From Natrinema versiforme (GTDB lineage: Archaea; Halobacteriota; Halobacteria; Halobacteriales; Natrialbaceae), in contig NZ_CP040330.1 of NCBI RefSeq assembly GCF_005576615.1, forward strand, positions 2,666,001 to 2,730,000: a stretch of DNA of 64,000 nt, given 5' to 3'. How positions within the stretch are numbered: position 1 is the first letter of the stretch; each line of letters starts with the position of its first letter. This document shows positions 1 to 64,000 of this stretch, in pieces. The notes under the pieces were generated by a model. The model was not told the DNA's origin and made no database searches. It saw nothing but the letters and a program-made list of their open reading frames with translations. The translations under genes were made by a program, and so were the position numbers.

Positions 1-278
1 ACGCGCTGTCGTTGCGTGGACGTGAGGTCTTCGACAGTCGTCTCGTGCTCCCACGCCGCGACCTGCTCTGCGACATCGCGCATGCGTACGGCTCCGTCAG
101 TCCCTTGGAGATACCGGAGGACCATCCGTCGGCGTTCGTTTTGCAGGAGATGAAAGATTTCGTCCTTCGAAAACGCGGGCTCCTCCGAGGGACTATCAGC
201 CGTCTCATCTGCGCCCTGAGCGTCGTCGTTCACACCCTGCTCGTCCTGCTCTTCAGAGCTGATATGTTTCGCTTTCAT
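1..278 (-). CDS. DUF7344-type winged-helix regulator, 5' part
   Basis: The N-terminal 92 codons of a minus-strand gene that runs off the left edge of the window. The start is the ATG at 276-278. Residues 1-37 are an acidic disordered leader. After it comes a helix-rich segment (FSKDEIFHLLQNERRRMVL, then RYLQ and VRMRDVAEQVAAWE) typical of the haloarchaeal DUF7344 helix-turn-helix family of predicted transcription regulators. An AT-rich TATA-like stretch at about 305-315 (ATTTATTACCC on the minus strand) lies about 30 bases before the ATG, so the transcript is probably leaderless. The family call rests on recognising the conserved N-terminal pattern; the C-terminal part is not visible and the target genes are unknown. 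Confidence 0.75.
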   Translation of the reverse strand, partial: MKAKHISSEEQDEQGVNDDAQGADETADSPSEEPAFSKDEIFHLLQNERRRMVLRYLQGTDGAVRMRDVAEQVAAWEHETTVEDLTSTQRQR

Positions 279-621
279 TGCGCCAATTCCCCCTATTCAG
301 AAGAGGGTAATAAATGGTAGAAACCGTATACCTGAGACATACACAGTTTACGTGTTTTCATAGTATGTGATTTCTTTTTTCGCGATTTTAAAACCCAGAT
401 ATTCTCGATAATAGGGCCTGATATCAGGATCTGGAATATCGGGCAGGGGCTTTATTTCGAGTGATTACGCTGCACGTATTTCAAAACATCATCCCGAATT
501 TCGATTCGTTCACGGTTCTATGACAGTCACAAATAACCGAAAGCTATGTACTCGTATTCTGTGTCGAGTTCGTTATAGTTCCGCGTCAGACGGCCGTCGG
601 ACCGACCGGGTGGATCGGGGC
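279..621. other. AT-rich intergenic region
   Basis: No gene is visible. The stretch from about 300 to 560 is much richer in A+T than the rest of the window. It lies between two outward-facing genes: the DUF7344 regulator on minus and the DUF1616 gene on plus. It carries a perfect 12-bp palindrome, CCTGATATCAGG, at 417-428 and several T/A runs that could be basal promoter elements. Confidence 0.6.
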
Positions 622-640
622 TTATCGTGGCGATAATAAA
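622..640 (+). promoter_or_regulatory. Promoter and putative operator of the DUF1616 gene
   Basis: TTATCG-TGG-CGATAA (622-636) is a perfect 6-bp inverted repeat that runs into the TATA-like GATAATAAA (632-640). The ATG at 668 is about 30 bases further on, the usual spacing for a leaderless or nearly leaderless haloarchaeal transcript. A protein bound to the repeat would block TBP. The repeat is seen directly; the operator role is inference. Confidence 0.5.
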
Positions 641-667
641 CCGCTCTTCCCCCCTACTGACGACGCA

Positions 668-1657
668 ATGAGCGACACCAACTGGTGGTTTGTCGATCAA
701 GCACTCGTCATTGCGGTCACTGGCGCGCTCACGCTCGGGATTCTTTCAGGGATCGGCGGCGTCGGACGAATAGCTCTGACGGTTCCGCTCGTCCTCTTTC
801 TTCCCGGGTATGCGCTCGTCTCGGCCCTCTTTCCGGACGAACCGAACGACGAGTACCAGTCCTTCGACGACGAGAAAACCGGGCTCGGAAATCCGTTGCT
901 AGTCAGTGGCGGACTCGAGTCGATCGAGCGAGCGGTCCTGTCAGTCGTATCCAGTGTCGCGGTCGTTCCAGCGGTTACCCTTTTTTCGACCGCGACCCCT
1001 AGGGGCATAGCCCTCGAACCGGTACTCTCCGCGCTCGCGGTGCTCACCGTACTCCTCGCACTCGCCGCGATCGGCGCTCGCTACCGCTGTCCGCCCGATC
1101 GGCGGTTCGTTCCCGCGCTCCCGTCCGGGTCCCCGTTCTTCGCTCCCGGGCGGCCCAGCCCCTATCAGCGGGTCAGTTGTCGTCCGTACAACGTGGCTAT
1201 CGCCGCCGGGCTGCTCCTGTTGGTCATGAGCGGTGGCTTCGCCCTCGCGAACCCGCCACAGCACGACGGGTTCACGGAGGTCTCGGTCGAAACGGAGAAC
1301 GTCTCCGGCGAGACCCAAACGATGTACGACTCGACATACAGCGCGGGAGAGCGCCACGAACTGAACGCGACGATCACGAATCAGGAACACGAGGAACGGA
1401 CCTACACGACCGTCGTGATGCTCGAGCGGGTGAGCGACGACGGGGACGACCTAACCGTCCACGAGTCGACTGAGATGGACAGACGGACGGCGACGGTTGC
1501 CGACGGGGAGTCGCGACAACAGACCCTCGAGATCACGCCGTCGATGCGAGGGGACGATCTCCGGCTGACGCTGTTGCTCTACAACGGCGAGGCGCCGGCA
1601 GAGCCGACGACAGAGTCCGCCTATCGCACGATGCACCTGCCGATCGAGGTGGAATAG
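668..1657 (+). CDS. DUF1616 domain membrane protein
   Basis: A 329-residue membrane protein. It has about four N-terminal membrane segments in two pairs (roughly 10-55 and 90-135) with the LFLPGYALVSALFP signature of DUF1616, a further segment near 175-195, and a C-terminal extracytoplasmic beta-rich domain (about 196-329) with several N-x-S/T sites. DUF1616 proteins are common in haloarchaeal glycosylation and surface-polysaccharide loci, but no activity is established. The stop codon TAG is followed directly by the ATG of the next gene, so the two form an operon. It faces a minus-strand glycan operon, which supports a cell-envelope role by context only. Confidence 0.85.
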   Translation: MSDTNWWFVDQALVIAVTGALTLGILSGIGGVGRIALTVPLVLFLPGYALVSALFPDEPNDEYQSFDDEKTGLGNPLLVSGGLESIERAVLSVVSSVAVVPAVTLFSTATPRGIALEPVLSALAVLTVLLALAAIGARYRCPPDRRFVPALPSGSPFFAPGRPSPYQRVSCRPYNVAIAAGLLLLVMSGGFALANPPQHDGFTEVSVETENVSGETQTMYDSTYSAGERHELNATITNQEHEERTYTTVVMLERVSDDGDDLTVHESTEMDRRTATVADGESRQQTLEITPSMRGDDLRLTLLLYNGEAPAEPTTESAYRTMHLPIEVE

Positions 1658-2236
1658 ATGTGGCCGTGGGAGCACCTCGCGTTCGCGTACGTCCTGTACT
1701 CGCTGACGACGAACGTGGTGTTCCGGCGGTCGCCGTCGGCCGGCGAGACGATCGCCATCGCCGTCGGCTCGCAGTTCCCGGACCTCCTCGACAAGCCACT
1801 CGCCTGGACGATCGGGATCACGGAGACCGGCTACTCGGTCGGCCACTCGATCTTCGTCGCGCCGTTCATCTGTCTCGCGGCGTACGCAGTGGCCGCTCGG
1901 CTGGGCAACCGAACGCTCGCGAGCGCCTTCTCGGTCGCGTTGGTCTCACACCCGATTGCCGACATTCTCAACCGAGTTCTCAGGGGTGAAGTGGTCGACC
2001 CTCGGATCGTCCTCTGGCCGATTGCGTCGCCGCCTGTGGGCTCTCAAAGCGGTTTCATCGACCATTTCAGGCGGTACTTCTTTCGGTACGTCCACCACCT
2101 CCTCACCGACGGGCTGACGCCACAGGTCGCGTTCCAGTCCCTGCTGGGACTGTCCGTCGTCGCGATCTGGCTGTTCGACGGTGCGCCGGTCGCGGCCGAT
2201 CTCTGGCGAGCGTGGCGCGACCGAAGCCGGCAGTGA
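1658..2236 (+). CDS. DUF457-like (YdjM-type) membrane-bound metal-dependent hydrolase homologue
   Basis: A 192-residue polytopic protein starting on the base after the stop of the DUF1616 gene. It opens with WPWEHLAFAYVLYSL and contains GSQFPDLLDKP and GHSIF, the His/Asp pattern of the DUF457/YdjM family, which is annotated as membrane-bound metal-dependent hydrolase. A second His/Asp patch (HPIADILNR) lies near residue 105 and FRRYFFRYVHHLL near 140. Homologues often sit next to DUF1616 and glycosyltransferase genes in haloarchaea. The substrate is unknown. Confident as a gene and family; the hydrolase activity is by annotation tradition only. Confidence 0.8.
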   Translation: MWPWEHLAFAYVLYSLTTNVVFRRSPSAGETIAIAVGSQFPDLLDKPLAWTIGITETGYSVGHSIFVAPFICLAAYAVAARLGNRTLASAFSVALVSHPIADILNRVLRGEVVDPRIVLWPIASPPVGSQSGFIDHFRRYFFRYVHHLLTDGLTPQVAFQSLLGLSVVAIWLFDGAPVAADLWRAWRDRSRQ

Positions 2237-2605
2237 CCGGCGAGTAGCCAGTAGTCGGAGACGGCACGGCGGCTCGAGGCGACGAGCCGTAACGCGAATC
2301 ACAGCGCATCGACGTTTCGACGCTCGAGCCGTTGAGTAGTAGTCATCGCATCGAACGAACGACAGTGATCGCTCCGTTCTCGGCCTCGAGAGATCATCCG
2401 ATCGGGAGGACCAGCCGACCGGGAGGACGACGATCACGGCAGAGGCGACTACGGATGATCGGTCGCATCGACTGGCTAAACCATCGTTCCCGACAGCGGG
2501 TCGGGGACTGGGACCCTCGAGGTCACTCGTCGTAGACGGATGGGCCACAGTGAATCGAAACGAAACTCGAGCGGCGTCGCAGAGGATGGCGAGAGGGGAG
2601 TTCCG
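2237..2605. other. Intergenic region between convergent genes
   Basis: This 369-base gap separates the plus-strand DUF457-like gene from the 3' end of the minus-strand glycan operon. I see no convincing gene: the open frames are Arg/Ser-rich and look like shadows. No clear terminator hairpin was found. Confidence 0.5.
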
Positions 2606-4582
2606 TCAGTTCCCTGCCGGAGAGGGCGTACACATCGTCACGTCTCCGTTCGTGTAGACCGTGCCCTGCTCCGGTCGGCAGAGTTGCGTCCGAGAGAGCT
2701 GTTCGACCCGCGCGTTCCCGTCGGCGTCCGTGACGTACGTCGCGTCGGTCGATTGCTCGGATCGATAGACCGTGTACCCGTGGTCTGCGACACCGCCCTC
2801 GGGAACCGTCGCGGTCGTCGTGGACGGATACGCGCCGGTCCGGCTGAACAGCGTCTGATACGGGTGGTCGGTGTGGAGTTGCTGGTCGGGACGGATCTCG
2901 TCGCCGTCCGGCGAGCCGGTCAGCGCGGCGATCGACTCGGCCGCGGCGAGTTCCGACTCGTCGTAGGCGAGTCGCTCGTGTTGATCCGAAAAGACCGGAT
3001 TATCGGCGTTGCTCTCGACGGCGAGGATCATCGCGCCCGGATAGACGAGCACGACCAGCAACAGGACGGAGACGACGAGCGCCGGCGTCAGGCTGCCCCG
3101 TAGCGTCCGTACCCCGATCGCACCGAGGACGGCCATCGGCGCGTAGAGGAACGCGAACCAGCGCGTCGGGATGAAGTTCCGGATGCCGAACATCGGCAAC
3201 CCGAGGACGAACACGAGCATGAAGGCCGCCGCCAGCAGGAGGGTGAACACCGACTGCTCGGCGCGTCGCCTGTGGACGACGTACAGACAGCCGACGAACG
3301 TGACCCCGAGCAGAAACAGGAAGCCGAGGGTATCGACGTAGGGGACGATCTGCTCGACCAGCGTCGGTGTGGTCTCCGCTCCCGCTTCGGCCGCCTCGGC
3401 GGAGCCGCCCGCCGTGTTGAGGAATCCGGCGCTCTCCTCGATCGTCTCGCCGAGATACAACAGGACCGTCTCGAGGAACGAGCCCTCGCCGTACGGCGTC
3501 AGTGACCAGACGAATATCGTCAGCCCGGCGTTGAAGACGACGAGGCCGACGAGGTTGACCGGCTTTTTCGTCCGGAAGACGCTCGTGTCGAGTCGCGTGA
3601 GCCCGAACGGCCCGATCACGAACAGGACCTGCGCGACGAACGCCGCGAGCAACAGGACGAGCATAATGAACGTCGACACCTGATGGGTGAGGATCACGGC
3701 GACGCTCAACAGGAGGAGTAGCGAGAAGTCCCGGATGGTGTACTCGATTCGCATCACCCGGATCAGGGCGTACAGCATCGCGAGGAAGAAGACGAGCCCC
3801 AAACTCGTGGGGATGAGATGCACCCCCCACCGCGCGACGTGGCTCCCGAAGGCGTAGAACGCGGTCGCCAGCACCGCCCAGCGCGTCGAGACGAGCAGGT
3901 TCGTGGTCGCGTAGATCAGCAGGACCGACAGCGGCATCACGAGTCCGACGGAGAGATACAGCGCGGTGCGGATCGGGACGTCGTACAGCAGCGACGAGGC
4001 GGCGACCAGCAGGTGATAGAACGGCGAGCCGTAGTGTTTGTCGTGCGAGATCGCGCTCAGCGACCCGTCCGAGAGGATCGACTCGACGAAGGAGTGGTGG
4101 GTCCAGATGTCGATCCCGATGTACCCCGGCGTCGCGTACAGCGCGGTAAACCGGAAGACGAAGGCGAAACAGACGATCTGGAGGAGCAACAGCCCGGGGT
4201 GAAGATCGTGGTCGCTCGCGAAGATGATCTGCCCGATAACAAGGGTCCCGACAACGCTCGCCAGCCCGAAAAAGAGGGGCGTTCGCGCCCCCTGTACGAC
4301 CGTCAGGGCCACGAGCCCGGCGAGTCCGGCCAGCACGACGCTCGGCAGCGCCATCGATACCGCAGACGGAAGCGTCGGGAACGCCCCCGCGTCGTCGCCC
4401 TGATACAGGGAGAGCAGATACAGCGCACAGGCGGTGCCGAGGACGACCGGCACGGTCTCGAGGTAGATCTGCGACGAGAGCAGTCGCAACGGGAGCAACA
4501 CCGCTGCGAGCAGGAACCCGCCGATCGCAGCGACGGTGTCGAGTCGCAGCGGCCGCAGCTCCGACAGCGATCTATACGTCAT
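2606..4582 (-). CDS. GT-C-like polytopic membrane protein
   Basis: A 658-residue protein with about 12 or more hydrophobic segments filling residues 15-540, then a C-terminal soluble domain of about 100 residues that ends in a CRPEQGT...TMCTP cysteine pair. A conserved-looking loop, IGIDIWTHHSF then HDKHYGSPFYH, sits after an early membrane segment. That is where GT-C glycosyltransferases carry catalytic acidic residues, so it may be a polyprenyl-phosphate-sugar-dependent glycosyltransferase or a glycan-assembly membrane protein. The ATG at 4582 was chosen because it overlaps the end of the upstream glycosyltransferase gene by 11 bases; the longer open frame gives a Ser/Thr-rich tail read out of that gene. 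It is the last gene of the operon. Confidence 0.75.
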   Translation of the reverse strand: MTYRSLSELRPLRLDTVAAIGGFLLAAVLLPLRLLSSQIYLETVPVVLGTACALYLLSLYQGDDAGAFPTLPSAVSMALPSVVLAGLAGLVALTVVQGARTPLFFGLASVVGTLVIGQIIFASDHDLHPGLLLLQIVCFAFVFRFTALYATPGYIGIDIWTHHSFVESILSDGSLSAISHDKHYGSPFYHLLVAASSLLYDVPIRTALYLSVGLVMPLSVLLIYATTNLLVSTRWAVLATAFYAFGSHVARWGVHLIPTSLGLVFFLAMLYALIRVMRIEYTIRDFSLLLLLSVAVILTHQVSTFIMLVLLLAAFVAQVLFVIGPFGLTRLDTSVFRTKKPVNLVGLVVFNAGLTIFVWSLTPYGEGSFLETVLLYLGETIEESAGFLNTAGGSAEAAEAGAETTPTLVEQIVPYVDTLGFLFLLGVTFVGCLYVVHRRRAEQSVFTLLLAAAFMLVFVLGLPMFGIRNFIPTRWFAFLYAPMAVLGAIGVRTLRGSLTPALVVSVLLLVVLVYPGAMILAVESNADNPVFSDQHERLAYDESELAAAESIAALTGSPDGDEIRPDQQLHTDHPYQTLFSRTGAYPSTTTATVPEGGVADHGYTVYRSEQSTDATYVTDADGNARVEQLSRTQLCRPEQGTVYTNGDVTMCTPSPAGN

Positions 4583-5534
4583 GGCTGACCCCCGTCGGGT
4601 AACCCGTTCCGTCGTCCCGGTCCAGTACGCGGCGGTAGAGTCCGTGCAGGCGGTCGCCGAGCGAGTCGACGGAGAGTCCGTCGATCGACTCGCGGCCATC
4701 GGATCGACCGCCGTTTTCGACGGCCCGCTCGAGGCCGCCGAGGAGGGCACCGTCGTTGTCGCTGACGACGCAGTTGCTCACGCCGCGGATCGTCTCGCCG
4801 ACGAAGCCGACGTCGGTCGAGACGACCGGTAGGTTACACGCGGCGGCCTCCTTGACCACCATCGGGCCGCTCTCGCGCCGTGACGTGACGAGTAGGGCAT
4901 CGCTCGCGTTCATGTAGTAGGGCATCTGGGCGTGATCGACGCCGGAGACCGTTCGCAGTTCGATGTCGGCGTCGGCCCGCTCGACGAGCCGTTGCGCCCG
5001 CGGATAGTCCTTGACCGATCGGGTCCTGTCGTAGGGAAAGAGCGCGATCGGTCGGTCGGTCTCCCAGCCGACCTGCTCGCGCGCTTGCGCCCGCGACATC
5101 GGTCGGAACAGGTCGGTGTCGACGCCGAAGGGAATCAGTTCGTGCTCGGTCTCGAGGTCGCGGGACATCGTCCGGCTCGGAACGATCGCGGCGTCCGCTC
5201 GGCGGGCGCCGTACCGACTGCACGACCGCAGCCACGACCGGTCGCTCATGAGGTCCGTCCCCCACAGAGTCAACACTACCGGACGGGTCGGTTGGGCGAG
5301 CGCGAAGGGCGCGACGAGGCCGTAGTTCGCGTGGACGAGGTCGTACGACCCCGAGCGGACCTCCGAGACGATGTCGGGGTAAAACCGCGCGTAATTCGTC
5401 GGCGTCCGGCCCGAATCGCCCTCGTGTTCGCCGGGGACCTCGAGGACCGTACAGTCGACGCCGCGGTCCTCGAGAGCCGAGACCTGCTGTTCGAAAAACG
5501 GTCGCGACGAGGTGACCAGTTGCAGTACCTTCAT
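4572..5534 (-). CDS. GT-B (GT4-like) glycosyltransferase
   Basis: A 320-residue cytoplasmic glycosyltransferase. The N-terminal Rossmann half starts MKVLQLVTSSRPFFEQQV. The C-terminal half carries the E-x7-E nucleotide-sugar motif (ESGPMVVKE) followed by NLPVVSTDVGFVGE, typical of GT4 retaining enzymes. FGVDTDLFRP is the usual inter-domain segment. Only two bases separate its ATG (5534) from the stop of the DUF354 gene, and its 3' end overlaps the GT-C-like gene. It probably adds one sugar to a lipid-linked glycan on the cytoplasmic face. Donor and acceptor cannot be read from sequence. The open frame extends upstream far into the DUF354 gene but is Arg-rich there, so the ATG at 5534 is used. 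Confidence 0.88.
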   Translation of the reverse strand: MKVLQLVTSSRPFFEQQVSALEDRGVDCTVLEVPGEHEGDSGRTPTNYARFYPDIVSEVRSGSYDLVHANYGLVAPFALAQPTRPVVLTLWGTDLMSDRSWLRSCSRYGARRADAAIVPSRTMSRDLETEHELIPFGVDTDLFRPMSRAQAREQVGWETDRPIALFPYDRTRSVKDYPRAQRLVERADADIELRTVSGVDHAQMPYYMNASDALLVTSRRESGPMVVKEAAACNLPVVSTDVGFVGETIRGVSNCVVSDNDGALLGGLERAVENGGRSDGRESIDGLSVDSLGDRLHGLYRRVLDRDDGTGYPTGVSHDV

Positions 5535-5536
5535 GA

Positions 5537-6604
5537 TTAGCCCGGATTCGCTGCGGGAGCGGAGCGCTCCGACGTGCGCGCCTGCGCGAGCGTCTCGATC
5601 TGTCGAACGACGAGATCCGTGACGTCGATCCGGTCGGCGAGCAGGCGCTCGCGACGGCGCTCCCACGTGTCGGCCGGCTCCTCGACGATCGAGACCGCCT
5701 GCTCGAGCCCGCGGGTATGTCTCGTCTCGCCGGCGTACTCGAAGAGCAGGCCGTACTCCTCCTCGAGTTCCGTCGTGTAGCCCAGCGAGAGCGGGTTGAC
5801 GTAGACCGCCGGCGTGCCGAGCACGGCGGCCTCCGCCGCGGTCGTCGCCCCTTCGCTCAGGACGACGTCCGCGTGGGCGAGCAGATCGTGCATTCGGTCC
5901 GGCGCGGTCTCGAACTGATAGGATTCGAGGTCGTCCGGCGGCTCCCCCTCTGCCGTGAGCAGGACCCGCAGCCCCGCGTCCTCGAGTCGGTCGACGACCT
6001 CGCGGGGGTCGTCGAACCCGCCGTGACCCACGTCGTGGGAGGCGTCCCAGCTGCTGAGTCGGACGACGGTGAACGAGTCCTCGGGAGCCACGCCGACCGC
6101 CTCGAGCACCGACGGATCGGGCTCGAACCGATCGGGGTGGAGATAGGCGAGTTCGTGATAGCCCGGATACGTCACGTGTTTCGAGCCGATTTCGTCGCGG
6201 TAACACGCGGGCGTGCAGATCACGTCCGCGAAGGGGTAGCCGAGTCGCGTGATGAGCGTCGCGTGTTCGGTGTCGTAGAAGACGAGGCTCTTCGTGCGCA
6301 GCACCGACGCGACGTGGGCGGCGGCGACGCCGCCGATGGCCGTGATCACGTCCGGATCGATCCGCCGCGCCCGCCGCAGCAGTCGCATCTCGTAGGTCGC
6401 CTGCACCGCCGCCAACGAGACCAGCGAGTCCGACTCGCCGGCCAGTACCTCGTGGTCGATGTCGTAGGCCTCGAGCAACTGGACGGCGACGCCACTCTCG
6501 CGAGCGAAGACGTGGACCTCGTGGCCCGCGGCTTCCAGTTCCGCGATCGGATGGCGGAAGAAGTGGACGTGGCCGGGGTGCTGGATCGTGATCATCACGC
6601 GCAT
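5537..6604 (-). CDS. DUF354 family protein (GT-B / epimerase-like fold)
   Basis: A 355-residue protein beginning MRVMITIQHPGHVHFFRHPI, the hallmark of DUF354. This archaeal family has the GT-B fold shared by UDP-GlcNAc 2-epimerases and MurG-type transferases. VLSEGATTAAEAAVLGTPAV near residue 250 matches the nucleotide-sugar binding loop of that fold. Its ATG lies inside the last codons of the small upstream ORF (10-base overlap), and its stop is two bases before the next ATG, so translation is probably coupled. The reaction is unknown. Beside a nucleotide-sugar dehydrogenase and two predicted glycosyltransferases, amino-sugar handling or transfer is the likely role. Confidence 0.85.
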   Translation of the reverse strand: MRVMITIQHPGHVHFFRHPIAELEAAGHEVHVFARESGVAVQLLEAYDIDHEVLAGESDSLVSLAAVQATYEMRLLRRARRIDPDVITAIGGVAAAHVASVLRTKSLVFYDTEHATLITRLGYPFADVICTPACYRDEIGSKHVTYPGYHELAYLHPDRFEPDPSVLEAVGVAPEDSFTVVRLSSWDASHDVGHGGFDDPREVVDRLEDAGLRVLLTAEGEPPDDLESYQFETAPDRMHDLLAHADVVLSEGATTAAEAAVLGTPAVYVNPLSLGYTTELEEEYGLLFEYAGETRHTRGLEQAVSIVEEPADTWERRRERLLADRIDVTDLVVRQIETLAQARTSERSAPAANPG

Positions 6605-6777
6605 CGTCGATCCGCCTCCGTGACCGACCGGTCGGCCGAGGCACTGCTCGTCTCTGCTTCTGCGTCCGGCTTCGACTCCGAACCCGATCCCGGCTCTGAA
6701 CCCGAACCAGACGGCGCTCGAGTCCCCGCTCGGGTCGGCACCGGTGTCTCGTCGGAGGACTGGCGCTGGTCTCGCAT
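6595..6777 (-). CDS. Small Ser/Gly/Glu-rich protein in the glycan operon
   Basis: A 60-codon ORF (MRDQRQSSDETPVPTRAG..., ending DRRCA) rich in Ser, Gly, Glu and Asp and probably disordered. Support for a real gene: its ATG lies 4 bases after the stop of the nucleotide-sugar dehydrogenase; GGAGGT sits about 10 bases before the ATG; its stop overlaps the DUF354 start by 10 bases. It could be a coupling ORF whose translation delivers ribosomes to DUF354 rather than a functional protein. No homologue is recognised. A longer version starting at 6810 would overlap the dehydrogenase end and lacks that ribosome site. Confidence 0.5.
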   Translation of the reverse strand: MRDQRQSSDETPVPTRAGTRAPSGSGSEPGSGSESKPDAEAETSSASADRSVTEADRRCA

Positions 6778-6781
6778 CGCT

Positions 6782-8179
6782 TCACAACCTCCGGTAGACG
6801 AGTCCCGCATCGGCGGCCGCGTCCGCCTCGACCGCGCCCGTCACGTCGATCAGTGCGGGGTCGTCCGCGAGTTCGCCCGCCACGGCCTCGAGATCCAGTT
6901 GCTCGAACTCCGCGTGGGGCGTCGCGAGCAGGACCGCGTCGAACCCCTCGAACGAGAGCCGTTCCTGAACGTCGATATCGAACGACTCGCGGGCCGCGTC
7001 GTCGTCGGCGAACGGGTCGAATCCCTCGATGTCGATGTCGTACTCCCGGAGTTCGTCGATGACGGTGCCGATCTTCGAGCTACGGATATCACCGACGCCC
7101 GGTTTGTACGACAGTCCCAACACCAGCACGCGACTGTCGCGGAGCGTCTTGTGACACTGGTTGAGCGCCTTGATCGTCAGCTCGGCGACGTGGTCGGGCA
7201 CCGACTCGTTGACCTGCCGGCTCGTCTGCATGAGTTCGGGGTCGAACCCCTCCTGGGCCGACCGGTACGCGAAGAAGTACGGGTCGACCGGGATGCAGTG
7301 ACCGCCGACCAGTCCCGGCCGGTAGTCGTGGAAGTTCCACTTCGTGCCCGCGGCCTCGAGGACTGCCTGTCCGTCGACATCCATGTGGTCGAGGGCCATC
7401 GAGAGTTCGTTGACGAACGCGATGTTGAGATCGCGCTGGGCGTTCTCGACGACCTTGCAAGCCTCGGCGACCTCGATCGAGGGGGCGCGATGGACGCCCG
7501 CGTCGACGACCGACTCGTACAGCGTCGCCACGTCCTCGAGGACGGTCTCGTTCTGTGCGCTGACGACCTTGACGACGTCCTCGAGGCCGTGTTCCTCGTC
7601 GCCCGGCGTGGCGCGCTCCGGGGAGTAGCCGACGAAGAAGTCCTCGCCCGCGGTCAGCCCGGACGCGTCCTCGAGCGCCGGAACGAGGACCTCGCGGGTC
7701 GACCCCGGGTAGACCGTCGACTCGAGGACGACGGTCGTTCCGGGGTCCATCTTCGAGCCGACGGTGGTCGCCGCGCTCTCGACGTAGCCGAGGTCCGGTC
7801 GATCGTCGTCGTCGATCGGCGTCGGCACGGCGACGATGACGTAATCGGCCTCACCGATCTCGGCCGCGTCGGTCGTATACGAGATGTCACCGTCCTGGAT
7901 CGCCTCGTCGGAGAGGTCACCGGTCGTGTCGACCCCGTCCTGGAGTCGACCGACCGTCACGTCGTCGACGTCGTAGCCGATCACGCGGTAGTTCGACTGT
8001 GCGAACCCGACCGCGAGCGGGAGCCCGACGTATCCCAATCCGACGACACAAATCGTCGCCGCACGCGTCGATTGGGTCTCCGTGTGCTCGAGGGCGGTTC
8101 CGCCGCCCGCGTCCCGTGCGTGCTGGTCGCTCTCTCGATCGTCCGTTCGCTTCTCCGTGTCGCTGATTATCGTGGTCAT
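6782..8179 (-). CDS. Nucleotide-sugar dehydrogenase (WbpO/TviB-type UDP-GlcNAc/GalNAc 6-dehydrogenase family)
   Basis: A 465-residue NAD-dependent enzyme that oxidises the C6 hydroxyl of a UDP-sugar to a carboxylate. The Rossmann motif ICVVGLGYVGLPLAVGFA starts near residue 43. STVYPGSTREV and AEACKVVENAQRDLNIAF (near 240) are the family's substrate-binding segments, and Cys295 in GGHCIPVDPYF is the catalytic thiol. The pattern is closer to the WbpO/TviB (UDP-HexNAc) branch than to UDP-glucose dehydrogenase, but specificity cannot be fixed from sequence. The first 40 residues are a polar extension absent from many homologues. First gene of the minus-strand glycan operon; the product would be a uronic acid donor for the downstream glycosyltransferases. 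Confidence 0.9.
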   Translation of the reverse strand: MTTIISDTEKRTDDRESDQHARDAGGGTALEHTETQSTRAATICVVGLGYVGLPLAVGFAQSNYRVIGYDVDDVTVGRLQDGVDTTGDLSDEAIQDGDISYTTDAAEIGEADYVIVAVPTPIDDDDRPDLGYVESAATTVGSKMDPGTTVVLESTVYPGSTREVLVPALEDASGLTAGEDFFVGYSPERATPGDEEHGLEDVVKVVSAQNETVLEDVATLYESVVDAGVHRAPSIEVAEACKVVENAQRDLNIAFVNELSMALDHMDVDGQAVLEAAGTKWNFHDYRPGLVGGHCIPVDPYFFAYRSAQEGFDPELMQTSRQVNESVPDHVAELTIKALNQCHKTLRDSRVLVLGLSYKPGVGDIRSSKIGTVIDELREYDIDIEGFDPFADDDAARESFDIDVQERLSFEGFDAVLLATPHAEFEQLDLEAVAGELADDPALIDVTGAVEADAAADAGLVYRRL

Positions 8180-8526
8180 GGGTGAGACGTTGTCGTGTTC
8201 CCGTCACACGACCGCGTGCGACGGTGACGTTGGTGCACCCGCGATCGGCGGGGGCATTCCGTGAACGCAGCAAGTCGTCGTCGGGGGTTTACTATAGCTC
8301 GGATAAACGGATGCGAGAGCGACAACGAGCGGAACCCGCCGGTCGGGAACGCTACCGGCGGCTCTGGCGGACCGGGGGCCGGCCACCGCCGCGATCGCTT
8401 AGAACGTTGTTAAACACACCTGTACTGCTCTATAATGAAGGGGGCGCGGGTCGGATCACCGATGCGGTCGGCGAGTCCACGCGATCGTGGCTCGGTCACG
8501 CACCGACTGCAGCAGACACGCGAACC
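8180..8526. promoter_or_regulatory. Divergent promoter region, dehydrogenase / HTH gene
   Basis: A 347-base gap between divergent genes. CTATAGTAAA on the minus strand (about 8287-8296) could serve the glycan operon with a leader of roughly 80 bases. On plus, CTATAAT at 8430-8436 could serve the HTH gene with a leader near 65 bases. A leader that long is unusual for haloarchaea, so other starts remain possible. Confidence 0.4.
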
Positions 8527-9174
8527 ATGGTGATTACGTCCCAGATCGGAGTCCGCGGCCGGCTCGAATCGATTCACGACACCGTCTCGATCGACGCGGT
8601 TCCGGCTTCGATACGGCAGTCCGAGGGCCACGCGATCGCATCGGAAGCGATCGGTCCGCAGGTCGGTGACCTGTCGGGTGGACCGTTGTCCTGGGGACAA
8701 CTGCTACGCGTGGCGTCGTTCTGGGAATCCGCGCTGATCGCGGCGCTCTTCCTGTTGATCAGCGGCCTCGTCGGGCTCCGAATCGCCGACGTGGCATCGG
8801 ATCGCGATGTCGACCTGTCGTCGCTCCCGCTGGTGACGAACGCGGCAGGTGACGGCGACGACCCGGATCGCACACGCGCCGCCGATCACCGGGCGTACGA
8901 GTCGTATCTCTCGCCCGACACGCCGCCGCGACTCCTGAGCGACGAGGGACGAGTGGTTCGGCTCCTGATCGCGAATCACGGTCGCATCCGGCAGCATCGA
9001 ATCGCCGACGAGACCGGCTGGTCGAAGTCGAAGGTGAGTCGCATCTGCTCGCGGATGCACGCCGACGGCACGATCGAGAAGCAGTCGGTCGGTCGGGAGA
9101 ACGTCATCACCCTCTCCGATCGAACGCCGGACGATGCGACGCGGTCGGACGAAGTCGAGAACCCGTTACCGTAA
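8527..9174 (+). CDS. Membrane-anchored winged-helix (MarR-like / DUF7343-type) regulator
   Basis: A 215-residue protein. One hydrophobic segment (SALIAALFLLISGLVGL, about residues 67-83) anchors it in the membrane. The C-terminal cytoplasmic domain (about 125-200) is a winged helix: LLSDEGRVVRLLIANHGRI then HRIADETGWSKSKVSRICSR, a clear recognition helix, then GTIEKQSVGRENVITL as the wing. Such membrane-tethered HTH proteins are common in haloarchaea next to envelope genes, where they may sense the membrane or the extracytoplasmic N-terminus. The ATG at 8527 was chosen because upstream residues in the same frame are Arg-rich and out of character. Divergent from the glycan operon, which is a natural target. 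Confidence 0.75.
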   Translation: MVITSQIGVRGRLESIHDTVSIDAVPASIRQSEGHAIASEAIGPQVGDLSGGPLSWGQLLRVASFWESALIAALFLLISGLVGLRIADVASDRDVDLSSLPLVTNAAGDGDDPDRTRAADHRAYESYLSPDTPPRLLSDEGRVVRLLIANHGRIRQHRIADETGWSKSKVSRICSRMHADGTIEKQSVGRENVITLSDRTPDDATRSDEVENPLP

Positions 9175-9858
9175 CGCGTACCCCTGTCATCGCACAGCAG
9201 TCCCGCCGCGTACGGGCGGTCGAAACCGCTACCGCCGCTGCCGACCCTTTCTGCCGTCGCGTCTCGAGTTCGAGTCCTCGAGTCGGCGATCCACACCGCG
9301 AGACGGGAGGCCGCGTCCGTCGGTTTCGGCGGGTCGAATGTCCCGATCCGTTGCCGAACCGGGTAGAACCGTTCGAGACGGACGGACTGGATTGAGACAG
9401 TCAGAGACGAAGAACGGACTGAGACCGTCGAGGCAGACGACTGTCTGGGACGTTCGATATTGGGAGACCGAACTGAGCACCGTTCGACGGGGCGAAACGA
9501 AACGAGCGTCACGCCGCGCCGGGATATCGGATCGAGCGGAAGAAATCACGGATTGTGAAAACGAATGGTGGATTATACAGCCGATAGCGACCGTCGTATT
9601 CACGGTACCGTCTTAATCGTGGTATAGTAATGGCCGCTGTCGCACGTGGTGGAAGTGAAGCCCCGGCCGTCGGCAGCGACGGCGGACGGGGTCGGAGATA
9701 CCAATGACACGGAACAGTTCCGCACTGCCGGCAGCGAGATCGAACCGCCCCGAAACGACCGCCGCGACCGCCGCAACCGTCGCCGACCGCGCTCCCTGCC
9801 GCCAGCTCGGTGCCCCGCCGTGGTCGACGGTCGCCGCTCGAGCGGGGGTGATGGGCTG
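9175..9858. other. Intergenic region and long leader upstream of glmS
   Basis: A 684-base gap with no gene I can support: the frames on both strands are Arg/Ser/Thr-rich. TATAGTAA at 9623-9630 looks like a TATA box. If used, the glmS transcript has an unusually long leader of about 200 bases. The in-frame GTG at 9646 would bury the catalytic cysteine of GlmS and is rejected as its start. Confidence 0.5.
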
Positions 9859-11667
9859 ATGTGCGGAATCATCGCACGGATCGGCCACGGCAACGCGACG
9901 GAGACGCTCCTCTCGGGGCTCGAAAACCTCGAGTACCGCGGGTACGACTCGGCGGGAATCGCCGTCCAGAACGGCTCCGGCGTCAAGGTCCACAAGTGTT
10001 CGGGCGAGGTCTCGAGTCTCAAATCGACCCTGGACGGACGCCCGAGCGGGAACATGGGGATCGGCCACACCCGCTGGAGTACCCACGGTCCTCCGACCGA
10101 CGAGAACGCCCACCCGCACACGGACACCGCGGGCGATGTCGCGGTCGTCCACAACGGCGTCATCGACAACTACACCGAGCTCAAGGCGGACCTCCGGGAG
10201 AAGGGCCACGAGTTCGAGAGCGACACCGACACAGAGGTCATCCCGCACCTCATCGACGAGTTCCGGTCGGAGACTGGCGACACCGAACTGGCCGTCCGCC
10301 GGGCCATCGACACCCTCGAGGGGAGCTACGCGATCGCCGCGATCGTCGACGGCGAGGAAGCGGTCTACGCCGCGCGGAAGGGCTCGCCGCTCGTGCTCGG
10401 CCTCGACGAGGAGGAGTGGTTCCTCGCCAGCGATGTCCCGGCGTTCCTCGATCACACCGACGACGTGATCTACCTCGAGGACGGCGATATCGTCGTTCTC
10501 GAGCCCGATTCCTACCGGATCACCGACCTCGCTGGCGAGCCGATCGAGCGCCCGGTCGACACCGTCGACTGGGACCCCGAGGACGCGGGGAAAGGCGAGT
10601 ACGACCACTACATGCGAAAGGAGATCAACACGCAGCCGACGGCCCTCGCGAACACGATCGAGGGCCGGATCGAGAACGGCGACGTCGCCTTCGAGCGACT
10701 GTCGCCCGGCTCGTTCGAGGGCATCGACACCGTCCAGTTCGTCGCCTGCGGCACCTCCTACCACGCCGCGATGTACGGCGGGCAGCTGGTACGCGAAGCC
10801 GGCCTCCCGACCGAGGTCCTCCGCGCGAGCGAGTACGAGTCGACCTCCGGGCCGGTCGACGAGAACACGCTCGTCGTCGCGGTCACCCAGAGCGGCGAGA
10901 CCGCCGACACGCTCGACGCGGTCCGGAAAGCGACCGACCGCGGCGCTCGATCGCTCGCGGTCACCAACGTCGTCGGCTCGACGGCCGCGCGCGAAGCCGA
11001 CGACGCGGTCTACATCCGCGCCGGGCCGGAAGTCGGCGTCGCGGCGACGAAGACCTACTCCTCGCAGGCGGTCACGCTCGCCCTGCTCAGCCAGCGCATC
11101 GCCGGTGACGTGCCGGAAGCGACCCCCGTCGAGGATCGAGCGGCGATGCTCGAGGCCCTCGAGGATCTGCCCCGGCACGTCGAAACCGTCCTGGAGGCGA
11201 GCGAAGCCGACGCGCTCGCCCGGGACACCGTCGACAGCGAGTCGTTCTTCTTCATCGGGAACGGGCTCGGCCGCTCGGTCGCGCTCGAGGGCGCGCTGAA
11301 GTTCAAGGAGATCACCTACGAGCACGCCGAAGGATTCGCCGCCGGCGAACTCAAACACGGCCCGCTCGCGCTCGTCACCGAGGAGACGCCGGTGTTCGCG
11401 GTCGCGACCGGCGGTGCCGACGACAAGACGAAGACGAATGCGATCGAGGCGCAGGCCCGCGGCGCGCCGATCGTCGCCGTCGGACCGGAGGACCACCCGC
11501 TCGTCGATGTCGCCGACGAACACCTGTCGGTCCCCGAGACGCATCCGGTCTGGACCGGGCTGCTCGCGAACGTCCAGTTACAGCTGCTCTCCTATCACGC
11601 CGCGGACCAACTCGACCGGCCGATCGACAAACCGCGTAACCTCGCGAAGAGCGTCACGGTCGAATGA
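9859..11667 (+). CDS. glmS: Glutamine--fructose-6-phosphate aminotransferase (isomerising)
   Basis: A 602-residue enzyme that makes glucosamine-6-phosphate from fructose-6-phosphate and glutamine, the entry step to UDP-GlcNAc. The start is fixed by MCGIIARIG: Cys2 becomes the N-terminal nucleophile of the glutaminase domain after Met removal. YRGYDSAGIA, HTRWSTHG and HNGVIDNY are glutaminase motifs. Two SIS domains follow (GTSYHAAM, then TQSGETADT, and KFKEITYEHAEGF near the end), with the C-terminal tail DKPRNLAKSVTVE typical of GlmS. It probably supplies amino sugar to the neighbouring glycan operon. Full length, no oddities within the coding region. Confidence 0.96.
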   Translation: MCGIIARIGHGNATETLLSGLENLEYRGYDSAGIAVQNGSGVKVHKCSGEVSSLKSTLDGRPSGNMGIGHTRWSTHGPPTDENAHPHTDTAGDVAVVHNGVIDNYTELKADLREKGHEFESDTDTEVIPHLIDEFRSETGDTELAVRRAIDTLEGSYAIAAIVDGEEAVYAARKGSPLVLGLDEEEWFLASDVPAFLDHTDDVIYLEDGDIVVLEPDSYRITDLAGEPIERPVDTVDWDPEDAGKGEYDHYMRKEINTQPTALANTIEGRIENGDVAFERLSPGSFEGIDTVQFVACGTSYHAAMYGGQLVREAGLPTEVLRASEYESTSGPVDENTLVVAVTQSGETADTLDAVRKATDRGARSLAVTNVVGSTAAREADDAVYIRAGPEVGVAATKTYSSQAVTLALLSQRIAGDVPEATPVEDRAAMLEALEDLPRHVETVLEASEADALARDTVDSESFFFIGNGLGRSVALEGALKFKEITYEHAEGFAAGELKHGPLALVTEETPVFAVATGGADDKTKTNAIEAQARGAPIVAVGPEDHPLVDVADEHLSVPETHPVWTGLLANVQLQLLSYHAADQLDRPIDKPRNLAKSVTVE

Positions 11668-11941
11668 TCGTCTCCGCTTCCAGATAACGCCTTTTCGACG
11701 CGTTCGTTCGACACCGAAACCGAGAGTCCCGTCTCAGTCGACCTGCGCCGACGCCACGTCACAGCGGCTCGATAGCGACGGGTTCCGGATAGCAGTGTCT
11801 CGTCTCTCGAGCGCTGTGCGAGATCACAGCGGGCGGTCTCTCGTTCCGTGCAGTCGCTGTCGCGGTAGCGAGTCGTCTCTCCGACGCGGCTCGGCGCGCT
11901 GTCGGCGACTCGAGGAGAGGTTAGAGTAGATTGTAGTGTGA
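11668..11941. other. Intergenic DNA between glmS and the MITE-like element
   Basis: No gene is supported in this stretch. Open frames on both strands are Arg/Ser-rich and lack a start context. It leads directly into the terminal inverted repeat at 11942. Confidence 0.5.
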
Positions 11942-12186
11942 TTTCGTTATTCAGAAGTATGACTGAGACGGAATCGGGCAGTTCGGTAACTACGTGTGCG
12001 CAAGTACCTTTTTCCGCCTCGGGTTCGTTCGCTGTGCTCACTCACCTCTCGGCGCAAAAATCTACGCTAAAAAGGCCGCTCACTCCCTTCGGTCGCTCGC
12101 GGGTGCAGCGCTTGCGTTTCGACCGCAGCGGTAACGCCTCCGCCTATACTGAACTCGAATTTCGCCTCTCACTCTGAATAACGAAA
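11942..12186. mobile_element. MITE-like element with 14-bp terminal inverted repeats
   Basis: TTTCGTTATTCAGA (11942-11955) is repeated as a perfect inverse, TCTGAATAACGAAA (12173-12186), bounding a 245-bp segment with no intact gene. The inside mixes an A-rich patch (GCGCAAAAATCTACGCTAAA near 12052) with CACTCCCTTCGGTCGCTCGC, a style of sequence seen in haloarchaeal transposon remnants. No target-site duplication is obvious. This is most easily read as a non-autonomous miniature inverted-repeat element mobilised by an IS elsewhere in the genome. The inverted repeats are seen directly; mobility is inference. Confidence 0.65.
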
Positions 12187-12579
12187 CCGTGGTACCAACT
12201 ACTGTACTCCGCCCGCAACTGATGGCGACGGGCAGCGAATAGCGGACTCGAGACGACGCGAAACCGCCGACGGATCCGTGATGGCGGTGCTCGATACCAC
12301 GCTGGAAACGCCGTTGGTAGCCGTCCACACCGCCGATCGATACTCGACGCGAGCACCAACGCTCACACAGACACAGCAGTCGTGTGATCGACGGTGCACT
12401 GTTTCAGCGGTGACTCGAGTCTGCCGACGGCACCGGCCACCGCGTCGACCAGTGGCGAGACCGCGTCGAACGGGCGGATCGATCTCTGGGTATGCGCTGC
12501 CCTCGAGACTCGAGATCACCGAGACGACCCTTCGGAAAAACAGCCGACCGACCGAGACACGCGCCGAACGGTGATTCGA
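12187..12579. other. Intergenic DNA after the MITE-like element
   Basis: About 390 bases with no supported gene. The possible reading frames (for example on minus, 12199-12519) have compositions unlike haloarchaeal proteins, with many Arg, Ser and Cys. Confidence 0.5.
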
Positions 12580-13530
12580 TCAGCCGTCGTCTTCCGCGAT
12601 CGTCAGCGTAGTTTCCCGATCCGAGCCGTCGATCTCGACCGTTCGCTCCGTCTCGGAATAGCCGTCTGCGGTCGCGATTACCGTGTACTCCTCGCTCTCG
12701 CGTTCGAACTCGACCTCGCCGTCGTCGTCGACCGCCTTCTCCTCGCTCGAGGCGATGATACCGGAGTCGTCCTCGAGTTCGACGGTGGCGGTATCGACCG
12801 CGCTGCCGTTCTGGTCTTCCACGGTCACCGCCAGCGTGTACGGGCCGTCGCTATCGTCACTGTCGTCGTCATCGGTGCTATTGCTATCGTCGCTCTCATC
12901 GCTGTCGCCGCCGCTTCCATCACTATCACTCCGTTCCTCGAGCGTCAACGGGACCGTCGCGTCGTCGCCGTCGATCCCGACGGTGGTCTCCGCGGTCCGG
13001 TATCCGTCCGCGTCCGCGGTGACCGTGTAGTCGCCGTTCGCGCGCTCGAAGTCGGCCTCGCCGTTCTGCCCGACTCCGCTCTCCGTCGTCGTCCCCGCTC
13101 CGGAGACCGTGACCGTGGCGTTGTCGAGCGTATCGCCGTCTTGCGTTTCCACGACCGCCGTCAGGACGTGCGTTTCGTCGCCGGTATCGCCGTCATCGGC
13201 GCTTCCGTCGCTCTCGTTTCCGGCATCCGTCCCGCCGTCACCACCGTCGGTCTCGGCCGGTTCGTCGCCGCCGCTCGTTCCGTTGGCTCCATCACCACTG
13301 TCAGCACCCCCGGTGTCGTCGGTCACCTGATCGGCGTCGTCGCCGGCCGGCTGTGCGGACCCGTCCCATCTGTCGGTGACCGACCCGACCGCGCCGCTGA
13401 TCGACGCCCCGCTCGCAGCGAGTACCAACCCGGCCAACAGGAACACGATGCCGCTGACGGTGAGTAAAATCTGGACGCTGCTCTGAATCGATCGAGTCTC
13501 CGTCCGCTTCCGTTTGGCATTGCTGCGCAT
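12580..13530 (-). CDS. Membrane-anchored protein with two carboxypeptidase-regulatory-like beta domains
   Basis: A 316-residue protein. After a basic N-terminus (MRSNAKRKRTETR) there is one membrane segment (about 22-45, VQILLTVSGIVFLLAGLVLA). Then comes a long Asp/Gly/Ser/Thr-rich linker, a beta domain (THVLTAVVETQDGDTLDNAT..., ending DGYRTAETTVGIDG), a second acidic linker, and a second copy of the domain (YTLAVTVEDQNGSAVDTAT..., ending DGYSETERTVEIDG). These resemble PEGA/CarboxypepD_reg-like folds that occur in surface proteins. Probably exposed outside the cell and tethered to the membrane. The ATG at 13530 begins right before the anchor. Function unknown. Confidence 0.75.
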   Translation of the reverse strand: MRSNAKRKRTETRSIQSSVQILLTVSGIVFLLAGLVLAASGASISGAVGSVTDRWDGSAQPAGDDADQVTDDTGGADSGDGANGTSGGDEPAETDGGDGGTDAGNESDGSADDGDTGDETHVLTAVVETQDGDTLDNATVTVSGAGTTTESGVGQNGEADFERANGDYTVTADADGYRTAETTVGIDGDDATVPLTLEERSDSDGSGGDSDESDDSNSTDDDDSDDSDGPYTLAVTVEDQNGSAVDTATVELEDDSGIIASSEEKAVDDDGEVEFERESEEYTVIATADGYSETERTVEIDGSDRETTLTIAEDDG

Positions 13531-13923
13531 TGGTAGTATAGGGGATTGAAATCGATAGTCAGTCGTTACGCGCTCGCCGCCTCGAGGGCGGTCTCTCCGC
13601 ACTCGGCTTCGGACACGACTGTCGTGACCGGTCTCGGGCTGTGCGTCTCACTGTCTGGCCTGTAGCGTGCGGGTACGAGTGATTTCATTACACCATCGTT
13701 TCGCTGTTCGGCGGTTCACTATACGGACGATAAAACCGTTTCAGCGGGGGAAAACCGATCGCAACAGCGATGGATTACCGGCGTGTGACTCGATTCGAGC
13801 CCGCTCGCTCCGCCGACTGTACCGGCCGTGAAGTGGGCAGGGAACAGTCCCGGGATCGGTGGAATCTGGATTGCGATAGTCCGTCCACCGAGGCGTTTTC
13901 GCTCGGTGCCGTCACCGTCACAG
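13531..13923. other. Intergenic region
   Basis: A 393-base gap upstream of the membrane-anchored beta-domain gene and downstream of the SDR gene, both on minus. I see no gene. CTATACTACC on the minus strand lies only about 12 bases before the ATG at 13530, too close for a standard TATA box; another AT-rich patch occurs near 13680-13745. Confidence 0.4.
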
Positions 13924-14907
13924 TCACGGATACAGCTCGGACCCCGACTCGGGTGTCCGTCGCTCGAGTAACTCGAGGACGGGTTCGCTCGCGGCCAGTC
14001 GAATCCCGAGTCGCGTGAGCCGGTCCCGGATCGCGGCGGGGACGAGCGTGCCGTACAGGGAGCCGAGCAGGGGCACCGGACCGACGCGGTAGTGCGTGTC
14101 GGGATTCCGGGCGGTCGCTGCCTCGCGAATCGTCGCGGCGACTCGGTCGGGGTCGTTGATGAAGGGGCCGCCGCCGTCGATGGCGCGGAGTCGCCGGAGG
14201 ACGCGGTAGAGGTCGGTGTAGTCCGTCGGCCTGACGACGGTCGAACGCGTCTCCGAGACACCCGCCGCGCCGGCGTCCGAACCGCCGCCGACGGCTCGCG
14301 ACCGAGACTGCGCGCTCGCGGCCGCGTCGTCGACCGCCGCCACGGCGCGGTCGTAGAACGGCGTCCGAACGATTCCGGGCTGTACGACGACGACATCGAC
14401 GCCGGAGCCGGACAGTTCCTGTCGGAGCGCGTCGCTGAGACTCGCCATCGCCCACTTCGACGCGGTGTAGCCGCCGATCCCGGCGAGCGCGAGGCGGTCT
14501 GCGGCGCTGGTGACAGTGACGATCCGCCCGCGGCCGCGCTCGCGCATGCCGGGCAACACCGCCCGCATCAGTCGGTGCGGGCCGAAGCAGTGGACGGCGA
14601 ACTGTCGCTCGAGCAGCTCCGTCGGCACGTCTTCGACCGGGCCGAACTGCCCGTAGCCGGCGTTGTTGACGAGGCAATCGACGCCGCCGGCCTCCTCGCG
14701 GATGCGATCGACGACGCGGTCGATATCCTCGGGTTCGGTCAGGTCCAGCGCCGCGATATCGGCCCCGCGGTCGGCCAGCTTCTCGAGGCCGACCCGGTCG
14801 CGGTCTCGAGCAGTCGCGTAGACGCGCCAGTCGTCGGCCAGCAGCCGGCGGGCGGTTTCGTAGCCGATCCCGGAAGAACAGCCGGTGACGAGTGCGGTCG
14901 AAGGCAT
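13924..14907 (-). CDS. Short-chain dehydrogenase/reductase
   Basis: A 327-residue NAD(P)-dependent oxidoreductase of the classical SDR type. The cofactor motif TGCSSGIG lies near residue 8, NNAG near 80, the catalytic Ser in VTSAADR near 130 and the YTASK Tyr/Lys pair near 144-148. VVVVQPGIVRTPFY follows as expected. It is longer than a standard SDR (about 250 residues): a polar insertion (DDAAASAQSRSRAVGGGSDAG, about 195-215) and a C-terminal extension with LYGTLVPAAIRDRL resemble the SDRs that modify lipids or sterol-like compounds. The ATG at 14907 gives the compact N-terminus MPSTALVTG; a start 13 codons upstream is possible. Substrate unknown. Confidence 0.85.
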   Translation of the reverse strand: MPSTALVTGCSSGIGYETARRLLADDWRVYATARDRDRVGLEKLADRGADIAALDLTEPEDIDRVVDRIREEAGGVDCLVNNAGYGQFGPVEDVPTELLERQFAVHCFGPHRLMRAVLPGMRERGRGRIVTVTSAADRLALAGIGGYTASKWAMASLSDALRQELSGSGVDVVVVQPGIVRTPFYDRAVAAVDDAAASAQSRSRAVGGGSDAGAAGVSETRSTVVRPTDYTDLYRVLRRLRAIDGGGPFINDPDRVAATIREAATARNPDTHYRVGPVPLLGSLYGTLVPAAIRDRLTRLGIRLAASEPVLELLERRTPESGSELYP

Positions 14908-15006
14908 GGAACGTGTTACGACGGCACCGGAGAAGGTGATGTTCATCGGTCGGGTTCGGTGACCGTCACGGCTCCCGACTAGTCAGGTGAGGTGGCGATT
15001 CGGGAG

Positions 15007-15627
15007 TTACTCTCCGAACGGCCCGGCGTCATCCGGCGGGCCGCGCTCGTCGTCCGATGGCCCGGCGTCATCCGGTGGCCCGGCATCGTCCGGTGGGCCG
15101 CGCTCGTCGTCGGCCGCGTCGTCTTCGTCATCGGCCGAGTCGTCCTCGTCGTCGATCAATCCGGCTCGCTCGAGCGCCCACTCGAGGCCGGTGGGATCGG
15201 ACGAATCGTCGGCGTCGTCGGTGGCCGATCGGTCGGATTCGGTCGCCGAATCGTCGGCCGCGGGTTCGTCGTCCGACGGGTCGACCGCGGGTTCGGTCGC
15301 CGAGTCGTCGATGGAGTCATCGTCCGCCGAGTCGGTCGGCGGATCGTCCTCGGCCGAGGAATCCGTTGCTGACGGGGAGTCGTCGGCCGAGTCGTTCCGT
15401 TCGGCGACGCTCTCGTTCGCGTCAGCCGTCGCGTTCGCATCGGTCGTCGGGTTCGATTCGTTCGTCGACGCGGCGTCGCGCTCGAGTGCAGTGTCCGTCG
15501 GGTTCGTCTCGCCGGCCGTCAGGTCCGGGCCGAAGACCGAGGCGAGCAGCCCGAACGCGAGCAAGACGGCCGCGATCGTGACGAGTAACGTGACCGCCGA
15601 TGGGAGATCGTCGCGAAAGCGGGACAT
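15007..15627 (-). CDS. Membrane-anchored acidic low-complexity protein
   Basis: A 206-residue protein. A short basic N-terminus (MSRFRDDLPS) leads to one membrane segment (AVTLLVTIAAVLLAFGLLASVF, about 11-32). The rest is almost entirely Asp, Ser, Ala, Thr, Glu and Pro, presumably disordered and extracytoplasmic. One less biased patch, PTGLEWALERAGLIDDEDD, occurs near residue 145. The C-terminus carries repeated DDERGPPDDAGP units. The open frame upstream of 15627 is basic and unlike the rest, so this ATG is preferred. Function not recognised. Confidence 0.65.
   Translation of the reverse strand: MSRFRDDLPSAVTLLVTIAAVLLAFGLLASVFGPDLTAGETNPTDTALERDAASTNESNPTTDANATADANESVAERNDSADDSPSATDSSAEDDPPTDSADDDSIDDSATEPAVDPSDDEPAADDSATESDRSATDDADDSSDPTGLEWALERAGLIDDEDDSADDEDDAADDERGPPDDAGPPDDAGPSDDERGPPDDAGPFGE
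15019..15111. repeat. In-frame tandem repeat in the acidic protein gene
   Basis: The segment encoding DDERGPPDDAGP occurs twice (15019-15054 and 15076-15111 on the minus-strand reading), with an extra partial PDDAGP unit between. The nucleotide copies are almost identical, so this is a recent duplication that could vary in length between strains. Confidence 0.75.
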
Positions 15628-15748
15628 TCGACGCGTCGTTCGTAGACGACCCACCCGCTTTGTTAATCTCAGCCCACAGCGACCGACGCCGACCCACCGA
15701 TCGATCCGGGGTCGGTCGTCACCGACTCGAGCGGCTGGGCTCGAGGCG

Positions 15749-15779
15749 GGGGATTCGTCACGACAGGGGACGAATCCCC
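15749..15779. promoter_or_regulatory. 11-bp inverted repeat upstream of leuS
   Basis: GGGGATTCGTC (15749-15759) and GACGAATCCCC (15769-15779) form a perfect 11-bp inverted repeat with a 9-base spacer. It lies between two divergent genes, just before the ATATA at 15799-15803 that probably starts leuS transcription. Being upstream of the TATA box it is not expected in the leuS mRNA, so an operator is likelier than an mRNA hairpin. Confidence 0.5.
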
Positions 15780-15842
15780 TGCGTGCGGCCGAACAATGAT
15801 ATAGCCGGCCCACCGAGTGGGTGACAACGGACCTCGCCGACA

Positions 15843-18605
15843 ATGACGAGTCATTACGATCACGCGCAGGTACAGGAGTTTTGGCAGTACGTCTGGGAGC
15901 GCGACGACATCTACGCGCTCGATGCCGACGCCGCCGATCCGACCTACGTCCTCGGCATGTTTCCCTACACGTCGGGCACGCTCCACATGGGGCACGTCCG
16001 CAACTACGCGATCACCGACGCCTACTCGCGCTATCGTCGCATGCAGGGCGACGACGTCCTCCACCCGATGGGGTGGGACGCGTTCGGGTTGCCCGCCGAA
16101 AACGCGGCCTTCGAGCGCAAGACCGATCCGGAATCCTGGACGCAGGCCTGTATCCGGCGCATGCGCGAGGAACTCGAGACCATGGGCTTCGGGTACGACT
16201 GGTCTCGCGAGATCACCACCTGCGACCCCGACTACTACCAGTGGAATCAGTGGCTGTTCAAGCGGCTCTACGAGGCCGGACTCGTCGAGTACGAGGCGGC
16301 GACGGTCAACTGGTGTCCGGACTGCGAGACGGTACTCGCCGACGCGCAGGTCGTCGAACGCGAGGACGAACACGGTGAGCCCTCGGATCAAGGGAGCGAC
16401 GAAGCGGCGAGCAGCGCCCACGATCGGGTCTGCTGGCGCTGTGAAACCCCCGTCGGTCGGCGCGAACTCGACCAGTGGTTCTTCACGATCACCGACTACG
16501 CCGAGGAACTCCACGATGACCTCGACGATCTCGAGGGGTGGCCCGACGGCGTCCGGGAGATCCAGCGCAACTGGATCGGCCGGCAAGAAGGGGCGCGGAT
16601 AACGTTCGAAACGGGAGACTACAGCGGCGACCGCGGTGCCACCGGAGACGGCGACGGAGCCGGAACCGTCGACGTGTTCAGCACCCGGCCGGAGACCATC
16701 TACGGCGCGACGTACCTCGCGGTGTCCCCGGGCCACGAACTCGCCCGCGCGCTCGCCGAGTCGGACGACGAGGTCGCCGACTACGTCGACACCGTCCGCG
16801 AGCGAGGTCCCGACGAAGTCGGTTTCTCCGGCGTCGAGACCGACGCGACCGCGATTCACCCGCTGACCGGCGCGGAACTCCCCGTCTACGTCGCCGGCTA
16901 CGTCCTCGAGGACGTCGGCACCGGGGCCGTGATGGGCGTTCCCGGCCACAACGAGCGCGATCACTCCTTCGCGCGCGAGCACGGCCTGCCGATCGAGTGC
17001 GTGATTGATCCCGACGACGGCTCCGAAGGGACCGACGTCGAAACCGAGGCATACACCGGCGACGGCGTCCTCGAGGGAAGCGGCGAGTACGACGGCCTCG
17101 AGAGCGAGACGGCCGGCGACCGACTCGTGGCCGATCACGACGCGCTCGAGGAAGACGTCACATACCGGCTTCGGGACTGGCTCATCTCCCGGCAGCGCTA
17201 CTGGGGAACGCCGATCCCGATGGTCCACTGCGACGACTGCGGCCGCGTTCCGGTACCCGACGAGGACCTCCCCGTCGAACTCCCGGAGTTCGTCCGGACC
17301 ACGGGCAATCCGCTCGATGCCGCCGAGGAGTGGAACGAGACGACCTGTCCGGACTGTGGCGGCCCCGCCCGCCGCGAGACGGACACGATGGACACCTTCG
17401 TCGACTCCTCGTGGTACTACCTGCGCTTCCTCTCGCCCGATCTGGCGGACGCCCCCTTCGACACCGACCTCGCGGACGACTGGATGCCGATCGACGTCTA
17501 CGTCGGCGGCGACGAACACGCCATCCTGCACCTGCTCTACACCCGCTTTTTCACGAAGGCGCTGGCCGATATCGGGCTGCTCGAGCGGCGAGAGCCGATC
17601 CGGGAACTGCTGAGTCAGGGGACGGTGCTCTACGACGGCGAGAAGATGTCCAGTTCGAAGGGGAACGTCGTCGCGCCCGAGGAGTACGGCGCGGAGACGA
17701 CCCGGCTGTTCGTGCTCTCTGCGGCCCACCCCGAACAGGACTTCGAGTGGACCGCCAACAACGTCCGCGGGGCCTACGACCTCCAGCAGACGCTCTACCG
17801 AATGGCGGCCGCCTTCGTCGAGGAGGGTGACGCCCGCGTCGAGCGCCGCGATCACGACGACTACGTGGCCCGGGAGATCGATCGGACGATCGCCGCGGTC
17901 ACCGAGGAGTACGAGCGGTTCCGGTTCCACCGGGCCGCGACCGAGATTCAAGAGCTCGCGCGCCTGCTCCGGCGTTACCGCGAGTACGACGGGCCACACG
18001 GCGACGTCTACCGGCGCGGGCTGTTGACACTGGCCGCGCTGATCGCGCCGATGGCCCCCCATCTCGGCGAGGAGTGCTGGAACAAACTCCGCGGCGAGGG
18101 GCTGGCCGTCGAGGCCGACTGGCCCGAGCCCGAACGCGAGGTCTCGGCCGTCCAATCCGAACGGCAACTCGTCGACCGCACGCTCGAGGACGTTCGAGAC
18201 ATCGTCGACGTCGCCGCGATCGACGAACCGGAACGGATCGAACTGGTCGTCGCCCGCGAGTGGAAGTACCGGGCCGCCGAACTGATCGGTCGGACGACAG
18301 CGGCGGACGACGGCGAGATCGGCGGCATCGATTCGATCGTCGACCGCGTCCTCGAGGACGAGACGCTCGACGGTCCCGACGATCGCGAGCGCGTCGCGGC
18401 CTTCGTGGGCGAACTCGTCGACCGCGACGGCGGAACGGAACGCGATCAGTTGCTCGCGGCCGACCGCGAGCAGGCGATCCTCGAGCGCGCGTCCTGGCTC
18501 GTCACCGACGAGTTCGATGCGGCGGTCACCGTCAGGCGGGCGTCCGCCGACGACGAGCAGGCGGCCAAAGCTCGACCCGGCAAACCCGCGATCCACATCA
18601 GCTAA
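15843..18605 (+). CDS. leuS: Leucine--tRNA ligase
   Basis: A 920-residue class I aminoacyl-tRNA synthetase that charges tRNA-Leu. The HIGH-type motif HMGH is at 48-51 within MFPYTSGTLHMGHVRNYAITD, and the KMSKS-type motif KMSSSKGN lies near 601. A zinc-ribbon-like Cys set (CPDCETVLADAQ ... CWRC) follows the first half of the active site. The editing domain contains STRPETIYGATYLAV near 280 and TGAVMGVPGHNERD near 360. The architecture is of bacterial type, as is usual in haloarchaea. The segment EHGEPSDQGSDEAASSAHD, inserted in the zinc-ribbon loop, is low complexity. The C-terminus KPAIHIS is normal for the family. Confidence 0.96.
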   Translation: MTSHYDHAQVQEFWQYVWERDDIYALDADAADPTYVLGMFPYTSGTLHMGHVRNYAITDAYSRYRRMQGDDVLHPMGWDAFGLPAENAAFERKTDPESWTQACIRRMREELETMGFGYDWSREITTCDPDYYQWNQWLFKRLYEAGLVEYEAATVNWCPDCETVLADAQVVEREDEHGEPSDQGSDEAASSAHDRVCWRCETPVGRRELDQWFFTITDYAEELHDDLDDLEGWPDGVREIQRNWIGRQEGARITFETGDYSGDRGATGDGDGAGTVDVFSTRPETIYGATYLAVSPGHELARALAESDDEVADYVDTVRERGPDEVGFSGVETDATAIHPLTGAELPVYVAGYVLEDVGTGAVMGVPGHNERDHSFAREHGLPIECVIDPDDGSEGTDVETEAYTGDGVLEGSGEYDGLESETAGDRLVADHDALEEDVTYRLRDWLISRQRYWGTPIPMVHCDDCGRVPVPDEDLPVELPEFVRTTGNPLDAAEEWNETTCPDCGGPARRETDTMDTFVDSSWYYLRFLSPDLADAPFDTDLADDWMPIDVYVGGDEHAILHLLYTRFFTKALADIGLLERREPIRELLSQGTVLYDGEKMSSSKGNVVAPEEYGAETTRLFVLSAAHPEQDFEWTANNVRGAYDLQQTLYRMAAAFVEEGDARVERRDHDDYVAREIDRTIAAVTEEYERFRFHRAATEIQELARLLRRYREYDGPHGDVYRRGLLTLAALIAPMAPHLGEECWNKLRGEGLAVEADWPEPEREVSAVQSERQLVDRTLEDVRDIVDVAAIDEPERIELVVAREWKYRAAELIGRTTAADDGEIGGIDSIVDRVLEDETLDGPDDRERVAAFVGELVDRDGGTERDQLLAADREQAILERASWLVTDEFDAAVTVRRASADDEQAAKARPGKPAIHIS

Positions 18606-18827
18606 CGGCCGCCCCGGTTTTCCCGACGACGTTACGCGGTCGTCCGTCGGGTGTGCGCGCTGCCTGTTGACCGTCGCTAACCGCTGTATTCCGTCGATAA
18701 CTCTCGTTTCGGCGTCGGATATCGCTCCCGCGTACGGCTCCCGTTCCGTCACTCGCTTCGCCGCGAGCGGTTCGTGCGGAACTGGGAAGGACAGTTTTAT
18801 TCACCGGGATTCAGAAGGAGAGATACG

Positions 18828-19121
18828 ATGGTTGAGGGTGGCGGTAGCGTCGGTGCATCGTCTCGGAAGGCACTGAGCCAAGCGGTTATCGAAGCGGTCG
18901 CCGAGGCGGAAGGCGTTTCGCCGACGGAAATCTCCCCGCCGGCGTACGAACCGCTCCACGCGGTCGTCGATCCGGCGGCGCTCGACGCGCTCTTTGCGGA
19001 TCGACACAACGGCGCGAGCAGATCGCTCGGAACCGTCTCGTTCCCGTTCTGTGGCTACGATGTCACCGTCGCTCAGGACGGGACCGTCTTGCTCGAGGAC
19101 CGGGCCGAATCGGCCGAGTGA
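18828..19121 (+). CDS. HalOD1 output domain protein
   Basis: A 97-residue protein consisting of one HalOD1 domain, a haloarchaea-specific module (SQAVIEAVAEAEGVSPTEI, then PLHAVVDPAALDALF, then VSFPFCGYDVTV) predicted to act as an output module in signalling. The start ATG at 18828 is well supported by AGAAGGAGAG about 7 bases upstream, a strong ribosome binding site. A T-rich TATA-like stretch (GTTTTATTC) lies near 18790. Stand-alone HalOD1 proteins are common and uncharacterised. Confidence 0.85.
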   Translation: MVEGGGSVGASSRKALSQAVIEAVAEAEGVSPTEISPPAYEPLHAVVDPAALDALFADRHNGASRSLGTVSFPFCGYDVTVAQDGTVLLEDRAESAE

Positions 19122-19243
19122 GTCCGCGCCGGCGGATCGATCCAGTGCTAGTACTCCCGCCGGAATCGAGCGAGCGGCCCGACTGACTCGAGCGACGCAG
19201 GGACGGAAAGACTCTTTTCGGCCAAGGGACGAATGGGTTCATC

Positions 19244-20014
19244 GTGGAGCGCCACTACGACGCCCTCGGACTTTCGCCGGACGCCGACGAGCGGACGGTT
19301 CGGCGGGCCTACAGGTCCCTCCTGAAGGACCACCACCCGGATCAGGGTGGCTCTCGCGAGCAGTTTCTGCGGATCAAGGAGGCCTACGAGGCGATCCTCG
19401 GCGAACGGGTGCCGAGAGACCGCGAAACCGACGGCGGTGCCATTACGCGAGGCGACGACGGGTCGCGACGCCGGCGTCAACCTACCTACGACCCGGACGA
19501 GCGCGACGGGCACGCCGACCGCGACCGGACCCACGAGTTGACCGTCAACAGCGAGTATCTCACGCTCGCGCTCGCCGGGCTGGTCCACGATGTCGACCTC
19601 GCGTCGCTGGTCGACGGCCCCGTCACGGCGGCGACGACGCGGACGGTCGCGTTCTTCCGCGTTCACAACACGAGTTTCCAGCCGCTCCCGTGGCGGGGGA
19701 AGACGGACACGAGCTTCATCGGTGACGACGGCTTCCTCTACGAGGGCTCGAGCATCGTCGCCCCCCACGCGACCGATCTGCCGGAACGGTGGGTCGGGAC
19801 CGACGTGACCCTCGAGCCGGGTCGGGCGCTGGACGCGGTCGTCATCGCACAGGAGATGCCGGACGACGTGAGCGTCGAGCAGGTCATGTACGCCCAGCAC
19901 GTCCCCGACGAGGAGAGCGAGGGCGACGGCCTCGCCGACACCGAACGCTACCTCTTCGAGTTGAAACCGCTCGTCCGCGAGCGGCTCAACCGGTTTCCGT
20001 TCGAACGGGACTGA
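19244..20014 (+). CDS. J-domain protein
   Basis: A 256-residue protein with an N-terminal J domain (about 1-55): HYDALGLSPDADERTVRRAY then KDHHPDQGGS, with the HPD motif at 31-33 needed to stimulate DnaK ATPase. There is no Gly/Phe region or zinc domain, so it is not DnaJ itself. The C-terminal 150 residues are unrecognised; they contain an aromatic-rich patch (VHNTSFQPLPWRGKTDTSF) and look like a beta-rich haloarchaeal-specific domain. Starts with GTG; no in-frame ATG is suitably placed. Likely a specialised DnaK co-chaperone; the client is unknown. Confidence 0.8.
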   Translation: MERHYDALGLSPDADERTVRRAYRSLLKDHHPDQGGSREQFLRIKEAYEAILGERVPRDRETDGGAITRGDDGSRRRRQPTYDPDERDGHADRDRTHELTVNSEYLTLALAGLVHDVDLASLVDGPVTAATTRTVAFFRVHNTSFQPLPWRGKTDTSFIGDDGFLYEGSSIVAPHATDLPERWVGTDVTLEPGRALDAVVIAQEMPDDVSVEQVMYAQHVPDEESEGDGLADTERYLFELKPLVRERLNRFPFERD

Positions 20015-20098
20015 GTCAGACAGCCGGAACGCGCTGGCGTCGCCGCGGCCGATATCGGAACAGCAAGCGTGATACGGCGGTGCTCCAAAGGACCACTA

Positions 20099-20704
20099 AT
20101 GGCAACCGCTGACGCGAGACGGCGGCTCCGCGAGCAGCCGATGGGCGTAACGCTCCTCCTGACGATCGTCGGGTACGCGCTGGTCCTCGGGACGTTCCTC
20201 CTCGACATCCCGATCTATCCCGATCTGACGAACGCGCAGGTCGACCTGCTGTCGCACGTGATCGCGGTCATCAACACGACCGCGACCGTCGTGCTGACGC
20301 TTGGCTGGTACTGGATCCGCGCCGGCGAGGTCGAGAAACACCGACTCGCGATGATCGGCGGGTTCGTGTTGATCCTCGGCTTTCTGGTCGTCTACCTGCT
20401 CAAGGTCGGCGGCGGCGGGACGAAGGAGTTCGTCGGACCCCAGGGAGTCTACTACGCCTACCTCGTGATGCTGGCGATCCACATCATCCTCTCGATCGTC
20501 TCGGTCCCGGTCGTCCTCTACGCGCTGGTCCTCGGCCTGAGCCACACGCCCGCCGAACTCCGGCAGACGGCACACGCCCGGGTCGGCCGGATCGCTGCCG
20601 GCGCGTGGATCCTGAGTCTCTTCCTCGGGGTCGTCACCTACGTCCTGCTCAACCACGTCTTCACCTACGAGTTCGCGTCAATCATCGCGCCGGTCGTCTT
20701 CTAG
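20099..20704 (+). CDS. DUF420 membrane protein
   Basis: A 201-residue integral membrane protein with five hydrophobic segments (about 15-40, 55-75, 85-105, 125-150, 165-185). The pattern of His residues (LSHVIAVINTTATVVLTLGW, AIHIILSIVSVP, NHVFTY) is that of DUF420. This family is related to Bacillus YozB/CtaM-like proteins and usually associated with cytochrome oxidase assembly or heme proteins. The start ATG at 20099 is followed by a basic segment; ten further residues upstream are possible. No partner gene lies beside it here, though a heme O synthase fusion gene is present at about 46 kb. Confidence 0.85.
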   Translation: MATADARRRLREQPMGVTLLLTIVGYALVLGTFLLDIPIYPDLTNAQVDLLSHVIAVINTTATVVLTLGWYWIRAGEVEKHRLAMIGGFVLILGFLVVYLLKVGGGGTKEFVGPQGVYYAYLVMLAIHIILSIVSVPVVLYALVLGLSHTPAELRQTAHARVGRIAAGAWILSLFLGVVTYVLLNHVFTYEFASIIAPVVF

Positions 20705-20807
20705 ACCGAGCGCGTCGGGTTCGATCCTCGTCGACCCCCGCTCGAGTCGGTTCCGCCGGTCCGACCGACAAGTTATCCCGTCGGCCGCCCGTAGGCTCGA
20801 GCAACGA

Positions 20808-21707
20808 ATGCAATTCGCCGAAGAAATCGTCGTGGACGAGTTCCTCCCGACTATCCGGTCGCTGCTCGCCGGCGACCTCCGGGACCGGGGGCTCACGCAG
20901 AGCGAGGTCGCCGACGTGCTCGGGATCAGCCAGAGCGCCGTCTCGAAGTACGCCCACGGCGACGTGACCGTCAACGATCGCATCGCCGAGGACGACCGGG
21001 TTCGGGACCTCGTCGACGAACTCGGAAGCGGACTGGCGGCCGGCGATATCTCGCCCGTACAGGTGCTGATCGAGATCGAGGTCCTGATTCGCGAACTGGA
21101 GTCCGGCGGGGACCTGCTCGCTCAACTCCACGAGGAGGCCGTGCCGGAACTCGCCGATCACGGCTCTGGCTTCCGGGTGCACGACCCCGAGAGCGACCTC
21201 CGGACCAGCGAGCGGGTCCTCTCTTCGCTCCGGCGCGGACTCGGCATGCTCGAGACCGCGAGCGGATTCACGGGCCTGATCCCCGCGGTCGGCTCGAATC
21301 TGGTGGCCTGTACGCCGGACGCGGAGACCGTCGACGACGTCGCGGGCGTTCCCGGCCGGATCTTCGACGTGAAAGGACAGGCGACGGTCCCCGCAGACCC
21401 CGAGTTCGGCGTCTCCGAGCACGTCGCGCAGGTGCTGCTCGCCGCGCGCCGCCACGGCGCGGACGCCTCGGCGGCGATCAACATCACGTACGATCCCGAA
21501 CTGATCGACGAACTGACCGAGCGGGGCCGCGTCGCCGCCGAGTTCGACGAGTCCGGCGATGTCGCCTCGAGCGTCGGCGCGGCGATCGAGGACGAGCCCG
21601 AGGCGACGGTGCTCTACCAGACCGGCGGCATGGGGATCGAACCGCTGATCTACGTCCTCGACACCGATGCGGAGTCGATCGCGGACACGATCCGGTCGCT
21701 CATCTGA
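20808..21707 (+). CDS. thiR: Thiamine regulator ThiR (HTH plus ThiN-type domain)
   Basis: A 299-residue transcription regulator. The N-terminal HTH (LTQSEVADVLGISQSAVSKYAHGD, about 29-52) is fused to a ThiN-like domain (about 110-299) with RRGLGMLETASGFTGLIPAVGSNLV and GTP-like VGAAIEDEPEATVLYQTGGMGIEP. ThiN normally is a thiamine-phosphate synthase; in ThiR regulators the domain serves as a sensor, probably of thiamine phosphate, and the HTH represses thiamine biosynthesis genes. A thi4 gene lies 3 kb away with a perfect inverted repeat in its promoter. The downstream methyltransferase starts 20 bases after the stop and may be cotranscribed. Confidence 0.88.
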   Translation: MQFAEEIVVDEFLPTIRSLLAGDLRDRGLTQSEVADVLGISQSAVSKYAHGDVTVNDRIAEDDRVRDLVDELGSGLAAGDISPVQVLIEIEVLIRELESGGDLLAQLHEEAVPELADHGSGFRVHDPESDLRTSERVLSSLRRGLGMLETASGFTGLIPAVGSNLVACTPDAETVDDVAGVPGRIFDVKGQATVPADPEFGVSEHVAQVLLAARRHGADASAAINITYDPELIDELTERGRVAAEFDESGDVASSVGAAIEDEPEATVLYQTGGMGIEPLIYVLDTDAESIADTIRSLI

Positions 21708-21727
21708 CCGGAATCGGACTGCTCTTC

Positions 21728-22432
21728 ATGACGACCGAATCAGCACAGGAGTTCTACGGCCGCTGGGCGCGGCTCTACGACTTCGTCGCGCGCCGAACGC
21801 CCGGGATCGCCGGTCTCCGGAGCCGCGCGGCCGCCGCCTGCCGGCTCGAGCCCGGCGACACCGTCGTCGAGATGGGCTGTGGCACTGGTGCGAACCTACC
21901 GTATCTCCGCGAGCGAGTCGGCCCCGAGGGCACCGTCGTCGGGATCGACTTCACGCGACCCGTCCTCGAGCGGGCGCGTGCGGCCACCGCGGCGTCCGAC
22001 AACGTCCACGTTCTGCGGGGTGATGCGACGCAACCACCGATCGGGCGCGACGGGAACGGGGCGCTAGACGCGGTCGCGGACGGCAACGCGATCGACGCCG
22101 TTCTCGCGACATTTGTCGTCGGCATGCTCGCGGACCCGGCCGGTGCGGTCGACGACTGGTGCGATCTCGTCGGCCCCGACGGCACCGTCGTCCTCGCCAA
22201 CGCCGCCCGGAGCCGAGAGTGGTACGCGCCGCCGGTCAACGCCGTCTTCCGGGCGATCGTCGTCCTCTCGACGCCGCCGACGACACAGCTCCGCTACGAG
22301 AACGAGCCCCACCTTCGGCTCGATGAGAAGATCGACGCCGCACACGCCCGGCTCCGCGAGCGCGCGGTCGCCGTCGCGGACGAAACGCACGTCTTCGGCG
22401 TCGTTCGGCTCACCGCCGGCCGACTCGAGTGA
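21728..22432 (+). CDS. Class I SAM-dependent methyltransferase
   Basis: A 234-residue methyltransferase of the UbiE/COQ5-like type. Motif I is VVEMGCGTGANLPYL (about 42-56), then VGIDFTRPVLERARA for the acidic loop binding the ribose, and VLRGDATQPP for motif III. A central insertion (GRDGNGALDAVADGNAID) expands the loop before motif IV (VLATFVVGMLADPAG). It begins with FYGRWARLYDFVARRTPG, typical of methyltransferases acting on quinones or small lipids. The substrate is unknown. It follows thiR by 20 bases, but there is no obvious link to thiamine. Confidence 0.85.
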   Translation: MTTESAQEFYGRWARLYDFVARRTPGIAGLRSRAAAACRLEPGDTVVEMGCGTGANLPYLRERVGPEGTVVGIDFTRPVLERARAATAASDNVHVLRGDATQPPIGRDGNGALDAVADGNAIDAVLATFVVGMLADPAGAVDDWCDLVGPDGTVVLANAARSREWYAPPVNAVFRAIVVLSTPPTTQLRYENEPHLRLDEKIDAAHARLRERAVAVADETHVFGVVRLTAGRLE

Positions 22433-22471
22433 GTCGAGCGAAGCGAACGGCCGTCGACCGCCGGTGGCCGA

Positions 22472-22882
22472 TCACGCCGCCGCCTCGAGGCCTTCGTACT
22501 CCCGGATGCGTCGGGTCATCGCCTCGGGGATCGAACTCGGTCGCCTCGTCTCGGGATCGACGTGGACCATCGTCGTCTCGGCGGTCGCCACGACATCGCC
22601 GTCGACGCGGATCTCGTAGGCCATGGTACAACTCGAGTCGCCGAGCCGCGAGACCGAGAGCGCAACTGTGGGGTCGTCGCCCATCGTGATCGGCCGCTCG
22701 TAGGAAATCTCGAGGTTCGCGAGGACGAAGGAGATGCCCTCGGGGTCGAGTCCGACGACCTCCTCGAGATAGGCGGTTCGGGCGACCTCGAGGTAGCTCG
22801 CGTAGACGGCGTGGTTGACGTGGTCCAGCGGATCGAGATCGCGATAGCGAACGGGAACGTCGACGGTAAACTCAGCACTCAT
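22472..22882 (-). CDS. Hotdog-fold acyl-CoA thioesterase (YbgC/FadM-like)
   Basis: A 136-residue 4HBT thioesterase. The N-terminal YRDLDPLDHVNHAVYASYLE segment carries the catalytic Asp and the HVNxxxY pattern of the YbgC/4-hydroxybenzoyl-CoA thioesterase group. FVLANLEISYERPI is the second conserved strand. Length is normal for the family. It probably hydrolyses acyl-CoA in the cytoplasm; chain length cannot be told. Tail-to-tail with the methyltransferase gene, and 51 bases downstream of the next minus-strand gene. Confidence 0.87.
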   Translation of the reverse strand: MSAEFTVDVPVRYRDLDPLDHVNHAVYASYLEVARTAYLEEVVGLDPEGISFVLANLEISYERPITMGDDPTVALSVSRLGDSSCTMAYEIRVDGDVVATAETTMVHVDPETRRPSSIPEAMTRRIREYEGLEAAA

Positions 22883-22933
22883 TGTGTGTTGTCGGAGGCT
22901 ACCGGGACAAAAATACGAACCGGTTCGGAGCGT

Positions 22934-23698
22934 TCAGGGTTCGTAGCGCTGCGCGTGGTCGCGACAGAACGCCGGCTCCCGCAGTTGCGCGTCGATCAGG
23001 TCCTCGTGGTAGTGGGCGTTGGACAGCCGACAGCCCTCCCGATCGCAGAACGCCTCGCCCGTCTCGAGGTAGTGATAGCACTGCAGGACGTACCCCTTCA
23101 GTGCGTCGGTCGTTCGCGGGTCGTCCGCGATCAGGAAGTCGCCCTCGACCTGATTCTCGAGGACCTCTCGCGGCGGTGTCCCGCCGGATAAGAGGGCGTG
23201 GCGCTGCTGTTCCTTATAATAGGCCTCGGGCTTTGCGGGAGCCTCGTAGAGGCCGGGTACCGAGACGAGCGCCGGTTGTCCGAGGACGGTCACGCGCTTG
23301 TGCCAGCGGCCGTCGTGTTCTCCCCACGTTCCGATCGCCCGATCGAGGATCGGGACGTGAAGCGTCTCGAGGCCCCGTTCGGCCGCCGGAAGCGCGGCGT
23401 TGAGCGCGCGCTGAACCGTCGCGCCGTCGTAGAGTACGCCGCCCTCGAGTTCGGGGTTCTCGAGGGCGCGTTCCTCGTACCGGATCGTCCCGAGCATCGT
23501 GTTGCCCGTCTCGCGGTCGTACGGCGAGGGGACCCGCGCCTCGGCGAACCGCTCCGCGAGATCGTCGGTACGGTGGACCTCGAGGAATCGGTCCCGGACG
23601 GTCACGTCGGCGTCGATCCGCGCTCGCAGCCAGTCGGCGATCTCCTCGACTGAGGCGACCGTCGACGGCGCGCGGTAGCAGATGAGTCGATCGACCAT
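22934..23698 (-). CDS. Putative metallopeptidase-like protein (DUF6775-like)
   Basis: A 254-residue protein. The middle carries VPILDRAIGTWGEHDGRWHKR, then VLGQPALVSVPGLYEAPAKP, and the C-terminus YVLQCYHYLETGEAFCDREGC followed by NAHYHEDLIDAQL and FCRDH. The Cys/His-rich end looks like a metal site, and the overall pattern matches what I recall of DUF6775, annotated as putative metallopeptidase; there is no HExxH. It sits 18 bases upstream of nothing on its strand but directly downstream of thi4 (18-base gap), so it is probably cotranscribed with thi4, which raises the possibility of a link to thiamine or metal supply. Function not established. Confidence 0.65.
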   Translation of the reverse strand: MVDRLICYRAPSTVASVEEIADWLRARIDADVTVRDRFLEVHRTDDLAERFAEARVPSPYDRETGNTMLGTIRYEERALENPELEGGVLYDGATVQRALNAALPAAERGLETLHVPILDRAIGTWGEHDGRWHKRVTVLGQPALVSVPGLYEAPAKPEAYYKEQQRHALLSGGTPPREVLENQVEGDFLIADDPRTTDALKGYVLQCYHYLETGEAFCDREGCRLSNAHYHEDLIDAQLREPAFCRDHAQRYEP

Positions 23699-23716
23699 AC
23701 AGCGGGAGATCCGCGA

Positions 23717-24646
23717 TCAGTCGTCGGCCGGGGCCGCACGCGAGGTCAGTTCGACGGGGTCGGCGTCGACCTCGAGTTCGTCAAGCGCGACCTGTGCGGC
23801 GCGCTTGCCTGAGACGAGCATGGCACCGAAGGTCGGCCCCATCCGCGGGAGGCCGTAGGTCGTCGCGGTCGCCATCCCGGTCGCGATGAGGCCGTCGTGG
23901 ACGAGCCCGGTGTGCTCGACGACGGCGTCCTCGCTCTCGCCGACCCACATCGAGTCGTGGCCGGGCGAGTCGTGGCCGGGCGCGCCGTAGGTGTCGTCGC
24001 CGGTGCTGTCCATGCCGGTCGCGTTCTCCTCGGCGTCGGCGATGCCGGGCGCGTCGAGGACGCCGCGCTCGTCGAGTTTCTTGACCGCCATCGCGTCGTG
24101 GCCGGTCGCGTCGATGACCAGATCGGCCTCGACCGCGATCGGGTCGACGCAGGTGATCTCGCGGGGCAGCGCGTGGACCGGCGTCCAGTTCATGACGATG
24201 CCGCCGACGCGGTGGTCCTCGCGGATGACGATGTCGGTGAACTCGGTCATGTTCTGCATCTTCGCCCCCGCGTCGCAGGCGGCCTTGATCAGCCCGGAAC
24301 AGGCCTCGGGGCCGTTCGCGACGTAGAGCCCCTCGCTGTCCTGGGACTGCTTGTAGTCGACCTCGAGTTCGTCGAGGACCTTCTGGGCCGGGTCCCGGAC
24401 CGTGACCTTGTTCATCAGGAACCCGCCGAGCCAGAAGCCCCCGCCAAGGTAGTTGTTCTTCTCGACGACCATTACCTTGACACCGCGCTCGGAGAGCTCC
24501 TTCGCCGCGGTGAGCCCCGAGGGGCCGCCGCCGACGATGATGACATCCGAGTCCGAGAAGTCCATGAACTCCTCGGTCCATTCCTGTCCAATCGCACGGG
24601 TGACATCGGCTTCGCCCACCTGACTGAACTGCTCGAATTCGCTCAT
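23717..24646 (-). CDS. thi4: Sulfide-/cysteine-dependent thiazole synthase (Thi4 family)
   Basis: A 309-residue FAD-like-fold enzyme that makes the thiazole moiety of thiamine from NAD and glycine. [22 protein letters not shown] (about 35-56) is the dinucleotide fold; [16 protein letters not shown] and [10 protein letters not shown] follow. Cys166 in [20 protein letters not shown] occupies the place of the cysteine that donates sulfur in suicide-type Thi4, so it is probably not of the His-containing sulfide-only type. The loop between 205 and 235 is expanded with Gly/Asp/His repeats. The ATG at 24646 follows the operator-like repeat; seven more residues upstream would overlap it. Probably repressed by ThiR when thiamine is plentiful. 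Confidence 0.92.
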
Positions 24647-24658
24647 ACAACCTAGTGG

Positions 24659-24676
24659 TAACACCAAGTAGTGTTA
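24659..24676 (-). promoter_or_regulatory. Putative ThiR operator in the thi4 promoter
   Basis: TAACAC-CAAGTA-GTGTTA is a perfect 6-6-6 inverted repeat lying 13 to 30 bases upstream of the thi4 ATG. It covers the expected TATA position (about 27 bases upstream for a leaderless transcript), so a bound protein would shut off transcription. thiR lies 3 kb away. That ThiR is the binder is inference. Confidence 0.6.
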
Positions 24677-24957
24677 AGTCTGTCGCCGCTTCGATCAGCC
24701 GTTGATACACGTTGTAGAGGTCTCTCGAGACAGGAGAATCGTCGCGAGACGTGCGGTCGTCATGGCTGTTTGCCAGCAGCTATCGGCTCGCAGCCAGTGC
24801 AAGCAGACGAGTCGTGACCAGTCAGCGATCAGCCAGCGGTCGTACACGGTCCACGCGCACGCGACGCGACCCGCACGCAACGCGACCGCACGCACACCCG
24901 CGCTGTCGGTCGGTTTCGGCGAAAGCGTTATCAGATACTCACTCGTACCGGGCCACA
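24677..24957. other. Divergent intergenic region, thi4 / topA
   Basis: No gene is supported. It contains a run of ACGCGAC/ACGCAACGCGAC-like short repeats (about 24858-24892). GTTATC at 24927-24932 lies about 28 bases before the ATG of the topA upstream ORF and could be its TATA box. Confidence 0.45.
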
Positions 24958-25026
24958 ATGACCGACACTCGTCCGCGACGACGGCGACGGACTCGAGGAG
25001 CGGGAGGTGATCCCCGGTGGAGCTGA
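24958..25026 (+). CDS. Arg-rich upstream ORF overlapping the topA start
   Basis: A 22-codon ORF (MTDTRPRRRRRTRGAGGDPR then WS) whose TGA lies 10 bases inside topA. Its ATG is placed about 28 bases after a TATA-like GTTATC, as for a leaderless transcript. Its last third contains GGAGGTGATC (25003-25012), a near-perfect complement of the 16S rRNA 3' end, 4 bases before the topA GTG. Ribosomes finishing this ORF would be delivered to topA. It may be a leader peptide; nine of 22 residues are Arg. No homologue known to me. Confidence 0.5.
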   Translation: MTDTRPRRRRRTRGAGGDPRWS

Positions 25027-27548
25027 TAATCACGGAGAAAGACAACGCTGCCCGCCGGATCGCCGACATTCTGAGCGGCGGGACCTACGACTCGAGTCGC
25101 GAGAACGGCGTCAACGTCTACGAGTGGGGCGGCAAGCGCTGCGTGGGGCTGTCGGGCCACGTCGTCGGCGTCGACTTCCCCTCGGAGTACTCCGACTGGC
25201 GGGATGTCGAGCCGGTGGAGTTGATCGACGCGAGCGTCGAGAAGACGGCGACGAAGGAGAACATCGTCGCGACGCTGCGACTGCTCTCTCGTCGCGCCCA
25301 GCGGGTGACGATCGCGACTGACTACGACCGCGAGGGCGAACTGATCGGCAAGGAGGCCTACGACATCGTCCGGAACGTCGACGAGGACGTGCCGATTCGC
25401 CGGGTGCGGTTCTCCTCGATCACGGAGAACGAGGTCCAGAGCGCGTTCAACGAACCCGACGAACTCGACTTCGACCTCGCGGCGGCCGGTGAGGCCCGCC
25501 AGATCATCGACCTCGTCTGGGGAGCCGCGCTCACCCGCTATCTCTCCCTCTCCGCGGGGCAACTGGGCAACGACTTCATCTCCGTCGGCCGGGTCCAGTC
25601 GCCGACGCTGAAGCTGATCGTCGACCGCGAGCGCGAGATCGAGGCCTTCGATCCCGAGGACTACTGGGAGCTCTTCGCGGATCTGACGAAGAGAGAGGCG
25701 CAACACGCCTCGGAGACGTCGAGCGGTGAGGAACCGCGAGATGACGAGACGGCCTTCGAAGCGCAGTACTTCTACCGCGACGAGGACGACAACGAGGCCG
25801 AACGCGTCTGGGAGGAGGCCACCGCGGACGAGGTCTACGAGACGCTCGCCGACCGCGACGCCGCAACGGTCGTCGACGTCAACCGGCGGACCCGCACCGA
25901 CACGCCGCCGGAGCCGTTCAACACCACCCAGTTCATCCGCGCGGCGGGTGCCATCGGCTACTCGGCCAAGCGGGCGATGTCGATCGCCGAGGACCTCTAC
26001 ACCGCCGGCTACATCACCTACCCGCGGACCGATAACACCGTCTATCCCGACGATCTCGACCCCGAGGAACTCTTAGACGAGTTCGTCGGCCATCCGTCGC
26101 TCGGCGAGAGCGCCGAGTCGCTGCTCGAGGCCGACGAGATCCTGCCAACGGAAGGCGACGAGGAGACGACCGACCACCCGCCCATTCATCCCACGGGCGA
26201 GATTCCGACCCGCGGCGACGTGAGCGACGACGAGTGGGAGGTCTTCGAACTCGTCGTGCGTCGCTTCTACGCGACCGTCGCCGACGCCGCGGAGTGGGAG
26301 CACCTCAAGGTCGTCGCGGAAGTCGAGGACCACCGGCTCAAATCGAACGGCAAGCGGCTGGTCGAACCCGGCTATCACGATGTCTATCCCTACTTCTCCA
26401 CCACGGAGAACTTCGTCCCCGATGTCGACGAGGGCGAGGAGTTGGGGCTCTCCGACGTCGAACTCGAGGAGAAACAGACCCAGCCGCCGCGCCGGTACGG
26501 CCAGTCGCGGCTCATCGAGACCATGGAGGGAATGGGGATCGGAACGAAAAGTACGAGACATAATACTCTGGAAAAATTATATGATCGTGGCTACATCGAG
26601 AGCGATCCGCCGCGGCCGACGAAGCTCGCGATGGCCGTCGTGGACGCGGCCGAGAACTACGCCGACCGGATCGTCAGCGAGGAGATGACGGCCCAGCTCG
26701 AGGCCGACATGGACGCCATCGCGAACGGCGAGGCGACCCTCGACGACGTGACCGACGAGTCCCGGGAGATGCTCGAGGAGATCTTCGAGAACCTCGCGGA
26801 GTCCAGAGACGAGATCGGCGATCACCTCCGCAAGTCGCTCAAAGACGACAAGCGGCTGGGGCCGTGTCCCGAGTGCGGCGAGGACCTGCTCGTCCGTCGC
26901 AGCCGCCACGGCTCCTATTTCATCGGCTGTGACGGCTATCCCGACTGCGAGAACACGCTGCCCCTGCCCTCGACCGGCAAGCCGCTCATCCTCGAGGACG
27001 AGTGCGAGGAACACGGCCTGAACGAGGTCAAGATGCTCGCGGGCCGGCAGACCTTCGTCCACGGCTGCCCGCTCTGTAAGGCCGAGGACGCCGGCGAGGG
27101 GCCGGTACTGGGCGCGTGTCCCGAGTGTGGAGACGAGCACGGCGGCGAATTGGCGGTCAAAACGCTCCAGAGCGGCTCGCGGCTCGTCGGCTGTACGCGC
27201 TATCCCGACTGCGAGTACTCGCTGCCGCTACCCCGCCGGGGCGACATCGAGGTCACCGACGAGCGCTGCGAGGAACACGACCTGCCGGAACTCGTCGTCC
27301 ACAGCGGCGACGAGCCGTGGGAGCTCGGCTGTCCGATCTGTAACTATCAGGAGTTCCAGGCCCGCGAGAGCGAATCCGGCTCGGACCTCGAGGCGCTCGA
27401 CGGCGTCGGCGCGAAGACTGTCGAGAAACTCGCCGACGCGGGGATCGAGGACCTCGAGGACCTGACCGACGCCGATCCGGACGCGATCGCGGACGACGTC
27501 GAGGGCGTCAGCGCCGACCGCGTTCGGAGCTGGCAGGCGAAGGCTTGA
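25017..27548 (+). CDS. topA: DNA topoisomerase I (type IA)
   Basis: An 843-residue enzyme that relaxes negative supercoils. The TOPRIM domain starts MELIITEKDNAARRIADIL and has the DxDxE metal motif in TDYDREGELIGKEAYD near 105. The catalytic Tyr is about residue 335 in GYITYPRTDN. C-terminal zinc ribbons carry CPECGEDLLVRR, CDGYPDCENTLPLP, CPLC, CPECGDEHGGEL, CTRYPDCEYSLPLP and CPIC. The last 55 residues form a helix-hairpin-helix (LDGVGAKTVEKLADAG). The GTG start is the first possible, because TGA lies in frame 9 bases upstream, and it has a very strong Shine-Dalgarno. Residues 509-525 are coded by an AT-rich patch. An IS element abuts the stop codon. Confidence 0.95.
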   Translation: MELIITEKDNAARRIADILSGGTYDSSRENGVNVYEWGGKRCVGLSGHVVGVDFPSEYSDWRDVEPVELIDASVEKTATKENIVATLRLLSRRAQRVTIATDYDREGELIGKEAYDIVRNVDEDVPIRRVRFSSITENEVQSAFNEPDELDFDLAAAGEARQIIDLVWGAALTRYLSLSAGQLGNDFISVGRVQSPTLKLIVDREREIEAFDPEDYWELFADLTKREAQHASETSSGEEPRDDETAFEAQYFYRDEDDNEAERVWEEATADEVYETLADRDAATVVDVNRRTRTDTPPEPFNTTQFIRAAGAIGYSAKRAMSIAEDLYTAGYITYPRTDNTVYPDDLDPEELLDEFVGHPSLGESAESLLEADEILPTEGDEETTDHPPIHPTGEIPTRGDVSDDEWEVFELVVRRFYATVADAAEWEHLKVVAEVEDHRLKSNGKRLVEPGYHDVYPYFSTTENFVPDVDEGEELGLSDVELEEKQTQPPRRYGQSRLIETMEGMGIGTKSTRHNTLEKLYDRGYIESDPPRPTKLAMAVVDAAENYADRIVSEEMTAQLEADMDAIANGEATLDDVTDESREMLEEIFENLAESRDEIGDHLRKSLKDDKRLGPCPECGEDLLVRRSRHGSYFIGCDGYPDCENTLPLPSTGKPLILEDECEEHGLNEVKMLAGRQTFVHGCPLCKAEDAGEGPVLGACPECGDEHGGELAVKTLQSGSRLVGCTRYPDCEYSLPLPRRGDIEVTDERCEEHDLPELVVHSGDEPWELGCPICNYQEFQARESESGSDLEALDGVGAKTVEKLADAGIEDLEDLTDADPDAIADDVEGVSADRVRSWQAKA

Positions 27549-27700
27549 CATCCTCCCCGCCCTGAAGGGCGAGGATTCCCGACCGCGTTTGGGATATTGT
27601 GGTTTACGACGTGACCTGTTCTTGAGGTGCGAACGCACCAGTTTCCTTGTCAAACAGGTACGTCGATGGCTGTGCCAACCAGCCGTTACTCCTATTCACC
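27549..27700 (-). ncRNA. Predicted omega/reRNA overlapping the tnpB 3' end
   Basis: In IS200/IS605 elements an RNA covering the end of tnpB and the right element end binds TnpB, and the sequence just outside the element acts as the guide. Here the scaffold would end in the GGGCGGGGAGGATGTCAA part of the right-end hairpin. The adjacent guide, on minus, would start GCCTTCGCCTGCCAGCTCC, the reverse complement of the topA 3' end. The extent is approximate; presence is inferred from family knowledge. Confidence 0.4.
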
Positions 27701-28884
27701 GAAAGACTCGGTGAACTCGGAGATACTTTCTGTCGAATGTTCTCAGCGCCGTTCACGTCCGCGTTCGCTACCGTGTCACAACTATCGCAGACGTACAACC
27801 CGCGTTCAACACGGTTCTTCTTCCGCTTCCGACCACAACACGAACACGACTTCGAGGTGTCACGCTCTGACACCTTTTCAACCGTGATACCCTCCATCTC
27901 TGCCTTGTACGTGAGAAGGCCGGTGAAGCGGTCGAACGCCCAGGAATGCAAGTCAAGGTTGCCGTGCTTACCCCAGTTCTTCGACTCCTCGTCTTCTTCG
28001 TCCTCGCGGATGCCGGAGAGGTCGCCCACCACAATCGTTCCAACGCCCTCATCAACACACCGCTGGACGATGTGCTTGGAGAGGGTGTGGAAGTAGTGGG
28101 TGCGGCGAGCCGACTTCTTCTGGTTCAACCGCGTGGCTTGCTCTGAGTCGGAGTCGTCACAGCGAGCGATGCGTTTGCTGAAGTAGTAGTCGTCCTGCTT
28201 CAGGCAGTTCAGCGGGTACAGTTCGCTGTGGCCGTCTTCGTAGGCGAGCGCGGCGAAGTTGTTGATACCGAGGTCAACACCCACGGTTTTCTCACCGGGT
28301 GCGTCAGAAACCTCGATTTCGACCTTGCACACGAAGTGCAGTTCCCATTCAGCACCTGTCCACACGGCTCTCACTTGTTGGACGTTCTCCACGGTGGAGA
28401 GGTCAACGTCAGGCCGGGTATGATACTCGCAGAGAATGAAGTCCGACCAATACTCCTTGCGGTTCGAGCCTTTGCTGAGTCGGACTCTCTCGTCCTCTGT
28501 GTCGAGTTTGAAGCCAGCGGCTTTGAACGTGACCGTGCTTCGCGGGTGGTCGTCGCCGTGTTTGCGGTACTCCGGGGGGTTCGCTCGTGCATCTCCGTTG
28601 CGTCGTTTGCCGTACCAGCCATTGAACGCCTCAGCGAGTTCTTGAAGGACTCGCTGACTTGACTGAGAATGCAGGTCATCGTAGCGTTCGTGTGAGTTCA
28701 GGTACGTGGTGAGTTCATTGTGACCGGGAATGTGGCCGATTTCGCCCCACACGCGGTCGCAGACCCACCGTCCGACGTTCCAGAGTTTACTGGCGGCGAA
28801 CCCGAGCGAATCAAGGTCATCAGACACCTGTTGCTGGTTCCGTATGGAAGCAGTGTAGGTGCGGGTGACGACCTGTTTCGCCAT
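27604..28884 (-). CDS. tnpB: RNA-guided endonuclease TnpB (IS1341-type)
   Basis: A 426-residue TnpB. The OrfB_IS605 N-terminal helices lead to a RuvC-like nuclease split around a zinc ribbon. RuvC-I Asp is D204 in VGVDLGINNFAAL. The zinc ribbon is C347/C350 (CSCC) and C366/C369 (CDSC). RuvC-III Asp is D376 in ANADVNGAEN. At RuvC-II, where TnpB normally has Glu-Asp-Leu, this protein reads VVGDLSGIRE, with Gly287 in place of the catalytic Glu. The C-terminal 40 residues (SVNRSNGWLAQPSTYLF...) are variable. No tnpA is nearby. It may need a rearranged Glu, or be a dead or purely regulatory TnpB. Confidence 0.88.
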   Translation of the reverse strand: MAKQVVTRTYTASIRNQQQVSDDLDSLGFAASKLWNVGRWVCDRVWGEIGHIPGHNELTTYLNSHERYDDLHSQSSQRVLQELAEAFNGWYGKRRNGDARANPPEYRKHGDDHPRSTVTFKAAGFKLDTEDERVRLSKGSNRKEYWSDFILCEYHTRPDVDLSTVENVQQVRAVWTGAEWELHFVCKVEIEVSDAPGEKTVGVDLGINNFAALAYEDGHSELYPLNCLKQDDYYFSKRIARCDDSDSEQATRLNQKKSARRTHYFHTLSKHIVQRCVDEGVGTIVVGDLSGIREDEEDEESKNWGKHGNLDLHSWAFDRFTGLLTYKAEMEGITVEKVSERDTSKSCSCCGRKRKKNRVERGLYVCDSCDTVANADVNGAENIRQKVSPSSPSLSVNRSNGWLAQPSTYLFDKETGAFAPQEQVTS

Positions 28885-29175
28885 ACGTAACCTATGTAGT
28901 CAAAACTACTTGAAGGTGCGGATTCGGACGTAGAATATCCTGCCGTGCTATCGAACGGTTGAATGTGTAGGAGTTGTCGGATTCATCCCCGCCCTAAAGG
29001 ACGGGGCTTTCTCCTCGATTCTCCGTAAACCGGCGCTGGCTCTCGGCCGGTCGCGCGGACCGCGACATTGAATCTCGTTTTGCTGGAGGTAGAATTAACT
29101 GAGTGTGTCTGCATGTACAACTATCAACGCGATTGCGTGTAGCGGAATCACGCACGCCGTGAGACAGGGACCACT
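28885..29175. other. Left end of the IS element and upstream region of the HEAT-PQQ gene
   Basis: It contains the tnpB promoter side, the left hairpin (28987-29006) and about 160 bases upstream of the HEAT-repeat gene. AGAATTAAC near 29090 is TATA-like, which would leave a leader of about 60 bases before the ATG at 29176. No gene is seen. Confidence 0.45.
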
Positions 29176-32100
29176 ATGTCAGAATTGAACAATATAGCGG
29201 ACAGAGCGGGCGAGGGAGAGGGGGACGGAGTCGAAGTCACCGTCGGTATCGATCAATTAGAGGAGTTTCTCACAGCTGACGACCCCGAAGTCAGGGAGTA
29301 CGCGGCCAAGACGCTGGCCAACGAGGCGTCGGATCGACCGGCGGACGTTCGGTCCGCGGTGGAGTCGCTCACAGACTGCCTCGAGGACGATCCGGCGATC
29401 AGATCGCACGCGGCGGCGGCGCTGTCGGCCGTCGCGGCCGCCTACCCGCGAGACGCGCGGGACGCCGTGCCGGCGCTGACCGATCGCCTCGAGGGATCGA
29501 CGGCGGTCCGAGGGGACGCGGCGGACGCGCTCGCGTCGATCGCCGACGACTACGCGACCGGCGTCGCCGACTCGGCGGCGGAACTCGCGGCCTACGTCAC
29601 CGACGATCAGGAGCGCGTCCGAGTTCGGACGACGGACGCGCTCGCGGCCATCGCCGACGCCGATCCCGAGCGGGTCGTGTCGATCGCCGATGAGGTCGCG
29701 GCCGCGACCGACGACGAGACCGCGACGGTCCGGGAGAACGCGACGGCGATCCTCGCGGCCGCCGCGGAGCGAGAGCCCGACGCCGTCCTCGACGCCGTCG
29801 ATCGGCTCGTCGACCGACTCGAGGACGAGCCCGTCATCAGGGAACACGCCGCTCGAGCGATCCGGTCGATCGCGGCCGAGCGGCCCTCGGAAGCGACAAC
29901 GGCGGTCGAACCCGTCGCGGCGGGACTAACCGACGAACGCGACGCCGTTCGCGCCGACGCCGCGGCAACGCTCGCGGCCGTCGCGGCGGAGCGGCCGGAG
30001 CCCGTCGGCGAGGTCGTCGACTCGCTGGCCGCCAGCCTCGACCGCGAGGCCGCCGTCCGCCGGGAGACGGTCGGCGCGCTCCGGGCCGTTACCGGGAGCA
30101 CCCCCGACGCGGTCGCACCGGCCGTCGACTCACTCGTCGAACGGCTCGCGGACGACCTCGAGTCCGTTCGTATCGATGCGGCCGCCGCGCTGGCGACGCT
30201 GGCGGCGGAGCGGCCCGACGCGGTCGAGTCGGCCGTCGAACCGCTCGCGGAGCGCCTCGAGGGGGACGAGCCGGCGATCCGAAGCCACGGCGTCGCGGCG
30301 ATCGCCGCCGTCGGGGACGCGACACCCGAGGCCGTCGCCCCCGTCGTCGCCGAACTCGCCGGCGTGCTCGCGGACGAGGACGACGACGTACGGTTCGAAG
30401 CCGCCCGCGCCGTCGCGGCGGTCGCGGCGGTTCGGCCCGACGCGATCCGACCGATCGTCTCCCGGCTCGCCGACCGACTCGACGATCCACACGAACCCGT
30501 CCGCCGCCGCGCGGCCGACGCGCTGGGCGAACTCGCGCTCGCGGACGCCGACGACGAGGACGACGTCTCGGTGCTGGTCGACCGACTCGAGGACGACGAC
30601 GAGTGGGTCCGCGGCCACGCCGCCCGCCGGCTGGCGGAGATCGCCGAGTCGCGGGTCGCCGACGCGCATCCGGCGGTCCGATCGCTGTGCCGGCGGCTCG
30701 AGCACGACGACGCGGCGGTCCGGCGGTCGGCTGCCAGAGACCTCGTGCCGATCACCGCCGAACGGCCGCGGGAAGCCCGTGAGGCCGTCGCACCGCTCGG
30801 CGACCGGCTCGCGGACAACGACGCGAGCGTTCGGAACAACGCCGCGCTCGCGCTCTCCCGACTCGCCGGAACCGACCCGGACGAGGTCCGGCCGGCGCTG
30901 ATCGGGCTCTTCGGCGCGGTCGACGATCCCGACCGCAGCGTTCGCGCCACGGTCCGCGAGACCCTCGCCGCGGTCGCGCCCGTCTCTCGCAGCGACCGCC
31001 GGCCACCGGTCGCGCTCGCCGTCGCGGAGACCGACGCCGACGAGGAACCGATCCGCATCGCCGCCTGCGAGGCGCTTGCCGCCCTCGGCCTCGAGACGGG
31101 GGCCGAAACGGAGGCCGCCGTCGGGGCCGTCTGCGACCTGCTCGTCGAGCCGACGCCGAGGGTGCACACGGCGGCGCTGGAGACGCTCGAGTCGCTCCTC
31201 GCTGCGGAGAGCGAGACCGAGCCGACGGCGATGGAGGCCCTCACCGAGATCATCTCGGCCGGCGACGAGCGCGCGACCGCGGCGGCGACAGCGCTGGCCG
31301 ACATCGCACGGACGGACGCGGACCTGCTCGCCGAGGCGGCGACTCCGCTGGTCGAGCGGTTTCGGGCGGCGACGGGCGACCGGCGGCGGGCGCTCGGCCG
31401 CGTCCTGACCGCGGTCGTCGCGAAAACCGACCGCAGACCGGTCACGGCGCTGTTGCTCGACGACCTCGAGTCGGCCGAGGCCGAGACCGATCGGGCGTCG
31501 ATCGCGGGCGAGATCGCCCGACTGGCGGCCGCGTCTCCGGACGACGCCGCGGAGAGCCGGGAGCGACTGGTCGCCGTGCTCGACGACGATACCGAGGCGG
31601 TCCGCGGATACGCGGCGCTGGCGCTCGGAACGCTCGCGCTTGCAGACGCCGACGACGGCTCCGCGTTGGGGGACAATCTCGACAGCGTCGACGATCGGCT
31701 GCTCGACGCCGCCTCGCTCGTCAGCGGAGGCGAGACGCCGAGTCACACCGACGGGATCAACAACCAGCTCTCCGGGCTCGGGAACCGGCTCGAGGACGAC
31801 CCGTGGGCGGCCGGGCTCGCCGTGCTCGCGCTCGGGGTGCTCGCCGACGAGTCGGACAGCCTGCGGCCGACCGGCGTCTCGAAGGTCGCGGCCGGGATCG
31901 CCGTCGAGAATCCGATCGTTCGGGCCACCGCCGGGCGCACGCTCGCGACGATGGCCGCGGACGATCCGCAGGGGCTCGAGGCGGCGACCGACGAGCTGTC
32001 TGCGGCGCTCTCGGATCCGGACGCCGACGTTCGGGCCGCCGCTGCCGGCACGCTCGCCGACGTCGCCGAGTCGACCGACGAACTCGAGGCCGAGGCGGAT

Positions 32101-33384
32101 AGTCTCGCGGCCGAACTCCGACCGCGCCTCGCCGATCCCGACGGGCGCGTTCGAGCCCGTGCGATCCGGGCGCTGACTGCCCTCGAAGCCGTCGACTCGC
32201 TTTCCGCGATTCGGCCACTGGTCGACGACCCGGTCCCGGCGGTCTCGAGCGCGGCGTCGACCGCGACGGACCGTCTCGAGGACGGCGACGACGGGAACGA
32301 CGAGTTCGACTGGCCGATGGCCCGTGCGGGGCCGGCGAGCACCGGCTTCGTCGGCCGCGGCGACGCGCTCGGCGGGCGGCCGACCAAGCAGTGGCGCGTC
32401 GAGACCGCCGGGACCGTCGACGCCCCGCCGGCGCTGGTCGGCGACACCGTCTTCGCCACGAGCGACGCCGGCTCCGTCATCGCACTGGCCCTCGGAGACG
32501 GCGACGAGCGCTGGCGGTTCGAGACCGACGCGCCGATCGGGACGACGCCCGCCGTGGTCGGCGACACCGTCTACGTCGGCGGCGACGCCGCGGTCTACGC
32601 GCTCGATATCGAGACCGGCGAGCGGCGGTGGCGGTATCGGATGGACGCCACGGTCCGCACGTCCCCGGTCGTCGCAAACGGAACGGTCTACGTCGGCAGC
32701 GACACCCTCCACGCGATCGACGCCGACACTGGCCACCCGCGCTGGACGGCCCCGCTCACGGATTCGCTCGTCGGCGTCGCCGTCGACGATGGCGTCGCCT
32801 ACGCCACCTGTGCCGAGCGCGTGATCGCGCTCGCGGCCGCCGACGGGAGCCGGCGCTGGGAGACGGACCTCGAGGTCGCGGGAACGGTACGGACGCCACC
32901 GGCGGTCGCGGACGGGAGCGTCTACGTCGGCTGCGGGGGGACGCTGTGCGCGCTGTCGGCCGCCGACGGCTCGCGGGAGTTCCGGTTCGACACCGGCGGC
33001 CGGTTCGCCGCGTCGCCGGCGGTCGCGAACGGGAGCGTCTATGCCGCCAGTACCGACGGAAGCGTCTACGCGGTCGACGCGAGGACGGGCGCGGAACGCT
33101 GGCGGGTCGACGCCGGCGAGGCGACGACAGATCCGGTCGTCATCGACGACACCGTCTGTCTGGGTACCGGCGACGGCCACGTTACCGCGCTGGGGATCGG
33201 CGACGGCTCCCGGCAGTGGGAACTCGCGGTGGACCCCGTGACAGCGGTGACGGCGATCGCCGTCGCGAGCGAGCGGCTCTGTCTCGTCGGACCGGAGGGC
33301 ATCACCGCGATCGGTGACGCACAGTCGTCGTGGAAGGAGTCGATTTCGGGGCTGTTCACCCGGTTCGGAAACGGCTCGTCGTAG
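29176..33384 (+). CDS. HEAT-repeat / PQQ-like beta-propeller fusion protein
   Basis: A 1402-residue acidic protein. Residues about 20-1040 are more than 20 HEAT-like helical repeats of 37-40 residues (a typical unit: VRADAAATLAAVAAERPEPV). At about 1045, DWPMARAGPASTGFVG opens a PQQ-like propeller to about 1380 with repeated blades of the form PPALVGDTVFATSDAGSVIAL, TPAVVGDTVYVGGDAAVYAL and SPAVANGSVYAASTDGSVYAV. There is no signal peptide, Tat motif or membrane segment, so it is predicted to stay in the cytoplasm, unlike most PQQ-propeller proteins of haloarchaea. Both halves are protein-binding scaffolds; no catalytic residues are evident. Probably a large assembly platform or sensor; function unknown. 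Confidence 0.85.
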   Translation: MSELNNIADRAGEGEGDGVEVTVGIDQLEEFLTADDPEVREYAAKTLANEASDRPADVRSAVESLTDCLEDDPAIRSHAAAALSAVAAAYPRDARDAVPALTDRLEGSTAVRGDAADALASIADDYATGVADSAAELAAYVTDDQERVRVRTTDALAAIADADPERVVSIADEVAAATDDETATVRENATAILAAAAEREPDAVLDAVDRLVDRLEDEPVIREHAARAIRSIAAERPSEATTAVEPVAAGLTDERDAVRADAAATLAAVAAERPEPVGEVVDSLAASLDREAAVRRETVGALRAVTGSTPDAVAPAVDSLVERLADDLESVRIDAAAALATLAAERPDAVESAVEPLAERLEGDEPAIRSHGVAAIAAVGDATPEAVAPVVAELAGVLADEDDDVRFEAARAVAAVAAVRPDAIRPIVSRLADRLDDPHEPVRRRAADALGELALADADDEDDVSVLVDRLEDDDEWVRGHAARRLAEIAESRVADAHPAVRSLCRRLEHDDAAVRRSAARDLVPITAERPREAREAVAPLGDRLADNDASVRNNAALALSRLAGTDPDEVRPALIGLFGAVDDPDRSVRATVRETLAAVAPVSRSDRRPPVALAVAETDADEEPIRIAACEALAALGLETGAETEAAVGAVCDLLVEPTPRVHTAALETLESLLAAESETEPTAMEALTEIISAGDERATAAATALADIARTDADLLAEAATPLVERFRAATGDRRRALGRVLTAVVAKTDRRPVTALLLDDLESAEAETDRASIAGEIARLAAASPDDAAESRERLVAVLDDDTEAVRGYAALALGTLALADADDGSALGDNLDSVDDRLLDAASLVSGGETPSHTDGINNQLSGLGNRLEDDPWAAGLAVLALGVLADESDSLRPTGVSKVAAGIAVENPIVRATAGRTLATMAADDPQGLEAATDELSAALSDPDADVRAAAAGTLADVAESTDELEAEADSLAAELRPRLADPDGRVRARAIRALTALEAVDSLSAIRPLVDDPVPAVSSAASTATDRLEDGDDGNDEFDWPMARAGPASTGFVGRGDALGGRPTKQWRVETAGTVDAPPALVGDTVFATSDAGSVIALALGDGDERWRFETDAPIGTTPAVVGDTVYVGGDAAVYALDIETGERRWRYRMDATVRTSPVVANGTVYVGSDTLHAIDADTGHPRWTAPLTDSLVGVAVDDGVAYATCAERVIALAAADGSRRWETDLEVAGTVRTPPAVADGSVYVGCGGTLCALSAADGSREFRFDTGGRFAASPAVANGSVYAASTDGSVYAVDARTGAERWRVDAGEATTDPVVIDDTVCLGTGDGHVTALGIGDGSRQWELAVDPVTAVTAIAVASERLCLVGPEGITAIGDAQSSWKESISGLFTRFGNGSS

Positions 33385-33411
33385 GTCTCGGCGGCTCGAA
33401 CGGGTGACCGT

Positions 33412-34038
33412 TCAGTCGCTCGCCGATCGCCCGCTCGTCTCGTTCTCGGAGGCTGACTCGGACATCTCTCCATCGTTCGCCTCGAGAACGGACTCGACGG
33501 CCGCGACGATATCCGCAGCAGCTGTGACCCCGAGTTCCTCCCAGCGTTTCTCGCCCTGATCGTCGATGACGGCGGTGACGGGGTAGCCGACGATGCCGTA
33601 GCTCGCCGCGAGTGTCGAACTCGAGTCGTAGCCGACGGCCCAGTTACCGCTGTGGGCACGCCACCACTCCCGGAGTTCGTCGTCCGGCATACTATCGAAC
33701 GACTGGTAGGTCACCGACAGAAAGGTGAGATCGTCTCCGTGGTCCGCGACGAGGCGAGACCGTGCGTCGGCGAGTCTGGGCAGTTGCGCCTGACAGTTGC
33801 CACACCCGGTGACGAAGAACATGGCGACCGTAACGTCGTCGTTGGGGACGGTCATCGTCCCGGCCTCGCTCCCCCGGGCGTCGATCGTCTCCACCTCGAC
33901 CGGGCCGTCCGTCTCCCCGCCCTCCTCGGATGCGGCGCGGTCCGTCCCGAACGAGGGAACTCCGCCGAGGGCGATCCCGGTCGCCCCGGCGAGTACGCCG
34001 ACGCTGCCGAGCCCGGCGATCAGCTCGCGCCGTCTCAT
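33412..34038 (-). CDS. Tat-exported thioredoxin-like (TlpA/ResA-type) protein
   Basis: A 208-residue protein with an N-terminal twin-arginine signal (MRRRELIAGLGSVGVLAGATG). The thioredoxin fold follows, with the redox pair Cys-Gly-Asn-Cys in FFVTGCGNCQAQLPRL (about 75-90) and the cis-Pro region YGIVGYPVTAVIDDQG. It acts outside the membrane as a thiol-disulfide reductant or oxidant, for example in cytochrome c or cupredoxin maturation. The C-terminus is an acidic Ser/Glu tail. The ATG at 34038 puts the RR pair right after the start; eight more codons upstream are possible. No cytochrome maturation partner is adjacent. Confidence 0.85.
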   Translation of the reverse strand: MRRRELIAGLGSVGVLAGATGIALGGVPSFGTDRAASEEGGETDGPVEVETIDARGSEAGTMTVPNDDVTVAMFFVTGCGNCQAQLPRLADARSRLVADHGDDLTFLSVTYQSFDSMPDDELREWWRAHSGNWAVGYDSSSTLAASYGIVGYPVTAVIDDQGEKRWEELGVTAAADIVAAVESVLEANDGEMSESASENETSGRSASD

Positions 34039-34211
34039 GGTCGTCTCACCGGCATGGAGCACGTGGTCGGCATGTCGTTATGATCTTGTATGGGACGGCG
34101 CAAAAAGGATTCACTGGTTCGTGCGTCGAACCGACCACCTGCGGTCGGAACCAGTCGGACGGCCCCGTTCGGAGCCCGACAGTTAAGCGTCGAGCGTCCG
34201 TCGATAGCCCC

Positions 34212-34868
34212 GTGAGCGACGACCGCGACCGATGGAACGACCGGTACGAGCAGGCCGACTTCGACCCCGACGACGACCCAGTTCCGGCGCTCGAGCGCCG
34301 CATTTCGACGCTTCCGGACGGGCGCGCGCTCGATGTCGCGACCGGGACCGGGCGAAACGCGCTCTTTCTCGCCGAGCACGGCTACGACGTGGACGCGGTG
34401 GACATCTCCGACGCTGCGCTCGAGCGCGCTCGGGACCGCGCCGCCGAACGGGGTGTCGACGCGAACTGGATCCGCGCCGATCTGGCCGACTTCGATCCCG
34501 GCCGCGAGCGCTACGACGTGATCGTCGTGAGCTTCTTCGCCGCCCTCGAGCACCTGCCGGCGCTCAAAGACGCGCTCGCCCCCGGCGGGGTGCTGATCTA
34601 CGAGCACCACCTCCGCTCGAGCGACCCGGTCGCCGGCCCCTCGACCGATCGCTACCGGTACCGGTCGAACGACCTGCTCCGGGCCTGTCTGGATCTGACG
34701 ATCCTCTCCTACGAGGAGCGGCGGCGACCGGTCGACGATGGCGGAGACGAGGATGGGAGCGAGGACGACGACGGCACGATCGCAGTCGCGACGCTCGTCG
34801 CGCGGCGCTCGAGCGGCGGGACGCAGTCGTATCCGCTGGTTTCGGATGTGGGCGGTGACGACGCCTGA
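34212..34868 (+). CDS. Class I SAM-dependent methyltransferase (TehB-like)
   Basis: A 218-residue methyltransferase. DRWNDRYEQADFDPDDDPVP leads to motif I ALDVATGTGRNALFLAEHGY (about 38-57), VDAVDISDAALERAR for the acidic loop, WIRADLADFDP for motif III and YDVIVVSFFAALEHL for motif IV. This arrangement resembles the TehB/tellurite-resistance and thiopurine methyltransferase group. The start is a GTG at 34212: the longer open frame upstream reads Arg-rich sequence out of the divergent thioredoxin gene. Substrate unknown. Confidence 0.82.
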   Translation: MSDDRDRWNDRYEQADFDPDDDPVPALERRISTLPDGRALDVATGTGRNALFLAEHGYDVDAVDISDAALERARDRAAERGVDANWIRADLADFDPGRERYDVIVVSFFAALEHLPALKDALAPGGVLIYEHHLRSSDPVAGPSTDRYRYRSNDLLRACLDLTILSYEERRRPVDDGGDEDGSEDDDGTIAVATLVARRSSGGTQSYPLVSDVGGDDA

Positions 34869-35021
34869 ATGCGGACCCGACTGCGGTTCCGCGAGGTGAT
34901 GGACCGCCGACTGCCGCGCATTCGGCTCGCAACCGGCCTGCCCGAAACGGGGCTGGACGAGCACGGCAGTCGAATTCGCGATTCTTTTCACGGCAGCACG
35001 CCCACTTGCAACCGAGAACGC

Positions 35022-35702
35022 GTGGCTTCACTCGTCGTTACAGCGCTGGCCGGCGTGATCTTCGGACTCGCGCTCGCGGCACCGCCGGGACCGATGAACG
35101 CGATTATCGCCGAGGAGAGCGTCGTCCGCGGCTGGCCGGCCGGATTCCGAGCCGGTCTCGGTGCGATGCTCGCGGACGCGATCTTCTTCGCGCTCACGTT
35201 GGCCGGCATCGTCGCCGTGATCGACCGCATTCCGGCCGTCAGGCCCGCGCTCTATCTGGCCGGGGGCTGTCTCATGCTGTACTTCGCGATCGGTGCGATC
35301 GACGAGGCCAGAACGGCGACGTCGTTTACCGATGCCGGCCGAGCCGCCGCCACGGGGTTCCGGAAGACGTTCGTCCTCTCGCTGACCAACCCCTACCAGA
35401 TCGGCTTCTGGCTCACCGTCGGCGTCGGCCTGCTCGAGCCGGGGACCCTCGACGTGCTCGCACACGCCCCGGCGGTGGGGCAGGCCCTCGCGGGCACGCT
35501 GGTCGTCCAGACCGGCTCGCCGGCGCTGCTGATCGGCTTCTTCGGCGGGATCGCTCTGTGGATCGTCGCCTACCCGGCGGCGCTGGCCGCGGCCGGCAAG
35601 CGCGTCGATGCGTTCGCCCCCGCGGTCGCCGCGCTGAGCGCCGTCGTCCTCGTCGGCTTCGGGCTGCTCTTTCTCGTCATGGGCGCGCTCCGGTTCGTCT
35701 GA
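35022..35702 (+). CDS. LysE/RhtB family exporter
   Basis: A 226-residue membrane protein with about six membrane segments. It opens VASLVVTALAGVIFGLALAAPPGPMNAI; the APPGPMN signature after the first segment is diagnostic of the LysE/RhtB amino-acid exporter family. TNPYQIGFWLTVGVGLL corresponds to the second conserved NP motif. It exports an amino acid or small metabolite by proton antiport, by family. The start is the GTG at 35022; the open frame extends 51 codons further upstream but those residues are polar and unlikely. Confidence 0.87.
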   Translation: MASLVVTALAGVIFGLALAAPPGPMNAIIAEESVVRGWPAGFRAGLGAMLADAIFFALTLAGIVAVIDRIPAVRPALYLAGGCLMLYFAIGAIDEARTATSFTDAGRAAATGFRKTFVLSLTNPYQIGFWLTVGVGLLEPGTLDVLAHAPAVGQALAGTLVVQTGSPALLIGFFGGIALWIVAYPAALAAAGKRVDAFAPAVAALSAVVLVGFGLLFLVMGALRFV

Positions 35703-35779
35703 GCGGCTCTCGAAACGCGTCTCGGATCTTCTCGCTTTCTCGAGTCGGAAGCGCCCACCGACGGCACGAGACCGGCGGC

Positions 35780-36322
35780 TTAGCACCTGAGCATCTCGAA
35801 GCGGCCGTCGGATTCCGCCGTCTCGCCGTCGCTACCCGTGGTACCCTCCTCGCCGTTCGACCGGTCCCCGTCGGACTGGGTTGATTCCGCGCTGAGTCCT
35901 GTCATCACGTTCTCGAGCATCGGGAGCCGGAAGTCGAACCCGCTGACGAGGTCGATCGAGTCGGCAGGGCTCGTGAGAAGATCGCGGAGTCCATCGCCGA
36001 CGTACTCGAACCCGACGACGACCTCAGTGATCGACGAGCCGCCGGTCGAGCCGGCGAGTTCGGCACCGATCGAGCCGCCGGAGTCGGTCAGCATCGCCGC
36101 GTGCAGCCGAACCCAGATGTGCGTGCCGTTCTCGGCGCCGATCATAAACTCGGTTCCCGACCCGGTGAAACACGTCGAGACCGGTTGCCCGCTCGAGTCG
36201 GCACCGTTCCCGACCGGAGACGGAGACTGCTGGGCCAGCGTCGCGACGGGGACCGTAGCGAGAAGTACGAGACAGCAGAGGACGAGAACTGAGACGGTGC
36301 TCGGCCGACGTGGGATGTGCAT
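35780..36322 (-). CDS. Secreted haloarchaeal protein of unknown function
   Basis: A 180-residue protein with a clear Sec-type signal peptide (MHIPRRPSTVSVLVLCCLVLLATVPVAT, cleaved near LAQQ). The mature part starts in a Ser/Gly-rich region and then has CFTGSGTEFMIGAENGTHIWVRL and TEVVVGFEYVGDGLRDLL, a conserved-looking beta domain, and ends in an acidic Ser/Glu-rich tail with a final Cys (EMLRC). It may belong to the DUF7332 family; that is recollection, not a check. The ATG at 36322 is preferred to one 12 codons upstream because it starts immediately before the signal. Confidence 0.7.
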   Translation of the reverse strand: MHIPRRPSTVSVLVLCCLVLLATVPVATLAQQSPSPVGNGADSSGQPVSTCFTGSGTEFMIGAENGTHIWVRLHAAMLTDSGGSIGAELAGSTGGSSITEVVVGFEYVGDGLRDLLTSPADSIDLVSGFDFRLPMLENVMTGLSAESTQSDGDRSNGEEGTTGSDGETAESDGRFEMLRC

Positions 36323-36457
36323 TACACTCGTCTCGAGAGCAGACCAGTATGAACGCACCGGCCGATTCGGTCGGTCGTCGATCGGGAGTTGCCGGTCTCG
36401 AGGTCGTCAGAAAAACAGGACTCGAGCGGGCGAGGCCGCGACCGGCACCGGACCCGT

Positions 36458-37132
36458 TTAGTTACCCATCGCGGCGATTTCGTCCTCGAGCCACTCGCTG
36501 AACCACTTGACGCGTTTCAGGCGCTGGTGGGCGATGCCCTCGGCGGTGTCGCTCTGAACACGGGAGGCGGCGTCATAGCCGCGCTCGAGGACGCGCTCGA
36601 CCATCTCGTCGCAGTCCATGTGGGTGCGGGCCTCGTAGCCCATCCGGAGCAACATCAGGGCGATGCCGTTCGCGCCGACCTTATCGAGCAGATCGGCTTC
36701 GATGAGACACTGGGTCTCCAGTGCGAGATCGGTCAGATCGCCCTGATAGGAGTGGTGTTCGATCGCGCGACACACCTGCTGGATGAACGATTCGGGGTAC
36801 TCGGCGCGGGACTCGAGGTACTCGCGGGCAACACGAGCGCCGGCCTCGGCGTGGAGTTCCTGATCGGTCTCGAGTTTGGCGACGTCGTGAAAGAGGGCGG
36901 CGACGCGGGTGACGTCGACGTCTGCGCCCTCCTCCTCGGCGATGTCGGTCGCGAGATCGACGACGTTGAGGATGTGGTTGTGGCGGTACTCGGCGGAGTG
37001 CCACGGGTACCAGCGCATGCGACCCCCTTCCTCCTCCTTTTCGACGCTTGCCGCGAGGTACTCGAAGACGAAGCCCTTCATCTCCTCGAACTCGGCATCG
37101 GGCACACGCGTTTCCTTTATTTCAACGCCCAC
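36458..37132 (-). CDS. HD-domain phosphohydrolase
   Basis: A 224-residue HD superfamily hydrolase. HSAEYRHNHILNVVDLATDIA (about 45-65) supplies the first His residues, AALFHDVAKLET the HD pair, and RAIEHHSYQGD the later metal ligands. The rest includes QCLIEADLLDKVGANGIALML, usual in the HDIG/YfbR-like group. It probably hydrolyses a nucleotide or cyclic-nucleotide phosphate. Start: GTG at 37132, with GGAGG about 8 bases upstream. The longer frame to 37585 reads across the promoter region of the divergent mcmA2 gene and is rejected. Confidence 0.85.
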   Translation of the reverse strand: MGVEIKETRVPDAEFEEMKGFVFEYLAASVEKEEEGGRMRWYPWHSAEYRHNHILNVVDLATDIAEEEGADVDVTRVAALFHDVAKLETDQELHAEAGARVAREYLESRAEYPESFIQQVCRAIEHHSYQGDLTDLALETQCLIEADLLDKVGANGIALMLLRMGYEARTHMDCDEMVERVLERGYDAASRVQSDTAEGIAHQRLKRVKWFSEWLEDEIAAMGN

Positions 37133-37366
37133 GATAGATCCCTCCGCAGTAGACGAACGATAGTCATTAGCGGAATGTTCGGTCGTTTCGTTCTTTAGCC
37201 TTTGGTTCGGACCGATTCCGTTGAGACGTGACAGTAACGGAACAATATACGCGCCGGGAACGGGGCGATCGACCGGCAGTTCGCCGGCGGGCGGAGACCT
37301 CTCTTCTCGTCGCAACTTCAACCATCTTCCGTTAAAGTCAAACAGTCGGATCGGGTAGGTGTGTGT

Positions 37367-37783
37367 ATGAGCAGCGAACAGGAAGCGGAGTCGATCCGGT
37401 GTCTCGTCGCCAAAGTCGGTCTCGACGGCCACGACCGCGGTGCTCACGTCGTCGCGCGCGCGTTCCGGGACGCCGGCTTCGAAGTCATTTACTCCGGCCT
37501 GCACAAGTCCCCCGAGGAGATCGTTCAGGCGGCGGTCCAGGAGGACGTCGATGTCCTCGGGATCTCCATCCTCTCGGGCGCACACGACACGCTCGTCCCG
37601 AAGATCATGGACGGCCTCGAGGAGTACGGGGCGAAAGAGGACACCCTCGTCCTCGCCGGCGGCGTCATCCCCGACGAGGACCGCGAGGGGCTCAAAGAAG
37701 AAGGTGTCGCCGCCATCTTCGGCCCCGGCACGTCGATCGAGGAGACCATCGAGTTCGTCCGCGAGAACGCGCCCCAGCGATGA
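37367..37783 (+). CDS. mcmA2: Methylmalonyl-CoA mutase B12-binding subunit
   Basis: A 138-residue cobalamin-binding subunit. [21 protein letters not shown] holds the DxHxxG motif; its His ligates cobalt in adenosylcobalamin. Then comes [20 protein letters not shown] and [15 protein letters not shown], the remaining B12-fold motifs. In haloarchaea the mutase is split, with a separate catalytic large subunit that is not in this window. The pair rearranges methylmalonyl-CoA to succinyl-CoA. Its TGA overlaps the ATG of meaB (ATGA), so they form an operon. Confidence 0.93.
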
Positions 37784-38886
37784 CCATGGACGCCGACGAC
37801 GAATCGCTGCTCAAGGACCTACTGACGGGGAAACACCGCGCGCTCGCCCGGACCATCTCGAAGATCGAGAATCGATCGCCGGGCTATCGGGACCTCGTCT
37901 CCGAACTGTACGCGCACACGGGCGACGCCGATGTGATCGGTATTACGGGCAGCCCCGGCGCGGGCAAGTCCACGCTGGTCGACAAACTCGCCGAAACCTA
38001 CCGCGGCCGCGGCGAGACGGTCGGCGTCATCGCGATCGATCCCTCCTCGCCGTTCACCGGCGGCGCGGTGCTCGGGGACCGCATCCGGATGGCCTCCACC
38101 GTGGGCGATATGGACGTGTTCGTCCGCTCGATGAGCGCCCGCGGCACGCTCGGCGGTCTCTCGACGGCGACGGCGGACGCCGTCAAGGCGATGGACGCCT
38201 TCGGCAAGGACAAGATCATCATCGAGACCGTCGGCGCGGGCCAGAACGAGATCGACATCGTCCGGACCGCCGACACCGTCGCCGTCCTCGTCCCGCCGGG
38301 TTCGGGCGACGACATCCAGACGCTGAAAGCCGGCATCCTCGAGATCGCGGACGTCTTCGTCGTGAACAAGGCCGACCGCGACGGGGCGGACCGCACGGTA
38401 CAGGAGCTTCGGGAGATGGTCCACCTCGGCGAGGAGAGCGGGCTCGGCAGTGGCAGCGGTGGCCACCACAGTCAGGAGGTGATCGACGCCCACGACGACT
38501 GGGACGGCGAGACCGACGCGGACGAAGACGAGGCCGAGGACTGGACGCCGCCGATCGTCGAGACCGTCGCCACGAAGGGCACCGGCGTCGAGACCTTCAT
38601 CGACGAACTCGCGAACCACCGCGCGTACCTCGTCGACTCCGGCACTCGAGCCGAGAAGGTCCGCCAGCGCTACGCCGAGGAGATCCGCACGCTGCTCCGC
38701 GAGGATGTCCACGCCCTGCTCGAGGACGAACTCGACGAACGCGGCGGGATCGACGACCTCGCCGACGCCGTGCGTCGGGGCGAGACCGACCCGTACTCGA
38801 TCGCGAACGACGTGCTCGCGCCTGTCGAGGCCTGCGTCGAAAACCTCGAGACCAAGCCGGGCGAGGACGGCTCGGGTCCGGAGTAG
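37780..38886 (+). CDS. meaB: Methylmalonyl-CoA mutase-associated GTPase MeaB
   Basis: A 368-residue G3E-family GTPase that loads and protects the B12 cofactor of the mutase. The P-loop is [17 protein letters not shown] (about 51-67); [21 protein letters not shown] and [19 protein letters not shown] are MeaB signatures; NKADRDG gives the base specificity. An acidic His/Gly/Ser-rich loop (about 228-260) is longer than in bacterial MeaB. The start overlaps the mcmA2 stop; a second ATG lies two codons later. Operates in propionate, odd-chain fatty acid and branched-chain amino acid breakdown. Confidence 0.93.
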
Positions 38887-39051
38887 CGACACCGTGGCCG
38901 CTCGAGAAGAGGGGAACTACCCGACTCGTGCACACTTCCTCGACTCGTCCGTTCACTGCGCTCGCTCGTCACTCGTCGGTCGATGTGCCGATTCCAGCAG
39001 GTTCTGAATCCATACCTGAGGTCTAAGGCCGTTGCCGTCCTATGTTCGTCT

Positions 39052-39996
39052 ATGAAAGCCCGAACAGTCCTCGGTGCAGCTCTCGGAACCATCGGTGGGG
39101 CAGTCCTCGGCAACCGCCTCCTCAAGCGACGCGCGGGCGACCTCGAGAACCCGCTGATCGGCGTCGAACGGACGTATCGATGGCGAGGGATCGAGACGAG
39201 CTACACCGTCGCGGGCGATCCGAACGATCCCGACATGCTCCTGCTTCACGGGATCTACGCGGGCTCGAGCAGCCACGAGTTCGAGCCGATCGTCGAGCAA
39301 CTGGCCGAGGACTACCACGTGTACGCGGTCGACCTTCCCGGGTTCGGCCGATCCGAGCGGCCGCCGTTGGTCTACTCCGCGACCCTCTACGCCGAGTTCG
39401 TCCGCGACTTCGCGGCCGACGTGACCGACGAGCCGATCGTCGTCGCCTCGTCGCTGTCCGGAACCTTCGCCGTCGATGCCGCCGACGAGACCGACTTCGA
39501 GCGGCTGGTATTGATCTGTCCGACCGACGAGACCGGCGACGAGCGACCGTGGCTCCGAACCCTCATGCGGACGCCGATCGTCGGCACGACGCTGTACAAC
39601 CTGCTCGCGAGCAAGCCCTCGATCCGGTACTTCTACGACCGGGACGGCTACTATGATTCCGACCGGATCGACGCCGACGAGGTCCAGTACGCGTGGACCA
39701 GCGCCCACCAGCCAGGCGCACGCTACGCGACCGCCTCCTTCGCCGCGGGCACCCTCGACCCCGATTTCGACCTCGCGACGGAGCTGGCGGCCCTCGAGAC
39801 CCCCACGACGCTGATCTGGGGTCGAGACGCCGAACTCGTTCCGCTTCGGGAGGGCAGGGATCTCGCCGAGGCGGCCGACCTCGATCTCGTCGTCATCGAC
39901 TACGCGACGCAGTTGCCCCACGCCGAGCACCCCGACAAGTTCGTCGAGTACCTGAGCGCCGAACTCCCGCGAGTCGATATCGGCGGCGACGAGTAG
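39052..39996 (+). CDS. Alpha/beta hydrolase
   Basis: A 314-residue alpha/beta hydrolase. An N-terminal hydrophobic stretch (MKARTVLGAALGTIGGAVLG) could be a membrane anchor. LLLHGIYAGSSSHEF is the oxyanion-hole loop and VYAVDLPGFGRSERPP the usual following strand. The nucleophile elbow reads IVVASSLSGTFAV, with Ser in S-L-S-G rather than G-x-S-x-G, which is a deviation. TTLIWGRDAELVPL has the acid-residue strand, and LPHAEHPDKF the catalytic His. Substrate unknown; probably an esterase or lipase-like enzyme at the membrane. Confidence 0.8.
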   Translation: MKARTVLGAALGTIGGAVLGNRLLKRRAGDLENPLIGVERTYRWRGIETSYTVAGDPNDPDMLLLHGIYAGSSSHEFEPIVEQLAEDYHVYAVDLPGFGRSERPPLVYSATLYAEFVRDFAADVTDEPIVVASSLSGTFAVDAADETDFERLVLICPTDETGDERPWLRTLMRTPIVGTTLYNLLASKPSIRYFYDRDGYYDSDRIDADEVQYAWTSAHQPGARYATASFAAGTLDPDFDLATELAALETPTTLIWGRDAELVPLREGRDLAEAADLDLVVIDYATQLPHAEHPDKFVEYLSAELPRVDIGGDE

Positions 39997-40065
39997 TCGA
40001 GCGGTCGAGCGAGACGGTCTTCTTCCGAAATTCGACCCGCTTCCAGACTCGGCGAGTTCGAACCT

Positions 40066-40071
40066 AAAAAA
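40066..40071 (-). terminator. Oligo-T terminator of the thiolase operon
   Basis: Six consecutive T on the minus strand just after the TAG of the OB-fold gene (GCTTTTTTAGG). Archaeal RNA polymerase terminates on short T-runs of this kind. No hairpin is needed or obvious. Confidence 0.55.
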
Positions 40072-40075
40072 GCGA

Positions 40076-40471
40076 CTACGCCGGACGGAGGCCGATCACG
40101 CGCTCGCCGGTCGTCTCCGAAACCGTGATCTCGAGTTCGACCGAGAGCCCGGTTTCGACGGCCTCGGGATCGACCCCGACGACCTGTCCGGTCAGGCGAA
40201 CGGAGCCGAAGTCGACGACGGCCGTCGCGTAGGGCGCGTCCTCCTCGAAGGCCGGCGTCGGGACGTGCGTGACGGTGAACGTCTGAATATCGCCGGTTTC
40301 GGGCAGGTCGGCCTCGGCGAGGTCGGTCGAGCCACAGTCGGGACAGACCCGACGCGGCGGCAGGGAGCCGTGGCCGTTCGCACACTCGAGGTAGTACGCG
40401 TCCCCCTCCTCGGCGGCCGCGAGCCAGTTGTCGAAGCCGGCGTCGTGGACCTCGTTTTCGGAGTCGCTCAT
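40076..40471 (-). CDS. OB-fold zinc-ribbon (DUF35-type) thiolase partner
   Basis: A 131-residue protein. A zinc-ribbon rubredoxin-like knuckle comes first (YLECANGHGSLPPRRVCPDCGS) and an OB fold second (DIQTFTVTHVPTPAFEEDAPYATAVVDFGSVRLTGQVVG). This is the DUF35/OB_aCoA_assoc arrangement that pairs with archaeal thiolases and HMG-CoA synthase, shaping the acyl-CoA site or channelling acetyl-CoA. It lies just downstream of the thiolase and is connected to it through a 20-codon micro-ORF whose TGA overlaps this ATG (TGATG). In haloarchaea such pairs form two-subunit beta-ketothiolases. Confidence 0.9.
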   Translation of the reverse strand: MSDSENEVHDAGFDNWLAAAEEGDAYYLECANGHGSLPPRRVCPDCGSTDLAEADLPETGDIQTFTVTHVPTPAFEEDAPYATAVVDFGSVRLTGQVVGVDPEAVETGLSVELEITVSETTGERVIGLRPA

Positions 40472-40533
40472 CAGTTCGTCACCTCCAGAGCAAGCTCTGG
40501 CGTAGTCGCATTTGCGTCACTTCGTTCGCTCAT
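40471..40533 (-). CDS. 20-codon micro-ORF stitched between thiolase and OB-fold genes
   Basis: The ORF encodes MSERSDANATTPELALEVTN. Its ATG overlaps the TGA of the thiolase (ATGA), and its own TGA overlaps the ATG of the OB-fold gene (TGATG). It contains a 7-bp palindrome CCAGAGC-AA-GCTCTGG (40484-40499 region). TGGAGGTG occurs both at the thiolase 3' end and near its own 3' end, so it looks like a small insertion that moved the thiolase stop codon. It may only serve ribosome transit. Not a recognisable peptide family. Confidence 0.4.
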   Translation of the reverse strand: MSERSDANATTPELALEVTN

Positions 40534-41696
40534 GCGACCACCTCCAACACGTGAACGGTTGCACTCGCAACTGTACCGCCCGCGTTGTGGGCGACGCCGG
40601 TCGTCGCATCCGCGACGTGGTCGCTGTTGGGATGCTCGCCGGCCAACAGATCGGTCACTTCAGCGATCTGGGACGCGCCGGTCGCGCCGACCGGGTGGCC
40701 CTTGGCCTTCAGCCCCCCCGAGAGGTTGATCGGCGTCTCGCCGTCCGCGGTCGTCCGCCCGTTCCGGGCCGCCGAGATCCCCTCGCCGATCGGCTCGAGG
40801 TCCAAGGCCTCGAGCGCGAGTACTTCGGCGATCGTAAAGCAGTCGTGGACCTCCGCGAAGTCCACGTCGCCGGCGTCGACGCCGGCGTCGGCGTAGGCCT
40901 CCGCGCCCGCCTCGCGCGCGGCGGGCGAGCGGGCGAGGTGTTCGCGGTCGTGGAGGGCCATCCGGTCGCCGCCCTGCCCGGTCCCCGTGATCGCGACGGG
41001 GGCCTCGAGGTCGTGCTTGGCGGCGTAGGACTCGCTCGTCAGGACGAGCGCCGACGCGCCGTCCGAGATCGGACAGGCGTCGTAGAGCCCGAGCGGTTCG
41101 GAGACCGGCGGGGCCTCGAGGACGTCCGCGACCTCGATCGCGCGCTGGTACTGGGCCTTCTCGTTGGTGAGGGCGTTTTCGTGATTCTTCACCGCGATGT
41201 GGGCCAGATCCTCGTGTTCGCCGCCGAACTCGTCGAAGTAGGCCTGTGCCATCAGCGCGTACGCGCCGGGGAAGGTCACCCCGGCCCGCACCTCCCAGAG
41301 GTCGTCCGCGGCGATGGCGAGCGCCTCGGTCGCGCCCGCGGTGCCGAGGTTGGTCATGCGTTCCGCGCCGCCGACCAGCAACACGTCGTTCTCGCCGTTG
41401 CGGATCCGTTTGACCGCCTCGCGGACCGCGACGCCGCTCGAGGCGCAGGCGGATTCGTAGCGGGTCGCCGGCGCCCGCACGCCCGCCGCTTCGGCCATCA
41501 GCGGGCCCTGATGGCCCTGATGTTCGGAGAGTTCGCCCATGAAGTTGCCGTAGAGGACGGCCTCGACATCGTCCCGGGGAACCCCGCTCTCTTCGAAGGC
41601 TGCGATGCTCGCTTCGGCGAAGAGATCCCGGCCGGTCCGTTCGGGACTGTTCCCGAACGGCGTCAGCCCTGTGCCCGCAACACGTACGTCACTCAT
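40530..41696 (-). CDS. Thiolase (acetyl-CoA C-acyltransferase, SCP2-type)
   Basis: A 388-residue thiolase-superfamily enzyme. The nucleophile Cys lies in ATRYESACASSGVAVREA (about 83-100). GLYDACPISDGASALVL is central, VHDCFTIAEVLALE holds the His, and NLSGGLKAKGHPVGATGASQ gives the second His/GHP motif. This is the SCP-x/archaeal type, not the bacterial FadA type, in agreement with its OB-fold partner immediately downstream. It forms or cleaves beta-ketoacyl-CoA. The ATG at 41696 is about 30 bases from a TATA-like TATTAA (41723-41728), consistent with a leaderless transcript. Confidence 0.9.
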   Translation of the reverse strand: MSDVRVAGTGLTPFGNSPERTGRDLFAEASIAAFEESGVPRDDVEAVLYGNFMGELSEHQGHQGPLMAEAAGVRAPATRYESACASSGVAVREAVKRIRNGENDVLLVGGAERMTNLGTAGATEALAIAADDLWEVRAGVTFPGAYALMAQAYFDEFGGEHEDLAHIAVKNHENALTNEKAQYQRAIEVADVLEAPPVSEPLGLYDACPISDGASALVLTSESYAAKHDLEAPVAITGTGQGGDRMALHDREHLARSPAAREAGAEAYADAGVDAGDVDFAEVHDCFTIAEVLALEALDLEPIGEGISAARNGRTTADGETPINLSGGLKAKGHPVGATGASQIAEVTDLLAGEHPNSDHVADATTGVAHNAGGTVASATVHVLEVVA

Positions 41697-41832
41697 ATAC
41701 ACACGAGTAGTGGACGGATCCGTTAATACTCCGCGGTTACGACCGCGGACACTCATCGAATTCGGACTCTCCGCCGGCCGGAACGGCGCTCGCGGCCAAA
41801 CTCACGGCAGTGCTCCGCCCGTTTCCACGACC

Positions 41833-41838
41833 TTATAT
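41833..41838 (+). promoter_or_regulatory. TATA box of the M42 peptidase gene
   Basis: TTATAT centred 27 bases before the ATG at 41862, the normal spacing of a leaderless haloarchaeal promoter. Confidence 0.6.
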
Positions 41839-41861
41839 CACATCGCGCCGCACGTACGGGC

Positions 41862-42929
41862 ATGACAACCGTTCCGTTCGATCTGTCGCTCCTGACGGAG
41901 TTGACGGAGACGAGTGGCGTCCCCGGCTACGAGGATCGCGTCCGCGAACTCGTCGTCCGGGAGTTCGAGGACTCGGTCGACCGCGTGCGCACCGATGCGA
42001 TGGGCAACGTCGTCGGGACCCTCGAGGGCGAGAGCGACTACTCGGTGGCCGTCGCGGCACACATGGACGAAATTGGCTTTATGGTTCGCCACATCCGCGG
42101 CGACGACGACGGCTACGGCTTCGTCGAACTCGACGCGCTCGGCGGCTGGGACGCTCGCGTGCTCAAGGCCCAGCGCGTGACGATTCACGCCGAAGACGAG
42201 GACGTTCCGGCCGTTATCGGCTCGCCACCGCCGCACACGTTAGACGAGAGCGAGCGGGAGAAGACCCCCGAGGTCGAGGACGTCGTCGTCGACCCCGGTC
42301 TGCCCTACGAGGAGCTAACCGAGCGCGTCTCGCCCGGCGACCTCGTCACGATGGACCAGACCACCGAGCGCGTCGGCGAGACGATCACCGGCAAAGCGCT
42401 GGACGACCGTGTCTGTCTGTTCGCCATGCTCGAGGCGGCCCGCCGGCTGACCGATCCCGACGTGACGATCCACTTCTGTGCGACCGTCCAAGAGGAGGTC
42501 GGACTCCGCGGCGCTCGCGCCCTCGGCGTCGATATCGACCCCGACCTCGCGCTCGCACTGGACGTCACCGTCGCCAACGACATCCCCGGCTTCGACGCCG
42601 GCTCGCACGTCACCGAACTCGGCGACGGCACCGCCATCAAGCTCAAGGACTCGAGCGTCATCACCAACCCGAAACTCCACGGCCGACTCCAGTCGCTCGC
42701 CGAGGACGAGGAGATCGACCACCAACTCGAGATACTCCCGTCGGGTGGCACCGACACCGCCGGCTTCCAGCACACCGCCGGCGCGAAACCCGTCGGCGCG
42801 ATCTCGGTCCCGACCCGATACCTCCACACCGTGACCGAGACCGCCCACGTCGACGACATCGCTGCGACGATCGATCTGCTCGAGGCCTTCCTCGCGACCG
42901 AAGACGGCGAGTACGACTACACGCTCTGA
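41862..42929 (+). CDS. M42 family metallopeptidase (TET-type aminopeptidase)
   Basis: A 355-residue cocatalytic-metal aminopeptidase. VAVAAHMDEIGFMVRHI has the first metal His and the Asp nearby; GKALDDRVCLFAMLEA supplies the bridging Asp; CATVQEEVGLRGAR the catalytic Glu pair; LALDVTVANDIPG the next metal Asp; PSGGTDTAGFQHTAGAKPVG and YLHTVTETAHVDD the final residues. These are the M42/glutamyl aminopeptidase signatures. TET peptidases form dodecameric cages that digest peptides in the cytoplasm. Full length with a promoter at the expected spacing. Confidence 0.92.
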   Translation: MTTVPFDLSLLTELTETSGVPGYEDRVRELVVREFEDSVDRVRTDAMGNVVGTLEGESDYSVAVAAHMDEIGFMVRHIRGDDDGYGFVELDALGGWDARVLKAQRVTIHAEDEDVPAVIGSPPPHTLDESEREKTPEVEDVVVDPGLPYEELTERVSPGDLVTMDQTTERVGETITGKALDDRVCLFAMLEAARRLTDPDVTIHFCATVQEEVGLRGARALGVDIDPDLALALDVTVANDIPGFDAGSHVTELGDGTAIKLKDSSVITNPKLHGRLQSLAEDEEIDHQLEILPSGGTDTAGFQHTAGAKPVGAISVPTRYLHTVTETAHVDDIAATIDLLEAFLATEDGEYDYTL

Positions 42930-43102
42930 CTGGGGATCAGACATCGCGACTGCTCGAGCGGCTCTTTTGAGGAGTAACGGCCAGTATTCGACGATAGGGG
43001 ACGAGTGCGGCGAACTCATTCGGGGCAAGCGGCGGCGTATGACGCCGATTCCTGACGAAGCACATTTCAACGATGCCTCTCATTTCACTCGTACCGACTC
43101 TC

Positions 43103-43348
43103 ATGGACGCATCCGACGTTCCCGATCCCGATGCCATCTCGCCGCGCGCGTGGCGACTGCTCCGAGTCGCCGCCGGGTACGACCAGCGGGCGGTCGAACG
43201 GGAAGTCGACGAGCTCATGCAGGCCCACATCTCGATGCTCGAGAGCGGGAACCGGTCCCTCTCTCGAGCGCGCCGGGAGACGCTCTTGGAGCTCTACAGC
43301 GTGGAACTCGCCGACGAGCAGGTGCGGGCGATCGTCGACCATTTTTAG
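43103..43348 (+). CDS. Small HTH (XRE-like) protein
   Basis: An 81-residue protein with a Cro/XRE-like helix-turn-helix: ISPRAWRLLRVAAGYDQRAVEREV, then LMQAHISMLESGNRSLSRARRETLLELY, where HISMLESG is the recognition helix. The ATG at 43103 is used; an upstream ATG at 43073 would add ten hydrophobic residues. The TAG stop lies in a run of five T (43342-43346) that can also terminate transcription. It lies 148 bases upstream of the SLC13 transporter gene on the same strand and is a possible regulator of it. Confidence 0.75.
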   Translation: MDASDVPDPDAISPRAWRLLRVAAGYDQRAVEREVDELMQAHISMLESGNRSLSRARRETLLELYSVELADEQVRAIVDHF

Positions 43349-43473
43349 TCGGAGTGAGGACCGTCGCTGTGACCACCGCAGATTCCCCGTCGCGTCCGCG
43401 AGGTGAGTTGTAGACCTCGCATCTCGACGCGTGAACAGCGTGGGTGGTGATCTCACGCTTGCGGATGAAAAGA

Positions 43474-43495
43474 TTTAATAACAATAATGATTATT
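43474..43495 (+). promoter_or_regulatory. Promoter and palindrome of the SLC13 transporter gene
   Basis: The TATA-like TTTAATAA (43474-43481) lies about 20 bases before the ATG at 43497. Directly behind it is AATAAT-G-ATTATT (43483-43495), a perfect 13-bp palindrome ending one base before the start codon. It is placed where a bound repressor would block transcription start. Confidence 0.5.
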
Positions 43496-43496
43496 C

Positions 43497-45131
43497 ATGG
43501 CTGTATCAATGATACATCGACTCTTGGGCGGGTCAAACAAGCGATTAGTACAATTCCTCCTTGCGGGGATCGGGATGGTTGCGATCGCAGCCGCCCCGTC
43601 CCCGGCCGGGCTCTCGGTGACGGGCCAGTACGCCATTGCGACGATGTTCTTCGCAGGCATCCTCTGGGTAACCGGTGCGCTTCCGCTGGCGGTCACCGCA
43701 CTAACGATTCCCGTGTTGCTGACCGGCACCGGCGTCTACGACTCGATGGACGCCGCGCTCGTCGGGTTCGCGGATCACATCATCTTCCTGTTCCTGGCCG
43801 GGTTCATGCTCGCGAACGCGATCCAAAAGTACGATATCGACCGGCGGATCGCGCTGTACTCCATCGCCAAGATGGGCAGTTCGCCGCGGCGGTTGATCCT
43901 CGCGATCATGGTCGTGACCGCCGTGTTGTCGATGTGGGTCTCGAACACCGCGACGGCCGCGATGATGACGCCCATCGCGGTCGGGGTCCTCACGCAAGTC
44001 CTTGACCGCGATGACCTCGCGTCGTCGGAGGCGAAAACGCAGGACACGTCGGCGTCCGAAGAACCGGCTGCCGACGGCGGGATCGCCGAGTCGCCGGCCG
44101 CGTTCACGAACCTCCAGATCTCGATGCTCCTCGGGACCGCCTACGCCGCCAGCGTCGGCGGCGTCGGGACGATCATCGGTACGCCGCCCAACGCCATCCT
44201 CGTGGGCCAGCTCAACGCCATTCTGGACTACGAGATCGGGTTCGCCGACTGGTTCCTCGTCGGCTTCCCGATCGTCGTCGTGACGCTCCCACTCGTCTGG
44301 TTCGTCCTGACCTACGTGCTGTATCCGCCGGAGGTCCCCGACGTGGGCGCCGCTCGAGCCAGTGCTCGAGAGCAACTCGCGGCGGAGGGCGAACTCGCTC
44401 CCCGCGGCAAGCGCGTGGCCGCGATCTTCGCCGCGACGGCCGGGCTCTGGATGGTCGGCGGACTCGGCGAGTTCTTCGAACCGTACCTCTCGAGCGTCTG
44501 GATGACGACCATCTTCGGCGGCGAGGGGATGACGGTCTTCGGCGTCGACGGCCATCAGGGACTGCTCTATTACGTGATGGTCGGCGTCGCCGCGGTTCCG
44601 GCGCTCGTACTGGCCGACACGATGGAGTGGGAGGAACTGGTCGACATCGACTGGGGGACGCTGTTGCTGTTCGGCGGGGGTATCTCGCTCGCGAACGCGC
44701 TCGCGGACACGGGTGCGACGGAGTGGATCGCGAACACGGCGTTCAGCGGGCTCGTCGGCGCGCCCATTGTCCTCGTCATCGGCGCGGTCGTGTTGCTGGT
44801 CATCTTCCTCACCGAAATGACGTCGAACGCCGCGACGACCAGTATCATCGTTCCCATCCTGATCAGCCTCGGGAGCGTCTTCTCGGCGACGCTCGGGCTG
44901 ACCGACTTCTCGACCGCGCTGTTCCTCTCGGTCGCCGGGACGATCGCCGCGAGCTTCGCCTTCGCGCTCCCGGTCGCGACGCCGCCCAACGCCATCGTGT
45001 TCGGCAGCGGCTACGTCGAACAGCGCCACATGCTCCGCGCGGGGCTCATCTTGAACGCCATCATGACCGCCGTCCTCACCGGGCTCATCTGGGTCCTGTT
45101 TACGTTCGTTTGGCCGCATCTGCTCTGGTGA
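43497..45131 (+). CDS. SLC13/DASS family sodium-coupled carboxylate transporter
   Basis: A 544-residue transporter with about 11-12 membrane segments. The two SNT-type motifs of the family are present: SMWVSNTATAAMMTPIAVGV (about 140-160) and LTEMTSNAATTSIIVPIL near 440-455. TPPNAILVGQL and ATPPNAIVFGSG are the matching sodium/substrate-site repeats. A polar cytoplasmic loop (about 175-205) separates the inverted halves. It imports di- or tricarboxylates (or sulfate) with sodium. Leaderless promoter likely, with a palindrome just upstream of the start. Confidence 0.9.
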   Translation: MAVSMIHRLLGGSNKRLVQFLLAGIGMVAIAAAPSPAGLSVTGQYAIATMFFAGILWVTGALPLAVTALTIPVLLTGTGVYDSMDAALVGFADHIIFLFLAGFMLANAIQKYDIDRRIALYSIAKMGSSPRRLILAIMVVTAVLSMWVSNTATAAMMTPIAVGVLTQVLDRDDLASSEAKTQDTSASEEPAADGGIAESPAAFTNLQISMLLGTAYAASVGGVGTIIGTPPNAILVGQLNAILDYEIGFADWFLVGFPIVVVTLPLVWFVLTYVLYPPEVPDVGAARASAREQLAAEGELAPRGKRVAAIFAATAGLWMVGGLGEFFEPYLSSVWMTTIFGGEGMTVFGVDGHQGLLYYVMVGVAAVPALVLADTMEWEELVDIDWGTLLLFGGGISLANALADTGATEWIANTAFSGLVGAPIVLVIGAVVLLVIFLTEMTSNAATTSIIVPILISLGSVFSATLGLTDFSTALFLSVAGTIAASFAFALPVATPPNAIVFGSGYVEQRHMLRAGLILNAIMTAVLTGLIWVLFTFVWPHLLW

Positions 45132-45550
45132 GAGCGCGATTTGTGTCCGATCGGTGAGAAGGACTCGAGCCACACCCGACGATCGGTTGCGGAATTCCTG
45201 TTCGTCTCGAGATCGGCTCTCGAAGCCGTCGTGTGCTCGGCCGCGGGACGCTACGCTCGAGTTCGGAACTGGCCGATTGATAGCGCGCACTTCTCCGCGG
45301 CCCACCAGTTCGCGTTTCGGCTTTTCCCTCGCCTCGAGATTCAGGATACGCTCAACGCTGAGTGAGCGATTTCGGAGTGACTGCACGGACTCGAGGGAGT
45401 AACGACTGCCACGTTTCCCCGATCGCACGCGGCGTGCGGTCGGGTGTACGCGACGGTCAACGGGTACGAAGCGGCGTTACGAGGAGCCGGACTCACCGAT
45501 CGGGTCGTCGGAAAGGTCTGTCCGTTCGTTCTCGAGAGCAAGACAACGAC
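45132..45550. other. Intergenic region between convergent genes
   Basis: A 419-base gap between the SLC13 gene and the heme O synthase gene, which converge. Frames in it are not convincing proteins. It is less G+C-rich near 45260-45360. No clear terminator or RNA gene was seen. Confidence 0.45.
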
Positions 45551-46981
45551 TCAAAACGCGAGCGCGTCGACGAGGATCGCGACCAGCACGGCTCCGAGGA
45601 ACGCGTTCGAGGCGTGGAACGCGCGGAACGCGGCGGCCTCGGTCTGCTCGAAGTGGAGTCGAACGGCGGCCCAGAGGAAGATCCCGCCGAAGACGACGAC
45701 CGTCCCGGCGTACAGCGGACCGAGGTCGGTGAGCCACGCCAGCGCGATCGAACTCACGAGCGTCGCAGCGATGTAGTAGATGATCTGCTTTCGCGTCTCT
45801 GTCTCGCCGCGGACGACCGGCATCATGGGGAAGCCGCCGCGAGCGTAGTCGTTCTTGTAGGCCAGCGCGAGGTTGTAGAAGTGTGCCGGCGTCCAGAGGA
45901 AGATGACGCCCGCGAGCGCGAGGCCGGGCCAGCCGATTTCGTTCGTGACGGCGGCCCAGCCGATGAGCGCAGGCAGTGCGCCCGCAGCGCCGCCGATGAC
46001 CGTATTCTGGACCGTGTTCGGTTTGAGGAGGAGCGTGTAGACCACGCTGTAGAAGATGATCGCGGCCAGCCCGAGCGCCGCGGCCAGCCGGTTGATCGTC
46101 AGGAACGCGGCCAGCGACGCGACGGTCAGTCCGGCGCCGAACAGCAAGGCGTTGCGAACCGGAATCAGATCGACCGCCAGCGGCCGGTCTGCCGTGCGGG
46201 ACATCTTCTGGTCGACATCGCGCTCGAGGACGTGGTTGAAGGTCCCCGAGGCGCCGATCGCGAGGACGCCGCCGCCGAGCGTCGCGATGATCGTGGGAAT
46301 CTCGAGGCCGGGGCCGGCGGCCAGCGCCATCCCCGCGGCGGCGACGAGACAGAGCAGCCACATCAGTCGCGGTTTCATCATCTGGAAGTACGCGAAGGCG
46401 GTGAGCCGAGCGCGAGCGAGGCGACTCGAGGGGAGCGTGCGTTCCGAGGCGGTCGGCACCGATTCCTCGAGATCCGCGAGCGGCTCGGGCGAGTCGATAC
46501 CGTCCTCGTCCTCGCTGCCGGTCGCGAGCTCGAGGTCCCACGCGAGCGCGAGGACGATCCCCGAGAAGATCACGAGTCCGAGCCCGAGGTGGAGCCCGGG
46601 GAGGATCGCCGCGGGGCCGATCGTCGCGGTGACGGCACCGACGCCGATCTGGACGACGTAGAGCGCGGCGGCGACGACGAGCGTCGTTCGGATACGGCTC
46701 GAGGTGTCGCCGAGGACCGCGGCGACGGCGGTCGCGGCGACGAGCAGGCCGACGACGACCGCCGTGAGCCGGTGGGCCCACGCGATCGCGAGCTCGGTCT
46801 GACTCAGCGGGTCGACGGGCGCGTGACAGGTCGGCCACGTCGAACACGACGCGGCCGCGTTCGTCAGCGAAGTCGTCGCGCCGACGATCAGGAGCAGGTA
46901 GACGCCCAGCGCGGTCGCTGCGAGCAGTGCTGAGAAGCGGCGTCGCGTGCCGATCGGGCGGGGAAACGACTCTCTTGCCAC
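45551..46981 (-). CDS. ctaB: CtaA-half / protoheme IX farnesyltransferase (CtaB) fusion
   Basis: A 476-residue membrane protein in two parts. Residues about 1-165 are one four-helix half of heme A synthase: CSTWPTC is the CtaA cysteine pair, AWAHRL and PGLHLGLG carry heme-ligand-like His. After an acidic linker (about 168-200) comes CtaB, with FNHVLERDVDQKMSRTADRP (the Asp-rich prenyl-diphosphate motif), LKPNTVQNTVIGGAAGALPA and YKNDYARGGFPMMPV. CtaB adds the farnesyl tail to heme B to give heme O for terminal oxidases. A single CtaA half cannot obviously finish heme A on its own. Start ATG at 46981. Confidence 0.9.
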   Translation of the reverse strand: MARESFPRPIGTRRRFSALLAATALGVYLLLIVGATTSLTNAAASCSTWPTCHAPVDPLSQTELAIAWAHRLTAVVVGLLVAATAVAAVLGDTSSRIRTTLVVAAALYVVQIGVGAVTATIGPAAILPGLHLGLGLVIFSGIVLALAWDLELATGSEDEDGIDSPEPLADLEESVPTASERTLPSSRLARARLTAFAYFQMMKPRLMWLLCLVAAAGMALAAGPGLEIPTIIATLGGGVLAIGASGTFNHVLERDVDQKMSRTADRPLAVDLIPVRNALLFGAGLTVASLAAFLTINRLAAALGLAAIIFYSVVYTLLLKPNTVQNTVIGGAAGALPALIGWAAVTNEIGWPGLALAGVIFLWTPAHFYNLALAYKNDYARGGFPMMPVVRGETETRKQIIYYIAATLVSSIALAWLTDLGPLYAGTVVVFGGIFLWAAVRLHFEQTEAAAFRAFHASNAFLGAVLVAILVDALAF

Positions 46982-47106
46982 GGCTATTCTCGTCTACAAC
47001 CTTCGACTCCGCGTATTTAGGGCTCCCGCTTTTTCCCATCAGCGGCGGCGAGTTTCCGGATGTCTGTCGGCCGCCGACACAGTCCTCGAGAGACGACCGA
47101 AGAAGG

Positions 47107-47460
47107 ATGGGGCAGGTCCTCGTAGCCGGTCCCGTGACCGGCGAATCGCGCGGTCGCGCACCCGCGGTCGACACCCCTGCCGTAGCGACCGCCATCGACG
47201 GCGAGTTCGAGGGGAACGATCGCGGCGGCGAGCCGCCCGCCCGGTGTCCGTACTGCGACCGGCCGTTCCGACGGGAGCGATACGAGCGGCTTCACCGCGG
47301 CCTCGAGCACCCCGATCGCCTCTCCGATCGCGAGCGGGCGGCCGTCGAGCGGGCGGCTCGCGAGGAACACACGGCGATGCGGCGCTTCCGGCTGTACGCC
47401 CTCGGCGTGCTCGTGTTGCTGTACTTCGGGCTGTTAATCCTCGCGGCGTTCGTCGTCTGA
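47107..47460 (+). CDS. Small zinc-finger membrane protein (DUF7410-like)
   Basis: A 117-residue protein. A variable N-terminus is followed by a C2H2-like knuckle (CPYCDRPFRRERYERLHRGLEHPD, about 48-70), a helical charged part (RAAVERAAREEHTAMRRF), and one C-terminal membrane segment (YALGVLVLLYFGLLILAAFVV). Topology suggests the zinc knuckle is cytoplasmic. Divergent from ctaB, so a link to oxidase assembly is possible by context. The ATG at 47107 has AAGAAGG immediately upstream. Possibly DUF7410; recollection only. Confidence 0.7.
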   Translation: MGQVLVAGPVTGESRGRAPAVDTPAVATAIDGEFEGNDRGGEPPARCPYCDRPFRRERYERLHRGLEHPDRLSDRERAAVERAAREEHTAMRRFRLYALGVLVLLYFGLLILAAFVV

Positions 47461-47461
47461 G

Positions 47462-47743
47462 TCACATCCCCATGTCCTCGGCCGCCTCCGGGATCGGGAG
47501 GTCGTGTGGCGAGACGCCGAGCAGTTCGCCGACGTGATCGAGCGCCATATCGAACCCGTAGTAGCGCTCGAGTTCGTCGCCCTCGGCCGTCGGCCGCACT
47601 TTCAGCATCGCGTACCCCTCGCGGTTCTGGGCGATCGCGGCCGTTCCGCCGGTCGCCCGCTCGAACGCGAGGACGCGCTCCGTCTCGGTCTCGTCGTAGG
47701 TGGCCGTGATACCGTCGGCTTCGGCCGTCCGGTCGTCGGTCAT
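47462..47743 (-). CDS. Small haloarchaeal protein (DUF7111-like)
   Basis: A 93-residue soluble protein: DGITATYDETETERVLAFER, then GTAAIAQNREGYAMLKVRP, then ERYYGFDMALDHVGELLGVSP. It looks like a single alpha/beta domain; no catalytic motif is evident. The ATG at 47743 gives a normal acidic N-terminus (MTDDRTAEAD); the longer open frame is basic. Tail-to-tail with the zinc-finger gene (one base between stops). Possibly DUF7111; recollection only. Function unknown. Confidence 0.7.
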   Translation of the reverse strand: MTDDRTAEADGITATYDETETERVLAFERATGGTAAIAQNREGYAMLKVRPTAEGDELERYYGFDMALDHVGELLGVSPHDLPIPEAAEDMGM

Positions 47744-47825
47744 GATCGGACTTCCTCGACCGATCACCGGGAAACTGTCGGTTCCGGTCGGGACTCGCGG
47801 TCCGAACATCGACACCGATTTTTCG

Positions 47826-48752
47826 ATGGCCTTCGAGTCTCGCTCCGTGAGCCGTTCGGACTCCGTCCAGACCCGTCGCCCGCTCGCGACGTTTCGACTC
47901 ACGCGATCGGTCGCGATACAGTGGCTCGTCGTCTCCGCGGTGGGATTCTTCGGCTTCGCCTACGCGTTCGGCCACGTTCTCGCATGGATCCGGGGTACCG
48001 CGCTCGAGCCGATCGCGATCGCGCCGTCCTCGCCGCCGACGGTGCTCGGCGGATTAGTCGTCTCCCTCGGACTGCTCGTCTGTGTGGTCGTCCCCCACGA
48101 ACTCCTCCACGGCGTGTTCATGGCTCGCTATGGCGACGCCCCGAGCTACGGCATCGGTCTCTCGTACTTCGTATTGCCGTACGCCTACGCCGAGACGAGC
48201 GGAGCGAGTTACTCCCGGAATCAGTTGCTCGTCGCCCTGCTCGCGCCGTTTGCAGTGATCACCGCGGCCGGGCTCGTCACGATGGTCGTCTTCCCCACGC
48301 CGTTGCTGATCGTCCCGCTGGCGGCGAACGCGGCCGGCTCGATCGGCGACCTCTGGATGGCCGGCGTCCTCTGTCAGTACCCCGCCGACGTTCGCGTGGG
48401 CGACCCGCCTAGCGGCGTTCGCGGATTCGGCATCTACGGCGCGGACGAACGGGCCGTGAGCCGCCTGCCGGGGACGCCGCTCCTCTCGCGATTCCTGCGG
48501 GGAAGTGTCGCTACCCTCGCCGCAGTCGCGGCGTACGCGCTCCTCGCGGTGTTTCTCTCGCTCGCCTTCGGCTCCGGCGACATCGTCCTCGGCGATCCCG
48601 ACCGCGGCTGGCTGCTCTTCCGCCACGACCGCCGACCCGGCGGCACCGCGTTCCTCGAGATCGGTGATTGGGCCCTGCTCGGGGTCGCCGCCCTCGGCGG
48701 CCTCGTCTGGACGGTCGTCGCGACCGTCCGGCAACGGCTCGAGCGCGAGTGA
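47826..48752 (+). CDS. DUF3267 membrane metalloprotease-like protein
   Basis: A 308-residue integral membrane protein with about six membrane segments. HELLH at 91-95, inside VVVPHELLHGVFMARYG, is an HExxH zinc site at a membrane segment, as in DUF3267 and site-2-protease-like families. GDAPSYGIGLSYFVLPYAYAE and NAAGSIGDLWMAGVLCQYP (an N-x-x-D-like element) complete the pattern. It may cut membrane proteins or only share the fold. The ATG at 47826 was chosen; an upstream ATG at 47742 overlaps the divergent gene's start. Confidence 0.8.
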   Translation: MAFESRSVSRSDSVQTRRPLATFRLTRSVAIQWLVVSAVGFFGFAYAFGHVLAWIRGTALEPIAIAPSSPPTVLGGLVVSLGLLVCVVVPHELLHGVFMARYGDAPSYGIGLSYFVLPYAYAETSGASYSRNQLLVALLAPFAVITAAGLVTMVVFPTPLLIVPLAANAAGSIGDLWMAGVLCQYPADVRVGDPPSGVRGFGIYGADERAVSRLPGTPLLSRFLRGSVATLAAVAAYALLAVFLSLAFGSGDIVLGDPDRGWLLFRHDRRPGGTAFLEIGDWALLGVAALGGLVWTVVATVRQRLERE

Positions 48753-48822
48753 GGGCGCGTAGGGTGGACCCGCGAACACGGAAACCGTAACCCTCGAGCG
48801 GCCGCCGCCCCGATACCGCGCC

Positions 48823-49125
48823 ATGAGCAAGTGGCTCCGGAGCGGCCGCCGCCGGGACATCTGTTTCCTGCTCGCCGCGGCCGAAGAGGACGAACTGCGC
48901 GGCCAGCAACTGAAATCCCGCCTCGAGTCCCACTACGACGACCGGCTCGAGCCCAAATCCTTCTACGGCTCGCTGTCGGCGCTGGTCGACGCGGGCTTCG
49001 TCGAGAAACGGACGGAGGGGTTACACGACGTCTACGCGCTGACCGACGGCGGCGCACAGCGGGTGCAAGACCACTACGCGTGGGTTCGGGACTGTCTCGA
49101 GGACGGCGACGATACCGACGAGTAG
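48823..49125 (+). CDS. PadR-like winged-helix regulator
   Basis: A 100-residue winged-helix protein. RRDICFLLAAAEEDELRGQQLKSRLESHYDDRLEPKSFYGSL contains the helix-turn-helix, with SFYGSLSALVDAGFVEKRTEGLHDVYALTDGG as recognition helix and wing, matching PadR-type regulators. Length is that of minimal PadR proteins. It stands alone; targets unknown. Confidence 0.82.
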   Translation: MSKWLRSGRRRDICFLLAAAEEDELRGQQLKSRLESHYDDRLEPKSFYGSLSALVDAGFVEKRTEGLHDVYALTDGGAQRVQDHYAWVRDCLEDGDDTDE

Positions 49126-49142
49126 GCCGGTCACCGCATCGG

Positions 49143-49313
49143 TCACTCGAGAGAGGGGTTTTTGATGAGGCGGCCGGCAACGTACAGCGGAATCGCGAAC
49201 AGCAGTCCGAAAAGCGGGACCATCGCGAAGTCGACGTATGCGCCATCGATCGTGAACGTCAGCACGATCAGCGTGTACGCGATGATCGCGAGGAACAACT
49301 CCGTTCGATCCAT
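49143..49313 (-). CDS. Small two-helix membrane protein
   Basis: A 56-residue ORF: MDRTELFLAIIAYTLIVLTF, a short loop (TIDGAYVDFAM), then VPLFGLLFAIPLYVAGRLI and NPSLE. Two membrane segments with charged ends make a hairpin. The composition and clean start/stop support a real gene. It lies alone between the PadR-like gene and the acyl-CoA dehydrogenase gene. Function unknown. Confidence 0.7.
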   Translation of the reverse strand: MDRTELFLAIIAYTLIVLTFTIDGAYVDFAMVPLFGLLFAIPLYVAGRLIKNPSLE

Positions 49314-49421
49314 GCGCCCACTGGACGCTGGATTACTGTAAACGTACTGTAATCGTGGTGCTGGAACAAACGAGAGCCGCGACAGCCGCGACGCTGGCGT
49401 CCGAGAATCGGGACCGAGGGG

Positions 49422-50615
49422 CTACTCCTCGAGCAGTTGGTCGCCGATCGTGTTCCGCAGCACTTCGCTGGTACCCTCGTAGATCTCGTTGAGTTTCGCG
49501 TCGCGGTAGAACCGCTGGGCGGCGAAGTCCTTTGTGTAGCCGTAGCCGCCGTGGATCTGGATGCCCTCGTTGGCGACCTCGCGGCTGACCTCGGAGGCGT
49601 AGAGCTTGGCCTGCGAGGCGTCTTTGATGTAGTCCTCGCCGCGGATCTTCTTGTCCGCGGCCTTGTGCATGAGCATCTTCGCGGCCTGAATCTTCGTGTC
49701 CATGTCCGCGAGCTTGTGTTTGATCGACTGGAACTCGCCGATCGGTTGGCCGAACTGCTCGCGCTCGTTGGCATAGTCGCGGGCCTCCTCGAAGGCCGCG
49801 CGGGCGATACCGACACCGCGGGCGGCGATCGTGATTCGGCCGCCGTTGAGCGTTTTCAGCGCGTGGACGAAGCCCTCGCCCTCCTCTCCGAGTCGACGCG
49901 ATTCCGGAATGCGGAGGTCGTCGAACCGGAGTTCGGCGGTCGGACAGCCCTTATCGCCGAGTTTCTCCTCCGTGCCCTCGACGATGAAGCCCTCGTCCTC
50001 CTCGGGCCGGACGATAAAGGAGGAGATGCCCTTGTTGCCGGCCTCGGGGTCGGTCTTCGCGAAGAGCGTGACCGTGTCGGCGACGGAGCCGTTGGAGATC
50101 CAGAGCTTGCCGCCGTTGATCACGTACTCGTCGCCGTCCTTCTCCGCGGCTGCGCCGCTCCGTTCCGAGGCGCTTTGCGCCTCGCTCTTCTCTGCGGTGG
50201 TGTCCATGGCGGGCACGTCGCTCCCTGCTCCCGCTTCGGAGAGCGCGAACGCGCCGATGTCCCGACCCTCTGCCAGCGGCGTCAGGTACTCCTCCTTCTG
50301 GGACTCGTCGCCGAACTCGTAGAGCATGTTCCCCGCCAGCGAGGTATGGGCGGCGACGATCGTTCCCAGCCCGCCCGAGCCGCGAGCGATCTCCTCGAGC
50401 CCGATCGCATACGAGTGATAGTCCAGTCCGGCACCGCCGTACTCCTCGGGGAACGGCATTCCCATCAGCCCGAGGTCGGCCATCTCGCCGACGAGGTCGG
50501 CGGGGAACTCGTCCTCGTGGTCGATCTCGTCGGCGACGGGAACGACCTCCTCGTCGACGAACTCCGAGACCATGTCCCGAATCTGTTGCTGTTCGGCCGA
50601 GAGTGCGAAGTCCAT
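49422..50615 (-). CDS. Acyl-CoA dehydrogenase
   Basis: A 397-residue flavoprotein that makes the 2,3-double bond in acyl-CoA, the first step of beta-oxidation. FALSEAGAGSD (about 123-133) and WISNGSVADTVTLFAKTD are the FAD-binding middle domain; the catalytic Glu is in DAKLNEIYEGTSEVLRNTIG near the C-terminus. A low-complexity insertion (about 144-159, SEAQSASERSGAAAEK) lies in a loop of the middle domain and is flanked by a duplicated AEK. CTATAAAG (50639-50646) is centred 28 bases before the ATG, so the transcript is leaderless. Confidence 0.94.
   Translation of the reverse strand: MDFALSAEQQQIRDMVSEFVDEEVVPVADEIDHEDEFPADLVGEMADLGLMGMPFPEEYGGAGLDYHSYAIGLEEIARGSGGLGTIVAAHTSLAGNMLYEFGDESQKEEYLTPLAEGRDIGAFALSEAGAGSDVPAMDTTAEKSEAQSASERSGAAAEKDGDEYVINGGKLWISNGSVADTVTLFAKTDPEAGNKGISSFIVRPEEDEGFIVEGTEEKLGDKGCPTAELRFDDLRIPESRRLGEEGEGFVHALKTLNGGRITIAARGVGIARAAFEEARDYANEREQFGQPIGEFQSIKHKLADMDTKIQAAKMLMHKAADKKIRGEDYIKDASQAKLYASEVSREVANEGIQIHGGYGYTKDFAAQRFYRDAKLNEIYEGTSEVLRNTIGDQLLEE
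50139..50197. repeat. 48-nt palindromic insertion in the acyl-CoA dehydrogenase gene
   Basis: CTTCTC(C/T)GCGG occurs at 50139-50149 and 50187-50197, exactly 48 bases (16 codons) apart. Between them lies CGAGGCGC-TTT-GCGCCTCG (50166-50184), a perfect 8-bp hairpin. Typical family members lack these 16 residues, so this looks like a short palindromic unit inserted in frame with a target duplication. Confidence 0.55.
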
Positions 50616-50638
50616 ACCCGGAATGCGTGACCTCGCGC

Positions 50639-50646
50639 CTTTATAG
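50639..50646 (-). promoter_or_regulatory. TATA box of the acyl-CoA dehydrogenase gene
   Basis: CTATAAAG on the minus strand, centred about 28 bases upstream of the ATG at 50615; standard leaderless promoter spacing. Confidence 0.65.
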
Positions 50647-50699
50647 TTCGCTCTTCGGCAGCGGCCTCGAGGCGACGCCGATTCCCGATTTCGGGCGAC

Positions 50700-51758
50700 T
50701 CACGCGGCCAATAGGCCGACGATGCTAGCGGTGACGAACAGGTTGGCGAACGAGCACACGAGCAGCCCCTTCCAGCCGATCTCGATCAGTTGGTCGATCC
50801 GGACTCGGGGCAGCGCGGAGCGCGCCCACTGCGTGAACAGGAACACGGCCCAGAGCTTGCCGAGGAACCAGACGAATCCGGGAAGGACCGGACCGGCTGG
50901 CCCGCCGAGGAAGACCGTGGCGACGATCGCACCGCCCAGAAAGACGTGGACGAACTCGCCCATGTAGACGAGTACGAAGTAGACCGAGGAGTACTCGGTC
51001 TGGTAGCCGGCGACGAGTTCGGTCGGTGCTTCGGGCACGTCGAAGGGGTTGCGGCCGACTTCCGCGAGGTTCGCCGTCAGAAACAGGGCGAAGGCGAAGG
51101 GGTTGACGATCGCGTACCACGACGGGATCGACAGCCCGCCGAGTTCGAAGAGCGTCGCTTGCTGGGCGGCGACGATTTCGCCCATCCGTAAGCTGCCGGC
51201 GAAGATCACGACCGACAGCCCGGTGACGATCAGCGGAATCTCGTAGGCGATGTTCTGTGCGACCGCACGCAGCCCGCCGAGCAGCGAGTACTTGTTCGCC
51301 GACGCGTAGCCGCACATCGTCAGTCCGAGCGTGGCGAGTGACGCGACCGCGAAGACGTACGCCAGCCCGACCTCGGGGTCGGCCAACTGAACGGTGATAC
51401 CGGCGATCGACCCCATCGGAACGACCGCGAACCCGACGATGGCCGAGAAGACGACGAGGACCGGACCGAGATCGTACGCCGGCCGGTCGGCTTCGTCCGG
51501 GACGATCAATTCCTTACCGAGCAGGCGGACGGCATCGGCGACGATGATTAGCGTTCCGCCGGGCCCGAGTCGGTTCGGGGCGATCCGGTCGGTGAACGCA
51601 GCCGTTACCTTGCGCTTTGCCCAGATAACGATCGCGGCACACGTCAATGGAATCGCTGCGACGAGTACGGCGGCAGCGATCGCAGCGACAGTCTGCTCGA
51701 GGAGCGTCGGCGAATTGCCGAACAGCGTCCGAGCAACCGCCTCGGGGAGGAGCGTCAT
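50700..51758 (-). CDS. Orphan NuoH-type (complex I subunit H) membrane protein
   Basis: A 352-residue subunit with about eight membrane segments. WAKRKVTAAFTDRIAPNRLGPGG corresponds to the ERK...QxRxGPN quinone-site motif of NuoH, and NLAEVGRNPFDVPEAPTELVAGYQTEYSS is the other NuoH signature. No other nuo genes are adjacent. This is either a displaced nuoH or a paralogue of the one expected in the nuo operon. The ATG at 51758 is preferred to that at 51803: with the TATA box at 51813-51819 the transcript would start near 51789. Divergent from a Bat-type HTH gene with which it shares a 39-bp promoter (if 51803) or 84 bp. Confidence 0.85.
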   Translation of the reverse strand: MTLLPEAVARTLFGNSPTLLEQTVAAIAAAVLVAAIPLTCAAIVIWAKRKVTAAFTDRIAPNRLGPGGTLIIVADAVRLLGKELIVPDEADRPAYDLGPVLVVFSAIVGFAVVPMGSIAGITVQLADPEVGLAYVFAVASLATLGLTMCGYASANKYSLLGGLRAVAQNIAYEIPLIVTGLSVVIFAGSLRMGEIVAAQQATLFELGGLSIPSWYAIVNPFAFALFLTANLAEVGRNPFDVPEAPTELVAGYQTEYSSVYFVLVYMGEFVHVFLGGAIVATVFLGGPAGPVLPGFVWFLGKLWAVFLFTQWARSALPRVRIDQLIEIGWKGLLVCSFANLFVTASIVGLLAA

Positions 51759-51804
51759 GCGCAGTGGTTCGGCCCGATCCAGGAGTTTGGTTCTGCGAGA
51801 CATA

Positions 51805-51833
51805 TTCGGACATTTATAGTAGCGCCGTCCGAA
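51805..51833. promoter_or_regulatory. Divergent nuoH/HTH promoter with inverted repeat around the TATA box
   Basis: TTCGGAC (51805-51811) and GTCCGAA (51827-51833) are perfect 7-bp inverted arms, 22 bases centre to centre, enclosing TTTATAG (51813-51819). The TATA centre is 27 bases before the HTH gene ATG (51843), so that transcript is leaderless. The reverse reading CTATAAA could start nuoH transcription about 27 bases the other way. A dimer on the arms would control both genes. Confidence 0.6.
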
Positions 51834-51842
51834 CCCCGAGCT

Positions 51843-52493
51843 ATGCGGTATCTCCGACTGACCGTCCGGCCGACGGACCGCGAAATCCATCCGGTGCACA
51901 CGGTCATGACGGAGCGGGAGTTCGTCGATCGCGTCCGGATGGTCCACTGGAACATCGCGGACATCGACGTCCCAGCCATCCTGTTCTCCGTCGTCGGCGA
52001 CACCGAAGCGCTCGCGGACGCGCTCGAGTCGACCGCCGAAATCGAGTCGTTCGCCATCACGCGAATCGATGAGCGACGGTTCTACTGTTATACGCAGGGG
52101 CGGACGACCGCGGTCGAACGAGCCCTGTACGAGGCGTTTACGCGTGATGGGCTGCTCGTCCTCCCACCGTTGACCTACGAGGACGACGGTGGGGTCCGCT
52201 TCGAGGTGGTCGGCGAGGCCGACGCGCTCCGGACTGCATTGGCGACTGTTCCTGACGGAATCGACGTCGCGGTCGAACGCGTCGGGGAGTACGACACGGC
52301 GCGAGAAACCGTCGATGCTGCGCTTACGTCGCGCCAGCGCGAAGCGATCACCACCGCGCTGGCAACGGGCTACTACGAAACCCCGCGCGAGGCGACGATC
52401 GAGGACGTAGCGGCGGAACTGGAATGTGCGCGAAGTACCGCGGCGGAGCACCTCCAGAAGGCGGAGTCACGCATTATCCGAACGGTACTGTGA
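51843..52493 (+). CDS. Bat-type HTH transcription regulator
   Basis: A 216-residue regulator of the bacterio-opsin activator (HTH-10) family. Residues about 1-150 form the amino-terminal sensor-like domain found in many stand-alone Bat-type proteins (YLRLTVRPTDREIHPVHTVM, then VVGEADALRTAL). The C-terminal HTH is LTSRQREAITTALATGYYETPREATIEDVAAELECARSTAAEHLQKAESRI. It has no PAS or GAF domain. Leaderless start at 51843. Divergent from the orphan nuoH, which is its natural candidate target, possibly with autoregulation through the inverted repeat between them. Confidence 0.88.
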   Translation: MRYLRLTVRPTDREIHPVHTVMTEREFVDRVRMVHWNIADIDVPAILFSVVGDTEALADALESTAEIESFAITRIDERRFYCYTQGRTTAVERALYEAFTRDGLLVLPPLTYEDDGGVRFEVVGEADALRTALATVPDGIDVAVERVGEYDTARETVDAALTSRQREAITTALATGYYETPREATIEDVAAELECARSTAAEHLQKAESRIIRTVL

Positions 52494-52533
52494 CGACCAC
52501 GGCGGCGGCCGGTGCGGCGCACAGAGGACCCGA

Positions 52534-53175
52534 TTACTGCGAGCAGAACCACTCGAGGGCCTCGTCGATCGGCTCGTCGCCCGAGAGAATCTCGAAGGTC
52601 TCCCCGATGAGAGCGTCGTAGTCGAGCGTGGCCACGAGGGTTCGGGCGACGTCCTCGCGGGGAATATCCCCGGCGTCCAGTCCGATGTCCTCTCCGAGTT
52701 CGATCGTCCCGACCCCGGAGTCGTTGGTCAGCTCCCCCGGCCGGACGATCGTGTGGTCGAGGCCGCTCTGCCGGAGGTACTCGTCGGCCTCCGCTTTCGC
52801 AGTCAGGTAGTCCTCGAGCGCGTCGGGACCGGCCGCGGGATCGTCGGCACCCATCGAACTGAGCATGACGAACCGGTCGACGCCGGCGTCGCCCGCCGCG
52901 TCGATCAGGTTGATCGCCCCGTCGCGGTCGACACCGTAGACATCCTCGCCGCCGGAGCCGGCCGCGAAGAGTATCGCGTCGCAGCCCTCGACCGCGTGAT
53001 CGACATCGCCGGTCAGGTCCGCGACGACCGGCTCGCCGCCCAGGTCCGCCATTTCGTCGGTCTGGGAGTCGTCGCGGACCATCGCTCGAGCGGTGTGCTC
53101 GCTCTCGCCGAGTAGTTCCGTGATATGCTGTCCGACCTGTCCGTGAGCGCCGGCGATGAGTACGGTCCGAGTCAC
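52534..53175 (-). CDS. NmrA/SDR-like NAD(P)-binding protein
   Basis: A 213-residue atypical SDR. TVLIAGAHGQVGQHITELL is the Rossmann glycine motif (GAxGxxG), DAILFAAGSGG near 68, FVMLSSMGADDP near 105 and LDHTIVRPGELTND near 145. There is no YxxxK pair (DYLTAKAEAD approximates it). Such proteins act as NAD(P)-binding sensors or as reductases of flavin- or quinone-like compounds. Start GTG at 53175. It converges with the HTH gene; substrate unknown. Confidence 0.83.
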   Translation of the reverse strand: MTRTVLIAGAHGQVGQHITELLGESEHTARAMVRDDSQTDEMADLGGEPVVADLTGDVDHAVEGCDAILFAAGSGGEDVYGVDRDGAINLIDAAGDAGVDRFVMLSSMGADDPAAGPDALEDYLTAKAEADEYLRQSGLDHTIVRPGELTNDSGVGTIELGEDIGLDAGDIPREDVARTLVATLDYDALIGETFEILSGDEPIDEALEWFCSQ

Positions 53176-53334
53176 GGGTCCGTTTCGTCCGTCGACACTA
53201 TACGGATTTCGTCGGAACTCGCCGGGCAGCGAGGAACCGATCGACCCGCGTTCACACCGCGATTGCCGCCGATCGGAAGAACACGCCGCGACCGCGGTGT
53301 TTTTCCCGGATGGTCACGAAACTAACTCGAGTAG

Positions 53335-54381
53335 ATGACCACGGGCCAGCCCGAACCCCCCACTGACGCCGACCTCGAGTGGTGTTATGACGCGGTTCAC
53401 GGCGTTTCGCGGACCTTTTCGATCACGATCGATCGGCTCGAGGAGCCGATGGCGAGACACATTTGTCTCGGCTACCTCCTCTGTCGAATCGCTGATACGA
53501 TCGAGGATGCGGGACACATCCCGCCGGAGACCCAGACCGAACTGCTCTCGACGTTCGATCGGCTGCTCGATCCGGACGAGTCGGCATCGGTCGCGGCCTT
53601 CATGGACGACGTCGAGCCGTGGATTCCGGAGGAACGCACCGACGACTGGGAGGTCGTCGCCGAGACGCCCCGGGTGCTGCGAACGTTCGAATCGCTCGAG
53701 GAGGAGCCCCGAGAAATCATGCGCGAACCCGTCCGCGAACTCGTCGACGGCATGGCGATGTTCACCGACCGGTACGCCACCGAGGGCGGACTGCGCCTCC
53801 AGACCATCGAGGAACTCGAGGAGTACTGCTGGTACGCCGCCGGCACGGTCGGCACCCTGATTACGGGCCTGGTCGCCCGCGGCACCTCCAACGAGCGGGC
53901 CGCGGAGATGCGGGAGAACGCCCGATCGTTTGCGCTCCTCTTGCAACTGGTCAACATCGCGAAAGACGTCGAGGACGACTACCACGAGGAAAACAACGTC
54001 TACCTCCCCGCCGAGTGGCTCGCGGCGGAGGACGTCGACGTCGAGGCGGTCACCGACGAGGCCCACCACGGTGGCGTCACGAACGTCATCAAGCGGGTGA
54101 CAGGCCGCGCCGAAGGCTACCTCGACGACGCCCAGCGCTACCTCGAGGTCGTGCCCGAACACCACGGCAACCGGCTCTCGGCGTGGGCGATCCCCTACCT
54201 GCTCGCGGTCGGGACCCTCCGGGAACTGCGCGAACGCCCGGAAGACGTCGTCCGCGAGGGCGACGTGAAGGTCTCTCGAGCGGAGGTTTTCGCGCTGCTC
54301 CAGCAGTTCGAGGACGGCGTCTCCCGCTCGCGGCTCGAGGAACTCCGGCGTACGATGTCCGAACAGCCGCTCCACCAGTAG
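53335..54381 (+). CDS. Squalene/phytoene synthase family protein, probably squalene synthase
   Basis: A 348-residue head-to-head prenyl transferase. The first Asp-rich motif is DTIED (54-58) in YLLCRIADTIEDAGHIPP; the second is NIAKDVEDDYHEENNVYLP near 200-220; YCWYAAGTVGTLI is the central motif. VSRTFSITIDRLEEPMARHICLGYLLCR resembles squalene synthase more than phytoene synthase. It would condense two farnesyl diphosphates to squalene (via presqualene diphosphate, needing NADPH), a major haloarchaeal membrane lipid. No carotenoid genes are adjacent. Length is normal. Confidence 0.88.
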   Translation: MTTGQPEPPTDADLEWCYDAVHGVSRTFSITIDRLEEPMARHICLGYLLCRIADTIEDAGHIPPETQTELLSTFDRLLDPDESASVAAFMDDVEPWIPEERTDDWEVVAETPRVLRTFESLEEEPREIMREPVRELVDGMAMFTDRYATEGGLRLQTIEELEEYCWYAAGTVGTLITGLVARGTSNERAAEMRENARSFALLLQLVNIAKDVEDDYHEENNVYLPAEWLAAEDVDVEAVTDEAHHGGVTNVIKRVTGRAEGYLDDAQRYLEVVPEHHGNRLSAWAIPYLLAVGTLRELRERPEDVVREGDVKVSRAEVFALLQQFEDGVSRSRLEELRRTMSEQPLHQ

Positions 54382-54437
54382 CCGACCCGCGCCGACCGGA
54401 ACCCTGAATTGGAACCGGCCGCAACGGGGAGACAACA

Positions 54438-54857
54438 ATGAGTTCGGAGACGCCGGACGGCCCGATCATCCTCTTCGACGGCGTCTGTAACCTCTGTAAC
54501 GGGTTCGTCCAGTTCATTCTCCCCCGGGACACGGAGGGCACGTTCCGCTTTGCCTCCCTCCAGTCCGATATCGGCACCGAACTGCTCGCCGAGCACGGCC
54601 TCCCGACCGACGAACTCGAGTCGATCGTCCTGATCGAGGGCGAGGACTGTTACGTGAAATCGGACGCGGTCATCCGCATCGCGCGGCTCCTCGGCGGCGT
54701 CTACGCCCTGTTGGGCCCGTTCCGATTCCTCCCGCGCCGGCTCCGGAACTGGGCCTACGACTTCGTCGCCGCACGCCGCTATCGCTGGTTCGGCAAAAAA
54801 GACCAGTGTGCCATGCCGCCGGCTGACGTCGATGTCGGCGCGCGATTCCTCGAGTAG
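54438..54857 (+). CDS. DCC-family thiol-disulfide oxidoreductase (DUF393)
   Basis: A 139-residue protein of the DCC family. The family name motif is present as IILFDGVCNLCNGFVQFI (DxxCxxC). The rest, FRFASLQSDIGTELL, KSDAVIRIARLLGG, and FVAARRYRWFGKKDQCAMPP, is typical of the YuxK/DUF393 group. Predicted thioredoxin-like redox protein; partner unknown. It starts 56 bases after the squalene synthase gene on the same strand, so it may be cotranscribed with it. Confidence 0.9.
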   Translation: MSSETPDGPIILFDGVCNLCNGFVQFILPRDTEGTFRFASLQSDIGTELLAEHGLPTDELESIVLIEGEDCYVKSDAVIRIARLLGGVYALLGPFRFLPRRLRNWAYDFVAARRYRWFGKKDQCAMPPADVDVGARFLE

Positions 54858-54905
54858 TTCGGTCGAGACGCTCGGTCTCGAGTGGAAATCGACTACGAGG
54901 AGCGC

Positions 54906-56192
54906 TCAGTCGACCCCGAGAGCCAGCCGTCGACCGAGCAGCGCGAGCGGGTAGCCGAAGGCGGCGACGACTCCGACCCACGGGAGCAGTAAGAGGCCGT
55001 AGACGGTCGGCCCGTATCCGAACAGGGAGACGGGAGCGATGCTCGCGATCGCACCGACCGGCGCGAGCGCGGCGACCGCGACGAGTGCGATCGGGAATCG
55101 CCCGCGCTCGGCGGCGTACCCGATCGGGAGACAGAGCGCGGTGGCCGCGCCGAAACAGAGCGGGTACGCGTACACCGGCGGGCCGACCAACAGGAGAGTT
55201 ATTCCCGCAGTGGCGACCGTCGCGAGGAGCGACAGCCCGACCAGCCCGCGAGTCTCGAGTCCGTCCCCGAACCGGCGCGCCGCGCTTCCCAGCAGGGCGT
55301 AGCCGGCTCCGAGCGCGGCCAGCGCGATGGCACCCGGCGCGGGATCGGCACCGGTCGCGGCCACGCCGACGACGAGGAAGCCGCCCGCGCCGACGGCACC
55401 GACGGCGACGATCAGCCGCTCGAGCGTCGCGGCGTCGAAGGCATCGGTCCCCGTATCGATTCGACCGATCGCGACGCCAACGAGCCCGAGCAGGATGCCG
55501 GGGAAGAGACCGCCGCGCACGCCGTGATCGAGCGCCGTCGGGCCGGTCTCGAGCCCGATCGTGGCGTAGCCGGTCGCCATGCCGCGGACGCCGCCGTTGC
55601 CGTAGGTGACGTACGTCTGCTCGTCGAACCCGGTATCGGCCGTCCACGTCGCGGCGTTCCCATCGACCGCGGCGTCGGGGACGCGGTTCGTGATTTCGGT
55701 GCCCTCTGGCGTGTGGACCGTCACCCGATCGGCCGCCAGCCCGTACCGGGTGTTCGACGCGCCCACGGCGAAGTAATCGACGAGCCACGCGTCGCCGACC
55801 CCGCGGCTCGCGACGTCGTCGACGGTGTAGTTCACGACGACCGTCTCGCCATCGAGACTCGAGTCGACGGTGCCGACGTCGCCGGCCGCGTGGGAGCGCG
55901 CCCACGCGTCGTCGACTGCGGCCTCGAGTGCGGTGTCGTTGCTCCGGTATCGCTCGGCGGCCGACGAATTGACTGGAACGCGAGCCTGCCACAGCGAGTC
56001 ACCCGTTTCGTCGATATAGATATCGAGCGTGCCGGGTTCGGTCGCGCCGTCGATCTCGGCGTCGTTCGCGACGTGCGGGCCACAGACCCCGCAGAGCTGC
56101 GTCGGCGGGGGCGCGCCCGCGACGGTGGCGAGGCCGCCTATCGCGACGAGGCTACAGCAGAGGGCGAGGAGCGCGAGTCGGGCGGGTCGCAT
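54906..56192 (-). CDS. Polytopic membrane protein with extracytoplasmic N-domain
   Basis: A 428-residue protein. An N-terminal signal peptide (about 1-27, LALLALCCSLVAIGGLATVAGA) is followed by a folded extracytoplasmic domain of about 190 residues, with Cys pair CGVCGPH near 34, an N-terminal LDIYIDETGDSLWQARVPVN strand and NYTVDDVASRGVGDAWLVDYF. The C-terminal half has six or seven membrane segments (about 225-425). The arrangement resembles haloarchaeal membrane proteins of unknown role. Function unrecognised. Confidence 0.75.
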   Translation of the reverse strand: MRPARLALLALCCSLVAIGGLATVAGAPPPTQLCGVCGPHVANDAEIDGATEPGTLDIYIDETGDSLWQARVPVNSSAAERYRSNDTALEAAVDDAWARSHAAGDVGTVDSSLDGETVVVNYTVDDVASRGVGDAWLVDYFAVGASNTRYGLAADRVTVHTPEGTEITNRVPDAAVDGNAATWTADTGFDEQTYVTYGNGGVRGMATGYATIGLETGPTALDHGVRGGLFPGILLGLVGVAIGRIDTGTDAFDAATLERLIVAVGAVGAGGFLVVGVAATGADPAPGAIALAALGAGYALLGSAARRFGDGLETRGLVGLSLLATVATAGITLLLVGPPVYAYPLCFGAATALCLPIGYAAERGRFPIALVAVAALAPVGAIASIAPVSLFGYGPTVYGLLLLPWVGVVAAFGYPLALLGRRLALGVD

Positions 56193-56349
56193 CGTCGCCG
56201 AGTACGCGTGTCAACTGTAAATAAATTAGGTCTTGGTGAACTGTACTCGAACGCTCGAGGACTGGGGTGGTAGCCGGGGATCGAAGGCTCGTTTCAGAAC
56301 GGGCAGTCGACGGTACGTGCCTCGAGCCGGGCAGTGAGAGGGCGTTCAC

Positions 56350-57204
56350 TCACTCGTATTCGTAGAAGCCCGTCCCCGTTTTCTTGCCGAGGTCGCCGGC
56401 CTCGACCTTTCGCTTGAGCAGGTAGGCGGGCTTGTACCGGTCACCCAGTTCCTCGTGGAGCGTTTCGGAGGCGTGGAGACAGACATCCAGCCCGATATGA
56501 TCGGCGAGGGTGAGCGGTCCCATTGGGACGTTCGTGCCGAGTTCCATCCCGCGGTCGATGTCCTCCTTCGAGGCGACGCCCTCGTCGTAGGCGCGGATCC
56601 CCTCGTTGATCCAGGGCATCAGGATGCGGTTGGTGACGAAGCCGGGCTTGTCGTCGGCCTCCCACGTCGTTTTTCCGAGATCCTCGGCGATGTGGTGGGC
56701 CAGTTCGGTCGCCGCATCGGTCGTCTTCTCGCCGACGACGACCTCGACACCCTCCATGATCGGCACCGGGTTCATGAAATGCAGTCCGATCACGCGCTCG
56801 GGGGCCTCGAGATCGCTCGCGATCGAGGTGATCGAGAGCGTACTCGTGTTCGTCGCCAGCAGGACGTCGTCGTCACAGACCCGCTCGAGGTCGGCGAACA
56901 CCTCCCGTTTGACCTCGAGCTCCTCGAGGGCGGCCTCGACGACGAGGTCGCAGTCCCCGAGATCCTCGAGGAGCGTCGTCCCCTCGATCCGGTCTCGGAC
57001 GGTCGACGGGTCCTCGCCGAGGTCGCCGCGGGTCGCGAGTCGCTCGAGGCTGTCGTCGATGGTATCGAACCCGTTCTCGACGAACTCCTGTTCGATGTCG
57101 CGCATCACCACGTCGTAGCCGTTGGTCGCCGCGACCTGTGCGATGCCGCTGCCCATCGTTCCCGCGCCGACGACGCCGATCCGGTCGATCTGCTCGCGAA
57201 CCAT
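56350..57204 (-). CDS. hbd: 3-hydroxyacyl-CoA dehydrogenase
   Basis: A 284-residue NAD-dependent dehydrogenase that oxidises 3-hydroxyacyl-CoA to 3-ketoacyl-CoA in beta-oxidation (or reduces acetoacetyl-CoA). IGVVGAGTMGSGIAQVAATNGY (about 9-30) is the Rossmann motif; EAALEELEVKREVFADLE and ATNTSTLSITSIA follow; GLHFMNPVPIM holds the catalytic His, and KPGFVTNRILMPWINEG the second domain start. GPLTLADHIGLDVCLH near 230 completes the family signature. No hydratase domain is fused. The other beta-oxidation genes in this window are at 40-42 kb and 49-51 kb. Confidence 0.94.
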   Translation of the reverse strand: MVREQIDRIGVVGAGTMGSGIAQVAATNGYDVVMRDIEQEFVENGFDTIDDSLERLATRGDLGEDPSTVRDRIEGTTLLEDLGDCDLVVEAALEELEVKREVFADLERVCDDDVLLATNTSTLSITSIASDLEAPERVIGLHFMNPVPIMEGVEVVVGEKTTDAATELAHHIAEDLGKTTWEADDKPGFVTNRILMPWINEGIRAYDEGVASKEDIDRGMELGTNVPMGPLTLADHIGLDVCLHASETLHEELGDRYKPAYLLKRKVEAGDLGKKTGTGFYEYE

Positions 57205-57333
57205 ACGGGCGCTACCTCGGTCGCGGCCGTAAGCGTGCTGGTGTCGGAGCCACTGAAGTGGCTACGATACGGGACGCGCCGAGGATAAGTTTCAAGACGG
57301 GACAGTGTGAGCTACGGACAACCGGTGGATCGC

Positions 57334-58122
57334 GTGAGCAAGAAAAACGCCGTCAGCGACGCGGGGACGGGCACACCAGCCGAGAGCGAGGGAGAGGGGA
57401 GCCGTATCGTCGATATCGGCATCACCGTCGACGTGAGCGACGACGGGAACGCTGTCGTCGATGCCGGCGGCCGCGACGATGTCGAACTCGAGTTCGACGA
57501 GGACGACCTGCTCGAGGCGACCGACGCTGTGGCTGAGACCGCAGCCGACACAGCAGTCGATACGGACGACGACCCCGACGGAACGGCGGAGACGGAGACG
57601 GATGCGCCGATCGAACCCGACGAGCGCGACGCGCTCGAGGCGGTCGATATCGATCCGGACGCCATCGCGGACAAGGAGTACTCCTACCGGATGTTACTGG
57701 ATCGAGGCGTCGCGGAACCGATCGCGGACACCCTCCGCCGGCGGTACTCGCTGCCGTGGTCGTTCGAGAGCGACGGCGACCTCGAGCGACGCTCGGACGA
57801 GGTTCGGGGCCTCGGCGACGCCGAACGCGAGTGGATCGCCGTCAGCGGGGACGAGGACTGGCAGGCCTTCGAGTACGAGCACTCGGGACCTATCGCCGTC
57901 GGCCGAGAGCAACCGTCGGAGCGGCCGTATCCCAGACCGACGCCGATCACGGCGGTTACGGGGGTCGGACCCGACGACGCCGACGCGCTGGCCGAAGCCG
58001 GCGTCCGCTCGGCGGAGCGACTGGCGACGATCGACGCGATGACGGTCGCCGGCGTCCTCGATCTGAACGTCCTGCACGTCCGGACGTGGCGGCACAACGC
58101 GCGCGAACAGCTCGGCAACTGA
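57334..58122 (+). CDS. Helix-hairpin-helix-like protein (DUF7409-type)
   Basis: A 262-residue acidic protein. Residues about 1-95 are Asp/Glu/Ala/Thr-rich and probably disordered. A middle helical region (YSYRMLLDRGVAEPIADTLRRRYSLPWSF, about 112-140) is followed by a charged region. The C-terminal 55 residues are a Rad51/NusA-like helix-hairpin-helix (ITAVTGVGPDDADALAEAGVRSAERL, then VRTWRHNARE) suited to nonspecific DNA or nucleic-acid binding. Start GTG 57334 (VSKKNAVSD) is preferred; a GTG nine codons upstream at 57307 is possible. Possibly DUF7409; recollection only. Confidence 0.7.
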   Translation: MSKKNAVSDAGTGTPAESEGEGSRIVDIGITVDVSDDGNAVVDAGGRDDVELEFDEDDLLEATDAVAETAADTAVDTDDDPDGTAETETDAPIEPDERDALEAVDIDPDAIADKEYSYRMLLDRGVAEPIADTLRRRYSLPWSFESDGDLERRSDEVRGLGDAEREWIAVSGDEDWQAFEYEHSGPIAVGREQPSERPYPRPTPITAVTGVGPDDADALAEAGVRSAERLATIDAMTVAGVLDLNVLHVRTWRHNAREQLGN

Positions 58123-58316
58123 GTCGCCGGCGACTGTTCTGATTCGGCGCATTCTCGCGATTCGAGCGTTCTGACGCCGACTCGAGGCGATCGCTCTGAA
58201 CACGACGCGTGTTCCTTTCGAACCGATAGGTTTCAGTTCGATACAACGATTCGCCACGGAAAACCGGCCATATTACTACTTTTATACTCAATTTCGATAA
58301 TCCGGACCATCAGAGA

Positions 58317-58323
58317 TTTATAG
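58317..58323 (+). promoter_or_regulatory. TATA box of the fba-fbp operon
   Basis: TTTATAG centred 27 bases before the ATG at 58347, the standard leaderless promoter spacing. The region upstream (58270-58310) is AT-rich with another TATA-like TTTATACT at 58281-58288. Confidence 0.65.
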
Positions 58324-58346
58324 CGGCCTGTTGGACCGTCTAACAG

Positions 58347-59141
58347 ATGATTCCGATCGACGACTCTCCGATCGTTCGCGACGGCAAGTCACTGATTCTC
58401 GCGATGGACCACGGACTCGAGCACGGGCCCGTCGATTTCGAGGAAGTACCGGAGAAACTCGATCCGTCGACCGTCTTCGAAACGGCGACGCACGACGCGG
58501 TCACCTCGATCGCCGTCCAGAAGGGGATCGCGGAGGGCTACTACCCGAGCTACGAGGACGATGTCAACCTCCTGGTGAAGCTCAACGGGACCTCGAACAT
58601 GTGGATGGGCGAGCCCGATTCGGCGATCAACTGCTCGGTCGACTACGCGGCCGAGATCGGTGCCGACGCGGTCGGCTTTACCGTCTACAGCGGCTCGAAC
58701 CACGAGGTCGAGATGTACGAGGAGTTCCGCCGCGTCCAGGAGAAAGCCCGCGAGTACGACCTCCCCGTCGTCATGTGGTCCTACCCGCGCGGACAGGGGC
58801 TCAAGAACGACACCAAGCCGAGCACGATCTCGTATGCGACCCGCATCGCACTCGAGGTCGGTGCCGACATCGCGAAGGTCAAGTACCCCGGCAGCACCGA
58901 CGCCATGGAGCACGCCTGCAAGGCCGCGGGCGACATGAAAGTCGTCATGAGCGGCGGCTCGAAGACCTCCGACTACGACTTCTGTTCGACCGTCGAGGCC
59001 GCTGTCAACGCCGGCGCGAGCGGCCTCGCCGTCGGCCGCAACGTCTGGCAGCGCGAGAACCCGACCACGATCCTCGACGCGCTCGAGGAGGTCATCTACG
59101 AGGAGGCCACCGCCGACGCCGCACTCGAGGCCGCCGACTAG
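58347..59141 (+). CDS. fba: Class I fructose-bisphosphate aldolase (DhnA-type)
   Basis: A 264-residue archaeal-type class I aldolase. The Schiff-base Lys is in [17 protein letters not shown] (about 175). [14 protein letters not shown] near the start, [11 protein letters not shown] and VVMSGGSK with [10 protein letters not shown] at the end are the phosphate-binding and family motifs. It condenses dihydroxyacetone phosphate with glyceraldehyde 3-phosphate in gluconeogenesis. fbp starts one base after its stop codon, so the operon provides two consecutive gluconeogenic steps. Confidence 0.95.
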
Positions 59142-59142
59142 G

Positions 59143-60012
59143 ATGACGGTGTCAGATCCAGTCGTCGAGAGCGTCGTGGCGACGATCAGTCGCTCGGCGA
59201 CCGAGATCCGACAGGGGCTGATCGGCCGACGCGGGACAGTCGACGAGGAGAATCCCAGCGGCGAGACCCAAGCCGAGGCCGACGTCTGGGCCGACGAGTT
59301 GCTCGGCGATCGACTCGCCGGAATCGACGGCGTCGGCCAGTACGCGAGCGAGGAGCGAGCCGACGTCGTCGACTGCGGCGCGGATCCGTCGGCGTCGGAT
59401 AGCTACGCCGTCGCCGTGGACCCGCTCGACGGCTCCTCGAACCTCAAATCGAACAACACGATGGGGACGATCTTCGGCGTCTACGACGCCGCCCTCCCGG
59501 CTCGCGGCGAGACCCTCGTCGCCGCCGGCTTCGTCCTCTACGGACCGATCACGACGATGGTGATCGCGACCGACGAGACCGTCACCGAGTACGAACTCTC
59601 CGGCGGCGAGCGCACGGTCGTCGACCGCGACGTGACCCTCCCCGCGGAGCCGGTCGTCTACGGCTTCGGCGGTCGCGTCCCCGACTGGCCCGCCGACTTC
59701 CGCGAGTACGCCCGCGAGATCGAGTCCGAACTCAAACTCCGCTACGGCGGCGCGCTGATCGGCGACATCAATCAGGTGCTCACCTACGGCGGCACCTTCG
59801 GCTACCCCGCCCTCGAGTCCCGTCCGGACGGCAAGCTCCGGCTGCAGTTCGAGGGGAACCCGATCGGCTACGTCGTCGAGCGAGCCGGCGGGCGCTCCTC
59901 GGACGGCACGCAGTCGCTGCTCGCCGTGGAACCCGACGAGTTACACGACCGGACGCCGGTCCACGTCGGGAACGGCGAGCTGATCGAGCGACTCGAGGCG
60001 ACGCTCGCGTAA
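59143..60012 (+). CDS. fbp: Fructose-1,6-bisphosphatase, class I
   Basis: A 289-residue phosphatase of the FBPase class I/inositol phosphatase superfamily. [24 protein letters not shown] (about 90-113) has the DPLDGSSN metal site; the first Glu ligand is in [29 protein letters not shown] and [20 protein letters not shown] are FBPase-specific. It hydrolyses fructose 1,6-bisphosphate to fructose 6-phosphate in gluconeogenesis. The start ATG is one base downstream of the fba stop, so translation is coupled. Length is slightly below that of bacterial class I enzymes. Confidence 0.95.
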
Positions 60013-60016
60013 CGGC

Positions 60017-60274
60017 TCAGTCCTCGCCGTCACCGTCGCTGGTGGTCCGGACCCACGCCGGCGTCACGGTGACGTAGGTCCCGACACCGATCACGAGCAG
60101 CGTGTAGAACGCCCAGCGGGGCCACGCCGTCTCGAGGAACAGGAGCGTCAGGAAGAGGATCCACAGCGAGACGGCGAGCAGGTCGCCAAGCAGTCTGAGA
60201 AGGCCGCGTGCAGCGGAACTGACGGTGCTTCGATTGCGACCGGCGTCCGTCGAGCGGGCGGTGTCGTTACTCAT
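60017..60274 (-). CDS. Small two-helix membrane protein
   Basis: An 85-residue protein with a polar N-terminus (MSNDTARSTDAGRNRSTVSS) and two membrane segments (LLAVSLWILFLTLLFLETAW and AFYTLLVIGVGTYVTVTPAWV). It ends in an acidic tail. The ATG at 60274 is preferred; the longer frame is basic. Convergent with fbp (4 bases between stops), and 71 bases downstream of the S1-type protease gene on the same strand. Function unknown. Confidence 0.75.
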   Translation of the reverse strand: MSNDTARSTDAGRNRSTVSSAARGLLRLLGDLLAVSLWILFLTLLFLETAWPRWAFYTLLVIGVGTYVTVTPAWVRTTSDGDGED

Positions 60275-60345
60275 CTGCGGTCGGGTCGATCGATTCGAGC
60301 GGGCTCGTCGGCCCGGTATGAGTTCTGTCGTCGATTCCGCGGCGG

Positions 60346-61518
60346 TTAGAAGTGGTAGCCATGTTTCTCGGTCAATCGGTAGGCACCGACGCCCCAGACG
60401 TAGCTCTGTCCGGGCCACCAGGTGCGGGCGTTGTTGAACCCCGCGACGAGCACGTCGCCGTCCTCGCTCTCGGGGTCGCGGTGGTAGCTCACGGAGCCGC
60501 TGTCGCCGTCGGTCAGATCCATCTCGCCGCCCCAGCGGATCTGCCCGCGACGACAGAAGTCGTCGGTGAAACAGGTGACGGCGTCGACGCCCTGAATCTT
60601 GCCCGTCGTGTGGCCGCTCAGGGCACCGACCTTCTCGAGTTCCTCGTCGCGAGCGACGAGATCGGCGAGGCCGAACTTGGTGTACTGCCCGCGGACACGG
60701 GGTTGGGACGGCGCGTCGATCCTGCTCGCGGGTTCGACTTCGCCGGTAGGGACGACGGCGGCGATGTCCTCGACGGGATGATAGTCGGTGACGGTCCCGA
60801 TTTCGAGCGTCTCATTGCCCTCGCGGGGCAGCAACAGGGAATTGCCGGTCGTGTCGCTATCCTCGCCAAAGGCGTGGTCCGCCGTCACGAAGAACTGCCG
60901 CTCGCCGTCGGGGTGGTACAGCGCCGGCCCGAGCGTCGCCATGCTCGAGGCCGTCTCGCAGGCGACGCCGCTGGGGACGCGGCCGTCCGCGGTGAGATCG
61001 GCGATTCGCGGCTCCCTGGGCTCGGCATCGTCTTGGATGTCGCCGATATCGATGATCGTCTCGGAGTTGATGTCGATCCCCTCCGCGAGCTCGTCGAGTA
61101 ACTGCCCCAGGGAGTGGCCGTCGCTCGAGAGGCCGACGGAGACGGTGGCGGTCCCGCTCTCGTAGCTGCCGGGGATGACCGCGCTCCCGAGGTAGCCGGT
61201 GAAGGCGCGGCGGGCTAGCAGGTCGTTGATCTCGAAGGCCTTCTCGACGGCGGCGTACCACTCCGCGGGGACGTGGCGCGTTCGGTCCCGGACCGACCAC
61301 GGATCGTCGGGGTCGTCCCTGACGAGAGCAGTGACGACGGGGACCTCGCCGTCGTCGGCCGCGAGGAAGTCGTCAACGCCGAGCCACTGGGCCATGCCGA
61401 CGGCGAACCCGCCGGTGACGACGGTTCGCAGGAACTCTCGCCGGTCCATTCCCGACTCGAGTCGATCGCGAAGCGTCGCGAGTCGCTGCACGAGACGCCC
61501 GGAGTGTGCTATCGACAT
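60346..61518 (-). CDS. Tat-exported chymotrypsin-like (S1) serine protease homologue
   Basis: A 390-residue protein. A twin-arginine signal, MDRREFLRTVVTGGFAVGM (24-42), implies folded export. After an N-terminal domain (about 55-170) comes an S1-like double barrel: QFFVTADHAFG with His215, PVEDIAAVVP with Asp251, SGHTTGKIQGVDA (a GxTTGxxxG strand as in alpha-lytic/streptogrisin-type enzymes) and LTDGDSGSVSYH with Ser340. The triad order and spacing fit an active protease. A later ATG (61452) would start at the Tat signal itself, which many homologues might do. Substrate unknown; probably at the cell surface. Confidence 0.75.
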   Translation of the reverse strand: MSIAHSGRLVQRLATLRDRLESGMDRREFLRTVVTGGFAVGMAQWLGVDDFLAADDGEVPVVTALVRDDPDDPWSVRDRTRHVPAEWYAAVEKAFEINDLLARRAFTGYLGSAVIPGSYESGTATVSVGLSSDGHSLGQLLDELAEGIDINSETIIDIGDIQDDAEPREPRIADLTADGRVPSGVACETASSMATLGPALYHPDGERQFFVTADHAFGEDSDTTGNSLLLPREGNETLEIGTVTDYHPVEDIAAVVPTGEVEPASRIDAPSQPRVRGQYTKFGLADLVARDEELEKVGALSGHTTGKIQGVDAVTCFTDDFCRRGQIRWGGEMDLTDGDSGSVSYHRDPESEDGDVLVAGFNNARTWWPGQSYVWGVGAYRLTEKHGYHF

Positions 61519-62050
61519 ACCGCGATACTGATGTTCGGTCGCTGTGCGCCCCGCTCCGTCGAATCGTCTGTTCACGGACACGGGATCGATAACCGTCAAA
61601 ATGAACGGCAAAATTGACGAAAGGGGTTCTGCCTGCAGCTGCCGCCGAAGGTAGTATTCCCGATATACGGCGGTTTCGATGCGTTTCCGCCGAATTTCGG
61701 AATTCGACGGTCCGCCCACGAGACGGCGGCCATTCCCACTGGAAATACCCCGATATAATAGCTGCACGACTGAACGCAAGCGTTCGTGTCACGTGCCCGG
61801 TCAGTACGTATTGTCTCCGTGTTGGTGACCGCGGAGGCAGAACGCACCTCTCGATCGGTTCGCGCCGGCCGCGATGACGCAACCTCCTCATCCCCTCGCG
61901 GCGAGCGCCGATGATCAGTGGCGATCGATTCGGCGCGGACCGTTCTCTCCTTTCCATCTCTGTGCCTCGAGCCCCGAGCCGACGGCCCGCTCGCTCGAGC
62001 GATCGCGAATCGGGGAAAACGGTATCCGGTCGCCCGACACAGGCAGTAGC
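61519..62050. other. Divergent intergenic region, S1 protease / carboxyltransferase
   Basis: A 532-base gap. Two 10-mers, CCGTCAAAAT (61593-61602) and ACGGCAAAAT (61605-61614), repeat with a 12-base period, and CGTCAA/TTGACG (61594-61619) form inverted arms. GATATAATA (61752-61760) is TATA-like on plus, followed by the palindrome GAACGC-AA-GCGTTC (61772-61785). An in-frame ATG at 61874 would extend the carboxyltransferase by 59 Arg/Ser/Pro-rich residues and is not used. No gene is seen. Confidence 0.45.
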
Positions 62051-63856
62051 ATGCGAGTTCGTATCACGGCCGGTGCCGACGGCGAGGAGGCTGCGGCGAT
62101 CGCGGCCGCGCTGGCCGATCACGTCGGCGAGACGGTCGAAGTCTACTGCGGCGACGAAAGTGATCCGACGGCGGTCCACGAGATCGACGGGGAGCCCGGC
62201 GTCCCGGCCGACGAGGGAACGACGGCCAGCCCCGGTGCGGAGACCCACGACTCCGGCGATGACGACGACCTCGAGCCGACCGAGCGCGAGCAGCGACTGC
62301 GGGAGGAAATCGCGGACATCCTCGAGGGTGGTCCCGAGAAGTACAGGGACCAACTTGCCGAGGAGGGGAAACTGTTCGTCCGCGATCGGCTCGAGCTGTG
62401 GTTTTCCGGCGCGGACAGCGAGTTGCGCTTCGAGGACGGCACGTTCGCGGCGTTCGACGACTGGCACTCGAGCGGGGCGAACACGGACGAAGACACCGAC
62501 GACCGGCTGCCGGCGGACGGCCTGATCACGGCTGCGGCGACCTTCGAGGGGCGGGACATCCACGTCATGGCCAACGACTACACGGTCAAGCGCGGAAGTA
62601 TGGCCGCCAAGGGCGTCGAGAAGTTCCTCCGGATGCAACAGCGCGCGCTCAAGACCGGCAATCCGGTGTTCTACCTGATGGACTCCTCGGGCGGCCGGAT
62701 CGACCAGCAGACCGGCTTCTTCGCCAACCGGGAGGGGATCGGGAAGTACTACTACAACCACTCGATGCTCTCCGGGCGGGTGCCACAGATCTGCGTGCTC
62801 TACGGCCCCTCGATCGCCGGCGCGGCCTACACGCCGGTCTTCGCGGACTTCACGATCATGGTCGAGGGGATGTCCGCGATGGCGATCGCGTCCCCGCGGA
62901 TGGTGCAGATGGTCACCGGCGAGGACATCGACCTACAGGAACTCGGCGGGCCGCAGGTCCACATGCGCGAATCGGGGTCGGCGGACCTGATCGCCGACGA
63001 CGAGGAACACGCTCGCGAACTCGTGGCCCAGTTGATCACCTACCTGCCTGACAACGCGGACGAGACGCCGCCGAAACGGGAGCCGACCGCGCCCGCGAAG
63101 TCGCCGGACGGCATCGACGCGATCGTCCCACAGCAGCCAAACCGGGGGTACGACATGACCGACGTTATCGACCGGATCGTCGACGCGGGCTCGTACTTCG
63201 AGTTACGCCCCGATTACGGTCCCGAAATCGTCACGGCCTACGCCCGGATCGACGGCCGGCCGGTCGGCATCGTCGCCAACCAACCTGCCCACCGCGCCGG
63301 CGCGATTTTCCCCGACGCGGCCGAGAAGGCCGCGGAGTTCATCTGGAAGTCGGACGCGTTCAACATCCCCTTACTCTACCTCTGTGACACGCCCGGCTTC
63401 ATGGCCGGCTCGCAGGTCGAGAAAGACGGCATCTTAGAGCAGGGCAAGAAGATGATCTACGCGACCTCCTCGGCCACGGTCCCGAAACAGACCGTCGTCG
63501 TCCGCAAGGCCTACGGCGCGGGTATCTACGCGATGGGCGGGCCCGCCTACGATCCCGAGAGCGTGATCGGGCTGCCCTCCGGCGAGATCGCGATCATGGG
63601 GCCCGAGGCGGCGATCAACGCCGTCTACGCCCGCAAGCTCGCCGAGATCGACGATCCCGACGAGCGCGAACGGATGGAAAAGGAACTCCGCGAGGAGTAC
63701 CGCGAAGACATCGATATTCACCGGATGGCCAGCGAGGTCGTCATCGACGAGATCGTCCCGCCGAGCGCGCTGCGCGAGGAACTGGCCGCCCGCTTCGACT
63801 TCTACGCCGATCTCGAGAAGTCGCTGCCCGACAAGAAACACGGAACGATTCTCTGA
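62051..63856 (+). CDS. Acyl-CoA (propionyl-/acetyl-CoA) carboxylase carboxyltransferase with fused N-terminal domain
   Basis: A 601-residue protein. The core (about 75-601) is the biotin-dependent carboxyltransferase fold. KGVEKFLRMQQRALKTGNPVF, GRIDQQTGFF, and GPSIAGAAYTPVFADFTIMV lie in the first crotonase domain. CDTPGFMAGSQVEKDGILEQG and AYGAGIYAMGGPAYDPES lie in the second. The first 50 residues (MRVRITAGADGEEAAAIAAALADHVG then VEVYCGD) resemble the small acc operon protein/PccX-type subunit, here fused through an acidic linker (about 52-78). It transfers CO2 from carboxybiotin to propionyl-CoA (or acetyl-CoA). The biotin carboxylase subunit is not in the window. Start ATG 62051. Confidence 0.92.
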   Translation: MRVRITAGADGEEAAAIAAALADHVGETVEVYCGDESDPTAVHEIDGEPGVPADEGTTASPGAETHDSGDDDDLEPTEREQRLREEIADILEGGPEKYRDQLAEEGKLFVRDRLELWFSGADSELRFEDGTFAAFDDWHSSGANTDEDTDDRLPADGLITAAATFEGRDIHVMANDYTVKRGSMAAKGVEKFLRMQQRALKTGNPVFYLMDSSGGRIDQQTGFFANREGIGKYYYNHSMLSGRVPQICVLYGPSIAGAAYTPVFADFTIMVEGMSAMAIASPRMVQMVTGEDIDLQELGGPQVHMRESGSADLIADDEEHARELVAQLITYLPDNADETPPKREPTAPAKSPDGIDAIVPQQPNRGYDMTDVIDRIVDAGSYFELRPDYGPEIVTAYARIDGRPVGIVANQPAHRAGAIFPDAAEKAAEFIWKSDAFNIPLLYLCDTPGFMAGSQVEKDGILEQGKKMIYATSSATVPKQTVVVRKAYGAGIYAMGGPAYDPESVIGLPSGEIAIMGPEAAINAVYARKLAEIDDPDERERMEKELREEYREDIDIHRMASEVVIDEIVPPSALREELAARFDFYADLEKSLPDKKHGTIL

Positions 63857-64000
63857 CGGGCCGGCTGGCCGACAGCGAGGCGGCCCGTTCATCACCTTCT
63901 CACCCGCGAGTCCGAACCGAGACCGCTCTGTGCCGCTCGAGCGGCGCGAAGCGGCGGTTATGACGGCTTACCGACGACGGAGCGGCCCCTACGCTTGGCA
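63857..64000. other. Right-edge intergenic sequence
   Basis: 144 bases after the carboxyltransferase stop. No gene start is evident before the window ends. Confidence 0.4.

Follow-up and report, generated by a model that had tools for sequence, protein, structure and literature searches.

An orphan nuoH and its divergent HVO_0513_N/HTH_10 regulator in Natrinema versiforme, a putative case of a haloarchaeal class of spare quinone-site subunits

Complex I is usually viewed as one operon giving rise to one enzyme. The stretch of Natrinema versiforme DNA analysed here (the window, 64,000 nucleotides) raises the question of why a single nuoH gene should stand by itself, back to back with the gene of a regulator, and what in the short gap between them controls which gene. 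The nuoH (50700..51758, minus strand, 352 aa) and the regulator gene (51843..52493, plus strand, 216 aa) are separated by 84 bp. A preliminary description had placed the two start codons at 51758 (−) and 51843, the sequence TTTATAG at 51813–51819 and, framing it, the arms of an inverted repeat, TTCGGAC (51805..51811, plus) and GTCCGAA (51827..51833, plus); these coordinates are exact. It was proposed that the regulator, called Bat-type, acts on this repeat to control both genes.

The window protein lies far above the gathering score of PF00146 (E 1e-97; 327.6 bits, cut-off 27) and misses the NCBIfam NuoH equivalog cut-off (NF004741, 282 bits vs 305), a score that was obtained for the window copy alone and a shortfall that may hold for haloarchaeal NuoH in general. 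It was filed as a NuoH homologue, its status as a complex I subunit being putative. A tblastn search with 11 nuo proteins found no further nuo genes in the 64-kb window, in agreement with the view of a stand-alone gene. A second nuoH, for which a check had been suggested, is present at G000:C2:2637534-2638592, about 79 kb from the window copy, within the complete operon nuoA-B-CD-H-I-J-J-K-L-M-N. Since this second copy sits in an intact operon, the orphan nuoH is a true extra copy, and the possibility that it is the displaced sole nuoH of the genome is ruled out.

The regulator matched HVO_0513_N (PF24278, E 7e-26, 90.9 bits with a gathering cut-off of 29.8) and HTH_10 (PF04967, E 8e-18, 64.5 bits with a cut-off of 23.1). 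These were the sole matches of the domain search, and neither a PAS nor a GAF domain was found. Bat carries GAF and PAS/PAC sensor domains ahead of its HTH (PMC1447603). Since it lacks both of Bat's defining domains, PAS and GAF, the regulator is not Bat: it has the DNA-binding HTH_10 domain in common with Bat, and its N-terminal domain is HVO_0513_N. The response to light or redox that had been suggested by analogy to Bat is not borne out, HTH_10 alone being held in common and no sensor domain having been found. The predicted fold (pLDDT 89) has an alpha/beta N-terminal part; no sequence relatives of the regulator were found in the PDB, nor any convincing match to the model, the best plausible one being Ta1207 with a TM-score of 0.46. 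The window genome contains about 46 members of the HVO_0513_N/HTH_10 family. One family regulator at another locus (L200:5968-8048; G000:C2 ~3052967-3055047) is divergent from a cytochrome P450 gene, and its nearest neighbours in the tree are the NuoB-linked regulators treated below.

A scan of GTDB contigs with the regulator gave one named orthologue, in Natrinema zhouii, and one chance match. The pair was found in six species, the window genome and G008, G021 (Natrinema zhouii), G228, G327 and G315, the last of which belongs to another family. All six regulator orthologues are divergent from an orphan nuoH, with 85–104 bp between the starts of the aligned parts, and they form one clade (support 100/100). 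In Natrinema species and in G228 the pair lies between the genes of an acyl-CoA dehydrogenase (49422..50615, minus) and of an NAD(P)-binding, NmrA-like protein (52534..53175, minus), which border an empty site in congeners. The close sisters G025, G018 and G022 lack the pair at that site, from which it follows that the pair is dispensable; its patchy yet joint presence suggests that the two genes have repeatedly been lost or transferred together. In G315 the pair is found near menD, menA and enolase-superfamily genes (L147:10-8524), a neighbourhood that is a possible link to menaquinone. Elsewhere in the window (45551-46981, minus) one 476-aa protein is encoded that joins a CtaA-type (COX15) to a UbiA-type (CtaB-like) domain, presumably for haem A synthesis.

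Which part of the gap could serve as a binding site was addressed by comparison of the six species. When the 84-bp gap was shuffled by dinucleotides, 5% of the resulting sequences contained a perfect 7-bp inverted repeat with a spacer of 3–30, as did 24% of 84-bp slices taken at random from the window, and two more 7-bp pairs occur within the same 121 bp; as chance produces such a repeat in 5–24% of cases, the arms alone are unremarkable. A repeat that frames a TATA is rarer (0.025% of shuffles, one in the window, one exact copy in the genome), a test that was devised after the repeat had been seen. The reading put forward in the preliminary description, in which a dimer binds the 29-bp repeat TTCGGAC-N15-GTCCGAA across the TATA, draws on this uniqueness of the perfect arms, on the outer TTCG and CGAA, which are kept in all six species, and on a similar, though imperfect, repeat that spans two TATA boxes between brz and brp in Halobacterium (PMC2253796). 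Against it, complementarity of the arms amounts to 7, 6, 5, 6, 5 and 4 of 7 pairs, so that they are perfect in one of the six species; the right arm reads GACCGAA, GAGCGAA, GACCGAA, GATCGAA and GA-CGAA in the five relatives, with CGAA alone retained, and the strongest conservation is found on the other side, at 51791–51804. Related modules at other loci share the hexamer TTCTGC and not the repeat. The alignment thus rules out the inverted repeat as a conserved operator, and we consider operator function of the 29-bp repeat very unlikely. Of the earlier proposal that the regulator controls nuoH and itself, the control is favoured by a pair that is kept divergent and by a conserved element, and the repeat as its site is not.

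This element, TTCTGCGAGACATATTCGG (TTCTGCG-N7-TTCGG; 51791..51809, plus), includes TTCGG of the left arm, and its TTCTGC starts 22 bp before TTTATA. It is invariant at 16 of 19 positions in the six species, as compared to 11 of 52 gap positions outside it, the TATA and the CGAAC block being left out of the count (Fisher 2e-6), and to 75 of 235 fourfold degenerate sites of both genes (Fisher 1e-5). An upstream ATG of nuoH at 51803 overlaps it. A stop codon lies between the two candidate starts in G021, ATC replaces the upstream ATG in G315 and the remainder of the extension is divergent; for these reasons the start at 51758 was preferred, a start at 51803, which would make the conserved block part of the reading frame, was rejected, and the element is taken as non-coding. 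Searched in degenerate form, it has exactly one perfect match in each of the six genomes, always in this gap. Other copies in these genomes have at least one mismatch, mostly three, and are about 1–5 times as frequent as those of a reversed-pattern control; none lies at the nuo operon within 3 mismatches in the list for the window genome. This distribution is in keeping with a local regulator, and we regard the element as the likely operator.

A single TATA box, TTTATA (51813..51818), lies between the two genes, at −30 for the regulator, and its TTTAT is invariant in the six species. It is also the sole AT-rich candidate for nuoH, a second short run, ATATT, being found inside the element in the NuoH modules. 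CGAAC (51830..51834, plus), at −13 to −9 of the regulator gene, is likewise invariant, and the regulator-side flank of the TATA, where a BRE of nuoH would sit, showed no conservation in the six species.

Loci with related regulators were then compared as the best matches to the regulator by similarity alone, nuo genes playing no part in their choice. Among the paralogous regulators the nearest (about 40–50% identity) have the same TTCTGCG at the same distance to the TATA, and their divergent neighbour is NuoCD. The divergent partner was NuoCD at 39 loci, NuoB at 4 and NuoH at 6 plus a distant one; about 52 loci had at least 40% identity, and four of them had no nuo gene at that place, one of these lying at a contig end. 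The hexamer TTCTGC, with at most one mismatch, stands exactly 22 bp before the regulator TATA in 38 of 50 loci, other offsets being represented 0–2 times; the 50 loci are kin by descent, so that the counts are not independent, and the hexamer spans families f1, f5, and f6 (one-base shift). In nearly all 50 module promoters the TATA lies 27–31 bp before the regulator start codon, from which leaderless regulator transcripts are predicted, as for the window regulator. Of the 39 NuoCD modules, 36 have a single AT-rich stretch within the 110 bp that precede the regulator, and a shared TATA is therefore apparently general; the claim of one TATA between the genes, made from the window, where there is likewise a single convincing AT island, is thereby extended.

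The stand-alone NuoCD genes divergent from regulators (39 loci, L006-L032 and L127-L145) mostly have TTCTGC-N16-TTTATA and occur in most Natrinema and in other families. Stand-alone NuoB genes are divergent from HVO_0513_N/HTH_10 regulators at L026, L137, L142 and L145 (family f4), and of the NuoCD element their promoters share CTG and CTAG alone, with unchanged spacing. The window pair, with a divergent nuo subunit outside the operon and TTCTGC 22 bp before the TATA, shows the features by which these modules are defined and, judged from sequence, is one case of a haloarchaeal class that combines HVO_0513_N/HTH_10 regulators with spare quinone-site subunits over a shared TATA.

The same comparison bears on whether the conserved element is a core promoter part, BRE or initiator, and not a binding site of the regulator. 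For the regulator gene its TATA-proximal half has the position of a BRE, and its end is close to where nuoH transcription is predicted to begin. TTCTGC, however, exceeds the haloarchaeal BRE, CGAAA, in length and lies at a greater distance upstream (PMC4983044), a single perfect copy per genome is unlike a general promoter part, and the element is common to paralogous regulators at fixed spacing. A core promoter is an improbable explanation of the element, and we retain the assignment to a likely operator.

Operon copies of the subunits are present in the genomes checked, so the module subunits are additional; NuoCD occurs in up to three copies per genome. A third type of NuoCD, present in most genomes examined, has no family regulator adjacent (L238:7540-9315; G000:C2 ~580540-582315, minus) and adjoins in the window genome the gene of a PF03601 (YeiH-like) membrane protein. 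Among congeners, NuoH and NuoCD modules appear by eye to exclude each other, a suggestive pattern of few cases. In G023 a broken remnant of an extra nuoH was found (L067:7063-7499), and the NuoCD module looks split (L029 and G023:C1:894336-895682). In the regulator tree the four NuoB-linked proteins form one clade (100/100), and the NuoCD-linked ones need two changes. A separate, deeper clade of regulators (G376, G042) also adjoins extra nuoH genes. In G042 the extra nuoH lies between cofG/cofC and an HTH_10 gene that adjoins cofH (F420 synthesis; L066:7050-12196); this regulator is convergent, and its nearest neighbour in the tree is the regulator that stands divergent to the extra nuoH of G376.

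Spare subunits could serve a separate enzyme or another role and not be exchanged into complex I. The loci lie apart, the orphan NuoH form an old clade of their own (six members, support 100/99, outside all sampled operon NuoH), and the neighbourhoods of menD/menA-type genes in G315 and of cofH, cofG and cofC around the extra nuoH in G042 may point in the same direction. However, no second full nuo set was found at the module loci examined, and the spare copies are mostly 66–80% identical to the operon subunits. Functional residues are kept: the PEAPTELVAGYQTEYS loop is intact in orphan NuoH, all four cysteines are retained in the NuoB of modules and HHP[S/A]THG in NuoCD. The orphan NuoH clade differs from operon NuoH by four fixed changes alone, none of which points to an altered quinone site. 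A separate role is thus rather unlikely. The intact key residues agree with function of the spare subunits, for which exchange into complex I remains the putative use.

Patchy occurrence, and regulator paralogues that adjoin other genes such as the P450, would also be expected of a passive relic, a duplicated nuoH carried beside an unrelated regulator. Such an origin can hardly be reconciled with the recurrence of three different quinone-site subunits with the regulator, with the presence of the pair together in another family at another locus, or with the conserved element and the dN/dS values (0.11–0.25 for orphan nuoH, 0.11–0.35 over both genes), which indicate purifying selection on nuoH and regulator alike; we regard it as most improbable. 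Local control of both genes by the regulator has good comparative support.

NuoH, NuoCD and NuoB are the complex I subunits that form the quinone chamber. That exactly these three occur as spare copies suggests that the quinone site can be exchanged, and the arrangement of the window gap can be read in this sense. The regulator would bind TTCTGCG-N7-TTCGG (51791–51809) beside the single TATA, which would be used in both directions. The predicted transcript of the regulator is leaderless and starts at 51843; the element would then occupy −52 to −34 of this gene, like an upstream activator site. Two-way transcription from one TATA in Pyrococcus furiosus has starts 49 bp apart (PMC6640164), and with a distance of about 50 bp the nuoH start is expected near 51790–51795 (about 51793), with a leader of 30–35 bases. 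Given that the element lies between the TATA and this predicted start, a bound protein would most simply block nuoH, which would be off while the regulator is bound and on when a signal releases the block. Once made, the spare NuoH may take the place of its operon-encoded counterpart in complex I, with a change to the quinone site. That the regulator acts through the element on both its own gene and nuoH, most simply as a block on nuoH until a signal arrives, appears to us the probable course of events at this locus; whether the control is positive or negative, what the signal is and how the spare subunit is used are the parts that we infer. Against this reading stand the unconserved flank at the BRE position of nuoH, the patchy occurrence of the pair, the little that the NuoB modules share with the NuoCD element and the about 46 family members of the genome, which could bind such sites as well. 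Extended to the whole class, with regulator-gated NuoH, NuoCD and NuoB each swapped singly into complex I upon a signal such as a quinone-site poison or a changed electron donor or quinone, the proposal is possible and is put forward tentatively.

The bop UAS contains ACTAGTT-N-GG, and the CTAG of the NuoCD and NuoB elements is in a place similar to that of its CTAG, which may serve as a lead. The Bat/bop regulon of Halobacterium salinarum has the same C-terminal HTH_10 and a site upstream of the promoter (bop UAS; PMC1447603, PMC3184054), whereas the window regulator has HVO_0513_N, no PAS/GAF and no link to light, and its target, by position, is a complex I subunit. In brz-brp of Halobacterium an inverted repeat overlaps the TATA boxes of two divergent genes (PMC2253796); there are two TATA boxes there and one in the window gap, the genes are others, and the window repeat is not conserved. 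The BRE-TATA-BRE promoters of Pyrococcus furiosus yield two transcripts per TATA, as proposed here, but mostly as antisense noise, in contrast to two protein genes and a conserved extra element in the window. Leaderless transcripts make up 72% of coding transcripts in Haloferax (PMC4983044). Divergent autoregulated regulator/target pairs in general have the same layout and presumed local control; the targets here are, unlike those, single spare quinone-site subunits, in parallel for NuoH, NuoCD and NuoB. The haloarchaeal nuo operon, complete in the window genome, encodes the same NuoH, NuoCD and NuoB families, whereas the module genes are extra single genes elsewhere, each with its own divergent regulator. 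Haloarchaeal complex I is without NuoEFG and may oxidise ferredoxin (PMC8305020).

In mainly open-access literature we found no account of haloarchaeal spare nuo subunits that have regulators of their own, which suggests that the class is so far undescribed. The modules also offer a first candidate target site, with candidate target genes, for the large HVO_0513_N/HTH_10 family, which has about 46 members in this genome, and the gap is a natural case in which to test whether a single TATA can drive two haloarchaeal protein genes. If the proposal is true, recurrent spare quinone-chamber subunits with dedicated regulators would mean that the quinone site is built for exchange, and the modules would suggest that a respiratory enzyme can have its components changed in a manner hitherto undescribed.
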